64,000 bases of DNA from Pseudomonadaceae bacterium (GTDB lineage: Bacteria; Pseudomonadota; Gammaproteobacteria; Pseudomonadales; Azotimanducaceae), in NCBI GenBank assembly GCA_024743435.1, contig JANSWO010000003.1, positions 248,001 to 312,000 on the forward strand, read 5' to 3'. The position numbers were made by a program, and so were the translations under genes. Below are positions 1-64,000 of the stretch, piece after piece; position 1 is the first letter of the stretch; each line of letters opens with the position of its first letter. The notes below the pieces were generated by a model. The model was not told where the DNA came from and searched no databases. It saw only the letters and a program-made list of their open reading frames with translations.

Positions 1-660
1 GATGACCCGGCGGGTGGCGGCAAGATGACTCAGATCATCGTCCCAACGGATACGCCTGGAGTGAATATCGTTCGCGGCGTGCCAGTGTGGGGCAAACGCT
101 CGAATCATTGTGAAATCGTCTACGACAACGTGCGTGTTCCGAAAGAAAATCAGCTTGGACGTACGGGTACGGGCCACCAGGCTGCTCAGGACCGGCTCGG
201 CGCCGGCCGCGTATATCACTGCATGAATTCCGTTGGCGCTATGTGGCGGGCGTTCGATCTGATGGTCGAACGGCTGATGACTCGAGAAGTGCACGGTGGT
301 GAGAAGCTCGAAGACAAACAGTTCATGCAGGGCTTCGTCGCCGAGAGCTACATCGATATCCAGAGCGCGCGCCTGATGACGATTAACTGCGCAGAGAAGA
401 TGGAGACAGGTGGTGATCCGCGCACTGACATCTCCGCCATCAAGATAGCCGTGCCGGCGGCTTATCACCGGGTTGTCGATCGCGCGATTCAAGTTTGGGG
501 TGCCGCGGGCGTTTCGGGTGATCTTCCTCTGGCTGGCATGTATCAGGGCGCTCGCACCTTGCGCCTGGCTGACGGCCCGGACGAAGTGCACAAGATATTG
601 ATTTCGAAACTCGTGTTGCGCCGCTATCACTCGGGTGAGAGTTGGGACTTCGGTAACTGA
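1..660 (+). CDS. acyl-CoA dehydrogenase, C-terminal half (5' truncated)
   Basis: The frame is open from base 1, so the N-terminus lies outside the window. The visible 219 residues are the end of the middle beta domain and the C-terminal helical bundle of a flavin acyl-CoA dehydrogenase, which oxidises acyl-CoA to enoyl-CoA and passes electrons to ETF. Diagnostic stretches are NHCEIVYDNVRVPKEN, the helix around GRVYHCMNSVG, QVWGAAGVSGDLPL, and the late RLADGPDEVHKI segment. The DGPDEVH form is typical of the ACAD10/11-like branch, where Asp lies in the position of the usual catalytic Glu. The substrate cannot be read. The stop codon is the first base triplet of a long perfect hairpin. Confidence 0.9.
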   Translation, partial: DDPAGGGKMTQIIVPTDTPGVNIVRGVPVWGKRSNHCEIVYDNVRVPKENQLGRTGTGHQAAQDRLGAGRVYHCMNSVGAMWRAFDLMVERLMTREVHGGEKLEDKQFMQGFVAESYIDIQSARLMTINCAEKMETGGDPRTDISAIKIAVPAAYHRVVDRAIQVWGAAGVSGDLPLAGMYQGARTLRLADGPDEVHKILISKLVLRRYHSGESWDFGN

Positions 661-692
661 TCCTATCGCGCACGGAGTGCGCGATAGGATCA
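658..692. repeat. perfect 16-bp inverted repeat at gene end
   Basis: TGATCCTATCGCGCAC, a GGA loop, then the exact reverse complement. The left arm begins with the TGA stop of the acyl-CoA dehydrogenase gene. It is stable enough to protect or terminate the transcript, but no T-run follows, so a classical intrinsic terminator is not shown. Confidence 0.7.
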
Positions 693-700
693 TCACGAGG

Positions 701-1138
701 AGCTCGATGCGCAGCATCGTGCGACGTGGTGATCTCCCCAATCCGCGGCGATCTCCGGGGTTTGGCACTTGCTTTCTACCTTGGCGCGTTGCGAAGCAAC
801 CGACACCCGACAGGGCATTCGTGTAGCGAATGCTCGAGAGGGCGTCTCGGGACCATCCCTTTCGCGAGTTCGCTGTGCGAACCGCTGTCGGGGCAAAGCT
901 GGTCCCGGACTCTTTCGCGACCAGCGCCGCTCTCATTGATTGCTTCGCAATCAACTGTCGCTCGCTGATTGCGTTGCAATCAGCGTTGATCCGTCCGCCG
1001 GCGAGGCTGGCCGTCCATGGCTAGCCATCCTCGCGATGCTCGTTGGGGGCGCGCATCCATGCGCGCATGTGTTTAGGCGCTGCCCGGTTGTTCGGGCACA
1101 CCCTCCCAACCCGTCTTTGCGAGGAGTGGCGAAGCCAC
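701..1138. repeat. hairpin-rich gene-free region
   Basis: This is the bulk of a 586-base stretch (661-1246) without a credible gene. It contains a run of short perfect hairpins, most with three-base loops: 705-719, 788-800, 815-833 (5-base loop), 868-882, 936-954, 963-985 (10-bp stem, GTT loop), 1049-1066, 1082-1097 and 1126-1138. The arms differ in sequence, so it is not a simple direct-repeat array. The small open frames across it have no recognisable protein features. The last 100 bases before the 1247 start have no obvious structure. Confidence 0.6.
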
Positions 1139-1246
1139 GACGCGGCAATCTCCCCGCTACCTGTCATCGCGTCAAACCTAAGCCTCATCGCCGCCCGAAC
1201 GCGGTATCCTCGTTATCAAGATTCGTAGGCATCACCGGAGCATTCC

Positions 1247-2329
1247 ATGACAACCGCTACAAACCTGCTGGTTAATCGCAGCGATTTGCGCCAGACCCAG
1301 ATCAAGCAGACTGAAGTCCCGGCACTCGCTGACGGACAGGTTCTGTATGCGGTGGAGAGAGCGGCGCTCACGGCGAATAACGTTACCTATGCGGTTGCTG
1401 GTGATCAGATTGGCTACTGGCAATTCTTCCCCGCGGAGGAGGGCTGGGGCATCGTGCCGCTGTGGGGGTTCGCGACTGCGGTCGAGTCTCGATGCGAAGA
1501 CATACCGGTTGGTGATCGGGTGTACGGTTACTTTCCTATGGGTTCACATCTCGTGGTTGAGCCGGCAAAAGTGACTGAGCGCGGCTTCAATGACGCTTCA
1601 GCCCATCGCGCCTCATTGCCGGTGGTCTACAACGCGTATGCACGAACCGGCGGCGAACCGGAAGCGCTGAAAGCGTTGGCCGACGCTCGCTGCCTCACGT
1701 TTCCATTGTTCACCACCTCCTATCTGCTGTACGACTATCTACTCGACAACGATTGCTTTGGTGCACAGCAGATTCTGATTGGCTCAGCCTCGTCGAAAAC
1801 CGGCGGCGGTTTGGCCCGCTTGCTCAAACATGATCCGGCGATTTCGGCGCAAGTGGTTGGGCTGACGTCTCCCGGTAACGTTAGCTTTATCGAGGCGGTC
1901 GATGCCTGCGATTCGATAGTGACCTATGACAACGTTGCCGATCTCGATACGAGCCGCGCCGCCGTATTTGTCGATATGTCCGGCAATGGTCCCTTGATGG
2001 CTGGTCTGCATAAAGCGTTCGTAGACAATTTGAAAGCGTCTATCGTCGTCGGCGTCACTCATTGGGAGGCTGGCCGAGTAGATGAGCCGATGCCTGGGCC
2101 AAAACCCGAGATGTTTTTTGCGCCTAGTCAGATCGTGAAACGCGATGAGGAGTGGGGAGCTGGCGCGGTCATGCGGAAAGCAACCGAAGCTAACATCGGG
2201 CTGGCCGAGGTGTTCATGCAACACATTGAGGTGCAAAGCCTGAATGACGCCGAAGCATTGCAGCAGGCCTGGCTTGACCAGCTTGATGGCAGCGTGCCGC
2301 CGACGATCGGGCAGATCGTCCGTTGGTAG
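1247..2329 (+). CDS. DUF2855 family protein
   Basis: A 360-residue protein of the DUF2855 family, which resembles zinc-free medium-chain dehydrogenases but has no established reaction. The N-terminal GroES-like half shows the family pattern ALTANNVTYAVAGD followed by GWGIVPLWGFATAV; the second half would be the nucleotide-binding-like part (LIGSASSKTGGGLARLL, then VGLTSPGNVSFIEAV). The length is normal for the family. It lies alone on the plus strand, ending 2 bases from the convergent MFS gene. Members often sit near acyl-CoA or lipid catabolism genes, which fits here, but the function is unknown. Confidence 0.85.
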   Translation: MTTATNLLVNRSDLRQTQIKQTEVPALADGQVLYAVERAALTANNVTYAVAGDQIGYWQFFPAEEGWGIVPLWGFATAVESRCEDIPVGDRVYGYFPMGSHLVVEPAKVTERGFNDASAHRASLPVVYNAYARTGGEPEALKALADARCLTFPLFTTSYLLYDYLLDNDCFGAQQILIGSASSKTGGGLARLLKHDPAISAQVVGLTSPGNVSFIEAVDACDSIVTYDNVADLDTSRAAVFVDMSGNGPLMAGLHKAFVDNLKASIVVGVTHWEAGRVDEPMPGPKPEMFFAPSQIVKRDEEWGAGAVMRKATEANIGLAEVFMQHIEVQSLNDAEALQQAWLDQLDGSVPPTIGQIVRW

Positions 2330-2331
2330 GT

Positions 2332-3813
2332 TCAGGTAGTCGGCGGCTGTCCGGCGACGGTCGCCTGCTCCTCTCGCACGAACATCAGGCCCACGAAGCC
2401 GGCCACGAGTAAGATCATCAGTGATCCGAAACCCGCGCGCTGACTGTCGAATGCCGTTGTGAAGAGGCTGACCAGCGCGGGAGCAAGAAACGCGGTTGCG
2501 GTGCCAGAGAGCGCGTAGAGGCCAAAAAACTGTGTCGCCAGCGTTGGCGGCACCAACCTCGCCATCATCGATCGTGCCGATGCGAAGCCAATGGTCACGA
2601 ATATCCCGAAGACCTGATTGTTAGCCAGATAGATGAGCTCCGGTAGCGTTGAAAAGTAGGGTACGTCCCAGACCTTCTCGCCCGGGGTGACCGGGATGCC
2701 AATGATCGAATCGGGGCCGACGGTCAGCATGACCGCTAGCAGGAACGAGGTTCCACCAATGGCGACGAAGAGCGTTCGCTTCGAGCCGAGAGCATCGTCC
2801 ACCTTGCCGCCGATGAAGCCGCCGAGGGCCGCGAAGACGCTGGTGACGAGCCCGAAGATCAGCAGTTCGATCGTGCCCCAGTCAAAAACACCCGCGACGT
2901 AGACGCCGCCGAAAATCAGAATGCCGACAAGGCCATCGTTGAACAGCATGCGCGCTGCCAGATATTTCGCGACATTTGCGTAGTGCTTCAGAGCCTTTAC
3001 CGTCACCAGGACATCGGCCAGTCCCTGGCGCACGGCCTGTCGTATGGGTACGCCTTCGGTTTGGCCATCCGGCGTAAACAGCAGCAGAGGCACACAGAAA
3101 ACGAGCAGCCAGACGGCGGCGAGCGGGGCGACCACGCGATCGTCCTCAGACGTGCTCTGATCGAGCCCCCATAGCGTGCCCTCTGGTATCCAGCTCCAAT
3201 CGACGACGCCCGGTAGGGCGAAGGCGATGAGCACAAAAGCCATCATCCCCACGGACGCGACGTTGCCATAAGCAATCGCGAGCCCCGAAATCAGACCGAT
3301 CTTGGAACGAGGCGCAACGCTGGGCAGCATGGCGTTGTGGAAAACGGAGGAAAACTCGAGGGCGATCGCGATGATGATGATCAGGATCAGTGTGGTGTTG
3401 ATACCGATGCCGCCACCGTTGGGCTCGGCCCACCAGAGCGCGAAGATTGCTGGAACCATGATCGCTACATAGGCCGCAATCCAGGGTTTTCGCCGGCCGC
3501 TCTTGTCCGCGATGGCGCCCAAAAAAGGGGCCGCGCAGGCGATGATGAATCCAGAGACCGTGTTAGCAAAGCCCAGAAGCGCCTGGCCTTCTACGGGGTC
3601 ACCGACCACCTTGCTGCTGAAATACGGTGCGAAAACATAGATGGTGATGAGAATGACGTAGGGATTGCGGGCCCATTCGTACAGCGCCCAGCTCTGGTAA
3701 CCCAGGGGTGTGGCTGCTGGTTTCCCGAGTAGCGACAAAGAGTCGTCAGAAACTGTGCGGGCGCTCGCTGAACTGGCCGGTGAAGGGGAGGTGGACACGT
3801 GATTAGCCGTCAA
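2332..3813 (-). CDS. MFS transporter, UMF1/Atg22-like
   Basis: A 493-residue integral membrane protein with about twelve predicted hydrophobic segments, beginning after a cytoplasmic tail of about 40 residues. GYQSWALYEWARNPYVILITIYVFAPYF is the N-terminal signature of the UMF1 (Atg22-like) MFS branch, and GAIADKSGRRKPWI is the MFS loop 2-3 motif. FGLYALSGTATAFLAPALV near the C-terminus is also characteristic. Substrate is unknown for most bacterial members; amino-acid efflux is the usual guess. It is convergent with the DUF2855 gene. Confidence 0.85.
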   Translation of the reverse strand: MTANHVSTSPSPASSASARTVSDDSLSLLGKPAATPLGYQSWALYEWARNPYVILITIYVFAPYFSSKVVGDPVEGQALLGFANTVSGFIIACAAPFLGAIADKSGRRKPWIAAYVAIMVPAIFALWWAEPNGGGIGINTTLILIIIIAIALEFSSVFHNAMLPSVAPRSKIGLISGLAIAYGNVASVGMMAFVLIAFALPGVVDWSWIPEGTLWGLDQSTSEDDRVVAPLAAVWLLVFCVPLLLFTPDGQTEGVPIRQAVRQGLADVLVTVKALKHYANVAKYLAARMLFNDGLVGILIFGGVYVAGVFDWGTIELLIFGLVTSVFAALGGFIGGKVDDALGSKRTLFVAIGGTSFLLAVMLTVGPDSIIGIPVTPGEKVWDVPYFSTLPELIYLANNQVFGIFVTIGFASARSMMARLVPPTLATQFFGLYALSGTATAFLAPALVSLFTTAFDSQRAGFGSLMILLVAGFVGLMFVREEQATVAGQPPTT

Positions 3814-3914
3814 TCAAAGGAGCAGTGTACCCCTGGCATGATCAGAACTTCGCCTTGACTGGCGTCGTCTGGTGATGACTACCGCAAGGCTTGCAGGGGT
3901 GTAGAATCGGGCTC

Positions 3915-4844
3915 ATGTCTGAGCTAGCTCGACCCACGGCCTACTTTACCCGCGAAGAGATACAGCAGCTTCGCGTGCGCTCTGCCTGGCGGAGTAGTTT
4001 TCTCATCGCGCATTGCTGGCTAGTGATCTTCGCGACGTGGGCGGTGGTTGTCATGTGGACGAACCCGATCACGATTGTGCTGGGCATCATGATTGTTGGT
4101 GGCCGGCAGCTCGGCCTGGCGATACTCAACCACGATGGCGCGCATTACCTGCTTTATGACAACAAAGCGATAAACGACTGGGTGAGCGAATGGTTGCTCA
4201 ACCGGCCGCTGTTTGGCGGCAGTGTTGTCGGCTATCGAAAATACCATCTTGAGCATCACCGTTTCACGCAGCAGGCAAACGATCCGGATCTGCACTTGTC
4301 CGAAAAGTTTCCGATCACGCGCGCGAGCTTTCGACGAAAGGCAATACGAGACCTCACCGGTCAAACCGGATGGAAGCAGCACAGTGCCATCGTGCGCGCC
4401 GCTTTTGGTAGCCCTGATCTACCCTGGCAAGAACGATTGCAGCGGGGCCTTAGGCGACTGGGGCCAAACCTTGTTATCAATCTCGTCTTTCTGACGGGCT
4501 TTGCCGCGGCGGGTTACTGGTGGTTGTACTTTCTGCTCTGGGTTGTCCCCGCGTTCACATGGGAGCGCTTTATTACCCGCCTGCGTAACATCGGCGAACA
4601 TGCCGTAGTGCCGGATAACAACGATCGGCTTCGCAATACGCGAACGACTCGCGCTAACTGGTTGGAGCGAGCGGTCATCGCGCCGTACTTTGTGAACCTG
4701 CATCTGGAACATCATTTGCTCGTGTCGTGCCCTTGCTACAACCTGCCGAAAGCACACCGAATGCTGATCGACAAGGGGCTCGAGAACGACATGGAAATTC
4801 AGCCTGGCTATCGCGCGGTGATCAACCTGGCGACAGCGGCTTGA
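3915..4844 (+). CDS. fatty acid desaturase family protein
   Basis: A di-iron membrane desaturase or hydroxylase. The three histidine clusters are visible: HDGAH near residue 74, HLEHH near residue 110 and HLEHH near residue 260, together with the RNIGEHAVVPD segment seen in membrane desaturases. Hydrophobic segments lie near residues 30-65 and 190-220. The frame could begin at TTG 3891, but ATG 3915 gives a normal start (MSELARP). Substrate (fatty acyl, sterol or carotenoid-like) cannot be deduced. A PPOX-fold gene follows after 25 bases, so the two may be cotranscribed. Confidence 0.87.
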   Translation: MSELARPTAYFTREEIQQLRVRSAWRSSFLIAHCWLVIFATWAVVVMWTNPITIVLGIMIVGGRQLGLAILNHDGAHYLLYDNKAINDWVSEWLLNRPLFGGSVVGYRKYHLEHHRFTQQANDPDLHLSEKFPITRASFRRKAIRDLTGQTGWKQHSAIVRAAFGSPDLPWQERLQRGLRRLGPNLVINLVFLTGFAAAGYWWLYFLLWVVPAFTWERFITRLRNIGEHAVVPDNNDRLRNTRTTRANWLERAVIAPYFVNLHLEHHLLVSCPCYNLPKAHRMLIDKGLENDMEIQPGYRAVINLATAA

Positions 4845-4869
4845 GCCACTGGATATTGGAGGTTTGTAG

Positions 4870-5373
4870 ATGCCGACACTGAGCAGCAGCGAGCGTGATG
4901 CTTTTCTGACGGAGCCTGGGGTATTGATGCGGGTATCCGTTGTTCGTGAGGATGGCTCGCCGCTGGTGACGCCGATCTGGTTCGCGTTCGAAGACGGCGC
5001 TATCTATTTCACACCCCGTGAGAAATCTGAGTGGTTTCGCTGCCTGCAGCGAGACCCAAGAGTTGCTCTGTGCATCGACGAACAGCCTCTGCCGTACCGG
5101 AAAGTCATTGCTGAGGGCTCAGCAGAGCTTGTGCATGATGTCGGTGTCGATGATGAGTGGCGCGATCTTTACCTTCGGATCGCAACTCGCTACGTTGGCG
5201 AGCAGGGCGCAAACCAATACGTAACGGATACGATCGATCAACCACGAGCGTTGTTTCGATTGCCTCTTGAGCAAGCGCGGGTGAAGACGTGGCGCATGCC
5301 GGTTGAGGGTGAGGCGCCAGAAGGAATCTGGCACGATCGATACTACGTACCGGGCACAGCGTTCAAACGCTGA
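4870..5373 (+). CDS. PPOX-fold (pyridoxamine-phosphate-oxidase-like) flavin/F420 enzyme
   Basis: A 167-residue split beta-barrel protein of the PNPOx-like superfamily. The pattern MRVSVVREDGSPLVTPIWFAFEDGAIYF followed by a short helix and DPRVALCIDEQPLPYRKV is typical of the PPOX-class F420-dependent or FMN-binding oxidoreductases. Such proteins reduce or oxidise small molecules with F420 or FMN, or bind haem or biliverdin. Since this genome makes F420 (34.8-40.5 kb), an F420-dependent role is plausible but inferred only from family and context. A ribosome site (GGAGG, 4858-4862) precedes the ATG. Confidence 0.78.
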   Translation: MPTLSSSERDAFLTEPGVLMRVSVVREDGSPLVTPIWFAFEDGAIYFTPREKSEWFRCLQRDPRVALCIDEQPLPYRKVIAEGSAELVHDVGVDDEWRDLYLRIATRYVGEQGANQYVTDTIDQPRALFRLPLEQARVKTWRMPVEGEAPEGIWHDRYYVPGTAFKR

Positions 5374-5405
5374 GTCTTGTCAGGATTAACCGGGGAGAAA
5401 GTGCG

Positions 5406-5783
5406 ATGGATTGTCCGAAGTGTGAAGGCTCACTGGTCAACAAAACCTACGGCCGGAAAATCACCGTCGCCAGGTGTGATGGCTGCTCAGGGCTGTTCTG
5501 CAAGCCGGAAGTCTTGATGGAAATGAAAGAAGAGTGGATGTCCGAGATTCTGGACATGGGCGATCGAAAAGTTGGCAAGAGTCTCGACTCGGTTCGCGAT
5601 ATCCAGTGTCCTGAGTGCGCCGTGGCGATGAATGCTGAAGCAGACCCGAAGCAGACCCACATCTGGTACGAAGAGTGTCCGCAATGCAACGGCATCTTCT
5701 TCGATGCCGGCGAGTTTACCGACTGGAAGTACGACACCTTCATGGATCGTCTGCGCGATATCTTCAAAGGCCGCGCGAATTGA
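5406..5783 (+). CDS. tandem zinc-ribbon (zf-TFIIB-type) protein
   Basis: A 125-residue soluble protein with two CxxC...CxxC zinc ribbons: Cys 3/6/24/27 and Cys 68/71/91/94. The motifs CPKCEGSLV and CPQCNGIFFDAGEF are the zf-TFIIB family signature. Such proteins are small, of unknown function, and probably bind zinc for structure. A strong ribosome site (GGGGAGA) is present at 5392-5398. The stop overlaps the start of the next gene by one base, so the two are likely translated together. Confidence 0.85.
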   Translation: MDCPKCEGSLVNKTYGRKITVARCDGCSGLFCKPEVLMEMKEEWMSEILDMGDRKVGKSLDSVRDIQCPECAVAMNAEADPKQTHIWYEECPQCNGIFFDAGEFTDWKYDTFMDRLRDIFKGRAN

Positions 5784-6328
5784 TGTCGGTGTCACGCGTG
5801 CGCGCACTGTTTTTCCTTGCGGCGGTGTTGCTGACGTCAGCAACGAGCGCCGACGTTCTGAGCGCCAGCGAATCTGGTTTTGTGTCCGCCCATACGCTGG
5901 AGTTACCGGCGCCACCCGATCAAGTTTACCAAGCGCTCACCCGGGATATCGCCCTGTGGTGGGACGCTTCCCACTCTTATGGGGGCAAAGCCTCGGGCTT
6001 TTCGCTTGATGCCCGCGCACTGGGGTGTTTCTGTGAAAAGTTAGCTGACGGAGGAGAAGTGGCCCACATGCAGGTGGTGTTTGCGCGGCCTGCGCGACAG
6101 CTACGAATGGTCGGCGGGCTCGGCCCCCTTCAGGGGCTTGGCGTTGCTGGCAGTATGGATTTCTCGCTGGTCGCTACCGAGGCGGGTAGCCGTCTCGAGT
6201 ACCGCTACAGCGTCTCCGGCTACACGCCAGAAGGTCTGGATCAGTGGGCGAGCGCTGTGGATCAGGTTCAGCTCGGCCAGCTAACACGGCTGGTCGAGTT
6301 TGTGAAAACCGGCAAGGCCCTTAACTGA
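5783..6328 (+). CDS. exported SRPBCC (polyketide cyclase/START-like) protein
   Basis: The frame extends upstream into the zinc-ribbon gene, but the ATG at 5783, overlapping the previous TGA by one base, gives a clean signal peptide (SRVRALFFLAAVLLTSATSA) and 181 residues. The mature part reads as an SRPBCC hydrophobic-pocket domain: LPAPPDQVYQALTRDIALWW at the start, GLGPLQGLGVAGSMDFSLV in the middle and a long C-terminal helix. Similar secreted proteins bind small lipophilic ligands; the ligand here is unknown. It is convergent with the SDR gene at 6344. Confidence 0.75.
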   Translation: MSVSRVRALFFLAAVLLTSATSADVLSASESGFVSAHTLELPAPPDQVYQALTRDIALWWDASHSYGGKASGFSLDARALGCFCEKLADGGEVAHMQVVFARPARQLRMVGGLGPLQGLGVAGSMDFSLVATEAGSRLEYRYSVSGYTPEGLDQWASAVDQVQLGQLTRLVEFVKTGKALN

Positions 6329-6343
6329 GCAAACTGTGGTGGC

Positions 6344-7126
6344 CTACTGAACCTGGCCGCCGTCAACCACCCACGTCTCGCCGGTCATGAACGCTGCGCG
6401 CGGGCTGGCGGCAAAGACCACAGCGTCTGCTATCTCCTCAACGCTGCCAAAACGCTGCAGGGCAACGTCGCTCTTTATCCACTCGTTTACAGCTGGGCGT
6501 GTCTTGGAGGCAATGTCCCAGGTGCCGCCGGGAAAACGGATATTCCCTGGTGCGACAACGTTTACCCGAATTCCCTCTTTGCCCACCGCTTTCGCAAGAT
6601 TGCGAACGAAGTGATTGATGCCGGCTTTGCTTGCGCCATAGGCGAGCAGTGAACCCATTGCATCAACTCCGGCGATGGAGGAGATGGCGATCATGTTGCA
6701 ATCTCCTCGCTCGTCACGATCGCGGGCCAGGAAACGACGCACGCCTTCGCGCATCAAGCGGACCGAGCCGGTGAGATTCTCGACGATGGTGGCATCCCAT
6801 TCGTCGTCGCTGAATTTGTAGCCAAATGGCATATCGCCGCCGCCAACATTGGCGATGATGATGTCGATTGGCCCGAACGCTGCTTCGCCGGCGTCGAGTG
6901 CGGCGATTAGATCCTTACTTGCGGTCATGTCGCCGGCGTAGCTGGTCACACGCTGGTCACCATGTGTGGCGCCCAGATTTTTAAGCGCTGTCGCCAGAGG
7001 TTCGGGGCTGCGTCCTGTCAGAATGACATTGGCGCCCTCATTGAGGAACGATTCGGCTATGCCGAGCCCTATGCCTCGGCTCGCGCCGGCGACAAACACG
7101 TTTTTGCCTTTGAGTTTCATGTCCAT
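6344..7126 (-). CDS. SDR family oxidoreductase
   Basis: A 260-residue classical short-chain dehydrogenase. The NAD(P) glycine motif GASRGIGLG lies near residue 15, the NVGGG stretch near residue 95, the catalytic Ser in ISSIAG, and the YGASK active site near residue 163. The C-terminal GETWVVDGGQVQ is standard. It is the last gene of a five-gene minus-strand operon and overlaps the upstream F420-type oxidoreductase gene by one base. It probably oxidises a hydroxyl group on the same unknown substrate the operon handles. Confidence 0.88.
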   Translation of the reverse strand: MDMKLKGKNVFVAGASRGIGLGIAESFLNEGANVILTGRSPEPLATALKNLGATHGDQRVTSYAGDMTASKDLIAALDAGEAAFGPIDIIIANVGGGDMPFGYKFSDDEWDATIVENLTGSVRLMREGVRRFLARDRDERGDCNMIAISSIAGVDAMGSLLAYGASKAGINHFVRNLAKAVGKEGIRVNVVAPGNIRFPGGTWDIASKTRPAVNEWIKSDVALQRFGSVEEIADAVVFAASPRAAFMTGETWVVDGGQVQ

Positions 7127-8004
7127 CAGCGCATTCCTTGTACTGTCTGCAATATGTCGGCGTAACGATCGAGCGTACGCAATATCTCGTCGGAATCTTC
7201 ACTCCAGATCGTTAGCAGTGCGCGTTGTACGCCCTCCCGGCCGAGGTTGATTAGCCCGTCCGGGTCTGTCGTAGCGCCGGCTATCACGATTTCAATCTTG
7301 TCCGGATCCCGTCCAGCCGCTTCAAATGCCCGTTGCACAGGCGTCAGCCGATCTGTGATGGAACTGCGCGCGGTGATCGGCATCCAGCCATCTGCCCACC
7401 GTGCCATTGCTTCGTATGTTCGTGGCCCCATGCCGCCGACAACCACGGGTGGGCCTCCGGATTGCACAGGTTTTGGCCATGCCCAGCTTTCCGGTAGTGA
7501 GGCGTGATCGCCGTCGAAGCTTGCACGCTCGTCAATCCAGAGCGTGCGCAAAATACCAATACAGTCGTCGGTTCGATCCCGGCGCTCGAGATAGGCAGCG
7601 CCGTGGGATGCGCCTTGTTCCCGGTTCCAGCCGAAGCCAACGCCCAGCACCAGGCGCCCGCCGCTCAGATGATCGAGCGTGGCGGTCTGCTTGGCCAGCC
7701 AGATCGGGTCGTGCTGCGGCACAAGCGTGACAGCGGTACCGACTTCGAGCTCGGTGCTCGTTGCCGCGATCATTGACAGCGCAACGATCTGATCATTCAT
7801 GCGGCAGTAGTAGTCAGGTAATGGATCGGTTTGCCCCGGACGCGAACCGGGCCAGCGGGATTGCCTGGATGTCGGGATGTGAGAGTGTTCCGGCAGATAC
7901 AACGACGCGAATCCGCGTTCGGCAACGGCTCGGCCGATGTCGATGGGGTGCATCGAACGGTCGGTGCTGAACATGGTGATGCCGATCGCAGGCAGATCGC
8001 TCAT
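7126..8004 (-). CDS. LLM-class F420-dependent oxidoreductase (TIGR03619-like)
   Basis: A 292-residue luciferase-like TIM-barrel enzyme. Family features are LYLPEHSHIP near residue 35, the long TLDHLSGGRLVLGVGFGWNREQ segment near residue 110, and PPVVVGGMGPRTYEAMARWADGWMP near residue 185. This subgroup is characteristically F420-dependent, taking or giving hydride on alcohols, ketones or enones. The cofactor is made by the cluster at 34.8-40.5 kb. The start overlaps the end of the CoA-transferase gene by 4 bases (ATGA), so the two are translationally coupled. Confidence 0.85.
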   Translation of the reverse strand: MSDLPAIGITMFSTDRSMHPIDIGRAVAERGFASLYLPEHSHIPTSRQSRWPGSRPGQTDPLPDYYCRMNDQIVALSMIAATSTELEVGTAVTLVPQHDPIWLAKQTATLDHLSGGRLVLGVGFGWNREQGASHGAAYLERRDRTDDCIGILRTLWIDERASFDGDHASLPESWAWPKPVQSGGPPVVVGGMGPRTYEAMARWADGWMPITARSSITDRLTPVQRAFEAAGRDPDKIEIVIAGATTDPDGLINLGREGVQRALLTIWSEDSDEILRTLDRYADILQTVQGMR

Positions 8005-9179
8005 GTTTTCACAACGCCCGTTTCACTGAGTTGCGTAATGGCGTCTTCGGAATAGCCCAGTTCCTCGAGAATCTGAGCACTGTGTTCGCCATGACCTGGG
8101 GCGGGGCTGAGATCGTGCTCTGCACCCATCGCGTAGGACGGTGTTCGCATGCGCCGATAGCGGCCGGCGGCGGGGTGCTGCGCCTCTTGCACAACACCGG
8201 TTTGCTGAATCTGTGGGTGATTCGGGACATCCTCCGGTGCAAGCACCGGGGCTACCGGTACATCGGCCGCCTGCAAGCGGGCAATCACCTCATCGGCACT
8301 GTGCTCTCGGGTGCAGACCTCCATATGGTCGTACCACAGAGACATCTGCCCTGTGCGCATGGCCGCTGTCTTGAAACGCTCGTCCTCAGCAAGTTCCTGG
8401 GCGTCGAATGCCTGACAGAACTGTTGCCACTGGGCGTCGCTGCCGCAGGCGATGCTGACGTAACCATCAGCGCATTCAAAGACTCGATAGCCAGCCAGGA
8501 TATTCGGCAGGTGATACGCATCGTCATCCAGGAGCGTGCAATGCATCATGCCGTCCGGCCAGAACCAATGCAGGTTGCTTTCCAGCATCGTGTTTCTGAT
8601 CTCACAGCCCTCGCCGGTCCGACCGCGAGCGATCAACGCCGCCATGATGGATTGGGCGTTTCGATTGGCGGCGGTCTTGTCGGCGACCATGTTACGGACC
8701 AGCGTAGGTTTGCCGTCGGTTGCCTGCGTTACCCCCCAACCCGTCATGCTTTGAATCAATGGGTCGAAAACGGGTTGGCCGCCGAACGGCCCTGTCGGGC
8801 CGAATCCGCTCGAGGCGCAATAGACGATGTCGGGCTTGCGCTTGCTCACTTCGGCGTAGCTGAAGCCGAGCTTGTCGACGACGCCGTCTCGAAAGCCCTC
8901 AACGAATACGTCGGCGGATTCGATTAGCTGCCACAACACCGTCTTGCCTGGTTCCGATTTGAGATCCAGTGCGATGCTGCGTTTGCCGTCGTTGGCCCCC
9001 ATGAACCAGGCAGAGGTTCCGTTCTTGCTGCTGCCGTAGAAGCGCAATCCATCGCCGAAGGCACTGTCTTCAACCTTGATCACTTCTGCGCCATAGGACG
9101 CCAGAAGATGCGTGGCGGCAGGCACCGCAATCATGGTCCCGAGCTCTATTACTCGTATCCCTTCAAGCGGTGCTGTCAT
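8001..9179 (-). CDS. CaiB/BaiF family III CoA-transferase
   Basis: A 392-residue family III CoA-transferase, which moves CoA between carboxylic acids through an aspartyl-CoA intermediate. Signatures: PLEGIRVIELGTMIAVPAAT at the N-terminus, GANDGKRSIALDLK near residue 61, FVEGFRDGVVDKLG near residue 92, and Asp167 in VADKTAA at the position of the catalytic Asp of formyl-CoA transferase. It would activate an acid substrate of the operon. Neighbours are an F420 oxidoreductase downstream (4-base overlap) and an SDR 33 bases upstream. Confidence 0.9.
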   Translation of the reverse strand: MTAPLEGIRVIELGTMIAVPAATHLLASYGAEVIKVEDSAFGDGLRFYGSSKNGTSAWFMGANDGKRSIALDLKSEPGKTVLWQLIESADVFVEGFRDGVVDKLGFSYAEVSKRKPDIVYCASSGFGPTGPFGGQPVFDPLIQSMTGWGVTQATDGKPTLVRNMVADKTAANRNAQSIMAALIARGRTGEGCEIRNTMLESNLHWFWPDGMMHCTLLDDDAYHLPNILAGYRVFECADGYVSIACGSDAQWQQFCQAFDAQELAEDERFKTAAMRTGQMSLWYDHMEVCTREHSADEVIARLQAADVPVAPVLAPEDVPNHPQIQQTGVVQEAQHPAAGRYRRMRTPSYAMGAEHDLSPAPGHGEHSAQILEELGYSEDAITQLSETGVVKT

Positions 9180-9212
9180 ATCTGCCTCTTCGTTGGCGTC
9201 TCGATTAGCGCG

Positions 9213-9977
9213 TTAGCGAGGTGCGAACCGTTGGCCGCCGTCCACGCGCAGAGTCGTACCGTTCATCATGGCGCACTCGTAGATGGCGATCGCCATGGTG
9301 GCAAACTCATGCGGCTCACCGAGACGGCGCGGGAACGCTGCATCCTTGACCATGTTGTTCGCAGCTTCGTCCGGAATACCGGCGGTCAGGCCAGTAGCAA
9401 ACAGGCTCGGCGCAATCGTCATGCAGCGAATGCCAAGTGAACCCAGATCGCGGGCCATTGTGAGCGTCATGGCGGCGATACCGCCCTTGGCCGCGGTATA
9501 GGCAACCTGGCCTATCTGACCTTCAAATGCTGCGATCGATGCGGTGTTGATCATCACGCCGCGCTCGCCAACCTCGTTGGGATCGTTTTTGGCCATGTGC
9601 TCGGCTGCAATTCGGTTGATATTGAAAGACGCGATCAGATTTAGGTCGATCACTTTCTGAAAGACATCCAGCGGGTGCGCCTTGCCATCGCGGCCAACGG
9701 TTTTTACAGCCGCGCCACCACCGGCGGTGTTTACCATGAACTGCACGCTACCCAGGTCCGCAACGGCCGCGCCGATAACGCCCTCAATACCCTCATGGTC
9801 CAGCACGTTGCAGGGGTAGAACTTGCCGCCGAGTTCTTTGGCGACTGATTCACCGTCTGATGATTCGAGATCGAGGATGGCGACGTTACCGCCCGCTGCT
9901 GCAAATTTGGTTGCGGTTGCCCGGCACATGCCCGACGCGCCGCCAACAAAAATAGCGTTGTTGCCTTTGATTTCCAT
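9213..9977 (-). CDS. SDR family oxidoreductase, HSD17B10-like
   Basis: A 254-residue short-chain dehydrogenase resembling type II 3-hydroxyacyl-CoA dehydrogenases. The frame extends to 10055, but ATG 9977 has an AAGGAAA ribosome site and gives the normal start [13 protein letters not shown]. The catalytic YTAAK and the preceding NTASIAAF are intact. The N-terminal motif reads GGASGMC where the family has TGxxxGxG, so the last Gly is Cys. This may change cofactor binding. It likely acts on a hydroxyacyl-CoA made in the operon. Confidence 0.85.
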
Positions 9978-10017
9978 GCTGTTTTTCCTTCTGGTAGTTG
10001 TTGTGTGTTGTTCCGGT

Positions 10018-10383
10018 TTACCCAGCCATCTGCGAGGTGAACGTCGCGAGGTCAAAATAGTCGCGCCAGGCTTTAATCTCGCCGTTGTCTATTTCGAAGG
10101 TGCCCATCACGGGAATCGACAGTTTGTTGCCGTTTGCCAGATCGAAATTATCGATTCGCTCGGTGAGCACCTTGTTGCCATTCTCGGCGATGGCGAGCAC
10201 TTCCCAGTTCACGGCCGTTGGCTCCATACCGCGAATGAAGCCGGAAGCGGCCTCGCGTCCATTGATCGGCTCCATCGGAATGTTGTGATAGCAGACGTCT
10301 TCGGCGAGCGCGCCGACAACCGCGTCCCAATCCATGCGATTCCAGGCGTCAATAAAGTCCCGGACAATCTGGCTATTGCTCAT
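10018..10383 (-). CDS. limonene-1,2-epoxide hydrolase-like protein
   Basis: A 121-residue NTF2-fold protein starting at ATG 10383 (longer frame to 10482 rejected because it lacks family sequence). It retains the full active-site set of limonene-1,2-epoxide hydrolase: Arg76-x-Asp78 (TERIDNF), Asp108 (WRDYFD), and the Tyr32-x-Asn34 pair that positions water. That supports a real epoxide hydrolase or very close relative rather than a generic SnoaL-like protein. It is the first gene of the 6.3-10.4 kb operon, so the pathway may pass through an epoxide. Confidence 0.85.
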   Translation of the reverse strand: MSNSQIVRDFIDAWNRMDWDAVVGALAEDVCYHNIPMEPINGREAASGFIRGMEPTAVNWEVLAIAENGNKVLTERIDNFDLANGNKLSIPVMGTFEIDNGEIKAWRDYFDLATFTSQMAG

Positions 10384-10481
10384 AGCGGCTCCCCTTGCTC
10401 TCTGTTTGAGATGTTCCCCCAGTGAGCTGCTCAGTTTGCCTGAAACTGCGCGCCTCGATAAGCCCGAGTTATGATCTTGCA

Positions 10482-10952
10482 ATGCTCGAATGTGAACTGA
10501 CCAGGCTCAACAGGGATGACTGGGCTCACCCTATTGCTGAGCTGCTGGCGGATGCCTATCGAGTGGAGGCGAGGCTTATCGGAGCTGTTGATTTCCCGCC
10601 GATGCATCGCACTGCCGCGGATGTGCGACGCTCGGAATCGTCTTTTTTCGGGCTGCTGGATGCTGATGACAAACTGCATGCGGTGATTGAAACTGAGGTG
10701 ACGGCTGACACCGTGCAGATAGCGTCGTTAGGAGTTTCGCCAGAGAGTTTTCGTCTGGGTTTGGCCAGCCGCCTGGTTAAGAGCGTAGTGATGGAAGCGG
10801 GAAGGCGTGAGCTGAGCGTTGTTGTCACGACTGCGGCGGCAAACAAACCGGCGCTCTCGCTATACCGGCGGTTCGGCTTCAAGGTGCAAACGATGCGACG
10901 CTCGCCTGAGGGAATAGACCTCGTTGATCTGGGGTGTCGAAAGAGAGGTTAA
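10482..10952 (+). CDS. GNAT family N-acetyltransferase
   Basis: A 156-residue acetyl-CoA-dependent N-acetyltransferase. The acetyl-CoA-binding loop is seen in IASLGVSPESFRLGLASRLV, and the C-terminal AANKPALSLYRRFGFKV segment is the usual GNAT motif B. ATG 10482 is chosen over the upstream GTG because family similarity begins there. It is divergent from the epoxide hydrolase gene (98 bases between starts) and its stop overlaps the end of the secretin gene on the other strand. Target unknown. Confidence 0.85.
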   Translation: MLECELTRLNRDDWAHPIAELLADAYRVEARLIGAVDFPPMHRTAADVRRSESSFFGLLDADDKLHAVIETEVTADTVQIASLGVSPESFRLGLASRLVKSVVMEAGRRELSVVVTTAAANKPALSLYRRFGFKVQTMRRSPEGIDLVDLGCRKRG

Positions 10953-12823
10953 CGCGCGTTAGCAACCAGTGAGCTGGGCTCTGCAGCGACTTCCTGCGCA
11001 AGTTCCTCCGTTGAGCGAATCCAGGGCTCAGTTGCCTCGAAGCCCTCCGGCAGGGTTTGAGCAGCCTCCGCGGCAGCTCGATACGAATCGTAATAACCCA
11101 ACATCAGCGCGTAGGCGTGACCAGTGCGGCGCTTCACCTTGACGTACGGAAGGTGGGTTGCCTCGCGTCGTTGCAAGAGCGTTTTCAGTGCAGCTTGGTC
11201 GCTCATCATCATTAATTGCACAGCGTAGCTTGCATCGCTCGGTATGCCTTGCGCCTCCGGCGGAGCAACCGTGTCAGAGATCCGGGTTGATGGTTCTGCA
11301 GAGCGGCTATGCTCATTCGTACCGCCAGATTCTGTCACCTGAGCGACGTGAGCAGTTGCTGCGAATGCAGGGGCAGTCGCCGGCTCACCTGCAACCGGCC
11401 CGCCGCGCTTTGATGGCAATTCAACGGCCGTAGTGTCAAAGCCTTTGCTGCGCTTGGCTCGGCTTACCGGGTCATCCAGTAGCGTCGATTCCTCATGCAG
11501 CACGCGATATTCGATAGAGTCTGAGGTGTCATTCAGCTCGTCATCGACCTCATCGATGCCTTCTTGCTCAGCGCGAGCCGCGATATCAGTGGAGCTCACG
11601 AGACGCGGAGTAATGAGAACGACCGTCTCCGTATTGACGTTGCTTCGCTCTTTGTTGCGGAATAGGGTTTTGACCACAGGTACACGCCCCAGCACCGGTA
11701 CTCTCTGATAGGACTGGCTTTGCGTGTGCTTGATCAAACCGCCGATGAATACTGTCTCACCATCGGGAATGAGAAGCGTTGTGGTTACTTCTGTTGTGGT
11801 TTGTGACGGTATGCCATTGGCGTCTACCGTTCCGGTGCTGACCTCTGGGTGAATATCCATGAGGATGTTGCCAGAGGCATCGATTTTGGGCGTTACTCGA
11901 AGTATTACGCCGGACTCCAGAAACTCTATGCTCTCTGAGGTCACCTGATTGATAGTGGTTGTCACTTGATAGCCGCGACGATCACCGATGACTACGGATG
12001 CCTCCTGGCTGTCCAGGGCAACGAGTTTGGGTGACGATAAAGTTCGTACGCGTCCTTCCTGTTGCAGAGCGGATAGTTGGATGTCGACATTGGGCGTCAG
12101 CAGTTCGAATAGAAAACCGGTGTTGCCTGAATTGCCAGCTCCTAAAAAGCCGCGGGCGCCAACCTGTCCTTCGCCGCCGTCGCTGTCGAACAGCTTGGCC
12201 CAATTGATTCCGTAGGAATCCTCATCGCTTAGCGTGACCTCCAGGATCTGCGCCTCGATCAGCACTTGTTGAGGCGCTGTATCTGCGTAACTCACGAGCC
12301 TTGAAATACGCTGGAGAAAACGCGGTTTGTCCGCAACGATTATGAGGTTTCGCTCGGGTAATACGGTGACGTTGCCATACTCAGACAGATGGCTCTCGAT
12401 CATCTCAGAGACCGCCTCAGGATCGGCATAGTTGATATGAAAACGCTGCACCTGCGTCACGCCGTTCGAGAATCGACCCACGCTGTCTGGCGGCAGAATG
12501 AAATAGCTGTCCCGGCGTTTCTCAACGGCGTAGCCGGCGGCTTCGGCGATTGCTGTGATCGCGGCATCATGGGTGACATCAAACAGATTTAGCGATACAT
12601 CGCCCTCGACGTCGTCACCCAGCAATATATTGATTCGATACTTCCGTGCCAGCATCTCCATCACGCTGGCGATATCCATGTCCTTGAGATTCAGCGAGAT
12701 GCGATCGTTATCTGCGTTGCTTGCGTGAGCCGAGTAGCTCGTCGCGACCAACAGCATGACGAGTAAAGCCAGAGCCATATAGACCCAGGATCGTCGGGTT
12801 ACAGATTGAGCGGGAGTCATCAT
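10949..12823 (-). CDS. mshL: MSHA pilus secretin MshL with C-terminal SPOR domain
   Basis: A 624-residue outer-membrane secretin through which the pilus exits. Order: signal peptide (about 15-35), N0/STN domain (DRISLNLKDMDIASVMEMLA, about 40-110), N1-like domain (about 125-185), and secretin barrel (about 190-420) with VPVLGRVPVVKTLFRNKER and VVLITPRLV. A low-complexity linker follows, then about residues 530-605 fold as a SPOR-type peptidoglycan-binding domain (SYAVQLMMMSDQAAL, YALMLGYYDSYRAAAEA). SPOR on a secretin is unusual. It is the last gene of the mshI-L block and overlaps mshK by one base. Confidence 0.88.
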   Translation of the reverse strand: MMTPAQSVTRRSWVYMALALLVMLLVATSYSAHASNADNDRISLNLKDMDIASVMEMLARKYRINILLGDDVEGDVSLNLFDVTHDAAITAIAEAAGYAVEKRRDSYFILPPDSVGRFSNGVTQVQRFHINYADPEAVSEMIESHLSEYGNVTVLPERNLIIVADKPRFLQRISRLVSYADTAPQQVLIEAQILEVTLSDEDSYGINWAKLFDSDGGEGQVGARGFLGAGNSGNTGFLFELLTPNVDIQLSALQQEGRVRTLSSPKLVALDSQEASVVIGDRRGYQVTTTINQVTSESIEFLESGVILRVTPKIDASGNILMDIHPEVSTGTVDANGIPSQTTTEVTTTLLIPDGETVFIGGLIKHTQSQSYQRVPVLGRVPVVKTLFRNKERSNVNTETVVLITPRLVSSTDIAARAEQEGIDEVDDELNDTSDSIEYRVLHEESTLLDDPVSRAKRSKGFDTTAVELPSKRGGPVAGEPATAPAFAATAHVAQVTESGGTNEHSRSAEPSTRISDTVAPPEAQGIPSDASYAVQLMMMSDQAALKTLLQRREATHLPYVKVKRRTGHAYALMLGYYDSYRAAAEAAQTLPEGFEATEPWIRSTEELAQEVAAEPSSLVANAR

Positions 12824-13185
12824 CAGCGGGTCCGTTTGGGTTGCTGCGTGTCGGCCAGTGTTAAGCGTAGTTGGGAATCGCCACCCTTGAGGGTGACGAA
12901 GTCCTCGCCGATTTCGGTGACCTGCATACCGGCGACGTTTTCCTCGATGCCATAGAGCGTGCCACTGATGTTGGCGAGAGAATCGTTGTCCGCGAGCAGC
13001 ACCCCCCGAAGAATGAGATCGCCGTTGCTTGCCGTTTTTGCGGGTTGCGCAGCGTCCATTGCGATCAGCGGTGGCTTGGCAAATGGGTTCACAGGCTCAG
13101 CAACGGCCTGGCCGCTTTCGGCCACTGCGAAGAGCGACAACAGGGCCAGCTTGCAGAGTGTGAACTGTTGCGGCTGTCTATTCAT
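12823..13185 (-). CDS. mshK: MshK-like (PilP/GspC-type) pilus protein
   Basis: A 120-residue exported protein between MshJ and MshL genes, the place of MshK in MSHA loci. It has a signal segment (LALLSLFAVAESGQAVA), then VNPFAKPPLIAM, a proline linker, and a small beta domain (LILRGVLLADNDSLANISG, MQVTEIGEDFVTLKGGDSQ) of the kind seen in PilP and GspC, which dock inner-membrane proteins to the secretin. Sequence is short and the family diverges, so assignment rests mainly on position. It overlaps mshJ by 4 bases. Confidence 0.72.
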   Translation of the reverse strand: MNRQPQQFTLCKLALLSLFAVAESGQAVAEPVNPFAKPPLIAMDAAQPAKTASNGDLILRGVLLADNDSLANISGTLYGIEENVAGMQVTEIGEDFVTLKGGDSQLRLTLADTQQPKRTR

Positions 13186-13748
13186 TGCTCGCTTTCCCGC
13201 ATCCGGTATGAGGCCAGCAGCATTTGAGTACGCAAGATCGGCAGGGCGTCGTCACCGCCGTTGATTGAGATCTGATACTCGCGAATAACGACAAATCCGA
13301 GCTCCGCAGACAAGTCGTTCAACCAGCTGTTCAGCCCGAAGTAGTCACCGCTGATTTCGACCTGAAACAACAATTCCTGATACTCATCGGTAACCTCACC
13401 TTTGGCGGGCTCAACGGCGATCAAGTCCAGCCCGTGGCGCCAGGAAATCGTCTGCAGGCGTCCGATGACAAAGGCCTCAATCTCCTGGCTTGGCAGGTTC
13501 GCGCTATCGCCTTCCAGCAGTGTTTGCAGTCGTGCGACCTCAGCGCCCAGCGCATCCAGTGCACGTTGTCCGCTCGTATCCTCGTTCGCAAATTCAGATA
13601 GCAACTCGTGCTTGGCGAGTGCTGCTTGATAGCGCTCCCACTGGGGTTTGATCACGTACAGCGCTAGCGCAGCAGCAATAAGGATTGTTAAGCACCCGGC
13701 TACGATAGCCAGTTCCCGTGGGCTGCGGCTCGCGAGCAGAGCATTCAT
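13182..13748 (-). CDS. mshJ: MshJ-like (PilO-type) pilus assembly protein
   Basis: A 188-residue bitopic protein: short cytoplasmic N-terminus, one membrane helix (LAIVAGCLTILIAAALALYVI, about 13-33), a coiled-coil stretch (about 35-75) and a periplasmic ferredoxin-like domain. This is the PilO/GspM layout, forming the inner-membrane alignment complex with the PilN-like partner. SGDYFGLNSWLNDL is the family turn seen in MshJ and PilO. It overlaps both neighbours by 4 bases, so translation is coupled through the block. Confidence 0.8.
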   Translation of the reverse strand: MNALLASRSPRELAIVAGCLTILIAAALALYVIKPQWERYQAALAKHELLSEFANEDTSGQRALDALGAEVARLQTLLEGDSANLPSQEIEAFVIGRLQTISWRHGLDLIAVEPAKGEVTDEYQELLFQVEISGDYFGLNSWLNDLSAELGFVVIREYQISINGGDDALPILRTQMLLASYRMRESEQ

Positions 13749-14404
13749 GTGTTGCTCACGTCGGCGCGAATGTGCACCGCGAGTTCGAAGTTGATGAGGC
13801 GCGGTTCATCTGAGCGCGCTTGTTTTGTGGAGGTTCTCTGTACGGCGACGTCGGCCACTCCCGGCTGATTCAGTAGTGCGCGGGCGAAGTCGGAAAGCGC
13901 AGCATGATCACGAGCCTGGCCGGAGATGCGCATGTGGGTCAACGCGCGCCACGCGTCGATCGGCTCGGCGCTATCCAAACGAATGAAATAGCTTGGCGGT
14001 TGCGGATCCGGTTGCTTCTCCGTCACGATTCCGGCGCGCAGAAATCGCCACTGGGTAAACCACACTTCGTCAGCAGGCAGTGCATTTTCGACGGAAGACA
14101 TGACAGTTGCTGCCGGCATGCCGCTGCGCAGACCCTCCAGCAGGTGCCAGCGCCTCTGGAGGCCGGCCAGATCGTCGTTTAAGGCCGCAAGCTGGGTTTG
14201 CTGCTGGCGCGACAGTGTTTGTTTGCGTTCCAGTTCCGCAATCTCGGTGTTGAGTGAAGAGGTAAGCCAGCTCAGATAGCCCCAGACAGAAACGCAGGCA
14301 AGGCCGATCGCAAGGGCGCCAGCACTCATGATGCGCAGCCGCTTCTTCGTTCTTTGCTGAACTCTGTAGGACTCGGGGATGAGATCGAATGATGTTGCGC
14401 TCAT
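13745..14404 (-). CDS. PilN-like (MshI2) pilus assembly protein
   Basis: A 219-residue protein beginning at ATG 14404, in a 4-base overlap with the upstream PilM-like gene; the frame is open to 14584 but that part matches nothing. SFDLIPESYRVQQRTKKRLRIM is the typical cytoplasmic PilN peptide that binds PilM, followed by one membrane helix (about 28-48) and a coiled coil (about 50-90). The rest is a periplasmic domain like that of PilN. It should heterodimerise with MshJ. Confidence 0.78.
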   Translation of the reverse strand: MSATSFDLIPESYRVQQRTKKRLRIMSAGALAIGLACVSVWGYLSWLTSSLNTEIAELERKQTLSRQQQTQLAALNDDLAGLQRRWHLLEGLRSGMPAATVMSSVENALPADEVWFTQWRFLRAGIVTEKQPDPQPPSYFIRLDSAEPIDAWRALTHMRISGQARDHAALSDFARALLNQPGVADVAVQRTSTKQARSDEPRLINFELAVHIRADVSNT

Positions 14405-15516
14405 GCGGCTTGCGCACCCTTGCTGGCGATCAGATCGTCCAAGCCGTGCAGGGCCAGACCTGTAGCAACCGCGTACTCGGGTCCAACGATCTGTCGATCG
14501 TCGCCAAATGCGGTCACAGGGCTTGGAACGACAGTGACAGGAATACTCATCAGGGATTCGAGCAACCTGCCAGCGCCGGGCCATCGGGCAAAACTGCCAA
14601 GCAGATATACGCAGCTTCGACGGCTGCCGCGTGATTCTGAAGAGGCGTAGATGAGACCTCGTTCAATTTCGCTGGCGAGGCGTTTGAACTCGGGTCGCAC
14701 GATCTCTCGGACGGCTCGATGCATCTCACCAGCATCACCATTTGCGTGCTCGGTACTCGGATCGAGGTTGGCATCGAGCGCGAGTTTGCGAGCGAGTTTC
14801 GCCTCTATATCGAGGCTGCTTGCCAGACGCTCAAGCAGATTGTCTTCACCAAAACTGATCTCATCATCTGCAAGCAGTCGTTGATCAGCGAGTAGAGTCA
14901 GGTAGGTTTTCTGCCGACCGCAATTAACGACTAACGTATTCTGTGCGGGCAGGTCCGCCTGCTGGGCTTTGATCAATCGTTGTATCGCGATGGGCCCAAT
15001 CTCCAGCGCCTCGACGCTCAGCCCGGCCGAACTTAACGCGTTCAGAAAGCCGATGATGGTTTCTTCCCGGCAGAGCGCAACGAGAGCCAGTTTGGTTTTG
15101 CCCTGGGCGAGAGTATCCACGGGCATGTAATCGATAACGAAGTCTTCGGCTTCGCTGCCGATGCGATCTTTCAGCAGGCTAGCGATCGCCGCTGCGTCAG
15201 ACTCACCCGCCTGAGGTTGGTAGGACACGGGCATGACGCGAGCGAGCGACGCTGGGAGTGCAGCTATAACGCGATTGCCACGACAGCCGTGCTCTTTCAG
15301 TGCGCCGCGAACCAGGCTGCGAAAGTGTTTCTCGTCCTGCCAGACAGATTCTGGATTGCTACCGTGGTTTGACGAACCGAACGCACACAGGCGAAGGCCG
15401 TCGGCGCCTCGCGACAGTTGAGCAACGTGAATTTCCGTCAGGGATATCTCAAGGCCGATGGCACCGTACTTTGTGCCTCCCTTAAGAAGCCCGTTCCATC
15501 GAGCTGCTAGGTTCAT
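14401..15516 (-). CDS. mshI: MshI/PilM-like actin-fold pilus protein
   Basis: A 371-residue cytoplasmic protein of the PilM/GspL-N actin-like ATPase fold. It begins at ATG 15516 (MNLAARW). GAIGLEISLTEIHVAQLSR is the phosphate-1 strand region; VIAALPASLARV and LVVNCGRQKTYLTLL are further fold elements; YLLGSFARWPGAGRLLESL is the late glycine segment. PilM-type proteins link the cytoplasmic tail of PilN to the assembly ATPase. It is the first gene of the mshI-L block; the 174 bases upstream are shared with the divergent minor pilin gene. Confidence 0.82.
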   Translation of the reverse strand: MNLAARWNGLLKGGTKYGAIGLEISLTEIHVAQLSRGADGLRLCAFGSSNHGSNPESVWQDEKHFRSLVRGALKEHGCRGNRVIAALPASLARVMPVSYQPQAGESDAAAIASLLKDRIGSEAEDFVIDYMPVDTLAQGKTKLALVALCREETIIGFLNALSSAGLSVEALEIGPIAIQRLIKAQQADLPAQNTLVVNCGRQKTYLTLLADQRLLADDEISFGEDNLLERLASSLDIEAKLARKLALDANLDPSTEHANGDAGEMHRAVREIVRPEFKRLASEIERGLIYASSESRGSRRSCVYLLGSFARWPGAGRLLESLMSIPVTVVPSPVTAFGDDRQIVGPEYAVATGLALHGLDDLIASKGAQAA

Positions 15517-15690
15517 GTACAGCGTTATACGGCACGCTGAGCTGCAGTAATGTGGCCTAGTCGACACTGCGTGTGAGTGGCCCTCGCTCGTCAGCAACCC
15601 GCCTTGGTTCTAGTGTAAGGCGGCGAATTCTTGGCGTTGGCATGTGACCTGCGCACGTGTCGATCGTGCCGATCAATCTACACTGTCTAG

Positions 15691-16209
15691 ATGGCCAACG
15701 TGTTCCTAAGACTCTGCCCGCGGCGCGGCGCACCTCCGAGTCGGCGCCTGCGACTCGGCGGTTTTGCGTATGTCGAGGTATTGATTGCAGCTGCGCTCAT
15801 CGCTGTGATTCTGCCCGCGGCGATTCAATCGGGGTTGCTGACCGGCGCTGTCGTTGAAGAGGAAAGCAATGCCAGCGCTAGGCACGAGGCTCGGGTCGCT
15901 AGAGTGGAGATGATCCGCGGCATGGCGTATCGCGAGCTATTGCTGGCAGCCGAAACTGCGGGCAACGAAACAGTGCCCAGTTCTTTCTCGGATCCAGACG
16001 GCACTAACGCTCGAATTGTGGTGAACCTTGCGCGCTACGATGGGGACGGAGATCCGTTTGTCGTCGCGGACCCGAATTTTGATGGCGACAACAATGCCTT
16101 TACTGACTATCGCGGGCTGTTGTGGGTTCGCGTAACCACGGAGGGCGCGCGCGGTGAGCTAGTAACCCTCGTGAGGCCAAACCACCTGCTACCGAGTGCT
16201 GGTAACTAG
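15691..16209 (+). CDS. PilV/MshD-like minor prepilin
   Basis: A 172-residue prepilin. After a 24-residue leader comes G/FAYVEVLIAAALIAVIL, with Phe +1 and Glu +5, the class III prepilin-peptidase site followed by the hydrophobic helix. The rest is a small soluble head (FSDPDGTNARIVVNLARYDGDGD). It resembles PilV and MshD minor pilins, which prime the pilus tip. It lies on the opposite strand from all other pilus genes, between the mshI-L block and the giant MshP/Q-like gene, ending 24 bases from the latter's end. No clear ribosome site was seen. Confidence 0.75.
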   Translation: MANVFLRLCPRRGAPPSRRLRLGGFAYVEVLIAAALIAVILPAAIQSGLLTGAVVEEESNASARHEARVARVEMIRGMAYRELLLAAETAGNETVPSSFSDPDGTNARIVVNLARYDGDGDPFVVADPNFDGDNNAFTDYRGLLWVRVTTEGARGELVTLVRPNHLLPSAGN

Positions 16210-16214
16210 GTTTC

Positions 16215-16234
16215 GGCCCGCTTCGCATCGGGCC
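16215..16234. terminator. candidate shared hairpin between convergent genes
   Basis: GGCCCG, an 8-base loop, CGGGCC, lying between the stop of the minor pilin and the stop of the giant pilus gene. There is no T-run on either side, so it is only a weak candidate terminator. Confidence 0.3.
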
Positions 16235-19200
16235 TATGGGCAGGCCGTAATACTGAGATTGTCAATGTAGACACGATCGTTTCCGCCCATGCCAGACCAG
16301 GTGAGAAAGCGAACCACCGTTTTGTCGGTTATAGGTGTCGGTAGGGTCAGTGAAGACTCAATGCCGGCGCTGTCAATCGGGTCAGTGCCCGAACCCTGGA
16401 TTCTTTGCAGTTCCCGCCAGCTGTCGCCGCCATCGTTGGAGTAAAGCACCATCACGTAGTCGTTCGACTCGAGTGCCGATCGCCAATACTCGAAGTTGAG
16501 CGTCGCGGTGCCGAATCCGCTCAAATCGACTGTCCGTTCGATGCCTTCGCCACCGCCGTCGTTGTCCCTCAAGCGTGCGACTAACGTTTGTCCCGGTTGG
16601 CCAACCACTTCATCGCCGTTCCTTGGATTCCCATCTTCATTGACCTCCTCCCAATCACCGCTCCAGGCCAGCGATCCTGTGCTGCCGCCCCAGTCTCCGC
16701 TCTCGAAGTCATCGCTCGCGATCGCGCAATATGGATTGCTGCCGCTGGCTGGCAAACTGATGTCGTACTCCTTTCCGATTGTCCCGGCGTCGATTAGCTC
16801 GTCGTATATCCGCACGTCGTCGATAACACCGGAGAATGCGTTGTCCTCGTGATCTCGTCCAAGAAGTATCTCGCTGGCTGTCGCCGACGGCGCTTCAGAT
16901 AGCGTACCTGTGCCGACGAGGACGTTGTTGCTATAGAGACTGACCTCTCCATCGGTGCTGACGGTGGCCACGACATAGCTCCACTCATCCGCAGTGATAA
17001 GCGCGCCCGTACTGATGATGTCCTGTGTATTGGTGCCTGTCTGGCTGAACAGGAGTTCATTGCCTTTCAGCGCCAGTCGGAAGTAGCTGTCGTTGCTCAT
17101 GACGGCCTGGAAGTCCGTCACATTCCGCGGATAGACCCAGGCTGACAAACTGAAATCACGCTCCAGAGCGAGGGTAGCGTCGGCAGAAACCGTAACGCCG
17201 CTGTCTCCTCCCGCAAACTCTAACGCGCTTCCGTTTACACCGGTTGCCATCCAGTTTGCATCTTTCAGGGTGCCAACTCGGCCTGCAACCTCATCCGTGG
17301 TTGTGCTGCCACCGGCTTCGTTGAACTGCCACCGAGCGCTGGGTTGCGGTAGTTGTTCCAACCACTTGAGTGCGCCTGTGGCGCGGTCAGATAGCACGTG
17401 CTGACAGGTCTCACCGTGTATGGCGATACCGGTTGCCTGGCCAGGTTGGCCAGCGGTGTATTCGCGAATCAGGTTGCCGGAGGTATCGATAATCCGGCGG
17501 CTGCTCGGATAGGTAATCAGCAGTTTGTCCGAGCCAGGCAGATGAACGATGCCCTCGGGCTCTTCCGGCGCGACGACGGTGATCTGGTTCTGGGCCACAC
17601 CGTCCTGATCGTAAAACGTCACATAGCCGGTCCACTCGTCGACGACGGCGACGTGATCGTCGTAAACACCGCTCAGTGTTGTGCCTATGTAGCTGACGCC
17701 GGTTGTGGAGATCATGTCGTTGTCGGCTGTGTCGTACCTGGCGATGCTGCTGCCGTCGGGCTCCATGAAGACCAGACGCTCGTCGAACCATTCAACGTAC
17801 ACCCAGTTGCCCGCGTGTTTGCCGTCGGCGACGTAACTGGCGCCCGCAGGATCGTCCGTCGGCGTGTCTACTTGCGCGAGTAAGCTACCGTCATCAGCGA
17901 CCAGTCGCAGACGCGCGTTCGCGCGGTCCGTTACGAGCCAGGCACCACCGACGGGAGCTTTGACACCGTCGATCTCGGCGCCCTCGGGCACCCAGGCAAC
18001 GTCATCCAGCTGGGGTGTATTCGGGTCGATCTCTCGCTCGATAGTGTTTGGTGCGAAATCTGCGTTGCAGTAGTTCTCGATCATCGTGCCGTCGGCTGCC
18101 CACTTCAGTGCCGAGTGCACCAGCATCTGCGAGGTGCTGTTCAGATTGCGCCAGCGGGTGTTCGGTCCAAAGGGCAGCGCTACGCGATTGCCGGCCGCGC
18201 TACCACCGCTGGAATCTTCATTGCCCGCAGGGAGGGCCAGCAGGGCTGGACGCCCTCCGATAGATCCCAAGACCTCGGCGCCGGCTGCGGGGTTGTTCAA
18301 CGTAACCAGCGAGATTGCGGAACTGCTGAGCGTTGCATCGGCCAGGGACAGTGCCGATGTGATTGGATGGGCGACAGTATCAATAGATAGCGCTACCGCA
18401 GCCTGGCCTGTACTACCATCGGCGATCCGAATTTCGTCCATCGCGTTGGGGTGTTCATTCACCACGCCCACCGAGGTATTGCGAAGGTCGCCCATGCTGG
18501 CCGATCGTGCGCCTGCGGAGACGTAGACCACGTCTTTGTTGGCAAGATACGTGCCTGGCAGAAAGTCAAAGGTTGTATCCGTTACCAGCGTGACGTCGTA
18601 ACCCCAACGCTGAAACAGCTCGTAACGAATACGCTCCTCGGTGCTTATGGACAATGCGCTGTCGACGATGAACAGAAGGTTTCCAGCGGAGTTGGCTGAC
18701 GTTGTTACTCCGGAGTTGCAAACGGTCCCACAGGCGCACGCGTAGGTGACGGTCAACTTCCAGCGGCGCTGATTATTGTTGTCATCTGAGCTGACGAAAG
18801 AGACATCGGCGTCGGAAGTTGAAAGGCGGATGCCGTAGTTTGGCTCGCCGTTGACCCATCGCTGAACCGTCTCGCTCAGGTCTATGTGCAGCCAGTTGTT
18901 TTTATCCACGGTGATTGCACGGTGACCCCGTGCGCTGTCGACTTCGCCGTTGGTCCTTGCCCAGGGATCAAAGCTTCTTGCCTGGTTGCGCGTGATCTGG
19001 CCCTCAGTCCATAGAGCTGTGAATGCTTCGGCTCTGATGCTGCCGTGGTTAGCCAGGTCGTCCGTATACAGCGACAGGGTTGCTGAGGTAACTGTTGCCC
19101 CCAGCGGAATGGCGTCGATATCAAAACGAAGCGCGCTCATTCGTACTGGGCTCGCGGATACGCGAAGCTCGCTCGCATTGCCGTTGTTGCCGGTATCGAA

Positions 19201-20151
19201 CCAGGCGTCGGCGGCTTCAACAGACGGTTGAATGAACGCCGTTTGCTCCGCCTGGAACATGTCTAGCGGCTGAAGAATTGGACCGCTGGCATAGCCGCTA
19301 GCCAGTTGAGCTTCAATGGTGGCGACGGCGCTGTGCGCTGCCGCATCAACATGAACGACATCCAGATACGGTCGATTTGCTGCTGTGCCATGCTCTTTGC
19401 TGGTGTATTTCGACTCGACGGCGTCCGATGTGGCGAGTAGACGAATCCCGAAATTGCTGCCGGGGTTGTTGATCCAGCGCTGTACGGTTGCCGTAAGCGG
19501 TATGGCCAGCCAGTGAGCATTGCTCGCTGTCGGAGCAACGCTCGCAACAGCTGTGGTGTCGTAAGCGGTTCCGTGGTTATTCCAGTTTGCGGTGTTCTCA
19601 TCGAACCCACTCGTGTTCTCGTGCACGCTGATCGCTCGGCTGTCGTCCTCGGTGTGGACGTACAACCAGAGCGTGGCGGATTGCACAACACGCGTGGTTG
19701 AGATGCTCGCCGTGTCAAACCGAAGCAGCGCGTGTTGAGCATTGCCCGGGTCGTTCTCGACGTGAACGTCGCCGTGGCTGGGATTGGTTTTGTCGGGTGA
19801 CTTTTCCTCGATGTAGGTGTCGTGAATAGGCTCGAAGACTGCGGATTGACGATCCCCGACCGACTTCAGTGAGAGATCATAGGTGTGTGCACCTAGAGCG
19901 ACGTTGGTCATCGTCACAGCCTCTGGGCAGCTTCCATCGGAAACGAGCTCGGCTGCATGTGCTAAGGCCGCTGCGACAACTTCCCGCGACACATCGACAT
20001 CCATCGCGCGGGTTTGGCCAAGCATGGCGCTTTGACTGCGAGTCGAAAGCCAAGCGAGCGACGCCGCGATAAGTGACAACGTCAGAACGACGGCCAGTAG
20101 GACTGAACCGGTCTGCCTTGTATTGGCTGTCATCATCTTCCCGCAGATCAT
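16234..20151 (-). CDS. giant MshP/MshQ-like fusion: prepilin N-terminus, DNRLRE, propeller and LamG domains
   Basis: A 1305-residue exported protein. The N-terminus QTGSVLLAVVLTLSLIAAS matches the MshP/PilX minor-prepilin segment. Then come two beta-sandwich domains of the DNRLRE type (about 105-270 and 300-475, with ATLWLYVHTEDD, TVQRWINNPGSNFGIRL and TVQRWVNGEPNYGIRL), an alpha/beta domain (about 490-700), a beta-propeller-like stretch (about 710-930), a LamG domain (about 940-1100; WQFNEAGGSTTTDE, IDDVRIYDELI), and a C-terminal jelly roll (VYIDNLSITACP). In other MSHA loci MshP and LamG-bearing MshQ are separate. Start ATG overlaps the previous stop (ATGA). It is probably a tip adhesin. 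Confidence 0.8.
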   Translation of the reverse strand: MICGKMMTANTRQTGSVLLAVVLTLSLIAASLAWLSTRSQSAMLGQTRAMDVDVSREVVAAALAHAAELVSDGSCPEAVTMTNVALGAHTYDLSLKSVGDRQSAVFEPIHDTYIEEKSPDKTNPSHGDVHVENDPGNAQHALLRFDTASISTTRVVQSATLWLYVHTEDDSRAISVHENTSGFDENTANWNNHGTAYDTTAVASVAPTASNAHWLAIPLTATVQRWINNPGSNFGIRLLATSDAVESKYTSKEHGTAANRPYLDVVHVDAAAHSAVATIEAQLASGYASGPILQPLDMFQAEQTAFIQPSVEAADAWFDTGNNGNASELRVSASPVRMSALRFDIDAIPLGATVTSATLSLYTDDLANHGSIRAEAFTALWTEGQITRNQARSFDPWARTNGEVDSARGHRAITVDKNNWLHIDLSETVQRWVNGEPNYGIRLSTSDADVSFVSSDDNNNQRRWKLTVTYACACGTVCNSGVTTSANSAGNLLFIVDSALSISTEERIRYELFQRWGYDVTLVTDTTFDFLPGTYLANKDVVYVSAGARSASMGDLRNTSVGVVNEHPNAMDEIRIADGSTGQAAVALSIDTVAHPITSALSLADATLSSSAISLVTLNNPAAGAEVLGSIGGRPALLALPAGNEDSSGGSAAGNRVALPFGPNTRWRNLNSTSQMLVHSALKWAADGTMIENYCNADFAPNTIEREIDPNTPQLDDVAWVPEGAEIDGVKAPVGGAWLVTDRANARLRLVADDGSLLAQVDTPTDDPAGASYVADGKHAGNWVYVEWFDERLVFMEPDGSSIARYDTADNDMISTTGVSYIGTTLSGVYDDHVAVVDEWTGYVTFYDQDGVAQNQITVVAPEEPEGIVHLPGSDKLLITYPSSRRIIDTSGNLIREYTAGQPGQATGIAIHGETCQHVLSDRATGALKWLEQLPQPSARWQFNEAGGSTTTDEVAGRVGTLKDANWMATGVNGSALEFAGGDSGVTVSADATLALERDFSLSAWVYPRNVTDFQAVMSNDSYFRLALKGNELLFSQTGTNTQDIISTGALITADEWSYVVATVSTDGEVSLYSNNVLVGTGTLSEAPSATASEILLGRDHEDNAFSGVIDDVRIYDELIDAGTIGKEYDISLPASGSNPYCAIASDDFESGDWGGSTGSLAWSGDWEEVNEDGNPRNGDEVVGQPGQTLVARLRDNDGGGEGIERTVDLSGFGTATLNFEYWRSALESNDYVMVLYSNDGGDSWRELQRIQGSGTDPIDSAGIESSLTLPTPITDKTVVRFLTWSGMGGNDRVYIDNLSITACP

Positions 20152-21044
20152 GGAGATTGGCGTGTAACCGAGCGCGTGTAGGTCTCGATGCCACCATTGT
20201 CATCGAGGAGCTCAAGCTCGATATCGATACGTTCGCGGGCTCCATCGAGGGCGACCCGTTCGATGCGAAAGCCATCTACGCTACTCAATAGGAGCCGGTT
20301 CGTTCGGAAAGTCCCGGATGACGCGCCGAGCAACGGCAAGCTCTCATACACGTCGCTACCGACCAGTCCGATGCCGGCCATATCAACCCAGTCTTCATCG
20401 CTCTGGCCGTCTTCATCGTCGTCAGCGGCGTCGCCCTCGTCGGCTGTTCCGTTACCGTCTTCGTCAATACCGCATGCGCCTGGGCAGCCATCGCCATTCA
20501 TGTCGGCACCCCAGTCTTCATCGAGCAGCCCGTCGCCGTCATCGTCGATACCGTTGAAGGGGTCTTCGTCTGATGCGCCGTCTTCGTCGTCGTTTCCGGG
20601 CGTACCGGCGTCGGTTTCGTCGGCTGTGCCATCGACGTCATCGTCCACACCGAACCAGCCGTTCCCGCCGTCCGCGTCCATATCTGCGCCCGGGTCTTCG
20701 TTCGATTGTCCGTCTCGGTCGTTATCGGCGTCTGCGAAACCGTCGCCATCGCTGTCCAGGTTCGGATCAATCGCGAATGCGATGCCGGTTGCTACATTGC
20801 CCTTGTGCGGTGTGAGTACGAAGGGCGAAGCTCGAATCCAGCGCTCGAGCCGATCCAGGACAAATGTCGCATCGGCCACCCGCTCCAACCTTTTTGTGGT
20901 GGCGGTGCTCTGGTCGAGCGACGCGCTCAGTACTGTGCTCAGCGAGGCCACCAACATTGCGCCGATCAGCAAGCTAAGCATCGCTTCGATGAGCGACATC
21001 CCGTTGCAATAGCGTCGTCGACAGGTGTGCTGTATACGCTTCAT
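20148..21044 (-). CDS. PilW/MshO-like minor prepilin with aspartate-rich calcium repeats
   Basis: A 298-residue prepilin starting at ATG 21044 (a TTG is directly upstream). The site is NG/MSLIEAMLSLLIGAML with Glu +5. After a normal helix, about residues 90-220 are an acidic insertion of many DxDGDG and DEDG turns (LDSDGDGFADADNDRDG, IDDDGDGLLDEDWG), like thrombospondin type 3 or EF-hand-type calcium loops. The C-terminal part (FRIERVALDGARERIDIELEL) is the usual PilW/MshO head. It overlaps the giant gene by 4 bases. Calcium binding is inferred from the repeat pattern. Confidence 0.83.
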   Translation of the reverse strand: MKRIQHTCRRRYCNGMSLIEAMLSLLIGAMLVASLSTVLSASLDQSTATTKRLERVADATFVLDRLERWIRASPFVLTPHKGNVATGIAFAIDPNLDSDGDGFADADNDRDGQSNEDPGADMDADGGNGWFGVDDDVDGTADETDAGTPGNDDEDGASDEDPFNGIDDDGDGLLDEDWGADMNGDGCPGACGIDEDGNGTADEGDAADDDEDGQSDEDWVDMAGIGLVGSDVYESLPLLGASSGTFRTNRLLLSSVDGFRIERVALDGARERIDIELELLDDNGGIETYTRSVTRQSP

Positions 21045-21047
21045 CAA

Positions 21048-21581
21048 TCAGATCCGCTCGATCGTCACGCGACCGGTCATCGGTGCGAGCGTGACGCGTA
21101 GGCGGCTGTTGCCGTTGGCAACAATTACTTCTCCGCCGGTAAGCAGGGCATGCCCTGATGCGTCGATGTGTTTGGGTAGCCCATGGCCGTCGAAAAGAAT
21201 CTGGGTTCGGATCTGACCGTCATCAGTGGCGAAGCGAGCAACCGAGGTAAGGGTGCTCGCGCCTGTTGAATTGCGGAGATTGAGCTCGAACGGTTGCCGC
21301 GTAGTCGGCTTGGTGACGATGCCTGCCGGTATGGGCGGTTCGTCTCTGCTCATGAGCTGGACAGTGAGCTCAGTACTCTGCGTGATCTCAACCTGATGCA
21401 GGGAGGTGGTGCGGATGCTTTCGTCTCTTGCAAACGCGAGTGCCTGGGCTACCGTTTCCGCTGCGCGTGCTGCGGCCGCGTCTTCATGGCTGGAGGAACT
21501 GGGAGAGATAATCAGTGCGGCCAGTGCGATCAGGCTCGTGACCGCGAGTAGTTCGGCGATGGTGTAGCCGCGAGTAGCCAT
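21048..21581 (-). CDS. GspH/MshC-like minor prepilin
   Basis: A 177-residue prepilin. ATG 21581 is preceded by AGGAAG at a good distance; the frame opens earlier, at 21629. The leader is only MATRG, cleaved before YTIAELLAVTSLIALAALII, so residue +1 is Tyr rather than Phe, with Glu +5 kept. The head domain (ESIRTTSLHQVEI, LRVTLAPMTGRVTIERI) resembles GspH/FimT and MshC. It lies between the major-pilin-like gene and the MshO-like gene, the same order as in known MSHA clusters (A, C, D, O). Confidence 0.8.
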   Translation of the reverse strand: MATRGYTIAELLAVTSLIALAALIISPSSSSHEDAAAARAAETVAQALAFARDESIRTTSLHQVEITQSTELTVQLMSRDEPPIPAGIVTKPTTRQPFELNLRNSTGASTLTSVARFATDDGQIRTQILFDGHGLPKHIDASGHALLTGGEVIVANGNSRLRVTLAPMTGRVTIERI

Positions 21582-21675
21582 TGGCGCTTCCTGCGCGAAC
21601 TGCTGATTCGAAGTGTGCTGTTCGGACACTCAGAGAGTCAAAACGGGCGACGTCTTGTCGCCGGTTCAACTCAAA

Positions 21676-22248
21676 CTAGTAGGAGTCGAACGGCACGCCG
21701 CGAGAATCGTTGTTGGTGTCGTTGGCGATGAACTTTCCGGATGTCGGATCGTACTTCCAGCCGCCTGCTGCGCCGTCGCCGGACATAGCAAGGTCACCGG
21801 AAGAAGCGCCACCGGTCGCAACGATCACCAAGGCGGATGACTTGGAGACGGGATTGGTCGGCAGTGCATCGATTTTCAGATATGGGCCGAAATTGAAATT
21901 GCCACCGACGGGCAGCGTACAGGTCTGGCCGCTGGCGTTGCTGTAGCGCGTGAGTTGATCCGTGAAAGCCGCTCCGGATTCCGCGGCGCCGGTACCAGCC
22001 GTCCCGCCCGTGCAGGTTCCACCGCTGCTCGCAGCGATAGCTGGATAAGCGCCGTGTTGCTGGCGATACAGATCGATCGCGCTACGGATCGCGGCGAGAT
22101 CTGACTTCAGCGCAGCTTCTTCGCCCTCGGTTGTCGTGGAGGCGAACTGTGGCACAACGATCGCCGCCAGAATGGCCAGCATGATCGCGACAATCAATAA
22201 TTCAACCAGTGTGAAGCCAGACTGGCTCGTTCTGCGGTTAAGGCCCAT
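21676..22248 (-). CDS. major-pilin-like prepilin (MshA/GspG type)
   Basis: A 190-residue prepilin, probably the main pilus subunit. ATG 22248 is 11 bases from AGGAG, better placed than the TTG at 22257. Site: QSG/FTLVELLIVAIMLAILAAIV with Phe +1 and Glu +5. The helix continues as EEAALKSDLAAIRSAIDLYRQQHGAYP, a GspG-like feature, and the head has a single Cys pair (CTGG and QTCTLP). The C-terminal GGWKYDPTSGKFIAND is a common pseudopilin ending. It has its own likely promoter in the 120-base gap before mshG. Confidence 0.85.
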   Translation of the reverse strand: MGLNRRTSQSGFTLVELLIVAIMLAILAAIVVPQFASTTTEGEEAALKSDLAAIRSAIDLYRQQHGAYPAIAASSGGTCTGGTAGTGAAESGAAFTDQLTRYSNASGQTCTLPVGGNFNFGPYLKIDALPTNPVSKSSALVIVATGGASSGDLAMSGDGAAGGWKYDPTSGKFIANDTNNDSRGVPFDSY

Positions 22249-22324
22249 GGGGCTCAAGCTCCTACGTCATGTAAGCGGTCCAGCTGATGAGCCACAGCTC
22301 AATGACCGGATATCCATATGCTTG

Positions 22325-22330
22325 AGTATA
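22325..22330 (-). promoter_or_regulatory. candidate -10 element of the pilin promoter
   Basis: On the minus strand TATACT lies about 75 bases upstream of the pilin start, in the 120-base gap after mshG, an AT-richer spot than its surroundings. No good -35 hexamer at 17 bases is present (the closest is TTCACA about 20 bases away), so support is modest. Confidence 0.35.
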
Positions 22331-22378
22331 GGAAGACATTCCCAGTTTGCTGTGAACTGAATCACGTGCCTGCAGCGC

Positions 22379-23515
22379 TTAACCGACAGCGTGCGACAGC
22401 TTGAAGATAGGGAGTACGAGTGAGCTCACGATGACGCCGACCAGCCCCCCCATGACCAGTAGCATAACCGGCTCAATCAGCTTGCTCATTCGGTCCAGTC
22501 GTTTTGCCAGTTCCCGTTCGTAGTAGTCGGACAGACGAATGCCAACCAGGCCGATGTTGCCTGCCTCTTCAGCGGTCATGAGCATCTGCTTGGTCAGCTT
22601 GGGGATTAGCGGGGACGCTTCAAACTCATCCGCGATTCTTCCACCTTCGCGGACGTGAAGCTCTACGCGATGTAGCAACAAGCGGAACTCGCGGTTGCTG
22701 ACCGCGTCAGAACAGGCTTTAAGCGCATCGACAATCGGTACGCCGTGATTGATTGATAGGCCCAGTACCCGCAGAGTCTGGGAAAGGTAGAGCTGAACGG
22801 CTACGGTGCTGATTCCAGGCGTAGTCAGTTTCAACCGGTCCAATGTATGTCTTCCAGAGTCACTGCGCAGCCAGAGGCCGCCAAGCCAAAGGCAGGCGAT
22901 TGCGCCGCCGCAATACCAATGCCAATGAGCGATCAGACTATCGCTAAACGCCAGTAGTACGACAGTAGTCGGCGGTAGTTCATCTGCGATTGCACTGAAC
23001 ATATCGCCGAATTTGGGGAACACAAAAACGAGTACGAAGACGATCGTGAAAAAAGAGAAAGCCGTCAGAAACGCCGGATAAGTTAAAGCGGAGATGATCG
23101 TAGATCGCAGGTTTTCCCGACGCTCCTCCATATGTAGGAGTTGCTCCAGAACCTTGTGCATGAAGCCGCCTTCTTCACTGGCCGCGATGAGATTTACATA
23201 GGTAGAGGAGAACACGCTCTCGTGAGATGCCATGGCGACGCTTAGAGGCTTGCCTGTAGACACCTGTTCGCGCAAGTCTTCCACAAGCGATGCCATTGCC
23301 GAGTTTTCAGTTTGCTCGGCTAGCAGGGACAGAGATTGGAAAAGCGACATGCCAGTTTCCAAGAGCAACGCCAGCTGCTCAGTGAAGAACATGCGGTCAG
23401 CGCCACTGATAGATGTTCGGCTCAGCCAGCTTATGGAACGTGCTGCGGTCTCCGGTTTTTCCCCAGATTTTGCCGCTGCTCCATTGGTTGTCGATTGGGA
23501 GAGTTGAATCGCCAC
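22379..23515 (-). CDS. mshG: MshG/GspF-type inner-membrane platform protein
   Basis: A 378-residue GspF/PilC-family platform protein that couples the assembly ATPase to pilin insertion. It has two repeated cytoplasmic helical domains, the first with ADRMFFTEQLALLLETGMSLFQSLSLLAEQ, the second with LYLSQTLRVLGLSINHGVPIVDALKACSD, and three hydrophobic helices, the last (VMLLVMGGLVGVIVSSLVLPIF) at the C-terminus. It starts at GTG 23515, 3 bases after the STAS-MshE gene, so it is in the same transcript. Confidence 0.9.
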   Translation of the reverse strand: MAIQLSQSTTNGAAAKSGEKPETAARSISWLSRTSISGADRMFFTEQLALLLETGMSLFQSLSLLAEQTENSAMASLVEDLREQVSTGKPLSVAMASHESVFSSTYVNLIAASEEGGFMHKVLEQLLHMEERRENLRSTIISALTYPAFLTAFSFFTIVFVLVFVFPKFGDMFSAIADELPPTTVVLLAFSDSLIAHWHWYCGGAIACLWLGGLWLRSDSGRHTLDRLKLTTPGISTVAVQLYLSQTLRVLGLSINHGVPIVDALKACSDAVSNREFRLLLHRVELHVREGGRIADEFEASPLIPKLTKQMLMTAEEAGNIGLVGIRLSDYYERELAKRLDRMSKLIEPVMLLVMGGLVGVIVSSLVLPIFKLSHAVG

Positions 23516-23518
23516 TGT

Positions 23519-25567
23519 CTACACGTTGACCGCGCGGGTCACCTCCTCAATAGTGGTTCTCTGTTCCCTTACGCGAGACATCCCGTCGCTGAAAAGCGTT
23601 GTCACATCGTGATCGCGAATGTGCGCGGTTAGTTGATCACGGCTTGGGTTGGTCATGACCAGACGCTGTAAATCCTCATCCATCATCAGCGTCTCGTGAA
23701 TTGCAAGGCGGCCGCGATAGCCGGAGTCGTAGCACTCGCTGCAACCCCGGCCACGCGCTAAAGATATGCGGCCTTCATCGCCCCAGCCATAGCGTTGCAC
23801 GACTTCAGATGGGGCAACAAAGGTGGTTTTGCACGATGGGCAGATGGTTCGTACCAGCCGCTGTGCCATCACGCCAATGAGCGCGCTGGACAGCAGATAG
23901 GGCTCCACACCCATGTCGATCATGCGGGTAATCGCGCCAGCGCTATCATTGGTGTGAAGCGTCGACAGAACGAGATGGCCGGTGAGAGCTGCCTGTACAG
24001 CAATGTTGGCGGTTTCCTGTTCCCTTATCTCACCGACCATGATGATGTCAGGATCCTGCCGGAGTGTGTGCTTCAGGATTTTGGCAAACCCCAGGCCGAT
24101 GTTGTTCCTCACTTCGTTCTGATTGATAACATCGATTTGGTATTCCACCGGATCTTCGATAGTAACGATGTTTTTCTCGAGCGAATTAAGCTCGTTCAGG
24201 GCGGCGTACAAGCTGGTGGTCTTTCCTGCGCCCGTTGGGCCGGTGACGAGAATTAGCCCGTAGCCGCAGCCCAGAAGACTGCGATAATTGCCAAGGTTTT
24301 TTTCTGATAACCCGAGCCGATCGAGTTCAAGAATTGCCTGGCTACGATCAAGAACCCGAAGCACTACCTTCTCGCCATACAGGCCTGGCAGTGAGCTGAA
24401 TCGGAGATCTACGGAGCGACCCTGAGTCATGACCTGAATGCGGCCATCCTGCGGTAGCCTTCGCTCGGCGATGTCCAGGTTCGCCATGACTTTCAGTCTG
24501 GAAACCAGTACCGGCAGCAGCTCGTGTCTCAGCGTCATGACTTCGTAGAGTATGCCGTCGATGCGAAATCGAACGCGGCACCGTTCCCGGCTTGGTTCGA
24601 TGTGTATATCACTCGCGCCGTCGCGCACAGCACGTTGAATCAGGGAATTGACCAGGTTGATTACCGGGCTGCCGTTAGCGGCGCTGTCGGCTGCATCCAG
24701 GTCGGGAACGCTGCTGTCGACTACCTCGAAATCTTCATCGACCTCTGCCAGTAGTTCCGCTCCCAGTTCGAGGTTGTCGCCGCTTTCGTTGGTTATCGCA
24801 TGAATGGACTCAAGGCTTGCAAGCACAGGCCGGACGCGACAACCAGTCAGGTTTTCCACCTCCCGCAAACACGGTGAGTTTTGCGGGTTGGCCATGGCCA
24901 GCGTGAGCTCTCCACGGACACTGAATAAGGGGTAGACCTGCAAACGCTTGATCGATCGTTGATCGAGAATGCCACCGATTGCTGGATCGAACAGACCAGG
25001 ACGCAGATTTACCTCAGGAACCGCGAGTTGCTGGCTGAGTGCAACCAGTACGTCCTGATCGCTCGCCCAGCCCTTGTCGATCAACACTTCGCCAAGGCGT
25101 TTGCCCGAAGACTTTTGCAGAGCGAGCGCTTCTTCAAGCTGAGCGGGTGTCATTTTTCCTCGTTCGACGAGAATGTCCCCCAGACGTAGCTTGCTCGAGT
25201 CGATCGGTGCGGCCGCCTCAGTGTCGGAAACGAGTGTGATTTGTCTATCCAGTCCTGTCGCCACGAAGACTTCAGCCAGCAACGTGCTCACGTTTGTGAC
25301 CTGAAGTTGGCTCGAACGTTTGCGAGCCATCTCATGGGTTTCAATCAGGGCAGTCAGCGCTGAGCTATTTATCAGCCGCTGTCGGGTCAGATCGATTGTG
25401 ATTTCCGTGATGCCCTGGCTGAGCGCATTGGCGACCTGATCAGTGAGCTCGCGCTGTGTGTCTTCGAGCAGCAGGTCGCTCATTGGCAGCAGCTTTACGC
25501 CCAGGCCGGTGGTGGAACGGAGGATATTCGGGGCGTTGTCAGCCCCTACAGCAGGAGCTGAGTTCAC
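23519..25567 (-). CDS. mshE: MshE-type pilus assembly ATPase with N-terminal STAS domain
   Basis: A 682-residue GspE-family ATPase. Residues about 25-115 read as a STAS (anti-sigma antagonist-like) domain: TEITIDLTRQRLINSSAL with Ser68/Ser69 at the position of the phosphorylated SpoIIAA serine, then the TNVSTLLAEVFVATGL helix. Residues about 125-260 are the MshEN module, known to bind c-di-GMP in MshE. The ATPase core has Walker A GPTGAGKT (443-450), the Asp box TIEDPVEY, Walker B DIIMVGE (507-513), the His box, and zinc ligands CPSC (576) and CSEC (609). GTG start overlaps the GGDEF/EAL gene by 4 bases. The STAS fusion is the novel part. Confidence 0.9.
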   Translation of the reverse strand: MNSAPAVGADNAPNILRSTTGLGVKLLPMSDLLLEDTQRELTDQVANALSQGITEITIDLTRQRLINSSALTALIETHEMARKRSSQLQVTNVSTLLAEVFVATGLDRQITLVSDTEAAAPIDSSKLRLGDILVERGKMTPAQLEEALALQKSSGKRLGEVLIDKGWASDQDVLVALSQQLAVPEVNLRPGLFDPAIGGILDQRSIKRLQVYPLFSVRGELTLAMANPQNSPCLREVENLTGCRVRPVLASLESIHAITNESGDNLELGAELLAEVDEDFEVVDSSVPDLDAADSAANGSPVINLVNSLIQRAVRDGASDIHIEPSRERCRVRFRIDGILYEVMTLRHELLPVLVSRLKVMANLDIAERRLPQDGRIQVMTQGRSVDLRFSSLPGLYGEKVVLRVLDRSQAILELDRLGLSEKNLGNYRSLLGCGYGLILVTGPTGAGKTTSLYAALNELNSLEKNIVTIEDPVEYQIDVINQNEVRNNIGLGFAKILKHTLRQDPDIIMVGEIREQETANIAVQAALTGHLVLSTLHTNDSAGAITRMIDMGVEPYLLSSALIGVMAQRLVRTICPSCKTTFVAPSEVVQRYGWGDEGRISLARGRGCSECYDSGYRGRLAIHETLMMDEDLQRLVMTNPSRDQLTAHIRDHDVTTLFSDGMSRVREQRTTIEEVTRAVNV

Positions 25568-27702
25568 AATGCAGACTCCCAGCGGGACGGGGTATCAAAT
25601 GACGCCAGAAACGCCTCTACCGGCATGGGCTTGGCGAGTGCAAACCCCTGTCCATAGTCGATGCCGAATGTGGTCAGCTTGCTCGCGATGTCTTTGTCCG
25701 TTACGAACTCGGCAATAGTAACCAAGCCCATGGCGTGGCCAACGTCATTGATCGCCTGAACCATCGTCGCCGCGACGGGGTCGTTCATGATGTCGCGAAC
25801 AAAGCTGCCATCAATTTTGAGGGCATCCAGTGGTAACTTCTGAAGATAGGAGAAAGAGCTTAGGCCGGTACCAAAATCGTCTAGTGCAAAACTCACACCG
25901 CGACTACGAAGCTCGGTCATGAAGGCCTCGGCGAGGGTTAGATCGCGAATCGCAGCGGTCTCTGTTACTTCAAAACAGATACTGCCTGGTCGCGGCTTGT
26001 ACTGATCCAGACAGTGTCGGATGAAATCGATGAAGCCCGTGTCCGAAAGTGATTGTCCCGACAGATTGATAGTGATGACCAGACGATTCTCCGGCGCCGA
26101 TGCAGCGTGCTCAGTGACAGCCTTCAGCGTTCTGGATACGACCCAGCGATCGATGGACGGCATGAGGTTGTATCGCTCTGCCGCCGGCAGAAAAGCTCCG
26201 GGCGGGACAATGTTGCCATCGTCATCGAGAAGTCGAATGAGGATCTCTGCGTGCGGTTCGCGGTCAGGGTCAGCGAGCGGGACTATTGGTTGTGCGTAAA
26301 GCACAAACCGCTCGTTCTTCAAAGCGTGCTGAATGACACTGACCTGATGCATCTGAGCGTGACGCTCTACGAGCTGTGAGTCGTCGGAGTTGAAGATTTC
26401 GAATCGACCACCACCGGCCTCTTTAGCGCTCGAGCAGGCGAGTTCGGCTTCTGCCAGGGCATGAGCGGCTTGACCGCTCTCTGAAGATAGGAGCGTTATT
26501 CCGGCACTTGCCGAGACCTCGACTGTCTCACCACGCCAACTGAACTCAAGTGTGTTGATGCCATCAACAATCCGTGCTGCGATCCTATGTACGTTTAGCG
26601 ACTGACTGCCATTGACCAGGACGCCAAACTGGTCACCGCCAATTCGAGCAATGATGTCGCCGTTGTTGATCAGGCTATCCAGTTTTTTGCCGACGAGGCG
26701 TAACAATGCGTCGCCAGCATCGTGCCCATATGCTTCATTGACGACCTGCATACGATCGATATCAATTACTAAGAGTCCGTCGCGGTTAGGTGGTGGTTTG
26801 CTGTTCGCTACCGCTTGCTCAACGTTGAGCTCAAATGGCGCTCGCCAGAGTAAACCGGTGAGGTCGTCGTAGGTGGTTCGAACGATCTTCGATGCCTTTT
26901 GGGCCATCACCTCCAACAGGTTTTTGTCACTATTGGTGAAGATTGATTCGCTCTGTGGCCTGCCTACCAGGAGGAAGCCAGTAACGTTGTTGTCATTGCC
27001 GAAGGTGATAGGCGTGATGATGTGGCGCAAGCTACGCAGCTCGCTGGAGACGCTTAGTTCATGCTCCAGTCCATTGTTATAGACGTGGGATCCGGGATTC
27101 TCTTGCAGCCATGCGTTTATCGGTTTGGCGATATCGGAGAGGCTTCGGATCAATGGCGCGTGGACATCGTCTGTTATGGATTCGAAATGCAGATTCTGGT
27201 TATTCAAGAGCATGATGCAAAAACTCACCTGTAGGTAGTGGTGAGAATTGACCACAATTTCGTTTAGCTGCCGATCGGTATTGCTCACGTTGTCACGATC
27301 GTCTTTGTCTTGAAAAACGAGGTTGAGCTCTTCGTATCGGCTGGTGAGCTCATCTGTCATCTCGGTGAGTTCAGCGTTCAGTGATACCTCTGTCTGGATA
27401 CAATGCGCGAGAGAGTCGATAAGCGCGGCGGAGCAGGAGTGATCCGTTGCGCGGAAGCAGACAACGACCTGAGCCACAGTTTCGTATTGGTAGCTGTGGA
27501 TGTCTCGAGAATGTCGCTCGAATACCCCATCTGTTAGATCGTCGCTGCTGAGTATCTGTGTGCAGGCGGTGGCGTCGCCTACCTGCTTCACAACCGCATT
27601 GCCCTCGACCAGGGCAATGGCGAGGGAATCCGGCGCGATGGGCGTGAATAGATCGTGATACTTGTCCAGATCTACCGCGAGTAGTACTTCCTGAACACTC
27701 AC
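25564..27702 (-). CDS. GAF-like/GGDEF/EAL c-di-GMP protein
   Basis: A 712-residue cytoplasmic protein. A GAF-like region (about 140-275), a GGDEF domain (about 285-435) and an EAL domain (about 450-700). The GGDEF signature reads ARIGGDQF, so the acidic fourth residue is Gln and cyclase activity is doubtful. The EAL part looks active: the EIL form of the EAL motif, NLSGQSL, FEVTET, FALDDFGTGLSS and LKIDGSFV are all present. It probably degrades c-di-GMP, the ligand of MshEN domains. GTG start overlaps the response regulator by 4 bases and its stop overlaps the ATPase start by 4. Confidence 0.88.
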   Translation of the reverse strand: MSVQEVLLAVDLDKYHDLFTPIAPDSLAIALVEGNAVVKQVGDATACTQILSSDDLTDGVFERHSRDIHSYQYETVAQVVVCFRATDHSCSAALIDSLAHCIQTEVSLNAELTEMTDELTSRYEELNLVFQDKDDRDNVSNTDRQLNEIVVNSHHYLQVSFCIMLLNNQNLHFESITDDVHAPLIRSLSDIAKPINAWLQENPGSHVYNNGLEHELSVSSELRSLRHIITPITFGNDNNVTGFLLVGRPQSESIFTNSDKNLLEVMAQKASKIVRTTYDDLTGLLWRAPFELNVEQAVANSKPPPNRDGLLVIDIDRMQVVNEAYGHDAGDALLRLVGKKLDSLINNGDIIARIGGDQFGVLVNGSQSLNVHRIAARIVDGINTLEFSWRGETVEVSASAGITLLSSESGQAAHALAEAELACSSAKEAGGGRFEIFNSDDSQLVERHAQMHQVSVIQHALKNERFVLYAQPIVPLADPDREPHAEILIRLLDDDGNIVPPGAFLPAAERYNLMPSIDRWVVSRTLKAVTEHAASAPENRLVITINLSGQSLSDTGFIDFIRHCLDQYKPRPGSICFEVTETAAIRDLTLAEAFMTELRSRGVSFALDDFGTGLSSFSYLQKLPLDALKIDGSFVRDIMNDPVAATMVQAINDVGHAMGLVTIAEFVTDKDIASKLTTFGIDYGQGFALAKPMPVEAFLASFDTPSRWESAL

Positions 27703-28097
27703 GCGCCATTCCTTGGCAGCGCCTGCTCAAGGGCGGAAGTTAGCTGCTTGATGCTGACGGGCTTCTCCACGAAGTGCAGATTGTCCATGCGGGCTGTCCA
27801 CTCGCGATGAATCTGGTCTGGAACACTCGTGACGACAAATATCGGGAAACTGCGCTCGGGTTGCTCCGCTTCCAGTGCCTTGCACAACTCTTCGCCCGTC
27901 ATGACAGGCATTTCGATATCAGTGATGAGACCGTCGGGAAGTGAATTGCTTTTCACTGCCTCGCGTAAAGCCTCCAGAGCTTCCAATCCGTTTCTAAATA
28001 CGGACGTTTGGAATCCTGCGCGTTCCAGAGATGTCTTAACGATTCGCGCCGGAACCGGCTCATCGTCGACTAGATACAAGTGCCGAGTACCGCTCAT
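27699..28097 (-). CDS. single-domain response regulator (receiver)
   Basis: A 132-residue CheY-like receiver with no output domain. Acidic pair in LYLVDDEPVP, phosphoacceptor Asp in LITDIEMPVMTGEEL, the Ser/Thr switch in VTSVPD, and the Lys in FVEKPVSIKQL are all in place. It starts at ATG 28097, overlapping the kinase stop (ATGA), and ends overlapping the GGDEF/EAL start (GTGA). It is the expected phosphate acceptor of the adjacent kinase and must act by protein contact, perhaps with the GGDEF/EAL or STAS-ATPase protein. Confidence 0.9.
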   Translation of the reverse strand: MSGTRHLYLVDDEPVPARIVKTSLERAGFQTSVFRNGLEALEALREAVKSNSLPDGLITDIEMPVMTGEELCKALEAEQPERSFPIFVVTSVPDQIHREWTARMDNLHFVEKPVSIKQLTSALEQALPRNGA

Positions 28098-29896
28098 ATC
28101 GCTTGCTCGAGAATGCCGGCTTGCTTCCAAAGATCGATTGTGAACTTCGATCCTGAACCAACTCTGCTTTGTACCCGGATAGAGCCGTGATGTAGCTCTA
28201 CAATGTCGCGCACGAGAGCGAGGCCCAGGCCATGGCCATTCCGTTTGGCTACGGCCTCGCCTTTGCCGCGACAGAACTTGTCGAAGATTGAATCTAACTC
28301 ATTCTCGGGTATGCCAATTCCGGTGTCGGTTACGCTGAACTGTAGTGATTCGTCTGACTCCAACACACTCACTCGAATCGCGCCCCCGTCTTCGGAGTAT
28401 TTGGTGGCGTTTGTCAGAAGATTGTTGAGCGCGATGGTCATGAGGGACTTGTCGAGTTGCGCCGTATCGATGTTGTCTGCAACCTCAATGGAGTAGCGCA
28501 GCTTCTTATCGGATGTTGATCGCTGCACACCATCCACGAGTTGGGTTATCAACTCGCTGATCTTCACGCGCGTGGGCTGAATGGCTAGAGTGCCCATCTC
28601 AATTTGTGTGATGCTGAGTAGGTTGTTGATCAGCAATGCCAGCCGCTCCACTTCATCGTTAATGATGTTAAGTGTTTCGTGGCGATACTCGTCGTCATCA
28701 CCATCAGGTCCCTGCAATGACTGCGCACAGAGAGCGAGTGTATTGAGCGGAGTTTTAAGCTCATGGGATACGTGTCCAACGAACTCCCCTCGACTATTAC
28801 GTGCGAGTATTTCACCGCTCACGTCCTGCATGACGAGGACCCGGCCAACGGGTTCTTCTGCATTGTTGGTCGCGACTCCTGCACTGGATATTCGCAGCGT
28901 TGCACCTGCCAGATGTGAAGGTTGTACATCTATTGTTGAGGGCTGATTGTTCGAACTATCGTTGAGTAGTCTGATGGCTGGCGCGAGGTCAGTCCGGTCG
29001 AGAACCTGTCGCACGTTCTTTCCGGTTAGGGATTCAAGTTCGCCGCCGATGTATTGGCTGAACAACTCGTTCGCAAAGGTAATTCGATCGTCGGTGTCGA
29101 CGATGGCGATTCCGCTGTTGATTGCATGCAGAATTGATTCAAGTTTCATCAGCCTGTAGTTCAGAAAGCGCTCGGAGGTGATCAGTTTGTCCTTCTCATT
29201 CTGGTAGCTATCTATGCGTTGCTGAGCCTGGTCCATAAATGAATTGAATTGCTCGACGAAAGTGCCGATAGCCTGGCCGTCATGACTCTGTCCGCCGTCT
29301 GCTGCAGATAGGGTCTTGGCCAACCCCTCGAGTGGCGTCACCTCTCGCCGTAGTAGCAGTAACAAGAGTGGTGTCAGTAGAAATATCGGTAGGATGATTG
29401 AGGCCAGGTACGCTACATCCTTGGTAGCGTCCAGCCACTTGGGTTGAAAAAACGCAACGCGGTATTTGGCTTGGCTATTGGCCGAAGCAAGTGGTCCAAA
29501 GGCCTCGATGATCGTGTGGTCACCGACGTTGGTTTCAGGGAGATGATTGATCCAACTCGCGCTTGATATCGCCGTGCTGGACGGTGCGGGAAGAACACTG
29601 ATTTCGTTGGATGTGCGTGTCGCGATCGGTCGACCAACACTATCTGTGACAGCCGCGTAGGCAAACCTTGGGTCTGTACTCACCTGGGCGAGCAGCCGAT
29701 CGTAGGCAACCTTTCTAAGCTCGGTGGTTAACGCATCCGATGGAAGTGACGTGATCAGGCGAGCAGCGTTGTTGACGGCAAGGCTTACTGCGTCGATTGC
29801 CCGGTTGTGCTGATAGGTGAGCACGATCAGCATCACCGCTATCGAGGCGACGATAGCAGCGAACAGAACTTTTATGTCCAGGCGAGTGTGTTTCAC
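28094..29896 (-). CDS. membrane sensor histidine kinase with PAS domain
   Basis: About 600 residues. A membrane helix (KVLFAAIVASIAVMLIVL), a periplasmic sensor of about 140 residues, a second helix (ASIILPIFLLTPLLLLLL), a HAMP-like linker, a PAS domain (ILHAINSGIAIVDTDDRITFANELF), the HisKA box with the phosphorylated His (GHVSHELKTPLN), and the ATPase domain (NNLLTNATKYSEDGG, DTGIGIP, GHGLGLALV). GTG 29896 with AGGAT upstream is preferred over TTG 29920. It is the first gene of the coupled kinase-regulator-c-di-GMP-ATPase string that leads into the pilus genes. Signal sensed unknown. Confidence 0.9.
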   Translation of the reverse strand: MKHTRLDIKVLFAAIVASIAVMLIVLTYQHNRAIDAVSLAVNNAARLITSLPSDALTTELRKVAYDRLLAQVSTDPRFAYAAVTDSVGRPIATRTSNEISVLPAPSSTAISSASWINHLPETNVGDHTIIEAFGPLASANSQAKYRVAFFQPKWLDATKDVAYLASIILPIFLLTPLLLLLLRREVTPLEGLAKTLSAADGGQSHDGQAIGTFVEQFNSFMDQAQQRIDSYQNEKDKLITSERFLNYRLMKLESILHAINSGIAIVDTDDRITFANELFSQYIGGELESLTGKNVRQVLDRTDLAPAIRLLNDSSNNQPSTIDVQPSHLAGATLRISSAGVATNNAEEPVGRVLVMQDVSGEILARNSRGEFVGHVSHELKTPLNTLALCAQSLQGPDGDDDEYRHETLNIINDEVERLALLINNLLSITQIEMGTLAIQPTRVKISELITQLVDGVQRSTSDKKLRYSIEVADNIDTAQLDKSLMTIALNNLLTNATKYSEDGGAIRVSVLESDESLQFSVTDTGIGIPENELDSIFDKFCRGKGEAVAKRNGHGLGLALVRDIVELHHGSIRVQSRVGSGSKFTIDLWKQAGILEQAI

Positions 29897-30146
29897 GGGG
29901 TCAACATCCTGATTTGACAACGATTATCATGCGGCGGTTGCTCGCTGGATCCTTGCAGCGAATAGGTTTGTGCCAGTTGTAGTCTAGGTGACGAATCCAG
30001 GCGCCGATGTGACTGGTGTCGATGTATGTCGTCCAGTCGGTGCCCTGGGGACCTGTTTTACATCCCGCGGTAGTGATAAGTGACGAATCCTGTGAGGCAG
30101 TTCACAATCGGCGCGCAGATACCTAATTCGCGTGCAGGGCAGGCCA

Positions 30147-30983
30147 ATGTCGGATAGAGCTGTTGCAGAAGTAGTCGATATCACACCCGGCATGGGCTCT
30201 GAGGTTGCAAACCTGGATCTGCGAGATTTGTCGAGCTTTTCTCAGCATTGGCTCGCTGATCTGTTGGCTAGGCGCAAGGTGTTGGTGTTTAGAGATCAGT
30301 CGCTAAGCCGGGATCAACACAAAGCGTTTGCCCGTGTGCTCGGCGAGTTACATATCCATCCCTCTAATCGGCAAGTAGGCGCAAAAGGCGACCCCGAAGT
30401 GTTTGCGATCCGCACAACGGAGAACAGCCGCTACGCGAACGGCGATGCCTGGCATACGGATGTTTCGTGCGAGGAGGTTCCACCGCTGGCATCGGCTCTC
30501 TATGTTCGAGAACTGCCAGGTCCGAGTGGTGGCGATACGGTCTTTGCTGACATGACGCGTGCCTTTGCCACCCTGTCCGAGCCAATCAAAGCGTTGATCC
30601 GGTCGCTGAATGCCGTTCACGATGGACGCAAAGACCTCGCTCGTTATGGCATTGAGCTCAAGGCTGGTCAGAGCTATCCCTGCGCGACTCACCCCATAGT
30701 GCCCGTGCATCCTGATACCAATGAAGAGATTCTGTTCGTCAATCCATCGTTTACGGACCACATCCTGGGCGTGTCACGATCTGAAAGTGATGCAATTCTT
30801 GAGCTGCTCTGGCGACATGTGACCGATGACCCGAGGCTGCATTGCCGGGTTCGATGGCAGCCCGGCACGCTGACCATTTGGGATAACCGCAGCACCTGGC
30901 ATCACGCCGTTTGGGATTACTTCCCGAGCTCACGTTACTCAGAGCGAGTGACGATCCTAGAAACACGCCGCCCGCGTCGGTAG
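30147..30983 (+). CDS. TauD/TfdA-family Fe(II)/2-oxoglutarate dioxygenase
   Basis: A 278-residue non-haem iron oxygenase. The HxD iron ligands are in DAWHTDVSCEEVPP, the distal His in STWHHAVWDY, and the 2-oxoglutarate Arg in SSRYSERVTIL. GGDTVFADMTRAFATLSEP is a family hallmark. ATG 30147 is chosen over the GTG at 30132. TauD relatives hydroxylate taurine, phenoxyacids or sulfate esters and release the product; no sulfonate transporter is nearby, so substrate is open. A phosphotransferase-fold gene begins 12 bases after the stop. Confidence 0.9.
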   Translation: MSDRAVAEVVDITPGMGSEVANLDLRDLSSFSQHWLADLLARRKVLVFRDQSLSRDQHKAFARVLGELHIHPSNRQVGAKGDPEVFAIRTTENSRYANGDAWHTDVSCEEVPPLASALYVRELPGPSGGDTVFADMTRAFATLSEPIKALIRSLNAVHDGRKDLARYGIELKAGQSYPCATHPIVPVHPDTNEEILFVNPSFTDHILGVSRSESDAILELLWRHVTDDPRLHCRVRWQPGTLTIWDNRSTWHHAVWDYFPSSRYSERVTILETRRPRR

Positions 30984-30994
30984 TTGAGACGTCT

Positions 30995-31903
30995 ATGCAC
31001 GGAACCCCAAAGGCAGAGGTGGATGTCAGCCCCGAGCTGGTGCGATTGTTAGTTGCCGAGCAATTTCCGCAGTATGCAAACCACACGGTCTCCCTGCTGG
31101 CCAACGGCTTCGACAACGTCAATTTTCGAGTTGGCCCCGAGCTGATTGCCAGGCTACCGCGTCGCTCGATTGGCGCTGAGCTCATCCGGCATGAACAAAC
31201 CTGGTTGCCCAAGCTCGCACCCAACATCGACGTATCTATCCCTGTTCCGATCCACGCCGGACAACCATCGGACGCCTATCCGTGGCCCTGGAGTCTTGTT
31301 CGCTGGCGAGAAGGTGCGACGGTGGATCTGGCGCCGCTAAATGCCCGCGGTAGCGAGCAGTTCCTGCAGTTTCTTGAGCAAGTGCATCGAGCAGCGCCGG
31401 CTGATGCGCCGACCAATGCCTTTCGTGGAGTGCCGTTATCTCATCGGGTGGAGGCGGTGGAAGATCGCTTTGCCTTTCTGCTCGAAAACACAAACCTTGT
31501 TGATGGCGCAATCGAGTCTATCTGGCAGCACGGGCTCGACGTCGACCAGCTCTCCCAATCGAGGCCCAGAACCTGGCTGCATGGAGATCTACACCCGAGA
31601 AACGTGCTCAGCCACGAAGGGGAGTTGGCTGCTGTTCTGGACTGGGGTGATATGTGCGCTGGCGACCCGGCGAGTGATCTCGCCTCCATCTGGCTACTAT
31701 TCCCCGACAACGCTCTCAGCCTTGAAACCCAGATTTTGAGCTCGATGCGCTATGACGGTGAGCAGATGCGTGCCCGCTTACGTGGCTGGGCTGTGCTGTT
31801 CGGCGTGCTGTTTGCCTCTGTCGGTTTTACCGATGATCCACGTCATTTTGACGTTGGCCGGCGTACACTGCGCGCGCTCTCCAAACACGGCGCTAACGCT
31901 TAG
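30995..31903 (+). CDS. aminoglycoside phosphotransferase-fold kinase
   Basis: A 302-residue APH-superfamily protein. Catalytic loop TWLHGDLHPRNVL (HGDxxxxN) and the metal Asp in AVLDWGDMCAGDP. N-terminal lobe includes LANGFDNVNFRVG. Such proteins phosphorylate small hydroxyl compounds (antibiotics, sugars, choline); this one resembles the MPH/AviX type, but without more evidence I would not call it resistance. ATG 30995 is preferred to an earlier start inside the dioxygenase gene. The stop TAG is followed directly by the ATG of the next gene. Confidence 0.85.
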   Translation: MHGTPKAEVDVSPELVRLLVAEQFPQYANHTVSLLANGFDNVNFRVGPELIARLPRRSIGAELIRHEQTWLPKLAPNIDVSIPVPIHAGQPSDAYPWPWSLVRWREGATVDLAPLNARGSEQFLQFLEQVHRAAPADAPTNAFRGVPLSHRVEAVEDRFAFLLENTNLVDGAIESIWQHGLDVDQLSQSRPRTWLHGDLHPRNVLSHEGELAAVLDWGDMCAGDPASDLASIWLLFPDNALSLETQILSSMRYDGEQMRARLRGWAVLFGVLFASVGFTDDPRHFDVGRRTLRALSKHGANA

Positions 31904-32938
31904 ATGGATCCGATCACCCAGGGCGCCCTCGGCGCGACGTTCTCTCAGTCTGCCGCCGCTGCAAATCTGGTGGCGGAGCGACCTGATGAGAGTCGTCGCC
32001 GCTTTGGCGCGATTGCGCTTCTCGGTCTGTTGTCAGGAATGGCGCCAGATCTCGACATTTTCATTCTTTCGACCACCGATCCATTGCTGTCGCTTGAGTA
32101 TCATCGACATTTCACTCACGCGCTGGCATTCATTCCGATTGGCGCGCTGATCTGTGCCGGCGTCATGTTTGCGGCAGTGCGTCGGCGATTATCGTTCGCA
32201 CAAACCTACCTCGCGTGTCTGTTCGGCTACGCAAGTCATGGCCTACTGGATGCGTGCACGACGTATGGCACACAGCTCCTTTGGCCGTTCTCTGATGTGC
32301 GAATTGCCTGGAACAATGTTTCGGTGGTGGATCCGTTCTTTACGGTTCCGGTTGTCGCGCTTGCCGTGTTCGCCTGGCGCCGGAGCAAACCGCGGTACGC
32401 GCTTTTTGGCCTCGGCTGGGCGCTGCTCTATCTCGCCTTTGGCCTGTTCCAGAATCAGCGCGCAGTCGATGCCGCTCTAGATCTGGCGGCGGATCGAGGC
32501 CATGCGATTGTGCGAGCTGATATCGGTGCTAAACCCGCATTCGCATCGCTCCTGGTGTTTAAGACGATCTACGAGGTCGATCGGCGCTTCTACGTTGATG
32601 CGGTTCGAACGGGCCTGGCAACTCGCGTCTATGAAGGCGATAGCATCGACCGCCTCGACGTTACGCGCGATCTGCCCTGGCTTATCGAGGACAGTCAGCA
32701 GGCTCGCGATCTCGAGCGTTTTCGCTGGTTTTCCAATGACCATCTTGCTCTGCATCCAGAGAATCAGTACTTGGTTATCGATATTCGCTATTCAATGGTG
32801 CCGAACAAACTGGATCCGCTATGGGGGATCGAGTTGAATCCGGCAGCATCGAATGATGCTCACATCGTCTGGCGCCCAATGCGGGCTGATGGATCTCAGC
32901 GGCTTGGAGACCTTTGGCATATCTGGATGAACCGATAG
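31904..32938 (+). CDS. DUF457/YdjM-like membrane metal-dependent hydrolase
   Basis: A 344-residue membrane protein of the LexA-binding/YdjM (DUF457) family. Signatures: MDPITQGALGA at the start, a PDLD metal site (SGMAPDLDIF), HRHFTHAL, GYASHGLLDACTTYGT, all within the first 130 residues with four or five hydrophobic segments. A soluble C-terminal domain of about 150 residues follows (YEVDRRFYVDAVRTG). Relatives are presumed zinc-dependent hydrolases on membrane lipids; the activity is not known. The ATG directly abuts the preceding stop, suggesting co-translation. Confidence 0.83.
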   Translation: MDPITQGALGATFSQSAAAANLVAERPDESRRRFGAIALLGLLSGMAPDLDIFILSTTDPLLSLEYHRHFTHALAFIPIGALICAGVMFAAVRRRLSFAQTYLACLFGYASHGLLDACTTYGTQLLWPFSDVRIAWNNVSVVDPFFTVPVVALAVFAWRRSKPRYALFGLGWALLYLAFGLFQNQRAVDAALDLAADRGHAIVRADIGAKPAFASLLVFKTIYEVDRRFYVDAVRTGLATRVYEGDSIDRLDVTRDLPWLIEDSQQARDLERFRWFSNDHLALHPENQYLVIDIRYSMVPNKLDPLWGIELNPAASNDAHIVWRPMRADGSQRLGDLWHIWMNR

Positions 32939-33268
32939 GGCGCAACGAAATCGCTAGTGTTTTTCTTGCCCTAAGGCGCTCACCCTAGTCCTACCAGACC
33001 GAACAACTTGACCGAGCGCCGTGATCGGCGCAGACTGCGCGCGCTTGAGGTACCGCTGAACGCGTTCAGATCGCGCGTCCGTGCACCAGGTGCGGGCTAC
33101 CCTCATCAAGCACCGAATTACGACTAACGAATCCGACGAACGACGATGAACCGATTCACTCACATTACTGATCACAAGCGCTCGTCCGCCGCCTGGCGTA
33201 CGGCTGTGGATCTGTGTGTGCGAGTGCACGGCGTCTCCCCAGCTTGCTATGTGTCAGCGAAGACTCAG

Positions 33269-33300
33269 GTCTCTCAAACGACATTCGTCTCTCAAATGAC
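33269..33300 (+). repeat. tandem 14-base near-repeat in leader
   Basis: GTCTCTCAAACGAC and, 18 bases on, GTCTCTCAAATGAC, one mismatch. Lies about 65 bases before the terminator in the leader of the MFS gene. Confidence 0.7.
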
Positions 33301-33360
33301 AGGGAAAGGCGCAGGCTCAGGACTCTCCAGCGGTTAGCATTGTTTGCAAGCAAACGATTC

Positions 33361-33396
33361 AAAACCCCGGAGAGCCGAAAGCCTCCGGGGTTTTTT
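33361..33396 (+). terminator. strong intrinsic terminator within leader
   Basis: CCCCGGAG (33365-33372), a 10-base loop, CTCCGGGG (33383-33390) and six T's, with four A's before the stem. It ends 89 bases before the MFS start, so it either ends a small RNA or attenuates the transporter. The upstream CTCTCC (33323-33328) could pair with GGAGAG (33369-33374) in the 5' arm as an antiterminator. Confidence 0.85.
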
Positions 33397-33484
33397 CGTT
33401 TCTGGAACCGAGAAAACCACGAGGTAGGGAAAACGAGAAACACAACAGCGACGTTCGACTAACGACGACAAGGATGAGAGTGCG

Positions 33485-34738
33485 ATGAGCACCTTAAACA
33501 CACGGAACGCTTCTAAGCAGCTGGAGCGCAACATACCCAAAATCATGGTGCTGGCGTTTTTCCAGGTTTTCCTGGTCATCATGCCGGTGGCTGTGCCGTT
33601 CTTCATGAGCCGCGGCCTCGATATGCAGGGTGTGTTTGCCCTGCAGGCGATGTTCGCTTTGATCGTTGTGGTGACGGAAGTGCCGAGCGGTTACCTCGCG
33701 GATCTATTCGGACGCCGCAACACGCTTGTGTTTGGCTCCTTCATCGCCGGCTTTGGGCCGACTGCGCTGTTGTTTACCGACGGCCCGATGGGGCTTGTGA
33801 TCTTTGAGGTATGCCTGGCAATTGGTCATTCGCTGGTGTCTGGCTCGGATCTCGCGCTGGTGTACGACTCACAGCTGGCGGTTCGGCAGCGAGGTCGTAA
33901 CAATGCAAGCGTCGTTGGCCAACTCTACAGCTCACGGAGCGCAGGCGATGCGATCGCGGCGGTTACGTGCAGTGTGATCCTGTTGTTCGGAACCATGGAA
34001 GATGCATTGCTGTTGCAGGCGGTACTCGCCTGGCTGCCGTTTCTCATAGCGCTCTCTTTGGTTGAAGCTCCAGGGAGTCGGCTCACTAACGAGAGTCATC
34101 GCGCCAACATGGGACGGATACTGCGGCACCTCTGGCGCTCCGGCGGCGTGCTTCGATATACGTTTGTCGCGTTATCGATCTGGAGTCTGACCACTTTCTA
34201 TGCGGTCTGGCTGCTGCAGAAGCTTTGGCAGGAGCAGGGTATCCCACTCATGATGTTCGGCTACCTCTGGGCTGGCCTGTCGCTTCTTGGTGGCCTGTGT
34301 GGTCAGCACGCGCATCGCCTTGAGGCGCGCCTGGGTGTGCGACGAACGTTGCTGTTGCTCGCGGTCTTGCCGATTGTGGGTTATCTGACGCTGAACTCCG
34401 GTGGCATAGTAATCGGCCTTGCTGGTGCGGCGCTGTTCTATGTGGCGCGCGGTGTTGGGGTCGTCGTTTTGCGAGAAGCGCTGAATCAGCGTGTGCCTGG
34501 AGAGTTTCGGGCCACTGCAAATTCGCTGGCGAGTTTCGCATTCCGAGGCGCATTCGCGATCACTGGCCCGCTAGTCGGCTTCGTGTTCGACTGGTGGGGG
34601 ATGACGACAACGCTGCTGATGTTAGCGGCGACGTCACTGCTGATCTTCTTCGGCACGTTGTTGCCGCTCATCAACGCCCTGAAGCGGGGAGATGATGTGA
34701 TCGAAGACTCGCAACCCTGCCAGATGCCTGCGGGCTAG
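33485..34738 (+). CDS. MFS transporter
   Basis: A 417-residue major facilitator protein with about twelve hydrophobic segments. GYLADLFGRRNTLVFGSF is the loop 2-3 motif of the MFS, and SDLALVYDSQLAVRQRGRNNASVVG is a feature of the drug/tetracycline-efflux-like branch. RGVGVVVLREALNQRVPGEFRATANSL is the matching segment in the second half. Substrate is unknown. A 0.55 kb leader with a terminator precedes it, suggesting conditional expression. A palindrome lies between its stop and the convergent fbiC. Confidence 0.85.
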   Translation: MSTLNTRNASKQLERNIPKIMVLAFFQVFLVIMPVAVPFFMSRGLDMQGVFALQAMFALIVVVTEVPSGYLADLFGRRNTLVFGSFIAGFGPTALLFTDGPMGLVIFEVCLAIGHSLVSGSDLALVYDSQLAVRQRGRNNASVVGQLYSSRSAGDAIAAVTCSVILLFGTMEDALLLQAVLAWLPFLIALSLVEAPGSRLTNESHRANMGRILRHLWRSGGVLRYTFVALSIWSLTTFYAVWLLQKLWQEQGIPLMMFGYLWAGLSLLGGLCGQHAHRLEARLGVRRTLLLLAVLPIVGYLTLNSGGIVIGLAGAALFYVARGVGVVVLREALNQRVPGEFRATANSLASFAFRGAFAITGPLVGFVFDWWGMTTTLLMLAATSLLIFFGTLLPLINALKRGDDVIEDSQPCQMPAG

Positions 34739-34770
34739 CAGTATGGCGGGGTTGCGCTGATCGAGAGTTG

Positions 34771-34798
34771 ATCCGGGTGAGCGCTGTGCCACCCGGAT
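34771..34798. terminator. candidate bidirectional hairpin between MFS and fbiC
   Basis: ATCCGGGTG, a 10-base loop, CACCCGGAT between two converging genes. No T-run follows on the plus strand, so intrinsic termination is uncertain. Confidence 0.4.
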
Positions 34799-34810
34799 TA
34801 TCTGGCGGGT

Positions 34811-37309
34811 TCAGCCTTCGGAGACGGCGATGAGGCCAGGGCGTTGTAAGGGCCCTTTGCGCTTGCGCTCGTATTTCTTCGCTGGCGTATTGACGATATC
34901 CGTAAGTTCCGCGGCCGTCAGGCCAGCCTCGATCCGCTCTTCGCTTGCATCAGCGTAGAGCGTCGTTCGTTGCCTGGGTGTGCGGCCGGCTGCTGAGATC
35001 ATAGCCAGCATCTCCTCGGGCGAAGTTTCCTGGCCGTGGTTAGTGCCGGCGGCTCGAGTGATGGATTCGTTCATTAACGTGCCGCCGAGGTCGTTACACC
35101 CGGCATCCAGGCAGGCGACGACGCCTTCGTGCCCCATCTTCACCCAGCTTGTCTGGATATTGTCGATGAGACCGTTGAACACGAGGCGAGCAACCGCGTG
35201 AATCAGGATGCTCTCGCGGAACGTTGGTCCCTTGCGCGCCTGACCTTTGAGATACATCGGCGCTTCCATATGTACAAACGGCAATGGCACAAACTCGGTG
35301 AAACCGCCGGTTTCCGCCTGCAGATCTCGGATGCGCAGCAGATGCCTTGCCCAGTGCTCGGGCCGTTCAACGTGGCCGTACATGATGGTTGCGGTAGTAC
35401 GGAAGCCAACGGCGTGTGCTGCCCGCATGACCTGCAGCCATTGCTCGGTGTTGATTTTGTCCGGGCAGAGCAGGGCGCGTACCTCGTCGTCCAGGACCTC
35501 GGCTGCGGTACCTGGCAATGTGTCGAGACCAGCTTCCTTCGCGCGTGACAGGTAGGTTTCGAGGTCGAGTTCGAGGGTGGCTGCACCCTGCCAGACCTCA
35601 AGCGGTGAGAAAGCGTGCACGTGCATATCCGGCACAGCCGCCTTCACGATGCGCAGGATTTCAGTGTAGGTATCGCCGGTGTATTCCGGGTGGATGCCAC
35701 CCTGCATGCACACTTCGGTGGCACCACGCTCCCAGGCCTCAACCGTGCGCCGCGCTATTTCCTCAGGATCGAGATCATAGGGGCGACCGCGTAGGTTCTC
35801 AGCCAGCTTGCCCTTGGAGAACGCGCAGAACTGGCATTTGAAGTAACAGATGTTGGTGTAGTTGATGTTGCGATTGACGACGTAGCTCACCGTATCGCCT
35901 ACGCGCTTCTCACGTACCTGGTCCGCCGCCTGGACAACTGCGCTGAAGTCATCGTCCCGAGCCTGGAACAGCCTGACGATCTCAGCCTCGTCCAATCGCT
36001 CAGCGCGCTGGGCTTTGGCAATGATGCCTGCAACGTCAGCCGACACGCGCTCAGGCTCCGCCTTTATCGCGTTGAGAACGGTTTCCGGTGGTAGCACTTC
36101 CTCGCCCGGTGACCACTCGTCGGTGCGCGGGAAGCCGTCCGCGTCCACCCAATCGAGCACTCGCTTGTGTAACCCCTGGTCGAGCCAGCGCTGATAGTGC
36201 TGGGCGTAAGCCGGATAGATGGTGAGCCGCTCATGCAGATCTTTGCCGGCTGAGCGGGTTTCCCGTGCAAGGTCGTCCAGATGGGGCCAGGGCGCTTCCG
36301 GATTGACGTAGTCAGGGGTGAGCGGTGAGACGCCGCCCCAATCGTTTATCCCTGCTGCGACGAGTTTCGGGAGCACGCCTGGAGACAGGTTCGGTGGCGC
36401 CTGGATGCTCATTTGCGCACCAAACAGGATGCGCGCGACAGCGATCGTCCACAGCAGTTCGTTGAGATCTGGCTCCGGCGCTTGCGCCATTTTGGTTTCC
36501 GGTTTGGCGCGGAAATTCTGAACAATGATCTCTTGAATGTGGCCGTGCTTCAGTTGTATATCGCGCATGGCCAGCAGCGATTCAACGCGTTCCAGCCGAG
36601 TCTCGCCGATGCCAATGAGGATTCCGGTCGTGAACGGCACGGCGGCCCTGCCGGCTCGCTCAAGCGTATCCAGCCGGACGGCGGGCACCTTATCTGGTGA
36701 GCCGTAATGCGGCATGCCTTTTTCGGTGAGCCGGTCGGAGGCGGATTCGAGCATGATGCCCATGGACGGCGACACCTGGCGGCCGCGAGCAATCTCCTCG
36801 TCAGACATAGTGCCTGGGTTCAAATGCGGTAGTAGTCCGGTCTCTTTGAAGACCAGCTCAGCCACGTGCACGAGGTAGTCGAATGTCGTCTCAAAACCCA
36901 TCTCCGCTAACGCCTCGCGGGCTGCGGAGTAGCGCAGCTCGGGTTTTTCGCCCAGCGTGAACAGGGCTTCCTTACAGCCCATTGCGGCGCCGTGACGAGC
37001 GATCTCCAGAACCTCATCGACGCTCATGTAAGGCGCTTTCACCTTTCGAGGCACTTGAGCGAATGTGCAGTAGTGGCAGACATCACGGCACAGATGCGTG
37101 AGCGGAATGAAGACCTTGCGCGAATACGTCATCACGTTGCGGAAACCCTGATCCCGCAGATCACCTGCCACCTTGGCCAGAGCTGCTGTGTCGTCGAAGC
37201 TTGCAAGCAACGCAGCTTCAGCTTCGCTCGGTAGTTTGCCGGCACGAGCTCTAGCCAGAATTGAGTCAATCTCAGCTTGGTTGTTGGCGCTCATCGCGTC
37301 TGTGTTCAT
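34811..37309 (-). CDS. fbiC: FbiC, 5-deazaflavin (Fo) synthase (CofG-CofH fusion)
   Basis: An 832-residue bifunctional radical-SAM enzyme that makes Fo, the deazaflavin core of F420, from tyrosine and a ribityl diaminouracil. Two CxxxCxxC iron-sulfur sites: CRDVCHYC (about residue 73, CofG half) and CYFKCQFC (about residue 500, CofH half). FTLGEKPELRY and GGIHPEYTGDTYTEILR are matching family segments. The fused form is the actinobacterial FbiC layout. ATG 37309 has a GGGGAG site and overlaps the cofC stop by 4 bases. It is the last gene of the F420 cluster. Confidence 0.95.
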   Translation of the reverse strand: MNTDAMSANNQAEIDSILARARAGKLPSEAEAALLASFDDTAALAKVAGDLRDQGFRNVMTYSRKVFIPLTHLCRDVCHYCTFAQVPRKVKAPYMSVDEVLEIARHGAAMGCKEALFTLGEKPELRYSAAREALAEMGFETTFDYLVHVAELVFKETGLLPHLNPGTMSDEEIARGRQVSPSMGIMLESASDRLTEKGMPHYGSPDKVPAVRLDTLERAGRAAVPFTTGILIGIGETRLERVESLLAMRDIQLKHGHIQEIIVQNFRAKPETKMAQAPEPDLNELLWTIAVARILFGAQMSIQAPPNLSPGVLPKLVAAGINDWGGVSPLTPDYVNPEAPWPHLDDLARETRSAGKDLHERLTIYPAYAQHYQRWLDQGLHKRVLDWVDADGFPRTDEWSPGEEVLPPETVLNAIKAEPERVSADVAGIIAKAQRAERLDEAEIVRLFQARDDDFSAVVQAADQVREKRVGDTVSYVVNRNINYTNICYFKCQFCAFSKGKLAENLRGRPYDLDPEEIARRTVEAWERGATEVCMQGGIHPEYTGDTYTEILRIVKAAVPDMHVHAFSPLEVWQGAATLELDLETYLSRAKEAGLDTLPGTAAEVLDDEVRALLCPDKINTEQWLQVMRAAHAVGFRTTATIMYGHVERPEHWARHLLRIRDLQAETGGFTEFVPLPFVHMEAPMYLKGQARKGPTFRESILIHAVARLVFNGLIDNIQTSWVKMGHEGVVACLDAGCNDLGGTLMNESITRAAGTNHGQETSPEEMLAMISAAGRTPRQRTTLYADASEERIEAGLTAAELTDIVNTPAKKYERKRKGPLQRPGLIAVSEG

Positions 37310-38001
37310 GTGTCTCCCCGAAACGGGTCTGAAGTGTGGTTGATGCTATCGGTTTGCGCCTGTCCGAGTCGCTCCGCTATTCCCGATTTGTCTAAGTATG
37401 TGCTCGTTTGACACGACTGGCCGCTAGCCAGAAGCCGACGCAGATCATCGGGGGTATCGATATCCAGTTCGAAGTTCTGTTGGCGCACGATTCGAGGCGT
37501 CATGGCGGCTGCGTATGCGGCGTCCACATGTGGACGAAAACTTCTGCCGTCGAATCGGTAGGCGATGTTTGCGCCGGGCGAGCAGAGCAGGGCATTGGTG
37601 CCAAGTTTTTCGTCGTCGGGCACGATTGTTATCTCGGTATGGCCGTTGATGAGCTCATCGACATCGAATGATGTGATCAACGGCAGATCGGCGGGAACAA
37701 CAAAATCACCGCTTGCGCCCAGGTGATCCCGCAGATACGCGCTGGCCTCGAGTAACGCGCCTGATAGATCCGTGTCCGGCGACTCACGAAAGCGCTCGGT
37801 ACCGAACGACTGTGCCAGCGCATCGGCCTCCGGTGCTCTTGAGACGATGAGTACACCGGACAGCTTTTGGCTTTGAACGAGTGCCGTGAGCACGTCCCGG
37901 GCAAGAGCGAGCATGAGTTGCTGGCGCTCAGCCTCGGACAGCACGGTAGCCAGACGCGTCTTGGCGCGCTCCAGCGATTTAATTGGCACGATTGCCCACA
38001 T
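37306..38001 (-). CDS. cofC: CofC/FbiD, phospholactate or PEP guanylyltransferase
   Basis: A 231-residue nucleotidyltransferase that activates the three-carbon side-chain precursor of F420 with GTP. MWAIVPIKSLERAKTRLA is the N-terminal nucleotide loop, VPADLPLI the metal-binding region and DEKLGTNALL the substrate loop. The last 40 residues are a loose tail. Whether it uses 2-phospholactate, PEP or 3-phosphoglycerate cannot be read with confidence. Overlaps fbiC by 4 bases; 59 bases separate it from cofD. Confidence 0.92.
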   Translation of the reverse strand: MWAIVPIKSLERAKTRLATVLSEAERQQLMLALARDVLTALVQSQKLSGVLIVSRAPEADALAQSFGTERFRESPDTDLSGALLEASAYLRDHLGASGDFVVPADLPLITSFDVDELINGHTEITIVPDDEKLGTNALLCSPGANIAYRFDGRSFRPHVDAAYAAAMTPRIVRQQNFELDIDTPDDLRRLLASGQSCQTSTYLDKSGIAERLGQAQTDSINHTSDPFRGDT

Positions 38002-38060
38002 GGCGAAGATCCGTTCGTGGCTGGTGAGCCGCGCGCTGCGAATGCAACCTCAGCGGCTGA

Positions 38061-38999
38061 TCAGATCAGCTCTGAGGCAAAATCCAGCGTTCGCTCGGCC
38101 AGCTTTATTCGATCTTCCAACGTTACCATGACGCTATTGGTAACCACAGTTGCGCAGCTGACTTCGGAGGCCGCGTGTGCATCGGTATTATCGAGTACGA
38201 AACCGTCGATGAGGTCGCCATAGTGCGCGGCGACTGCCGTTGAGGTTACGGGTACGCCAAGCTCCTTCATCATTTTTGCCGCAGGGCCTTTTAGCGCTTG
38301 TCCGCCGATGATGGGAGAGACGGCAATCACGGGTGCCGAACGAGCTTTCAGCCGGTCTCTAAAGCCAGGGATGGACAGCATCGGATCGACTGAAACGAAT
38401 GGGTTGGATGGGCATATGACAATCGCGTCGACCGACTCCAGCCAGTTCAGGGCCTCCTGAATCGGCGCAGCGCGATCGATGCCGTCAAAGCGAAACCCGG
38501 TAACCGCTGGCTTGCAGCGATCGCGCACGAAGTAGTGCTGGAACGCCAGCTCTTCCTCGGGCGTGGCAACAATCGTGCGGACCGGTGAGTCCGACATGGG
38601 CCAGATCGCGTGTTTTATGTCGAACGCGCGCCGCACTGTGTCCGTGACCTCGGACAGGGCAGAACCTTCCGCTAGCATCTGCGAACGTTGATGGTGGAGT
38701 GCAAGGTCGCGATCGCCGAGGGAGAACCACGTCTCGCCCCCGAGTTGCTCCATCGCCGCCATGAAATTCCAGGTTTCATCCTGTCGGCCCCAGCCCGTTT
38801 CCGGGTTGGCAGTTTCAGCAAGCGTATACGTCAGGGTATCCAGATCCGGGCAGATCGTGAGTCCGAAGTGTTCGAAGTCATCGCCAGTGTTCGCGATAAA
38901 CGCAAGCTGCTCTGGTGGCAACAATTTGCTCAGCCCAAAGGCCAACTTCGCGCCGCCAACACCGCCGGTGAGCGCCAGGATTTTCAGATCACGGCTCAC
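38061..38999 (-). CDS. cofD: CofD, F420 side-chain phosphotransferase
   Basis: A 312-residue enzyme that transfers the activated three-carbon phospho-group to Fo, giving F420-0 or dehydro-F420-0. Signature LALTGGVGGAKLAFGLSKLLP at the N-terminus, then ANTGDDFEHFGLTICPDLDTLTYTLA, and VICPSNPFVSVDPMLSIPG later. The start is GTG 38999, inside a 4-base GTGA overlap with cofE, so the two are translationally coupled. Length is normal. Confidence 0.95.
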   Translation of the reverse strand: MSRDLKILALTGGVGGAKLAFGLSKLLPPEQLAFIANTGDDFEHFGLTICPDLDTLTYTLAETANPETGWGRQDETWNFMAAMEQLGGETWFSLGDRDLALHHQRSQMLAEGSALSEVTDTVRRAFDIKHAIWPMSDSPVRTIVATPEEELAFQHYFVRDRCKPAVTGFRFDGIDRAAPIQEALNWLESVDAIVICPSNPFVSVDPMLSIPGFRDRLKARSAPVIAVSPIIGGQALKGPAAKMMKELGVPVTSTAVAAHYGDLIDGFVLDNTDAHAASEVSCATVVTNSVMVTLEDRIKLAERTLDFASELI

Positions 39000-39769
39000 C
39001 GAAAGAGGTCTTCCGCAACGGGTCTGTTGATCATGGCCGAGGTGTCTTTGCTGTCCTCTGTTGCCATATCCCGAATAAGAGCCGCCGGAATCGCTTCGGT
39101 TGTTTCGCCCATGACAAGCGTCGCGGCGCCTGCCAGCGCATCGGCACGATTGATCAGAGTGACTTTCAGTTCTCGGCCGTAGAGATCTTCACCGCCGCGG
39201 TGATCATCAAGCACCGTCATACCCGCGCTGCCGATTGCAGTACCAACCGTGCCGAGCCGCCAAGGCCGATTGTGACTGTCGGTAATCAACACGCTGACCG
39301 TGCAACCACAGCGCTCCATCAGCTCCGCGCGCAGCGCCGCAGCGCTGGCGTCCGGATCCAGTGGCAGCAACAGTGCATTCTCTTCACTGTCTGCGCCGTG
39401 CTCAATGTTGGACTGATCGATTCCAGCGTTGGCAGCCACAAAACCAAGATTGTGGCGGACGATGAGTACGCCCGGTCGGTGCCGAACCACCTCCGTGGAT
39501 TCATCGAGTACCAGCTGCACCATGCGCGGGTCTTTGTCAGTTTTCGCCGCAAGCTCGATAGCTGCATTGCTCGGTGTTACCCCCGCGAGAGGCAGGAGCC
39601 TGCCTTCTACTTTGCTGACGATTTTCTGAGCAACCGCAACAACGTCACCATCGCGCAATGAGTAACCATTGTCCGCAATCGCGGTCAGCAACAGGTCCGC
39701 GAGATCATCACCAGCATTGACCATCGGCATGCCGGGCAGCGCCACCACTTCGAATCGCGGGGTTCTCAT
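38996..39769 (-). CDS. cofE: CofE, F420:gamma-glutamyl ligase
   Basis: A 257-residue GTP-dependent ligase adding glutamates to F420-0. [34 protein letters not shown], the catalytic-domain [22 protein letters not shown] and the metal region [15 protein letters not shown] are as in archaeal CofE. Unlike actinobacterial FbiB there is no fused C-terminal nitroreductase domain. This bears on which three-carbon linker is used (see findings). It overlaps cofD by 4 bases and follows npdG by 39 bases. Confidence 0.95.
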
Positions 39770-39808
39770 GCGGTTACTGCCCTATGCCAGATCGAGACAG
39801 CTCGCTGA

Positions 39809-40465
39809 TCAGTGATCGGCTTGGCCAACGATGCGGATACCCGAATGCGAGATATCGTGCTTGCGATTTATCTGGATGAGAATCGAGGTGAGCGCTTCTG
39901 CCGCAGCTGAGTTCTCAATTGGGCCCGCGTGATAACCACGCATGCCGGCTTGCTCGGTCAGTTCGATTACCTTGTCGCGAGCCGCTTTCTTGTTGCCGGA
40001 AACCAGCACGTCGCACTCGATCTCGACATCTTCCTGCAGCAGGTGCGCAGCGATGTTCTGGAAGGCGGTCACTACCATGACGTCGTCACCCAGCAGGTCC
40101 TGAGCGCGCTTGCCTGCGCTGCCTTCGGGCGGAAGTTGCACGGTGCCGACCTTCGGTGGCTTTAGCGGAACGGTGACATCGATCAGAATCTTGCCCTGCA
40201 GCGAGTCTTTAACGCCTTCGAGCGTGGATAGCTGGTGATCGGCTGGTACCGTTAGCACCACGATGTCGCCAGCCGCGGCGGCATCACCGTTTTCCATCGG
40301 CTGTGCTGGAGTGTCCGGCGAAATCTTTGCCAGGGCATCGACGGCAGCCTGCGCTTTCTCAAGCGTACGTGAGCCGATGATGATCTTGTGGCCGGCTTTG
40401 CTCCAGCGAATGGCCAGGCCCGTGCCGAGATCGCCGGTGCCGCCGAGAATTGCAATGGTGTCCAT
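39809..40465 (-). CDS. npdG: F420:NADP oxidoreductase (NpdG)
   Basis: A 218-residue NADPH-dependent F420 reductase, moving hydride between NADPH and F420 so that F420H2 is available for the LLM and PPOX enzymes. ATG 40465 gives MDTIAILGGTGDLGTGLAIRWSKAGHKIIIGSR, the NADP-binding motif, followed by VPLKPPKVGTVQLPPEGSAG, the family segment. The longer frame to 40528 adds only a Gln/Asn-rich stretch. Located between the LLM gene and cofE. Confidence 0.93.
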   Translation of the reverse strand: MDTIAILGGTGDLGTGLAIRWSKAGHKIIIGSRTLEKAQAAVDALAKISPDTPAQPMENGDAAAAGDIVVLTVPADHQLSTLEGVKDSLQGKILIDVTVPLKPPKVGTVQLPPEGSAGKRAQDLLGDDVMVVTAFQNIAAHLLQEDVEIECDVLVSGNKKAARDKVIELTEQAGMRGYHAGPIENSAAAEALTSILIQINRKHDISHSGIRIVGQADH

Positions 40466-40693
40466 AGGTCTGTCTCGTTTGTTGTTGTTTGACTGTGTGG
40501 TTGTTTGCTGTTCGGAGATGGAAATCACGCGCGAATGCGAAGGTCTGCTCGGATGTTAGCTCCGCGACTGGTGCGATCTGACGAGCGATTGAGTCACCTC
40601 GTTTCAAGGCGAGATTGTCTCACAATTGCCCGTGACGAATGCGTCAGCGAGCGTTTTAACGGTTACGTGGATATGGCTTGTTGCGGCTTGTCG

Positions 40694-41623
40694 TTAGACG
40701 TCATTCATGGCAGCCAGCTCCGGCAACACCTGATCAATCAGCGCCTCGGTCTGCTCCATAACGTCGCTGGTGTTACCGGCGATCGGCCGCAGGACGAACT
40801 TGTGCGCACCGGCGGCGTGGAACTCACCGATTCTTGCCAGGATCTCTTCCGCACCACCAACGGCGAAGAAGCCCTCGGCGGATTTTCCGGTGAGTTTGGC
40901 AAGCCCGGCCATCTGTTTCTGCACAATCGGATCGTCTTTGCTGCCGAAAAAGAAGCCGAAGCCGGCGCCGTAGTGATCTTCGTCAATTGACGTGCCGTAT
41001 TCATCGCAGGCGGCTTTGATAGCGTCGATGACCGGTTTTACATCCTCGGCGATTTCGATGCCGGCTTGCCAGCCGGTGCTCCAGCGGGCGGTGCGCTCGA
41101 TCGCTGCTTTGGACGAGCCGCCGAGCCATAGCGGCAGTCGTTTCTGAATGGGTTTGGGCGAGATTGTTGCGCCTTTGAGCTGGTAGTGCTCGCCGTCGAA
41201 GTCGACTTCATCCTCCTGCCACAACTTGCGCATGATCTGCACAGCTTCGTTCGTGCGCGCTCCGCGGCCAGCGGTGGGTTTGCCGGTGGTACGGAAATCC
41301 GGGCTCCGGGCGCTGCCGACGCCGAACATGGGTAGTAGCCGACCATTCGAGAGGAAGTCGATGGTGGCGCATGCCTTGGCGGTGACAATGGGGTCTCGCA
41401 GTCCGAGGCTGGCGACGTTCATACCGAACTTGATACGTTTCGTTGCGCCGGCGAGAGCCGCCATGACACTCATGGTTTCCAGTTGCGGATCGCGGCTTAT
41501 CAACCGATCGCTTTGCCACAGCGAGTTAACGCCGCCCTCATCGCACAGTTTTACCCAGTCCCAGTAGTCGCTGGCATCGTTGAATGGAAAGCCCGCCAGG
41601 CCAAGGCCAGCACTGATTGTCAT
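40694..41623 (-). CDS. LLM-class F420-dependent oxidoreductase
   Basis: A 309-residue luciferase-like TIM-barrel. Start ATG 41623 (MTISAGLGLAGFPF) is where family similarity begins; the frame runs open to 42154 with no match. Family segments: VNSLWQSDRLISRDP, LPMFGVGSARSPDFR, TISPKPIQKRLPLWLGGSSKAAIERTARWSTGW. It heads the F420 cluster. Substrate unknown; dehydrogenases on alcohols or enones are common in this subgroup. Confidence 0.87.
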   Translation of the reverse strand: MTISAGLGLAGFPFNDASDYWDWVKLCDEGGVNSLWQSDRLISRDPQLETMSVMAALAGATKRIKFGMNVASLGLRDPIVTAKACATIDFLSNGRLLPMFGVGSARSPDFRTTGKPTAGRGARTNEAVQIMRKLWQEDEVDFDGEHYQLKGATISPKPIQKRLPLWLGGSSKAAIERTARWSTGWQAGIEIAEDVKPVIDAIKAACDEYGTSIDEDHYGAGFGFFFGSKDDPIVQKQMAGLAKLTGKSAEGFFAVGGAEEILARIGEFHAAGAHKFVLRPIAGNTSDVMEQTEALIDQVLPELAAMNDV

Positions 41624-41716
41624 TGTCCCGCTCGCAAACTGTGATTGGATGGGGGCAGGGTAACCCGGCCACAGGCGCGATATCATCCGTGATAATCGGG
41701 GTGAGGGGGTGCTCAG

Positions 41717-42802
41717 TTGCAGGAAAGAAATGTCGAAGCCAAGGCGCCCCGTGTCTTGGTGCTGGGCGCGACAGGGCTTGTTGGCAGCGCGGCGGTGCGC
41801 GCCTGGTGTGACGCTGGCGCAGAGGTTGTTGGCGCCTCCCGGCGTCCCGCGCAGATAGAGCTGCCATGCTCCTGGCTCGAGCTGGATCTGTTGGATCGCG
41901 ATGCCTGTGCGACTGCGCTGGCTGGTGAGTCGTTCAGTCACATTGTCTACAGCGCGCTGTATGAAGAGCCGGAATTGATTTCTGGCTGGCGCAGCGAACG
42001 GCAAATCGATACCAACAGCACGATGTTCGACAACGTTCTTAGTGCGATTGCTGGCGATTGCCACGTTACGCTCCTGCAAGGCACCAAAGCCTATGGTGCA
42101 CATGTAGAGCCCATGGCGCTGCCGGGGCGAGAGAGTAGCCCCCGGCATGAGCACGAGAATTTTTACTGGCGCCAGGAGGATCTGCTTCGGTCGAAGAGTG
42201 AGCGATTTGCGTTCACGATCCTGCGGCCTCAGGTGGTTTGCGGTTCAGCCGTGGGCAGCCCAATGAACACGCTGCTCGCGCTGGCGCTATATGCCCACGT
42301 AGAGAAATCCTGCGGACGTCCACTGCGGTGCGTCGGTTCCGGCGGCTTCGTCACCGAGCTGATCGATGCCCGACTGCTGGCGCGGATGATTGTGTGGGCG
42401 GGCAGCTCTCGGGCCGCCGCTGGCGAGACCTTCAATGTCACCAACGGAGACGTCGTGCACTGGCCGAGTTTCTGGCCTGCCTTCGCCGCTCTCCTCGGTG
42501 CGGACTATGTTGACGAGGTGCTTTCTCCGAACTCGTTGCAGCAATGGTCCGGGGACGCGGAGAACGAGCGCGCCTGGCAACGGTTGGTCGAGAAACACGA
42601 TCTGCTGCCCGGGTCACTCGCTGAGCGGGCAGGCTCTTCGTTTGAATTTGCGGACGCGGTTTTAGGCTGTGCTGGTGGCGCAACCACGCTTCTGTCCACC
42701 GTCAAATTGCGCAAGGCTGGTTTTCACGAGTGTATTGATAGCCTCGATATGTGCGCTGAACTGTTGTCTGAGATGGCGAGCAATCGGCTAATCCCGGCAT
42801 GA
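41717..42802 (+). CDS. NAD-dependent epimerase/dehydratase-like SDR
   Basis: A 361-residue extended SDR with the VLVLGATGLVGSAAVRAW nucleotide motif and a progesterone 5-beta-reductase/iridoid-synthase-like pattern (LLQGTKAYGAHVEP, HENFYWRQEDLL, FTILRPQVVCG). The catalytic Tyr lies in the FYWRQEDLL segment of that subgroup. The start is uncertain: the only in-frame initiator after the last stop is TTG 41717. Its stop overlaps the glucokinase ATG by 4 bases. It is divergent from the F420 cluster. Confidence 0.8.
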   Translation: MQERNVEAKAPRVLVLGATGLVGSAAVRAWCDAGAEVVGASRRPAQIELPCSWLELDLLDRDACATALAGESFSHIVYSALYEEPELISGWRSERQIDTNSTMFDNVLSAIAGDCHVTLLQGTKAYGAHVEPMALPGRESSPRHEHENFYWRQEDLLRSKSERFAFTILRPQVVCGSAVGSPMNTLLALALYAHVEKSCGRPLRCVGSGGFVTELIDARLLARMIVWAGSSRAAAGETFNVTNGDVVHWPSFWPAFAALLGADYVDEVLSPNSLQQWSGDAENERAWQRLVEKHDLLPGSLAERAGSSFEFADAVLGCAGGATTLLSTVKLRKAGFHECIDSLDMCAELLSEMASNRLIPA

Positions 42803-43758
42803 AGTTAGTCGCGGATATCGGCGCGACGAACGCGCGTTTTGCGCTGGCGGAGAACACGGATCTGCAGGCGCGGGTAACGCTCGCAACTCGTGATTTCGGT
42901 GATGGTACAGAGCTGGTCCGCGCGGGCTTCGATGCGCTAGGCGCGCCGCTGATAGATGGCGCTGGGCTGTCTGCTGCTGGTCCGGTTCGTGGCGATATCG
43001 TTGCCATGACAAACGCAAACCTGCAATTGGATGCGCGCGCGCTTGCTCGGCGACTGGAATGCCCGACGCTGCTGCTGAACGATTTTGAGGCGGTTGCCTG
43101 GGGGCTGCCAATGGTACGCGAGCTGCGGCCGATCGGTTCGACGTCATCGGCCGCCCATGCGGAGTCGGATGGCGGTGATGTTCGGCTCGCCCTGGGTCCT
43201 GGGTCTGGCTTCGGTGTCGCGGCCTGTTTGCCGACGCAGGCTGGTTGGCAGGCCATGCGCTCCGAGGCCGGCCATGCGGCGCTCGCGCCGTCGTCGCCGC
43301 TCGAACGGGAGATTCTCAATGTGCTGGCGCAGCAGCATGGCGAGGCTTGCTGGGAGACGGTGCTGTGCGGGCCAGGCCTTGTGCGCTTGCATGGCGCGTT
43401 GGCGCAGGTTTGGGGTGGCGCACGGGCGCTCGATGATCCGGCGCAGATCGTGGCCGCTGGAGTGAGCGCGGAAGATGCGCTGTGCCATCAGACGATGGAT
43501 GTGTTTTGCGGTCTGTTGGGTGGTGCTGCCAGCGCGCTGGCGCTTACCTTCTATGCGCAGGGCGGGGTTTTTCTCGCCGGTGGCATATTGCCTAGATTTG
43601 CTGACTTTCTTGCGTTGAGCGGCTTCCGTCGGCGCTTCGAAGAGAACGCCACCTACCATGACTGGCTTACGTGCGTGCCTACTCATCTGGTCGTCGATGA
43701 CGCGCTGGCGCTGCGCGGTGCGGCAGCTGCGATTGCGCATAAGTTGTCGTTCCCTTAG
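42799..43758 (+). CDS. glk: glucokinase
   Basis: A 319-residue Glk-family kinase, phosphorylating glucose with ATP. MKLVADIGATNARFAL is the phosphate loop, LSAAGPVRGDIVAMTNANLQL the linker, LLNDFEAVAWGL the catalytic region (Asp in NDFEA), and GPGSGFGVAACL plus MRSEAGHAALAP the sugar-binding segments. Length and order match Glk. Overlap of 4 bases with the epimerase gene suggests cotranscription. Confidence 0.92.
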   Translation: MKLVADIGATNARFALAENTDLQARVTLATRDFGDGTELVRAGFDALGAPLIDGAGLSAAGPVRGDIVAMTNANLQLDARALARRLECPTLLLNDFEAVAWGLPMVRELRPIGSTSSAAHAESDGGDVRLALGPGSGFGVAACLPTQAGWQAMRSEAGHAALAPSSPLEREILNVLAQQHGEACWETVLCGPGLVRLHGALAQVWGGARALDDPAQIVAAGVSAEDALCHQTMDVFCGLLGGAASALALTFYAQGGVFLAGGILPRFADFLALSGFRRRFEENATYHDWLTCVPTHLVVDDALALRGAAAAIAHKLSFP

Positions 43759-43807
43759 CTGCTGCCGACGGGCTAGCGTTTATCCAGGTCGATGCTGGCC
43801 GCTTGAT

Positions 43808-45217
43808 CTATTGCTTTGCGGCGTAGGTCTGGGCCTCGAGCACTGCTCGAACGAGTTCAACCTGATTCCAGCGAATACCGTTTGGATTGACGCCAGTTCG
43901 GACGATGACGAGGTCTTCTGACGGAATCACGGTGACGAGCTGCCCCTTGTTGCCGGCGGTTGTATACGTGTCGGCCGGGATGCCCTCGAATGAGTTCAGT
44001 AGCCAGAATTGTCCACCATAGCCCTGCTGGCCATCGATCTGGGGTTTGGCTGGCGCGGGCGTCGTGACGGTGTCGATCCAGTCGCTCGGCAGAATCTGTT
44101 GGCCTTCCCAGACGCCATCGTTGAGCAAGAGCAAGCCGAAGCGCGCGAGATCTCGTGGCGTTGTATAGACCTGGGAGGAGCCGATCAGATTGCCCGCGTG
44201 ATCGGTTTCCATCACCGTGCGATGCATGCCGATGGGGTGCAGCAGACTCTCGTATGCAAACCGCAAGTAGGCCTCATCATCATTTAAAACGTGACGCAGG
44301 CCTCTGAGTAGCAGCAACGTATCGTTGTTGGCGTACTTCCAGCGGCTACCAGGTTCGGCCTCCAGATGACCGCTGGTCGCTGACGAGATGGCGTCCTGGC
44401 CGCCGAAGTAGACGGCGCTCGTATTCGCCCCCTGGCTGTATAGGCCGCTCGACATAGTCAACAGATGTCGCCAGGTGATGTTGGCGCGAGGATCGCCTGG
44501 GCTTGCAAACTCGGGGATCGCAGCGGGCTCATCCAGATCGAGTAGGCCTTCAGCTTCCGCGATGCCAATCATGGCAGCGGTGATGCTCTTGGCGGTCGAC
44601 CAGGTGCGATAAGCCGTTTCCCGGCTGAAGCCATTGCCGTAGCGCTCGGCAACAATGCTGCTGCCGCGAATCACAATCACCGCGCTGGTCACGGAACCGC
44701 TGCCAAAACGCTCTGACGTGAACGCGGCGTCGAGAACGTTATCGAAGCGTGGGTCTATGTTGGTTGGCAACTCAGCGACCGGTTCTGGCGTGGGCATGGT
44801 CGCCAGACTGGGCAGGAACACGGCGTCCCCCGCGGGTATGTCCCCAGGTAGAAGAGTGCAGCCCATATTCGGCCGATAGACCGCAGTACGGACATCGCCG
44901 TTGCCGTCGCTGGCGCTGACCCGACGGCGTTGGTGGTCAATGACCGGCGCGGGCAGGCCGAGAGGCTTGGTGTCGTGTAATTCGACTTCAAGGATCTGCT
45001 CAAGCTCCCGGTTGCCGTGAAAGGTGGCGGAGCACGTGAACAATGCCCGGTAGCCGGCGGCGATGTGTTTGTTGCTGTTGTCAGCGGCGCCGACCGGCTG
45101 TTGGTAGCTGCTTGCGAGCTGTCCGGAAACGTTTGCTGCCAATAGCGAAGTCAGAAGCAAGACACTACATCGGATCAGGTTCGAGCGTGTTGAGTGGGGG
45201 CTGTGCACGTGTCGCAA
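43808..45217 (-). CDS. serine hydrolase (class C beta-lactamase fold)
   Basis: A 469-residue exported hydrolase. Signal peptide at about 12-32 (NLIRCSVLLLTSLLAANVSG). The catalytic SxxK is STAKSI near residue 208; the Tyr-containing motif is WKYANNDTLLLL, and the late triad element TTAGNKG. Such proteins act as esterases, D-aminopeptidases or lactamases; beta-lactam resistance cannot be assumed. The first 150 residues form an extra N-terminal domain of unknown role. Confidence 0.85.
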   Translation of the reverse strand: MRHVHSPHSTRSNLIRCSVLLLTSLLAANVSGQLASSYQQPVGAADNSNKHIAAGYRALFTCSATFHGNRELEQILEVELHDTKPLGLPAPVIDHQRRRVSASDGNGDVRTAVYRPNMGCTLLPGDIPAGDAVFLPSLATMPTPEPVAELPTNIDPRFDNVLDAAFTSERFGSGSVTSAVIVIRGSSIVAERYGNGFSRETAYRTWSTAKSITAAMIGIAEAEGLLDLDEPAAIPEFASPGDPRANITWRHLLTMSSGLYSQGANTSAVYFGGQDAISSATSGHLEAEPGSRWKYANNDTLLLLRGLRHVLNDDEAYLRFAYESLLHPIGMHRTVMETDHAGNLIGSSQVYTTPRDLARFGLLLLNDGVWEGQQILPSDWIDTVTTPAPAKPQIDGQQGYGGQFWLLNSFEGIPADTYTTAGNKGQLVTVIPSEDLVIVRTGVNPNGIRWNQVELVRAVLEAQTYAAKQ

Positions 45218-45347
45218 CGGTAGGTTCCTGCTGGCTCGGTTATTATGGGCTGACTATATCGCAGCGCGGCCCGTTCAACTTCGTCTGAAGCTAACCTCAA
45301 ACCAGGTCCGGCTGCTCGGCTTAATCGACCCGCTTGGGAGAACCTCA

Positions 45348-45683
45348 ATGACTGAAACCAATACCAATCAAGCAAAACTGATCTACGTTCTCTACCTGGC
45401 CGGGTTCATTACCGGTGGTGTCACAAGCCTCATTGGCGTGGTGATGGCCTATATGGCGCGTGGGGATGCGGATGAGATGCTGAAAAGCCACTACACCTGG
45501 CAGATCCGGACGTTTTGGATTGCGCTTGTTGCGTCGCTCGTTGGCGGGGTGCTCACGATCGTACTGATCGGCTTCCTCGTTCTGCTCGGGCTTGCGGTCT
45601 GGTTGATCGTCCGCTGCGTAAAGGGATTCCAGCAGCTGGAAAAAGGCGAGCCGATCGAGGACGTGGAAAGCTGGCTTGTCTGA
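45348..45683 (+). CDS. DUF4870-family small membrane protein
   Basis: A 111-residue protein with three hydrophobic segments (LIYVLYLAGFITGGVTSLIGVVMAYM; FWIALVASLVGGVLTIVLIGFLVLLGLAVWLIV) and a C-terminal tail, matching DUF4870, a family of unknown function. The motif KSHYTWQIRTFW between the membrane segments is a hallmark. A GGAGA site precedes the ATG, and a strong terminator follows the stop, so it is a single-gene unit. Confidence 0.85.
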   Translation: MTETNTNQAKLIYVLYLAGFITGGVTSLIGVVMAYMARGDADEMLKSHYTWQIRTFWIALVASLVGGVLTIVLIGFLVLLGLAVWLIVRCVKGFQQLEKGEPIEDVESWLV

Positions 45684-45706
45684 ACGGATTCGCTGACTCG
45701 CATACG

Positions 45707-45734
45707 AAAACGCCGCCCGATGGGCGGCGTTTTT
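45707..45734 (+). terminator. intrinsic terminator after DUF4870 gene
   Basis: Four A's, CGCCGCCC, loop GAT, GGGCGGCG, five T's. The A and T runs also make it usable on the minus strand, so it may also end the subtilase transcript. Confidence 0.9.
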
Positions 45735-45777
45735 GTAGCTGGGCAGCCAATGGCTACCCAGCGTCTGAGGTAAGAAC

Positions 45778-48216
45778 CTACAGGTCCTCAGCGATCAGGC
45801 GGCCACTCGCGTTGGGTGTGTCGTTGGTGGTCCACGGCGCCAGGTCGTCAACAATCGCCTGCTCGACCTCGGTAGGCGTTGCATCCGGATTGCGCGCCAG
45901 GTAGAGCAGCGCAGCGCCAGCTACGTGCGGCGTTGCCATGGACGTTCCGCTGATGTTGGCGTAACCGCCATCCAGCCAGGTCGACAGAATTGCTTCACCC
46001 GGTGCTGCCACGGTAACCGGATTACCGAAGTTGCAGTTCACATCATTGAGGTTCACATCGTGCGACGTAACCGTGATGGCGCCATTGATCGGGTTGCCAT
46101 TGCCGTCTGATCCGTTGGCTGCGTTGATGAAGTCGTCGCCAACGCGAGCCGGTGAGTACGTCTGCGCATCTCCCGGGAACAGGCATGCACCCAGGATGCC
46201 GTTGCCCGCTGCGATAGCGTAGGTGACTCCGGCATTGATGGAGCGTCGAACGGCCGTGTCGATGGCGTCGGAAGCGCCGCCACCCAGGCTCATGTTCGCG
46301 ACCATCGGCTGAGACGGATTCGCCTGTTTGCGAGCCGTGACTTCATCTACCGCTGCGATGATGTCGTCGTTCGCACAGGTGCCGTCCGTTCCGCAAACCC
46401 GGAAGCCATAGATCGGGGCGCCAGGAGCGACACCGACAACACCGCCGTTGCCGTCGATTGCAGCCGCGCTACCAGCGGTGTGCGTGCCGTGACCGTTGTC
46501 GTCTTCACCATCGTCACTCGGATCCGCCGCGATGAAGCCCATCTTCTCGATGATATTCAGATCGGGGTGGTCCGAATCGACGCCGCTATCGATGCCGAAG
46601 AACCATGGTGTGATGCCACAGCCTTCGGCTGTTGATGCCTGCCAGGTCGCGTTCAGATCAGCGCGGGTAGTGGTGATGCCATACAAGTCGGTTAGATCGT
46701 CGTGACCGCCGGTGTCAGCACAGCCGACGGGGCCAGCATCGGTGGTTGCGCACTGAACGCCAGTGAAACCGGAGTTGCCTCCCGTGTTGAACGCCTGTAC
46801 TCGATAGCAGTATTGAGTTTCCGCTGCGAGGCCGCCGCTGGCATAGCTCGTTGCATTGACCGCAGCGATATCAATTTCAGCGAAAGGTCCGCCAGCGTTG
46901 GCTGCGCGCTCGATGCGGAAGCCGGTCTCATCGCTCGCGTTGTCTATCCAGGCCAGATCGATACGTTGGCTGGATTGTACGGTTAGTGCCAGGTTGGACG
47001 GAGCGGCGGGCGGATCCACCGGCTCGGCGGTCGGCGTGGCGCAGGCCTCGCTCGAGAACGGTCCAGTGTTTGTCAGCGTCTGGCCGACTCGCACCCGATA
47101 GCAATGCTCGACACCGGCGGTGACGTTGTTATCGGTATAGCCGGAAAGGTTGGCTTGAACGATGACTTCCAGGCTTGAGAATGCGCCGCCGTCTACCGCT
47201 CGCTCAACTTCGAAGCCAACCTCTGCGGTGGCATTGTCCGTCCAGTTCAGTTCGATTGACGTCGTGCCGTTTGCAGTCGCCATCACGTTGCTCGGGGCAG
47301 CGAGAGGGTCTGCAGGCGTGCTGTTGGTGGTATCACAGGATTCGTTGCTGTAGCTCGAATCGCCATCGCCGTTGAATGCCTGTACGCGGTAGCAGTATTC
47401 GGTATCAGCGAGCAGTCCAGTGCTCTGGTAGCTCGCAACGTTCGCCCCGAGCACATCAATCTCTGCAAAAGCGCCGGCGGTGCCGAGTGCGCGTTCTACG
47501 CGATAGCCGGTTTCGTTGTTGGCATTGTCGTTCCACGCCAAATCGATGCGGCCGTCGTTAACAGTGCTCGCAGCCAACCCGGTTGGGTCTGCTGGCGGCG
47601 TTGGTGGTGGCGTATCGGGCGTCACGCAAACCGGCGCCGAGAACGGCCCGAGAACCGTGAAACTCTCACCCACACGGATCTGGTAGCAGAATTCCTGACC
47701 AGGGCTAACCGTGTTGTCGGTGTAGCTTTCAATGTTCGCTCCGATCACGATCTCAAGCTCGCTGTACGCGCCATTGATGCCGGTCGTCGAACGCTGCACC
47801 TCGGTGCCCAATTCTGTGGTGGCGTTGTCGGTCCAGTTCAGGACAACCTGGTTTGGTCCGGTCGCGGTTGCATCGACATCGGTCGGTGCATCGACGGTAT
47901 AGAGGGTCCAATACCCATTCGGCTCGATCGACGCGATCGCCGGATGCAGTTGCAAACGGGCAACTCGATCCGCTGGAATCTCGGCCGAGAAGCCTGTCAG
48001 TGCGGCTCGAAACGTGTGACGCAGGCGCATCTTGTGCTGGCTGCTGAGCCCGGCAACAAGCTTCAGCGCTTCAGCCCGGGTGATGTCCTGTTTGAAGCGA
48101 ACGATGTATTCGTTCGGAATGACGCGATAGCTGCGGTCTGCAGCGTCGACATTGATCGCAGAAATGCCACTGACGATTACCGCCAGCAGGAGCGCGATGG
48201 TCGCTCGATAAACCAT
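45778..48216 (-). CDS. secreted S8 (subtilisin-like) peptidase with four FN3 domains
   Basis: An 812-residue exported protease. Signal peptide (about 6-25), an I9-type propeptide (YIVRFKQDITRAEALKLV ... GFSAEIPADRVARLQLHPAIASIEP, about 35-110), then four FN3-like domains (about 115-500), then the catalytic domain with Asp (FGIDSGVDSDHPDL), His (NGHGTHTAGSA) and Ser (ISGTSMATPHVAG). FN3 1 and 3 resemble each other, as do 2 and 4, indicating a two-domain duplication. FN3 between propeptide and catalytic domain is unusual. Each FN3 carries paired Cys. Confidence 0.9.
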   Translation of the reverse strand: MVYRATIALLLAVIVSGISAINVDAADRSYRVIPNEYIVRFKQDITRAEALKLVAGLSSQHKMRLRHTFRAALTGFSAEIPADRVARLQLHPAIASIEPNGYWTLYTVDAPTDVDATATGPNQVVLNWTDNATTELGTEVQRSTTGINGAYSELEIVIGANIESYTDNTVSPGQEFCYQIRVGESFTVLGPFSAPVCVTPDTPPPTPPADPTGLAASTVNDGRIDLAWNDNANNETGYRVERALGTAGAFAEIDVLGANVASYQSTGLLADTEYCYRVQAFNGDGDSSYSNESCDTTNSTPADPLAAPSNVMATANGTTSIELNWTDNATAEVGFEVERAVDGGAFSSLEVIVQANLSGYTDNNVTAGVEHCYRVRVGQTLTNTGPFSSEACATPTAEPVDPPAAPSNLALTVQSSQRIDLAWIDNASDETGFRIERAANAGGPFAEIDIAAVNATSYASGGLAAETQYCYRVQAFNTGGNSGFTGVQCATTDAGPVGCADTGGHDDLTDLYGITTTRADLNATWQASTAEGCGITPWFFGIDSGVDSDHPDLNIIEKMGFIAADPSDDGEDDNGHGTHTAGSAAAIDGNGGVVGVAPGAPIYGFRVCGTDGTCANDDIIAAVDEVTARKQANPSQPMVANMSLGGGASDAIDTAVRRSINAGVTYAIAAGNGILGACLFPGDAQTYSPARVGDDFINAANGSDGNGNPINGAITVTSHDVNLNDVNCNFGNPVTVAAPGEAILSTWLDGGYANISGTSMATPHVAGAALLYLARNPDATPTEVEQAIVDDLAPWTTNDTPNASGRLIAEDL

Positions 48217-48806
48217 GAATTGTCCCTCGTATCAGCGCGCGCCCAGCTTTGAATAGCTCGAATCACTTCGAGCACGGCTCGGCGATGTGCTGCAGCCCCC
48301 TCCGGGCGTGAAGTCAGAACAGCCTCAGGATTGCCGGCTATGGACGGCAAGCCTGTGACGACTGACGCGTTAGCGCGCATCTCCGGGATCGGCCGGAAGG
48401 GCGCTTTTTTAGAACGAATGCGGATAGTGGCCGACGTTTTGCCGACAACGGATTCGCGCTCGAACGTTGTGCTCGATGACAGCGTCATCAACCAGCGGAT
48501 CGCAGCGCGTTGCGAGTTACCAGTACCGGGATCGGCCGCGGTAGTCTCTCTGGCAGCACCGTGGGCTCGTCGTAAGCTCCACTACAACAGGCGCTGAGGG
48601 CTAGATTCTAGCGATTTAAGGACGTCAAAACTACGTGATGTCGCCTCGAAATCACTTTAGCCTTGGTGTGTGAGAATCGTAATAAGTGTTCTCATATCAA
48701 ATAGTTAGAGCGTTTATCTCGGCGCAGTATGTGTCGAGGTTTACGAGCCGCTTACAAAACCTCGGCGCTTTTGTTCTCAATGGTCAGGGCCGGTAAGCTG
48801 CGGCGA
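48217..48806. other. gene-free region upstream of subtilase, with AT-rich island
   Basis: 590 bases with no convincing gene. Near the subtilase start lie the hairpin GCTCGAA-TCAC-TTCGAGC (48256-48273) and TTGCCG-8 nt-CGGCAA (48331-48350). 48600-48725 is distinctly AT-rich and holds TGAGAA-12 nt-TTCTCA (48671-48694), an operator-like inverted repeat. A possible 88-codon frame (48331-48597) has no family features. Confidence 0.5.
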
Positions 48807-49589
48807 TCAGCTGCTTTGGGAGCGTCCGCGTTTCTGAATGTCTGCTCGCCGGCTTGCTACCTTGTCAGCCGACACCTGCCGCTGTGCGTGCGTGTTACTT
48901 GCCTGTTTCTCGATCGCCAGCCCCTCCTGCAGGTTTGCCATCCAGCCTGCCTCCTGGATTCGCAGAATCTCATCCCGCGTTGCCCGGTCGGTGGTCAGGA
49001 TGTCAGCGGCGATCTGCTCGCAGGTCGAAACCAGTTCATCCGGCGCGACAACTCGGTTAACCATGCCCCAGCGGTCCGCTGTTGTGGCGTCCAGGAAGTT
49101 GCCGGTGAGGGACAGCTCTTTAGCTCGTGGCAGGCCAATCAGCCGTGGCAACCGCTGGGAAAGGCCCCAGCCTGGCACTACGCCCACGCGGGCGTGGGTG
49201 TCAGCGAAACGTGCCTCGGTTGACGCGACGATGATGTCGCACATTAAGGCGAGTTCGAAACCGCCGGTAATGGCGAAGCCGTTGATCGCGCCGATCAGAG
49301 GCTTGTCCAGATCAGCGATGGCATCGTCCAGCGTGCGCCCGGGGGCACCCAGACTGCTCGAATCGCTGCCAAGTTCCTTGAGATCCAGGCCCGCGGTGAA
49401 TGCACGACCCGCACCAGTGAGAATCACAACCTCGACGCTATCGTCGCTGGCAACCTCGTCGATGCGGCTCACCAAGGCGGCTCGGAGTTTCAATGACAGC
49501 GCGTTGAGCGCATCTGGACGGTTCAGCGTGAGGATGCTGATCCGCCCGTCCACTTGGCTGCTCTGGCGTAGAACGAGGTCGTTGCTCAC
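48807..49589 (-). CDS. enoyl-CoA hydratase/isomerase (crotonase) family protein
   Basis: A 260-residue crotonase-fold protein, hydrating or isomerising enoyl-CoAs. ILTLNRPDALNALSLKLR and GAGRAFTAGLDLKELGSD form the CoA-binding part, INGFAITGGFELALMCDIIVAS the oxyanion hole (FAITGG). GVVPGWGLSQRLPRLIG and AKELSLTGN follow in order. The start GTG 49589 has an AAGGAA site; a longer frame to 49679 lacks support. The usual catalytic Glu pair of true hydratases is not obvious (VVPGWG), so substrate class is uncertain. Confidence 0.88.
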   Translation of the reverse strand: MSNDLVLRQSSQVDGRISILTLNRPDALNALSLKLRAALVSRIDEVASDDSVEVVILTGAGRAFTAGLDLKELGSDSSSLGAPGRTLDDAIADLDKPLIGAINGFAITGGFELALMCDIIVASTEARFADTHARVGVVPGWGLSQRLPRLIGLPRAKELSLTGNFLDATTADRWGMVNRVVAPDELVSTCEQIAADILTTDRATRDEILRIQEAGWMANLQEGLAIEKQASNTHAQRQVSADKVASRRADIQKRGRSQSS

Positions 49590-49680
49590 TTGGATTTCCT
49601 TGTTATCGAGATTGTCGTTTAGGGGTGGCCCGAGGTCAGCCTGGATTGACTGTGCTGGCACCCGGATGCGGCGGCGCAAG

Positions 49681-50550
49681 CTAGCGACAACAGCCGTGCA
49701 CGTGCTCGCTGATCCGCTCGGCGATGGGCCCCAGTAACGGATCCGGCAAATCGTGCCCCATGTCGTCGATCAGCCACTGCTGCGCACCTTCAATGCTGTT
49801 GGCCGTGTCTTCGGCGGCCTCAGCTGGCACTAAAGCATCTGCGGTTCCGTGAATCACCAAAGTCGGCAGGCTCGTAACGCTTCGCAGTGCATCGCTGCGC
49901 GATCCGGCATGTACTAGCGCGCCGAGCTGGCGAATCATGCCGTCGTTGTCGAGGCCGCGCGCGATCTCCATGTCCACCAGCTGGCCAAGCCCCACCTCGT
50001 TCGATGGATAGGTTTTTCCTCCCAGCGCCTGCCAGCCTTCACGACGGCCGGCGCGAGCTTTGTCTGGCTCGCCAGGAATCTCTCGAACGAAGGCCTGCCA
50101 TACATCCGGTGCTGCGCCCGGCAGATCCGGGTTGCCGGTACTGGATGCGATGCTAGTCAGGCTGGCGATTCGTTCGCGATATCTCAGCGCGATGGTCTGG
50201 CCGATCATTCCGCCCATCGAGAAGCCGATGATGTGCGCCTTCGCTTGCCCTATGTGGTTGAGAACGGCGATGGCGTCGTCCGCCATGTCATCGAGGCTAT
50301 AAACAGCGGCTGCGCCCTTGCGAGCCTCATCAAACGTCGGCGTCTTCACGTCGATACGACTGGATTGGCCGACGTCCCGGTTATCGAACGCCACAACGCG
50401 CAAGCCGCTCGCGACGAGCGCATCGATCAACGGCTGCGGCCAGTGAATGAGCTGACAGGTAAATCCGTGCACCAGCAGCAGTACGGGGTCGGTGCGCGCG
50501 CCCCATTGCCGGAAGGCCAGATGGATGTCATCTCGTTGAACGGTTGCCAT
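49681..50550 (-). CDS. alpha/beta hydrolase
   Basis: A 289-residue alpha/beta hydrolase. DPVLLLVHGFTCQLIHW is the oxyanion strand-turn, GFSMGGMIGQTIALRY the nucleophile elbow with catalytic Ser, and PTLVIHGTADALVP plus DMGHDLP hold the Asp and His. ATG 50550 is chosen over 50694, where the upstream part has no family similarity. It shares the strand with the crotonase gene 91 bases further on and diverges from the CHAD-like gene. Substrate unknown. Confidence 0.88.
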   Translation of the reverse strand: MATVQRDDIHLAFRQWGARTDPVLLLVHGFTCQLIHWPQPLIDALVASGLRVVAFDNRDVGQSSRIDVKTPTFDEARKGAAAVYSLDDMADDAIAVLNHIGQAKAHIIGFSMGGMIGQTIALRYRERIASLTSIASSTGNPDLPGAAPDVWQAFVREIPGEPDKARAGRREGWQALGGKTYPSNEVGLGQLVDMEIARGLDNDGMIRQLGALVHAGSRSDALRSVTSLPTLVIHGTADALVPAEAAEDTANSIEGAQQWLIDDMGHDLPDPLLGPIAERISEHVHGCCR

Positions 50551-50717
50551 AGGATCTCGAGGCTCTTTGCGGTTTGCCCCATGGGCGGTCACGGCAGTAT
50601 AAACGGGCTGCTCTGCCAGGGAGAGGTTCGGTCGCTGGACATGAGCCATCTCATTGCCCTTGCGCTGGCCATCGTACTGGGTTGACACTGACAACTACCC
50701 AGACAGAAAGGATTGCC

Positions 50718-51758
50718 ATGCCGTGGCAGTTTGTCGAGATGTACGGGCAATCTAACGTTGCCGACTACGTTATTGAGCGAGCGCTGACTGCGCACAGTCA
50801 GCTGTTGCTCGCCTGCTCGGCTGCAGCACACCCCAAGTCCCGGCGCGCCACCATGACGTCGGACAGCCAGGATGCCAAGGCAACCCTCGATGAACGAGCG
50901 GAACGGGAGCGTCCGATGCTTGCCCGAATCTGCGCGACTCGCCAGGTCGTTGCGGCCTGTTGGTGGACGCTGTCGGAGGGTATTGATCCTGAAGTAGTCG
51001 CGACGGCGAAGGATCGAGATGCCCAACTCGCCGAAGTACTAACGGGCTTGCAGGTGCTGCCTGCGTCTGCGGACCTACTGGCAGATATTCATGATGCGAC
51101 GGTAAAGGCGAAAACCCGGTCTGCTTTGTCCCGAGTTCTTGAGCGCTATCGCTCAAACCCAGCCACGGCAGCGGGCGCCAATAGCGGACATCCAGATGCG
51201 CCCGGCGACGAGGAGTTGACCGATCTCGCGGTTGCGTGGTCCGAATCCGACGCGGCTGCCTGGCGCGACATAAATGGTGTGAGTGGCGTGACAGTTGACG
51301 GTGGTGTGTTCGCTAGTGACAGCTTGCTGCACGCGTTCGATCGAGGCGCATTCAGAGCTCAGCGCTGGCTGGCGAAACCTAAACGGAAGCACGCGCGCAA
51401 GCTGCTCAAGCACGCCCGGCGATTAGGCTGGCAACTGGCACTACTGCGCGAAACGCTCGGGGAGCAGAATCGTGCGCTCGCGTGGTACACAGACAAGCTG
51501 GTGGCTGAACTCGAGGTGCTCGGCACGATTGACGAGGTATTGCACTCGGATGCCGTGACGCGCGAGGAGGGCAAGGATGCTCTACGGGTGCGCAGTGCGC
51601 TCGATGCGCGCTCGGCGCAAGTGAGCGAACGGATCGAGAAACTAATCGCACGAGTCTATGGTCAAAGCAGAGGCGAACTGGCGACACGGCTGGAAGATGA
51701 GATCGCCGCCCTGGATGTCGACCGGCAGATTGTGCTCGCGGCGCTGAACGCGACATAG
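50718..51758 (+). CDS. CHAD-like domain protein
   Basis: A 346-residue helical, basic protein. AAAGGA precedes ATG 50718. The C-terminal half has KPKRKHARKLLKHARRLGWQLALL followed by ALAWYTDKLVAELEVLGTIDEVL, the repeated His/Arg/Lys helix pattern of CHAD domains, which bind polyphosphate. The N-terminal half may be the first CHAD repeat (LLADIHDATVKAKTRSALSRVLERY). No CYTH domain is present. The match is by eye only; a divergent all-helical protein of other function is possible. Confidence 0.55.
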   Translation: MPWQFVEMYGQSNVADYVIERALTAHSQLLLACSAAAHPKSRRATMTSDSQDAKATLDERAERERPMLARICATRQVVAACWWTLSEGIDPEVVATAKDRDAQLAEVLTGLQVLPASADLLADIHDATVKAKTRSALSRVLERYRSNPATAAGANSGHPDAPGDEELTDLAVAWSESDAAAWRDINGVSGVTVDGGVFASDSLLHAFDRGAFRAQRWLAKPKRKHARKLLKHARRLGWQLALLRETLGEQNRALAWYTDKLVAELEVLGTIDEVLHSDAVTREEGKDALRVRSALDARSAQVSERIEKLIARVYGQSRGELATRLEDEIAALDVDRQIVLAALNAT

Positions 51759-51850
51759 CCGTGCTGGCTCACGTCCAAGTTGCCACTAAACTGCAATCGT
51801 AGACGTCAATAATCCGGGATATGAAAACTCGGGATAGACAGGGAGATCGA

Positions 51851-52504
51851 GTGAAAAGGATAAAACTGCATCTCGCCGCCTTGGGCATAGCCGCCCTGGC
51901 AGCTGGCTGTGATGATCAGGCAACTGTGGCAACAACGCCCTCAGTCGTAGATGCGCCCGGGCAGGTGGCGGATGTGCAACCAGTGTCGTTTGAGGCCAGC
52001 TATGCCCAGGCCTGGGGGCCGGCAATTGGCGCGCCTATGCCACTGCTGGATGCACCTGATCAAAACGGTGACCAACGCAACCTCGCGAGCCTCTCTGGCA
52101 GTCATGGCCTGCTGTTGTTTCTCAATAGAAGTGCGGATTGGTGACCCTTCTGCAAGCGTCAGTTCGTGCAACTGGCACAGTGGCAGGATCGATTCGAGCA
52201 GCTGGGTGTCAATGTCGCTGGCATGACCTACGACAGCGAAGAAATACTGGCGGCCTTCCACGACACCGAAGGGCTTGAGTATCCCTTGCTCAAGGACGTT
52301 GAACAACGCCACGTAAGCGCGTTGGGTGTTCTCAACGAAGACTATGGACCGGGCCATGCAGCATTTGGCGTGCCGCACCCAGGCATTGTTTATGTCGACG
52401 CAGACGGTATCGTGCGCGCAAAGTTTGCAGCGCAAGGCTATCGTAGCCGGCCTTCCTTTGAGGCCGTGTACGCCGCGATCAGTGAGATACGCGGCGGGCA
52501 GTAG
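51851..52504 (+). CDS. thioredoxin-fold (AhpC/TSA-like) lipoprotein with in-frame TGA (putative selenocysteine)
   Basis: A 217-residue AhpC/TSA-like protein read through an in-frame TGA at 52142-52144 (residue 98). Both sides are one family domain in one frame: AIGAPMPLLDAPDQNG before, VNVAGMTYDSEEILAAFHD and PHPGIVYVDADGIVRAKF after. The context RSADW-TGA-PFCKRQF is where homologues have WCPFCK, so the codon replaces the first redox Cys, giving UxxC. A SECIS-like hairpin follows. GTG 51851 (GGGAG site) gives a lipobox, ALAAGC; an ATG at 51821 is alternative. Expected role: thiol peroxidase or disulfide reductase in the envelope. Conventional gene finding would split or drop it. Confidence 0.85.
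52148..52188 (+). promoter_or_regulatory. candidate bacterial SECIS element
   Basis: Starting 3 bases after the TGA: a lower stem 52148-52153 with 52183-52188 (one T-G pair), an internal loop, then a 7-bp upper stem GTCAGTT (52158-52164) with AACTGGC (52170-52176, one T-G pair) closing the loop CGTGC. The loop begins 20 bases past the TGA and has G in position 2, matching the known general form of bacterial SECIS hairpins. Confidence 0.65.
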
Positions 52505-52664
52505 CAGCTCGAACCGATGGTATAGACGGGGGACGCCTCTCGGAGCTTGAGTCTCTGGCAGGTGTCTCGGCCGCGCGCTTTGTCGTGTTTGCAGCGCGAT
52601 CACGCCAGGACCAATAGCCTGGCGCGCCAATTGATCTCGAACAAAGAGAAAAAGGACTAGCAAC

Positions 52665-53588
52665 GTGTTTGTCGGATTGTCTTCGTTACGCTCAACAACC
52701 GGGAAGCTGGCCAAATCCGTGCGCGGCTTGTGTAGCCGGCGCCAGATCACGCTTGTGCTTGCCGGTATGTCGATGCTCATCCTGAGTGGCTGTCAAACCG
52801 TTATCGGCACCGTTGCCGGTGGTTTGGCGTCTGATCTTTCTGATGCGATTCTGAACAGTACCGACCCGGAACTGGTGCGTGAGGCTGCACCTGCCTATCT
52901 GTTGCTCGTAGACAGCCAGCTCAGCGAAGGCGGCTCGCCGGAGCTGCTCGGCCAGGCCGCATCGCTGAACGGCGCCTATTCGGCTGCTTTTGTCAGCGAT
53001 CCGGAACGTGCCCGAAAGTTTGCTGAGAAAGCGCTCGCCTACGCCGAGCGTTCGGCTTGTGGCGGGCTGAAGAACGCCTGTGATTTGCGTAGCCGTGACT
53101 TTGCGCTGTTTGAAGAGTGGGTAGCAACCATTGAGCTGAAGCACGTGCCGATGGCATATGTGCTGGCGACCAGCTGGGCCGGCTACATTCAGGCGAACGC
53201 AGATGATTGGGCAGCAATTGCGGAGCTGGCTAGAGTTAAGGTGTTGATGGCCAGAGTAGCGGAGCTGGATGAGACCTACGACAACGGCGGTCCTCACCTC
53301 TACCAGGGTGTTTTTGAAACCCTGCTGCCACCCGCTATGGGAGGTCGGCCGCAAAAAGGGCGCGAGCATTTCGAACGTGCCATTGCGATCAGTGATGGCA
53401 GGCACCTGATCGCCAAAGTTTACTTCGCGCGCCAGTATGCGCGGCTCGTGTTCGACCGGGAACTGCACGATGAATTGCTCAACGAAGTGCTTTCAGCTGA
53501 CGTTAATGCCCCGGACCTTACGTTGACGAATACGATTGCCCAGCAACAGGCACGAGAATTATTGGAGACCGCAGATGAGTATTTCTAA
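52665..53588 (+). CDS. TatT-like TRAP-associated lipoprotein
   Basis: A 307-residue lipoprotein. GTG 52665 is 9 bases from AAAGGA. Signal with lipobox LILSGC ends near residue 44. The mature part is an all-helical TPR-like repeat protein of the TatT family (LVREAAPAYLLLVDSQLSEG, DDWAAIAELARVKVLMARVAELDETYDNGGPHLYQGVFETLLPP, HFERAIAISDGRHLIAKVYFARQYARLVFD). TatT trimers bind the DctP receptor in Treponema and may gather ligands. It overlaps dctP by 14 bases, strong support for a shared complex. Confidence 0.85.
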   Translation: MFVGLSSLRSTTGKLAKSVRGLCSRRQITLVLAGMSMLILSGCQTVIGTVAGGLASDLSDAILNSTDPELVREAAPAYLLLVDSQLSEGGSPELLGQAASLNGAYSAAFVSDPERARKFAEKALAYAERSACGGLKNACDLRSRDFALFEEWVATIELKHVPMAYVLATSWAGYIQANADDWAAIAELARVKVLMARVAELDETYDNGGPHLYQGVFETLLPPAMGGRPQKGREHFERAIAISDGRHLIAKVYFARQYARLVFDRELHDELLNEVLSADVNAPDLTLTNTIAQQQARELLETADEYF

Positions 53589-54672
53589 CCCAGCACAATT
53601 GTCCTGCCCTGGCAGCGCCGGTGGATACCGGCGCTTGGGCTGGCTGGCGGCGGTCGTGCTGGCTCTGTCGGCGTACGCGCCGCTGTCGTTTGCAGCCACA
53701 CTCAAGATCGCCACCGTATCACCCGAGGGTTCGATGTGGATGAACTCCCTGCGGGCGGCGGGCAAAGACATCGAAGCGGCAACGGATGGCCGGGTAAAGC
53801 TCAAGTACTACCCCGGTGGCGTCATGGGAGACGACAAGGTCGTCCTGCAGAAGATTCGTCGCCGGCAGCTGCACGGAGCCGTTATGACGGTCGGTGGGCT
53901 CGCAGCAACCAACACCAACATTCAGCTGTACAGCTTCCCGCTGCTGTTCAACAGCTATGAAGAAATTGACTACGTTCGAGAGCGTATGGATTCTGCCTTG
54001 CTTGCACAGCTCGCAGAAGATGGTTTCCGGGCTTTTGGCTTTTCGGAAGTGGGTTTCGGCTACGCGATGACGAAGACTCGAGCGAGCAGTGTCGAGGACA
54101 TGCGTAAGCGGAAAGTCTGGATTCCAGACGATGACAAGGCGAGCGCACAGGCGGTTGCGGCATACGGTATCACTCCAGTGCCGCTGTCTATTGCTGATGT
54201 TCTGGCAGGGCTGCAAACCGGGCTGATCAATGCGGTAGCAGCGCCGCCCGTCGGGGCACTTGCTCTGCAGTGGCACACCCAGATCGAACACGTTCTCGAT
54301 CTACCGTTGCTGTACGTGTACGGCGTTGTAGCCATTGAAGACAAAGCGTTTTCTAAGCTATCGCCTGCTGATCAGGCAATTGTCAGCGAGAAACTTGCGG
54401 GCGTCGTGCGCGCTGTGAACACACAAACCCGGCTTGATAACGCTCGAGCGCGACAAGTCTTGATTGATCAGGGTCTTGCCTGGCACAGCGCGAGTGATGC
54501 GGAGCTGGAAACCTGGCAGGATCTTGCTCGCGTTGCATCGGATAAGCTGATCGAAGCGGGTGTGGTTGAATCGGAACTCTACCTGGAGATGATGAGACAT
54601 CTGGGAGATTTCCGACGCTCGCAAACCGCCGGGTCAACTGGCGATCCAACCGCTGAATCGACTGGGCAGTAA
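53575..54672 (+). CDS. TRAP transporter substrate-binding protein (DctP)
   Basis: A 365-residue periplasmic DctP. ATG 53575 has GGAG upstream. After a signal peptide (LGWLAAVVLALSAYAPLSFA) come TLKIATVSPEGSMWMNSLRAAGKDIE and the receptor middle (TRASSVEDMRKRKVWIPDDDKASAQAVAAYGITPVPLSIADVLAGLQTGLINAVAAPP), with Arg in the KRKVWIP strand that usually binds a carboxylate. A Ser/Thr-rich tail of about 25 residues is extra. Ligand not identifiable. Member of the TatT-dctPQM operon. Confidence 0.92.
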   Translation: MSISNPAQLSCPGSAGGYRRLGWLAAVVLALSAYAPLSFAATLKIATVSPEGSMWMNSLRAAGKDIEAATDGRVKLKYYPGGVMGDDKVVLQKIRRRQLHGAVMTVGGLAATNTNIQLYSFPLLFNSYEEIDYVRERMDSALLAQLAEDGFRAFGFSEVGFGYAMTKTRASSVEDMRKRKVWIPDDDKASAQAVAAYGITPVPLSIADVLAGLQTGLINAVAAPPVGALALQWHTQIEHVLDLPLLYVYGVVAIEDKAFSKLSPADQAIVSEKLAGVVRAVNTQTRLDNARARQVLIDQGLAWHSASDAELETWQDLARVASDKLIEAGVVESELYLEMMRHLGDFRRSQTAGSTGDPTAESTGQ

Positions 54673-54703
54673 CACTGGCGCCGCGGACGGCGAGAGGGCA
54701 GCA

Positions 54704-55222
54704 ATGAAATTCATCCGTGGCCTGGAGACAGGCGTGCTCGTGCTGCTGTTATCCAGCATGTTGGCGCTTGCTGCCTATCAGGTCCTCGCCAGAAACTTCT
54801 TTGATGGTGGCATTCTGTGGGGCGATGCGGCGGTGCGAGTCATGGTCCTGTGGGGCGCGCTGCTGGGTGCGATGGTCGCGGCGCGCGCTGACGAACACAT
54901 ACGGATCGATCTGCTCACCCGCTATGCCAGCCCAGGCGTTGCGCTGGCGATGCGTCGGCTGACGAGCGCCTTCACCACGATTGTTTGCGCCCTCGTTGCC
55001 TACTACAGCGGCATCTTTGTGATTGATGAACGCAGCTATGGCGAAGTGGCATTTGCCGAGGTTCCGGCGTGGATATGTCAGGCGATTGTCCCTGTCGGCA
55101 TGGGATTGATAGCGCTCAGATATCTTGGCCACACGATCTCACCACCGCCGCTTCCGCAGCCGGTTAGTGCATCGGATGCCGCAAAGGATACGGCGGCTGA
55201 CGAGTCGAGCCCGGCGCAATGA
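54704..55222 (+). CDS. TRAP transporter small permease (DctQ)
   Basis: A 172-residue four-helix membrane protein: helices around 7-27, 42-62 (AAVRVMVLWGALLGAMVAA), 88-108 and 130-148. ADEHIRIDLLTRY is the conserved DctQ segment between helices 2 and 3. Last 25 residues are an acidic tail. It overlaps dctM by 4 bases (ATGA), so the two permease chains are translationally coupled. Confidence 0.92.
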   Translation: MKFIRGLETGVLVLLLSSMLALAAYQVLARNFFDGGILWGDAAVRVMVLWGALLGAMVAARADEHIRIDLLTRYASPGVALAMRRLTSAFTTIVCALVAYYSGIFVIDERSYGEVAFAEVPAWICQAIVPVGMGLIALRYLGHTISPPPLPQPVSASDAAKDTAADESSPAQ

Positions 55223-56502
55223 TTACGCTGCTTGTCATAGTTGTTGTTATTGCGGCCATCGCCGGGGCGCCGCTGTTTGCGGTCATGTTGGCAGCCGCGC
55301 TCATCGGCTTCCTTGCCGGCGACATCGATCTGTCGATCATCGGTGTCGAGCTGTATCGACTGACGGACACGCCGCTGCTGCTCGCGCTACCGCTGTTTAC
55401 TTTTGTCGGCTATCTGCTGGCGGAGGCAAAAACATCCGAGCGACTCGTGCGCCTAACTCTGGCGGCACTGGGTTGGCTGCCGAGCGGACTGGCGATTGTG
55501 GCGCTCATGGCATGCGCGATCTTTACCGCATTGACGGGTGCAAGTGGCGTCACGATTATCGCTTTGGGTGCATTGTTGCTGCCCTCGCTCCTCAAAGGTG
55601 GTTACGACGAGCGCTACGCACTGGGCCTGGTCACATCGAGTGGTTCACTCGGCCTGCTCATCGTGCCGTCGGTGCCGCTAATCCTCTACGGCATCGTTGC
55701 GCAACAGCTGGATGTGGGGCCGACATTCACGTTGCAGGAGCTTTTCATCGCAGCGTTGTTGCCCGCAGGATTGATGATCGTTCTGCTCGTTGCCTGGACG
55801 CTCTGGCGCTTCCGCCACGGCGAAATCAAGCGCACGCCGTTTCGGTGGTCCGAGTTGGCTGGGGCGTTGTGGGAGGCCCGTTGGGAGTTGCCGCTGCCAA
55901 TAGTCGTGCTGGGTGGAATCTACAGCGGTTACTTTGCGATATCGGAGGCGGCCGCGGTCACGGCGTTTTACGTCGTGATTGCCGAAGTAATTCTATATCG
56001 CGACGTTGCGTGGCGTGAGCTACCACGGATCATGACGGAATCCATGGTCATGGTGGGCAGTATCCTGTTGATTCTCGCCGCGGCCATGGCCTTCACGAGC
56101 TTTCTCATCGATGCGGAGATTCCGCAGACGGTCTTTGATTTCGTGCGAGCGCATGTCGATGACGCGATCACCTTCCTGATTCTGCTCAACATACTCCTAC
56201 TGCTGCTTGGCGCGTTCCTCGATGTGTTCTCCGCGCTGGTCATTATGGTGCCGTTGCTGCTGCCGCTTGCAGTGGGCTATGGAATTCATCCAGTGCATCT
56301 TGGCATCATCTTCCTTGCGAATATGCAGATCGGTTACCTCACGCCGCCGGTGGGTATGAACCTGTTTATCGCGAGTTACCGCTTCAAGCGTCCGATCACG
56401 GAGCTCTACTCAGTGAGCTGGCCGTTCCTGTTGGTGCTGCTGGCGGCGTTGATGCTGATCACCTACGTCCCCGCCATATCGCTGATGTTCATCACCGACT
56501 GA
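55219..56502 (+). CDS. TRAP transporter large permease (DctM)
   Basis: A 427-residue large permease with twelve or more hydrophobic segments. PLFTFVGYLLAEAKTSERLVRL, FTALTGASGVTIIALGALLLPSLLKGGYDERYALGLVTSSGSLGLLIVPSVPLILYG and IFLANMQIGYLTPPVGMNLFIASYRF are the three diagnostic DctM stretches, the latter two lining the sodium sites. It moves the DctP ligand with sodium. Its stop is 24 bases from the convergent PAS/GGDEF/EAL gene. Confidence 0.95.
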   Translation: MITLLVIVVVIAAIAGAPLFAVMLAAALIGFLAGDIDLSIIGVELYRLTDTPLLLALPLFTFVGYLLAEAKTSERLVRLTLAALGWLPSGLAIVALMACAIFTALTGASGVTIIALGALLLPSLLKGGYDERYALGLVTSSGSLGLLIVPSVPLILYGIVAQQLDVGPTFTLQELFIAALLPAGLMIVLLVAWTLWRFRHGEIKRTPFRWSELAGALWEARWELPLPIVVLGGIYSGYFAISEAAAVTAFYVVIAEVILYRDVAWRELPRIMTESMVMVGSILLILAAAMAFTSFLIDAEIPQTVFDFVRAHVDDAITFLILLNILLLLLGAFLDVFSALVIMVPLLLPLAVGYGIHPVHLGIIFLANMQIGYLTPPVGMNLFIASYRFKRPITELYSVSWPFLLVLLAALMLITYVPAISLMFITD

Positions 56503-56526
56503 TTGCAATAACGCTTGGATGTATCG

Positions 56527-59500
56527 CTAGGAAGCGCTTTGGCTGGATTGTGATCCGAGCAGGCGAACGCTGGGTGCCAACAGCGCGGTGAGATCATCCA
56601 GCGGCACGGGCTTCGAGAATAGATAGCCTTGTGCATACTCGCATTTCTGTTCCTGCAGATAAGCAAGTTGTTCCCGCGTCTCGACACCTTCTGCAACGAC
56701 TTCCAGGTTGAGGCGGTGCGCCATGGCGATTACCGCCGATGTGATCGCCATATCGTCAGCGTTGTTCGGTATGTCCTTAACAAAGCTGCGGTCTACTTTT
56801 ACGGTGTTCATTGGGAACCGCTTAAGGTAGTTGAGCGATGAATAGCCGGTGCCAAAATCATCGATGGCGAGTTGTACGCCCAACGCATTCAGACGTGTGA
56901 GCGTCAACGTTGCGGCGTCAACATCGTGCATCAGCATCGTTTCGGTGATTTCGAGCTCCAACTGGTTCGGCGGCAGGCCGAACAGCCGGAGGTTCCGGCG
57001 GATGGTGTTAACCAGCCCGGGATCTCGAAACTGTCGTGATGAGATGTTCACTGCCACAGATATGGGATGCTCAGCGGCCGCGTTTAGTTCGACGCTGGTC
57101 CGACAGGCCTCCTCGATCACCCAGGTGCCAATCTCAACGACCACTCCGGTTTCTTCGGCGATTGGGATGAACTGATCCGGGCTGACAATCCCCCGCTCCG
57201 GATGATTCCAGCGGATAAGGGTCTCAACGCCGATCACGCTTTGAGTGCGGATATCGACTTTAGGTTGATAGTAGAGCTCAAACTCATCCCGCTGCAGCGC
57301 GAGTCGTAGTTCGTTCTCCACGCGCAGTCTATTAACAGCGTTCACGTTCATGTCTTCAGAGAAGAACTGATAGTTGTTGCGGCCTTTCTCCTTCGCGTTG
57401 TACATCGCCAGGTCCGCGTTGCGAGTCAGCGTGTTTGCGTCGGTAGCATCGTCGGGTAGCACCGTGATGCCGATGCTCGTCGTGACTACAAGCTGATGGC
57501 CGCGCACCAGAATGGGTTCGCGTAGCTTGGTGAGAATTTTCTCCGCGACGATACCTGCATCAGCGGAGGAATGAATGTCGTAGAGCAGGATGGTGAATTC
57601 GTCGCCGCCCGGACGCGCAACGGTATCCTCCTGGCGCACACACTCTTTCAATCGGGCTGCAACCTGGCGCAGCAGCTCATCGCCGGCTTCATGGCCGAGC
57701 GTGTCGTTGACTCGCTTGAATTGATCCAGATCCAGATAGAGCAATGCCGCCGAACGCTTCGAGCGTTGGGTTCTGGAGATGGCGTGTTGTAGCCTGTCGC
57801 TGAACAGCCGCCGGTTAGCCAGGTTTGTCAGCGTGTCATAGAAGGCCATCTTCTCCATGCGCGCGTGGTTGCGCTTGGTCTCTGTGACATCGGTGATTTG
57901 AAGAATGTAGTACGCGCCCTGATCCGCTTCGCCCTGCTGGCGAACCAGCTGGAAGCTCGTCCAGATCTCCAGGCCGTTCTTGCTCAGCATTCTGCGTTCG
58001 GTGCGCGAGACGTTGTTGTCCGCTGAGAGCCGTTGCAGAACGTCTTTCAGGCCGCGCCGATCCTCTCTTGGTACCAGTCGAGATATGTGCACTCCCTGCA
58101 TGTCCTCGACTTTGTATGCCAGCATTTCAGCAGCAAAACGATTGCATGAGAAAATGCTGCCTTTGTCGTCAACCAGGAGCATCCCGATGGGGGCATCTTC
58201 AAACACGCCACGGAAGCGTTGCTCTGAGCTGAAGAGCTTGGCTTCGGTGCGGCGTTGCTCGCTCACGTTCTTGATGATGGACAGCACAAACGCTTCGCCG
58301 TGCAGTTCAACCAACGTAGAGGACACCAGACAAGGCACTTTGCTGCCATCGGCAAGCACGAACACCAGTTCTTTGTTCTGGTACGCACCTTCGCTGGCAA
58401 GTAGCTCTGTGGTTTCCTCAAGACTGTCTTCGCTTTCGAAGATGTCCATCTCACTCAGTGGTTTCCCGATCAGTTCTTCGCGGTTGAACCCCGAGCCCTG
58501 CAGCAGAACATCGTTGATGTCGTAGAGGGTCTGATCGGATGCGCGGATGATGCAGATGCCGTCCGGGCTATGTGAGAAGACCCGGGCGAATTTGTCTTCA
58601 CTCGCCCGTAGTGCAGCTTCCGCTTGGACTCGCTGGGTAATGTCGCGACCAAGACACAGCACAGAACGCTCGCCGTCGATCTCGATAAACGTTAGAGAAA
58701 TCTCAACGTTCACGGGCTCGCTATCTACCGTGAGAAGCGTGACTTCCCGGTCTTGGATCTCGCCCGATTCATTGAGTTCAGTAACGATTTGGTCGCGCAC
58801 ATTTTCTTCCGCCCAGAACGCCGCGGCGACTACGTTGTTACCGATGGTTTCTTCGCGGGTATAGCCCAGCAGTTGCGTAAAGCGCTCGTTGAAGTCTAAT
58901 ACTTCAAAATCCGAAGCCTTAAGAATGAGAATGGCGTCGGGGCTGGCGTGAAAGATGGTCGAGAACCGAGCTTCGCTCTGATGCAGCTGGCGTTCGGCTT
59001 CAACCTCGTAGGTTATCTCCCGGCACATCATGACGAGGCCTTCGATACCCGGCGCGGCTAGTTGGTTGGTTACTCGAGCTTCAACGATTACTGGCGCACC
59101 GTTCACGGTCAAATCGAGCTGCGAGATATCCGCGACGCCCTTCTCCAGGACCCGCCGGCGTGCATTGTTCAGTCGTTTTTCGGAATTACCTTCCGTGAGG
59201 CTGGTCAGCGAGCGCCCAACCAACGGTGAGTCGTCGCCGATGATACGAGAGGCCATCTGATTCGCGTACGTGATCTTGAGATCAGAATCGAGAATGAGAA
59301 TGAGCTCGTTCGAACGCTCAATCATGTTGCGAAAGCGCGCTTCACTTTTGGCCAGCGCACGCTGGACATTGCGCTGGTCCGTTAGATCGATGAGTTGGAG
59401 AAGTTGCTCGCTGCCATCACTGACGGGTTTTCGGTACGCCGCAACCCAGACTTTGCTGCCATCGCTGCGTTTTATCTCTCCGTTTACGTGGGCTGCGTCT

Positions 59501-60021
59501 CCGGTTTTATCGAGCAACGCATTCCAGACGTTGCGGCCAGGCAAAGTTGCGAGTGATTTGCCTACTACCTCTTCGCTGGACTGGCCCAGGAGTTCGCAGA
59601 ACTTGGCGTTCGCGACCGACAGTAGGTTGTCGTCGCTGATCAGCGCGATGCCCGTGGGTGCTTCGGCGAACGCGTTATCGATCTGATCGTTGCTGATCCG
59701 GCCTCGGTTTGGATCCCATATCAGAAGGCTCGCAGAGAGCCATAGCAGGATCAGAGCGAGCAGCCGGTCTACCGATATCGCGGTCAACGCAGAATCTGTG
59801 GTGAAGCCGCCCTGCACTAGTGGGCCGACGAGAAGCAGTAGCGACGAAACGCCAGCCATCGCGAGAATGGCCCCGCGCCCGGCAACCGTGCCGGTAATGA
59901 CGATACCGGCGATTAGGAGGGCGCCGGTGATGATGGCGGATTGCAGGAAAAAATCGGCGGTAACCGCCGTGGCGACGGCTAGCACAAGGGCGATGATGGA
60001 CCCGACGCTACCAGGACTCAT
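56527..60021 (-). CDS. membrane multi-PAS GGDEF/EAL protein
   Basis: A 1164-residue protein with four or five N-terminal membrane helices (about 5-105), then about five PAS domains in tandem (about 115-700), a GGDEF domain with intact GGDEF (ARPGGDEFTILLYD, about 720-880) and an EAL domain (about 895-1145) with ETLIRW, ELEITETMLM, IDDFGTGYSSLNYLK and VKVDRSFV. Both domains could act; c-di-GMP turnover is set by PAS signals. Start ATG 60021 is chosen; a TTG at 60147 would overlap yjbQ. It converges on the TRAP operon but has no obvious link to it. Confidence 0.9.
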   Translation of the reverse strand: MSPGSVGSIIALVLAVATAVTADFFLQSAIITGALLIAGIVITGTVAGRGAILAMAGVSSLLLLVGPLVQGGFTTDSALTAISVDRLLALILLWLSASLLIWDPNRGRISNDQIDNAFAEAPTGIALISDDNLLSVANAKFCELLGQSSEEVVGKSLATLPGRNVWNALLDKTGDAAHVNGEIKRSDGSKVWVAAYRKPVSDGSEQLLQLIDLTDQRNVQRALAKSEARFRNMIERSNELILILDSDLKITYANQMASRIIGDDSPLVGRSLTSLTEGNSEKRLNNARRRVLEKGVADISQLDLTVNGAPVIVEARVTNQLAAPGIEGLVMMCREITYEVEAERQLHQSEARFSTIFHASPDAILILKASDFEVLDFNERFTQLLGYTREETIGNNVVAAAFWAEENVRDQIVTELNESGEIQDREVTLLTVDSEPVNVEISLTFIEIDGERSVLCLGRDITQRVQAEAALRASEDKFARVFSHSPDGICIIRASDQTLYDINDVLLQGSGFNREELIGKPLSEMDIFESEDSLEETTELLASEGAYQNKELVFVLADGSKVPCLVSSTLVELHGEAFVLSIIKNVSEQRRTEAKLFSSEQRFRGVFEDAPIGMLLVDDKGSIFSCNRFAAEMLAYKVEDMQGVHISRLVPREDRRGLKDVLQRLSADNNVSRTERRMLSKNGLEIWTSFQLVRQQGEADQGAYYILQITDVTETKRNHARMEKMAFYDTLTNLANRRLFSDRLQHAISRTQRSKRSAALLYLDLDQFKRVNDTLGHEAGDELLRQVAARLKECVRQEDTVARPGGDEFTILLYDIHSSADAGIVAEKILTKLREPILVRGHQLVVTTSIGITVLPDDATDANTLTRNADLAMYNAKEKGRNNYQFFSEDMNVNAVNRLRVENELRLALQRDEFELYYQPKVDIRTQSVIGVETLIRWNHPERGIVSPDQFIPIAEETGVVVEIGTWVIEEACRTSVELNAAAEHPISVAVNISSRQFRDPGLVNTIRRNLRLFGLPPNQLELEITETMLMHDVDAATLTLTRLNALGVQLAIDDFGTGYSSLNYLKRFPMNTVKVDRSFVKDIPNNADDMAITSAVIAMAHRLNLEVVAEGVETREQLAYLQEQKCEYAQGYLFSKPVPLDDLTALLAPSVRLLGSQSSQSAS

Positions 60022-60126
60022 CAGACGAGCCCGTCCAGCGTCGAATCGACGCGGATCGTCGTCGCGCTGGCACGTCGTTGCGCGTAGGGACGTTGTCTCT
60101 GATGATGCGGGTTCGGGCGCACTGGT

Positions 60127-60543
60127 ATGACTTCCATGATCAAGCAACTAACGCTACCCGCGCAGGGGCGTGGCCTCCACGACATCACGCACAAAGTATC
60201 GGAACTGGTAACCAGTTCCGGTGAACGTGAGGGGTTGGTCACACTTTTTCTTCAGCACACATCCGCGAGTTTGCTGATACAGGAGAATGCAGATCCGGCC
60301 GTGCTGCACGATCTGGAAGCCTGGATGAACCGGGCGGTACCTGATGGCGACCCTTCATATACGCATACCGCGGAAGGCATTGATGATATGCCGGCACACA
60401 TCAAAGGGGCTTTGACGACGGTCTCGCTAGCGATACCTGTTCTGGATGGGCGGTTAGCTCTGGGAACGTGGCAGGGCATCTATTTGTGGGAACACCGCAA
60501 TGCGCCACATACCAGAAAATTGCTGGTTCACATAAATCACTAG
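60127..60543 (+). CDS. yjbQ: YjbQ family protein (UPF0047)
   Basis: A 138-residue protein of the YjbQ family, trimeric with metal-binding His residues; some members show weak thiamin phosphate synthase activity. FLQHTSASLLIQENADP, TAEGIDDMPAHIKGALT and LALGTWQGIYLWEHR are its three conserved blocks. ATG 60127 or 60136. It diverges from the PAS/GGDEF/EAL gene with 105 bases between starts. Physiological role uncertain. Confidence 0.93.
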   Translation: MTSMIKQLTLPAQGRGLHDITHKVSELVTSSGEREGLVTLFLQHTSASLLIQENADPAVLHDLEAWMNRAVPDGDPSYTHTAEGIDDMPAHIKGALTTVSLAIPVLDGRLALGTWQGIYLWEHRNAPHTRKLLVHINH

Positions 60544-60594
60544 GCGGCGTTTCGCCTGCTGAGATAGCTCCGTTAGCGGCCCTCTTGCTGCCTA

Positions 60595-60999
60595 TTAGCT
60601 GTTTTGCTGCTGTTCGCGCAATTCGTCCATCCACTGTCGATGGCGCTCCGGGTCGATCATCATCGATGCGAAATAGCGCAGCATGTCAGCGTGTTCCGGC
60701 TGCAGGTGGGCTGAGTTCATTGCCGTGTCGCCGGCCTTGCTGTTAATCCAGTGGAAGACGCCGAGCAAGCCGTCTTCCCCGCCGAGTTGTTCGTTGCAGG
60801 CGCGGCTGACGATGTTGTGAACGCTCTCAAGATCGTTGTCATCGATGCCGCTACCCGCAGGATCCATGACCAGGTTGCTCCACAGCGTGGCCACAGATAG
60901 ACGGTAGATGTCTCGATCGATGAACCGGTCGGTGACGAGCGCGCGCTCGGTGATGCTATTGAGTATTGGCGCAAGCGCTTCTTCCAGAGGGTCGCTCAT
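60595..60999 (-). CDS. small helical protein of unknown function
   Basis: A 134-residue soluble, mostly helical and acidic protein I cannot place in a family. Notable stretch: YRLSVATLWSNLVMDPAGSGIDDNDLESVHNIVSRA. Its ATG overlaps the stop of the ferritin-like gene by one base, so the two are very likely cotranscribed and may act together. No signal peptide, membrane segment or metal motif is evident. Confidence 0.65.
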   Translation of the reverse strand: MSDPLEEALAPILNSITERALVTDRFIDRDIYRLSVATLWSNLVMDPAGSGIDDNDLESVHNIVSRACNEQLGGEDGLLGVFHWINSKAGDTAMNSAHLQPEHADMLRYFASMMIDPERHRQWMDELREQQQNS

Positions 61000-61532
61000 C
61001 AGCTGCGCATCGCCTTCAAGTCTTCCAGCGTTTCGGTCAGCCGCTCGATTCGAGCTTTGATCTCCTCGAGTTCTCCGTCGCTTTCTTCACTGCTGGTAAC
61101 GCGCGCTCTCGCGGCGCTCAGCAGCCGTTCGCTGTCACGCTCTTCGGCGATAAATCGGCCCAGCAGCGCGCCGGTTTGCGGATCGATGCTGGGATCATCA
61201 AAAAGGTGATTCAGCGGGTCTGAGTTGCGGTCACTCTTGGCAACTGGCAACACTTCGGCAAATTTCTCAGCGTCGCTGGCACTGCTGGCGGCGAGGTTCA
61301 GGTGCGCCTCAAATGCGGCCGATGGTTTGGTGCGCACATCGAAGCCCAGTTCGCACAGGCGCTTGGCGAAGGACGCGGCGTGTTCTCGCTCCCGGATAGC
61401 AACCACGGAAAGGGTCTTTGCCAGCTCCGGGTCGGGCGTTGCGGCGGCCCAGGCCGACAGGATCTCGCCGCCGCGCTGTTCACCCACGGCGACTGCGTTC
61501 AATAAGCCGAGGTATGTCGGTTTCTCACTCAT
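60999..61532 (-). CDS. ferritin-like helical-bundle protein
   Basis: A 177-residue protein starting at ATG 61532. Two helices carry Glu and ExxH-type residues, in VGEQRGGEILSAWAA and IREREHAASFAKRLCELG, and RFIAEERDSERLL later, the pattern of rubrerythrin-like or ferritin-like di-iron bundles (E ... ExxH ... E). A C-terminal coiled coil (about 145-175) is added. Possible oxygen or iron handling is inferred only. Translationally linked to the unknown small protein downstream. Confidence 0.6.
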   Translation of the reverse strand: MSEKPTYLGLLNAVAVGEQRGGEILSAWAAATPDPELAKTLSVVAIREREHAASFAKRLCELGFDVRTKPSAAFEAHLNLAASSASDAEKFAEVLPVAKSDRNSDPLNHLFDDPSIDPQTGALLGRFIAEERDSERLLSAARARVTSSEESDGELEEIKARIERLTETLEDLKAMRS

Positions 61533-61788
61533 GCGATCGTTCTCGCTTTGCCGGTTTCGGTGCGGATTTCCATGGCCACTGCACAATCAGTGATACGCGC
61601 GCTTGCCAAGCTGCGCAACCCGTGCCGTGAGTCGCATTGAATGGCGATCGACAGTGCAGGTATCGTAGCCGCCCGGCCAGCAGTGCTCCCAGGCTATGGG
61701 TGAAAAGCTACCGCGTTTACACCCTGTTGTCATCGCAGCGGCGACACTGGCTCGTGATCCAGACATCGAGCGGAGATATTGACACGTG

Positions 61789-62916
61789 ATGCAGTACGAC
61801 AGGGCGGAACTACCCGCCCACCACGACGAGATTCGACGCGAGGTCCGAGCCTTCCTCAAGCAGTCCTTTCCGCCTGAGCGAAGGGCCAATTCGGACTTTA
61901 CCTCGGGCCATAACCCGGCCTTCTCCGAGCAACTTGGCAACAAGGGCTGGATAGGAATGACCTGGCCGGCACGCTATGGCGGCGGTGAGAAAACGTTCTT
62001 TGAGCGCTACGTCGTCACCGAGGAGCTCTTGGCGGCCGGAGCCCCCGTGAGTGCCCACTGGATTGCGGATCGCCAGAGTGGCCCGTTGCTTCTGCGTTAC
62101 GGCAGCCAGGCACAACGAGAGCGCTACCTTCCGGACATCACCGCGGGCAAATCCTATTTCTCCATCGGCATGAGTGAGCCGGGTTCTGGCTCGGACCTTG
62201 CGTCGGTGCGCACGAGTGCTGTCCGCGGCGATGGTGGCTGGGTGATCAACGGCACCAAGTTGTGGAGTACGGACGCGCACCGAAATCATTTCATGATCGC
62301 CTTGGTACGCACGCGCCCGGTATCAGACAACCGGCACGCCGGGTTGTCCCAGTTTGTGATCGATTTGCGACGAGACAACGTCGCAGTTCGGCCCATTTTG
62401 AACATGGGTGGTCAGGAGGATTTCAACGAGGTCGTGTTCGAGGACACCTTCGTGCCAGACGATCGCATGATTGGCGAAGAGGGTAACGGCTGGGAGCAGG
62501 TCACCAGCGAGCTGAGCTACGAGCGTAGTGGCCCGGAGCGGTTTCTGTCGGCGTTCCGAGTTTATGTGGAGTTGATTCGAGCGGTTGGCACAGAGCCATC
62601 CGATGCCCAGGCGGCAACTATAGGCCGGCTTGCGGCACACTTTCTGACGCTTCGGCGCATGTCGATTTCCGTGGCTGGCATGCTTGAGTCTGGCGGCAAT
62701 CCCGTTGTGGAGGCAGCTCTGGTGAAAGAGCTGGGGAACAACTTCGAGAAGGAGCTGCCAGATATTGCGCGCGCAGCGCTGGCGGGCGGCGCACGGCCTG
62801 CAGCCTTTGAAGCGGCGTATCAGGACACGATGTTGGGTTCGCCGGCGTTCACCTTGCGCGGCGGTACGCGAGAAATTCTACGGGGCGTGATCGCCCGCGG
62901 ATTGGGGCTGAGATAA
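61789..62916 (+). CDS. acyl-CoA dehydrogenase, catalytic-type subunit
   Basis: A 375-residue acyl-CoA dehydrogenase. GWIGMTWPARYGGGEKTFFERYVVTEELLAAGAP, the FAD motif IGMSEPGSGSDLASVRT near residue 125, LWSTDAHR and the late TLRGGTREILRGVIARGLGLR. ATG 61789 (a GTG is directly upstream). The next gene encodes a second, shorter dehydrogenase in a one-base overlap; such pairs are typical of heterotetrameric dehydrogenases used on bulky side chains (sterols). The residue normally holding the catalytic Glu (YEGT) is Arg-Gly here, so the Glu may come from elsewhere. Confidence 0.9.
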   Translation: MQYDRAELPAHHDEIRREVRAFLKQSFPPERRANSDFTSGHNPAFSEQLGNKGWIGMTWPARYGGGEKTFFERYVVTEELLAAGAPVSAHWIADRQSGPLLLRYGSQAQRERYLPDITAGKSYFSIGMSEPGSGSDLASVRTSAVRGDGGWVINGTKLWSTDAHRNHFMIALVRTRPVSDNRHAGLSQFVIDLRRDNVAVRPILNMGGQEDFNEVVFEDTFVPDDRMIGEEGNGWEQVTSELSYERSGPERFLSAFRVYVELIRAVGTEPSDAQAATIGRLAAHFLTLRRMSISVAGMLESGGNPVVEAALVKELGNNFEKELPDIARAALAGGARPAAFEAAYQDTMLGSPAFTLRGGTREILRGVIARGLGLR

Positions 62917-63857
62917 TGGAACAGATGCTGATCGACAGCGCAGAGCGAATACTGCGCGATGGTTGCGACAAAGCCCTGCTCGATAGCGCAGAAGCGGGTG
63001 AGTTCCCCCAGGCGCTCGCATCGCTGCTCATCGACAACGGCTTTGACCAACTCGGAGCGCCAGATTCGGGTACGAGTGGCGATGATGCCTACGGGGTATT
63101 GCGAGTTGCAGGACGCTTCGCCCTGCCTGTCCCTCTGGCGGAGTGGCAACTGGCTCGGGTGCTGGGCGTATCCGGCTACGTCAGCGTTGGCAGAATGAGT
63201 GCCGATGGATCAAGCGCCTTCGGCGTGCCCTGGGCGCAACAGTGTGAGCGGGTCATCGGCGTCTCCGATGATGGCCGTGCTCGATTGTTTACGGTGGCTC
63301 AGTGTCGCATCGAACCCGAAGCGCACTTGGCTGGTGAGTCGCGCGCGAGCGTGGCGGGTGACAGTGAACCTATCGACGCTCCAGCAGACGTTTTTGGCAG
63401 GATGGCGTTGTCGCGAGTTGCATTGTCAGTCGGAGCGCTTGAACACGTATTGGAGCTGGCAATCACCTATGTAACCGAGCGCGAACAGTTCGGCCGCACG
63501 CTGTCCAAGTTTCAGAGCCTGCAACATTACCTGGCAATCATGGCGGCGGACGTTGCTGCGGCAGCCCGCGCGACGGACGCGGCCATTGTGAGCCTCGAAA
63601 CCGAGCGTTTCCCGCTGGATGTGGCGGCGGCTAAATCTCGCGTCGGCGAGGCGACCAACAGAGTGGCTGAACTGGCCCATCAGGTTCATGGCGCGATGGG
63701 CTTCACCCACGAGCATCAACTGCATCACTTCACTCGCAGGCTTTGGGCCTGGCGAGATGAGTTTGGTGATGAAGTGTTCTGGCAGCAGCGTCTTGGCAGG
63801 CATATCGCGGCCGCAGGGCCGGATGAAGTCTGGCCGTTCCTGGCAACCGGCGGATGA
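62916..63857 (+). CDS. acyl-CoA dehydrogenase, short partner subunit
   Basis: A 313-residue dehydrogenase-like protein lacking the usual GSGSD FAD loop in its middle domain. It retains the N-terminal helices, the FGRTLSKFQSLQHYLAIMAADV region and QVHGAMGFTHEHQLHHFTRRLWAWRDEFG, a C-terminal pattern of the non-classical partner in paired acyl-CoA dehydrogenases. Likely forms a heterotetramer with the product of the preceding gene (one-base overlap). tesB follows 7 bases later. Confidence 0.85.
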   Translation: MEQMLIDSAERILRDGCDKALLDSAEAGEFPQALASLLIDNGFDQLGAPDSGTSGDDAYGVLRVAGRFALPVPLAEWQLARVLGVSGYVSVGRMSADGSSAFGVPWAQQCERVIGVSDDGRARLFTVAQCRIEPEAHLAGESRASVAGDSEPIDAPADVFGRMALSRVALSVGALEHVLELAITYVTEREQFGRTLSKFQSLQHYLAIMAADVAAAARATDAAIVSLETERFPLDVAAAKSRVGEATNRVAELAHQVHGAMGFTHEHQLHHFTRRLWAWRDEFGDEVFWQQRLGRHIAAAGPDEVWPFLATGG

Positions 63858-63864
63858 GGGCGCG

Positions 63865-64000
63865 ATGACCGTTCGCACATCACCCGAGCTGGCGTCAGAG
63901 TTGCTGTCGCTACTGGAACTGGAAGCGGTGGAAGAGAACCTCTACCGCGGTTCCAACGAGCAACGAGGGCTCGTTCGACTCTTTGGTGGCCAGGTGTTGT
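63865..64000 (+). CDS. tesB: acyl-CoA thioesterase II (TesB), 3' truncated
   Basis: Only the first 45 residues are in the window. LLSLLELEAVEENLYRGSNEQRGLVRLFGGQVL is the N-terminal signature of TesB, a hotdog-fold acyl-CoA hydrolase. GAGGG precedes the ATG 63865. It follows the dehydrogenase pair by 7 bases, so it belongs to the same acyl-CoA unit. The catalytic region lies outside the window. Confidence 0.85.
   Translation, partial: MTVRTSPELASELLSLLELEAVEENLYRGSNEQRGLVRLFGGQVL

Follow-up and report, generated by a model that had tools for sequence, protein, structure and literature searches.

An in-frame UGA, very probably read as selenocysteine, in a peroxiredoxin-like UxxC gene upstream of a TatT-TRAP transporter cluster

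Peroxiredoxin-like selenoproteins with a UxxC motif have been on record since 2005, when a Prx-like family whose UXXC replaces TXXU was described from the Sargasso data (PMC1088965). The GOS study of 2008 gives a family Prx-like 1 (pfam00578, UxxC) with 225 selenoproteins (PMC2398784). A 2026 study lists a 'Prx-like thiol:disulfide oxidoreductase' (PF00578; UxxC, UxxU) as a prediction of high confidence and, in its Table 1, a Redoxin family UxxC selenoprotein assigned to PF08534 (PMC13188914). Here we compare with these systems a gene found in a window of 64,000 nucleotides (the whole stretch of DNA that was analysed).

The first-pass annotation had placed a single TGA at the first position of the CxxC motif of an AhpC/TSA protein, and its coordinates (52142-52144) were exact. 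Translation of the frame 51851-52504 gave this one TGA and no other stop before the TAG, and the read-through motif is R93-S-A-D-W-U98-P-F-C101-K. The 217-residue read-through protein scored 81.3 bits against PF00578 (cut-off 26) and 46.3 bits against PF08534 (cut-off 26.6). The PF00578 match covers both sides of residue 98, in agreement with the earlier statement that the domain runs on across the TGA in the same frame. The mechanical list of open reading frames splits the gene into pieces of 107 and 112 residues, which makes it a clean example of a selenoprotein hidden by its UGA and cut in two by standard ORF calling. We put the probability that the UGA is read as selenocysteine, and that the gene encodes a selenoprotein, at roughly 95%. 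This reading, already proposed in the first-pass annotation, draws on a TGA at the same codon in relatives, a covarying hairpin and the sel genes of the genome. Coordinates of the features are collected in Table 1.

Table 1. Features of the predicted selenoprotein gene and of the genes downstream of it (window coordinates).
Feature	Position	Strand	Details and basis
Shine-Dalgarno-like AGGGAG	51840-51845	+	5 nt upstream of the GTG; sequence reading
Predicted selenoprotein gene	51851-52504	+	217 residues with Sec98; GTG start at 51851, TAG stop at 52502-52504
Putative signal peptide with lipobox	51851-51910	+	L16-A17-A18-G19-C20, then Asp21-Asp22; translation, by eye
AhpC-TSA (PF00578) domain	52025-52420	+	residues 59-190; profile match, predicted peroxiredoxin fold
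UGA codon, probable selenocysteine (Sec98)	52142-52144	+	sequence, translation, comparison with relatives
Cys101, UxxC partner	52151-52153	+	matches the peroxiredoxin peroxidatic Cys in alignments
Putative bacterial SECIS hairpin	52158-52176	+	stem 52158-52164/52170-52176, loop CGUGC 52165-52169; comparison and folding
Pro177, at the thioredoxin-fold cis-proline place	52379-52381	+	homologue conservation; presumed cis-Pro role
TatT-type protein (PF16811)	52665-53588	+	238.1 bits, lipobox-like Cys43, frequent neighbour; profile match
TRAP solute-binding protein DctP (PF03480)	53536-54672	+	profile match
TRAP small permease DctQ (PF04290)	54704-55222	+	profile match
TRAP large permease DctM (PF06808)	55219-56502	+	profile match

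Relatives were searched in a sample of 58 genomes (threshold E 1e-10) and in a family sample of 206 genomes (E 1e-15). The gene was matched in 31 of the 58 relatives, and 34 of the 36 matches listed carried one TGA; the remaining two were a copy with TAG and TAA (G015:C49) and a fragment from G002 that covers residues 140-208 and stops short of the codon. A homologue was present in 157 of the 206 genomes of the same bacterial family. The 150 family matches listed comprised 148 with TGA alone, one with TGA plus TAA and one with TAG plus TAA, and no uninterrupted copy was among them. Position was verified on loci rather than on each of these 150 matches: 29 of 30 loci checked, from 29 genera, had the TGA at the same codon, and the thirtieth is a decayed copy. 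Since the TGA recurs in this way, a sequencing error is untenable, and the misread base that the first-pass annotation had named as a possible fault is ruled out by a TGA in 149 of the 150 family matches listed. A class-wide sample gave a match in one of 369 genomes (E 1e-15), the gene's own; few genomes of the same order were sampled, and the result says little beyond the rarity of the gene in the class. The TGA is thus kept across the family as far as listed, which offers testable hypotheses on the roles of exported selenoproteins.

In all, 105 loci were scanned, and 100 passed E 1e-8 (L003 and L122-L125 failed). W[UC]xxC was found with U in 29 of the 100 and with C in 68. It was absent from three: an ordinary peroxiredoxin paralogue with Thr at this place (L002), a decayed copy (L033) and a partial locus (L116). 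Homologues found elsewhere have Cys at the place of the TGA, as had been expected, encoded by TGC in 38 and TGT in 30 of the 68 loci, partly by construction of the set: the Cys loci were fetched in part by an ADWCPFCK pattern and then chosen for W[UC]xxC, so that the ratio of U to C and the constancy of W97, residue 98 and Cys101 are not natural frequencies. Residues outside the selection pattern were also constant. R93 was invariant (97/97), R200 was found in all 95 sequences with a letter there, and Pro177 was kept in all but one of the 29 Sec homologues and in 60 of the 68 Cys ones. In a tree of 95 of the 97 rows (two short rows were dropped), 26 of 29 Sec rows fell on one side of a branch with support 95/81; the other three, on long branches, stood beside or among Cys rows, and three changes were needed.

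We then turned to the hairpin. The earlier description of SECIS-like geometry, with the loop 20 bases past the TGA and G at loop position 2, was accurate: the hairpin has a 7-bp stem with one G-U pair and a loop of 5 nt, and in loop, stem, G and spacing it agrees with the bSECIS rules published in PMC13188914. The hairpin alone folds at -5.7 kcal/mol and 40 nt with flanks at -8.6, and the limit of -7.5 given in the same source lies between the two. Against shuffled sequences the bare 19-nt hairpin stood out (z = -2.48); a 52-nt fold was unremarkable (z = +0.21) and a 70-nt fold preferred a different structure. Folding of the single sequence, which is not significant with flanks, was dropped as proof of a SECIS element. 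An Rfam search of 51500-53000 returned one chance-level match only (isrG, 12.9 bits, gathering score 100).

The significance of the hairpin comes instead from comparison across Sec sequences. The five pairs of the core stem were complete in 28 of 29 Sec sequences, the gene's own included, and Watson-Crick throughout in 26. When synonymous codons were resampled (2000 trials), complete stems averaged 10.3 with a maximum of 19, and Watson-Crick stems 5.2 with a maximum of 13. Sec stems interchange between CAGCT/AGCTG, CAGTT/AACTG, CAACT/AGTTG and CAATT/AATTG. In the Sec alignment 90.1% of cells were paired versus 75.4% after shuffling, 32 cells carried a double change versus a shuffled mean of 10.6, and the covariation score was 0.420 versus 0.163; for each of these, none of 500 shuffles was as high. 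Two of the five covariation measures were unexceptional, namely the number of pairs with a double change (4; 108/500 shuffles) and of further pair types (9; 97/500). Pairing fell to at most 43.3% when the stem partner was slid, and RNAalifold recovered the same stem from the Sec alignment.

Cys sequences served as a control. Four of 65 distinct Cys sequences were fully paired (resampled mean 1.5, maximum 6); in an alignment of 40 of the 68 Cys loci pairing was 48.9%, equal to shuffles, and RNAalifold predicted no pair. Of the 29 Sec sequences, 28 have GU as the second and third loop bases, versus 10 of 65 distinct Cys sequences. At the protein level, Val106 occurs in 28 of the 29 Sec proteins and in 10 of the 68 Cys proteins; the apparent reason is that the GU of the loop comes from its GTN codon. 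Covariation thus backs the putative SECIS element even when the null is a protein-coding one, and the element seems to limit the choice of residues in the protein.

The selenium machinery, which the first-pass annotation had proposed to look for elsewhere in the genome, was found in full. Contig C14 carries, within about 10 kb and all over curated cut-offs, selA (119048-120355; 523.8 bits), selB (120394-122208; 362.9 bits), a tRNA-Sec gene (124772-124860; 77 bits), also called as tRNA-SeC by ARAGORN, and selD (within 128443-129330; 259.8 bits). The selD match is part of a 728-residue frame with a Pyr_redox_2 domain at 27-313 followed by AIRS domains, and resembles the Ndh-SelD fusions mentioned in PMC2398784. 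The same frame was seen as locus L126 (11357-13543, minus strand), near selA-selB-selC, with the pyridine nucleotide-disulphide oxidoreductase domain first. Given the UGA, the covarying SECIS and these genes, decoding would follow the mechanism known from other bacteria, in which SelB with Sec-tRNASec would bind the hairpin immediately downstream of the UGA, so that selenocysteine enters at residue 98.

Of the 31 relatives in which the gene was matched, 28 have selB over cut-off, compared with 8 of the other 27 (Fisher p = 2e-6). Common descent may explain this figure, because within the family the association (27/30 versus 5/7) was not significant (p = 0.23). The gene-bearing genomes in which selB over cut-off was not found, G015, G017 and G027, are drafts of 85-91% completeness.

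The same genome has 13 AhpC-TSA matches, and four of them contain one TGA. L178 (G000:C17:60162), with the TGA in WAPYUGC, passed the WAxxUGC selenoprotein model NF041054 with 472 bits (cut-off 300) and adds to the case for selenocysteine in this genome; L179 (G000:C2:40981), with WSSWUGC, reached 237.5 bits and fell below that cut-off. L177 (G000:C17:83354-83716 region) is peroxiredoxin-like, with a TGA in FTGGUTLQC at a TxxU-like place and an apparent signal peptide ahead of the redoxin; its best NCBIfam match is thiol peroxidase (78.2 bits, under the cut-off of 140). L177 is a probable further Sec redoxin of this genome.

At the N-terminus, reading LAAG-C20 by the lipobox rule suggests that the product would be exported and lipid-anchored at Cys20. 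In E. coli, Asp after the lipidated Cys suggests retention in the inner membrane, and here C20 is followed by two Asp. Among the Sec homologues examined, a lipobox was visible by eye only in the window gene (L001), L030 and L041, and most others, also by eye, start with an ordinary signal or an anchor. The earlier label 'lipoprotein' therefore suits these three and does not extend to the Sec group as a whole.

We next considered what the exported domain may do. AlphaFold2, given the window protein and 43 Cys homologues, produced a model with a mean pLDDT of 84.4 (residues 10-12 and 17-43 under 50). Foldseek and VIA-align placed peroxiredoxins on top (3hjp_A: E 2.2e-12, Z 22.3, 2.5 A over 158 residues), and the 50 structural matches listed were all peroxiredoxins or close kin, with ResA-type chains absent among them, a point given no weight here. 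The peroxiredoxins that the model resembles are of the BCP/AhpE type. By single sequence, the best PDB matches were ResA-type thiol-disulfide proteins, and a profile search gave BCP-type proteins first and ResA next. In the alignment with solved peroxiredoxins, Cys101 falls on the peroxidatic Cys and residue 98 on the Thr of TxxC. That Thr is replaced by the UGA-encoded residue in the window gene and by U or C in all 97 loci, a set selected for W[UC]xxC; the same column holds Trp in the decayed copy L033, and Thr only in the paralogue L002. The region of the peroxiredoxin catalytic Arg, as we take it to be, is mostly H/Y176-P177 in the sequence alignments.

The peroxiredoxin-like domain would thus carry a Sec98-Cys101 redox pair, and we lean towards a periplasmic thiol:disulfide oxidoreductase acting through this pair, because of the position of residue 98 at the TxxC Thr, H/Y176-P177 in the Arg region and the ResA sequence match. 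A peroxidase, in which one of the two residues attacks peroxide and the other resolves in the manner of atypical peroxiredoxins, is a possible though clearly less probable function. The structural match to BCP/AhpE-type enzymes (Z about 22) and the alignment of Cys101 with their peroxidatic Cys speak for it; the same three features that favour an oxidoreductase speak against it.

A further possibility concerns the neighbourhood. Twenty neighbourhoods were fetched from 18 of the 31 gene-bearing genomes. The whole TatT-DctP-DctQ-DctM cluster lay directly downstream on the same strand in 10 of them, once beside a decayed copy, and TatT lay 3-5 kb along in two more. When the 26 genomes with both genes were compared, the redoxin gene was directly upstream of TatT in 12 (one of these a decayed copy) and within 5 kb in two; in the other 12 the genes were farther apart or on other contigs. 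At the 69 Cys-type loci (L053-L121) the cluster was absent within flanks that reached at most 4 kb. TatT has a Cys pair in all 25 of the 25 genomes that carry the Sec gene, and in 4 of 5 that do not (30 loci examined of 35 matches). As a redoxin-specific partner this pair was rejected: it is kept to much the same degree where the Sec gene is missing, and singles out no substrate. Neither Pfam nor NCBIfam gave a match at E 0.001 for the upstream ORF (50664-51755, same strand). A scan of 51700-52720 gave no promoter-like site and two terminator-like matches inside the gene, with 1.0 expected, and tells nothing about whether the gene and the TRAP cluster are transcribed together.

These data make it conceivable, though we consider it unlikely, that the redoxin serves the TatT-DctPQM transporter as an accessory, for instance by maintaining a thiol or disulfide of its lipoprotein in the proper state. 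The downstream clusters, the 12 adjoining pairs and the conserved Cys pair of TatT point in this direction. Against it stand the 14 genomes in which the genes are separated, the Cys pair in genomes without the Sec gene, the Cys-type loci, and genome G015, which retains the transporter beside its decayed Sec gene. We regard as similarly doubtful the wider proposal that an envelope-anchored selenoredoxin, with Sec throughout the sampled family, would form a working unit with TatT-TRAP whose Sec-Cys pair guards or gates the periplasmic side. If true, it would tie selenocysteine chemistry to TRAP uptake, a link for which no paper turned up in the literature searched. The partial synteny is a fresh lead and yields a testable hypothesis on exported selenoproteins.

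The decayed copy (L033, also L146; G015:C49) bears on how the UGA itself is read. It stands upstream of the TRAP cluster as elsewhere, has TGG (Trp) at the Sec site with TAA and TAG farther on, and keeps the five core hairpin pairs, one of them G-U. Its genome (91% complete) is among the three drafts named above in which selB was not found, and holds a second, distant TGA copy. Of the 20 neighbourhood loci, 19 keep the part 3' of the TGA as an open, conserved frame; this copy is the exception. That the UGA is a true stop, with the downstream part a relic or separate gene, is accordingly most improbable: the standard code and the unremarkable folding energy with flanks would allow it, but the conserved 3' part, the domain on both sides and a TGA at one codon across 29 genera contradict it. 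A selenium-free decoding, in which a suppressor tRNA would insert Trp or Cys, is equally improbable, since in the data examined only the aligned Cys of distant homologues and the Trp codon of the decayed copy suggest it, and the genome has tRNA-Sec, selA, selB and selD, with the SECIS loop and stem conserved in TGA genes and not in Cys genes.

The selenocysteine reading places the gene among described systems. On published features, the predicted product is a member of the known Prx-like UxxC selenoproteins (listed representative WP_010940744.1), with which it shares PF00578, UxxC for TxxU, a bacterial SECIS and Cys homologues (PMC1088965, PMC2398784, PMC13188914). The first-pass term 'new selenoprotein' thus holds for the individual member and fails for the kind, which has been reported since 2005, and the picture of selenoprotein kinds is unchanged by this gene. 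The literature searched on lipoproteins, export and TRAP transporters gave nothing on the window gene, and no NCBIfam model passed its cut-off with the window protein, which therefore belongs to a subfamily without a dedicated model there.

Several likenesses and differences set the protein in place. It differs from the Prx-like UxxC selenoproteins as described in its predicted export with a lipobox and in the TatT-TRAP neighbour of some relatives. With the Redoxin UxxC selenoprotein (PF08534) it shares UxxC and a score over cut-off, but PF00578 scores higher here. The SelL-related redox protein model (NF040769) gave a weak match only (32.9 bits, cut-off 120); SelL has UxxU and the window protein UxxC. 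The WAxxUGC selenoprotein model (NF041054) gave 19 bits against a cut-off of 300, and the motif here is UPFC. Sec-peroxiredoxins (TxxU) have the same fold and the same place for the second motif residue, but Sec would here occupy the Thr position and not the peroxidatic one. Finally, ResA/TlpA oxidoreductases share a WCxxC-like motif and Pro at the presumed cis-Pro place, whereas in the window protein the first Cys would be Sec and the predicted fold is nearest, among the matches listed, to BCP/AhpE peroxiredoxins.
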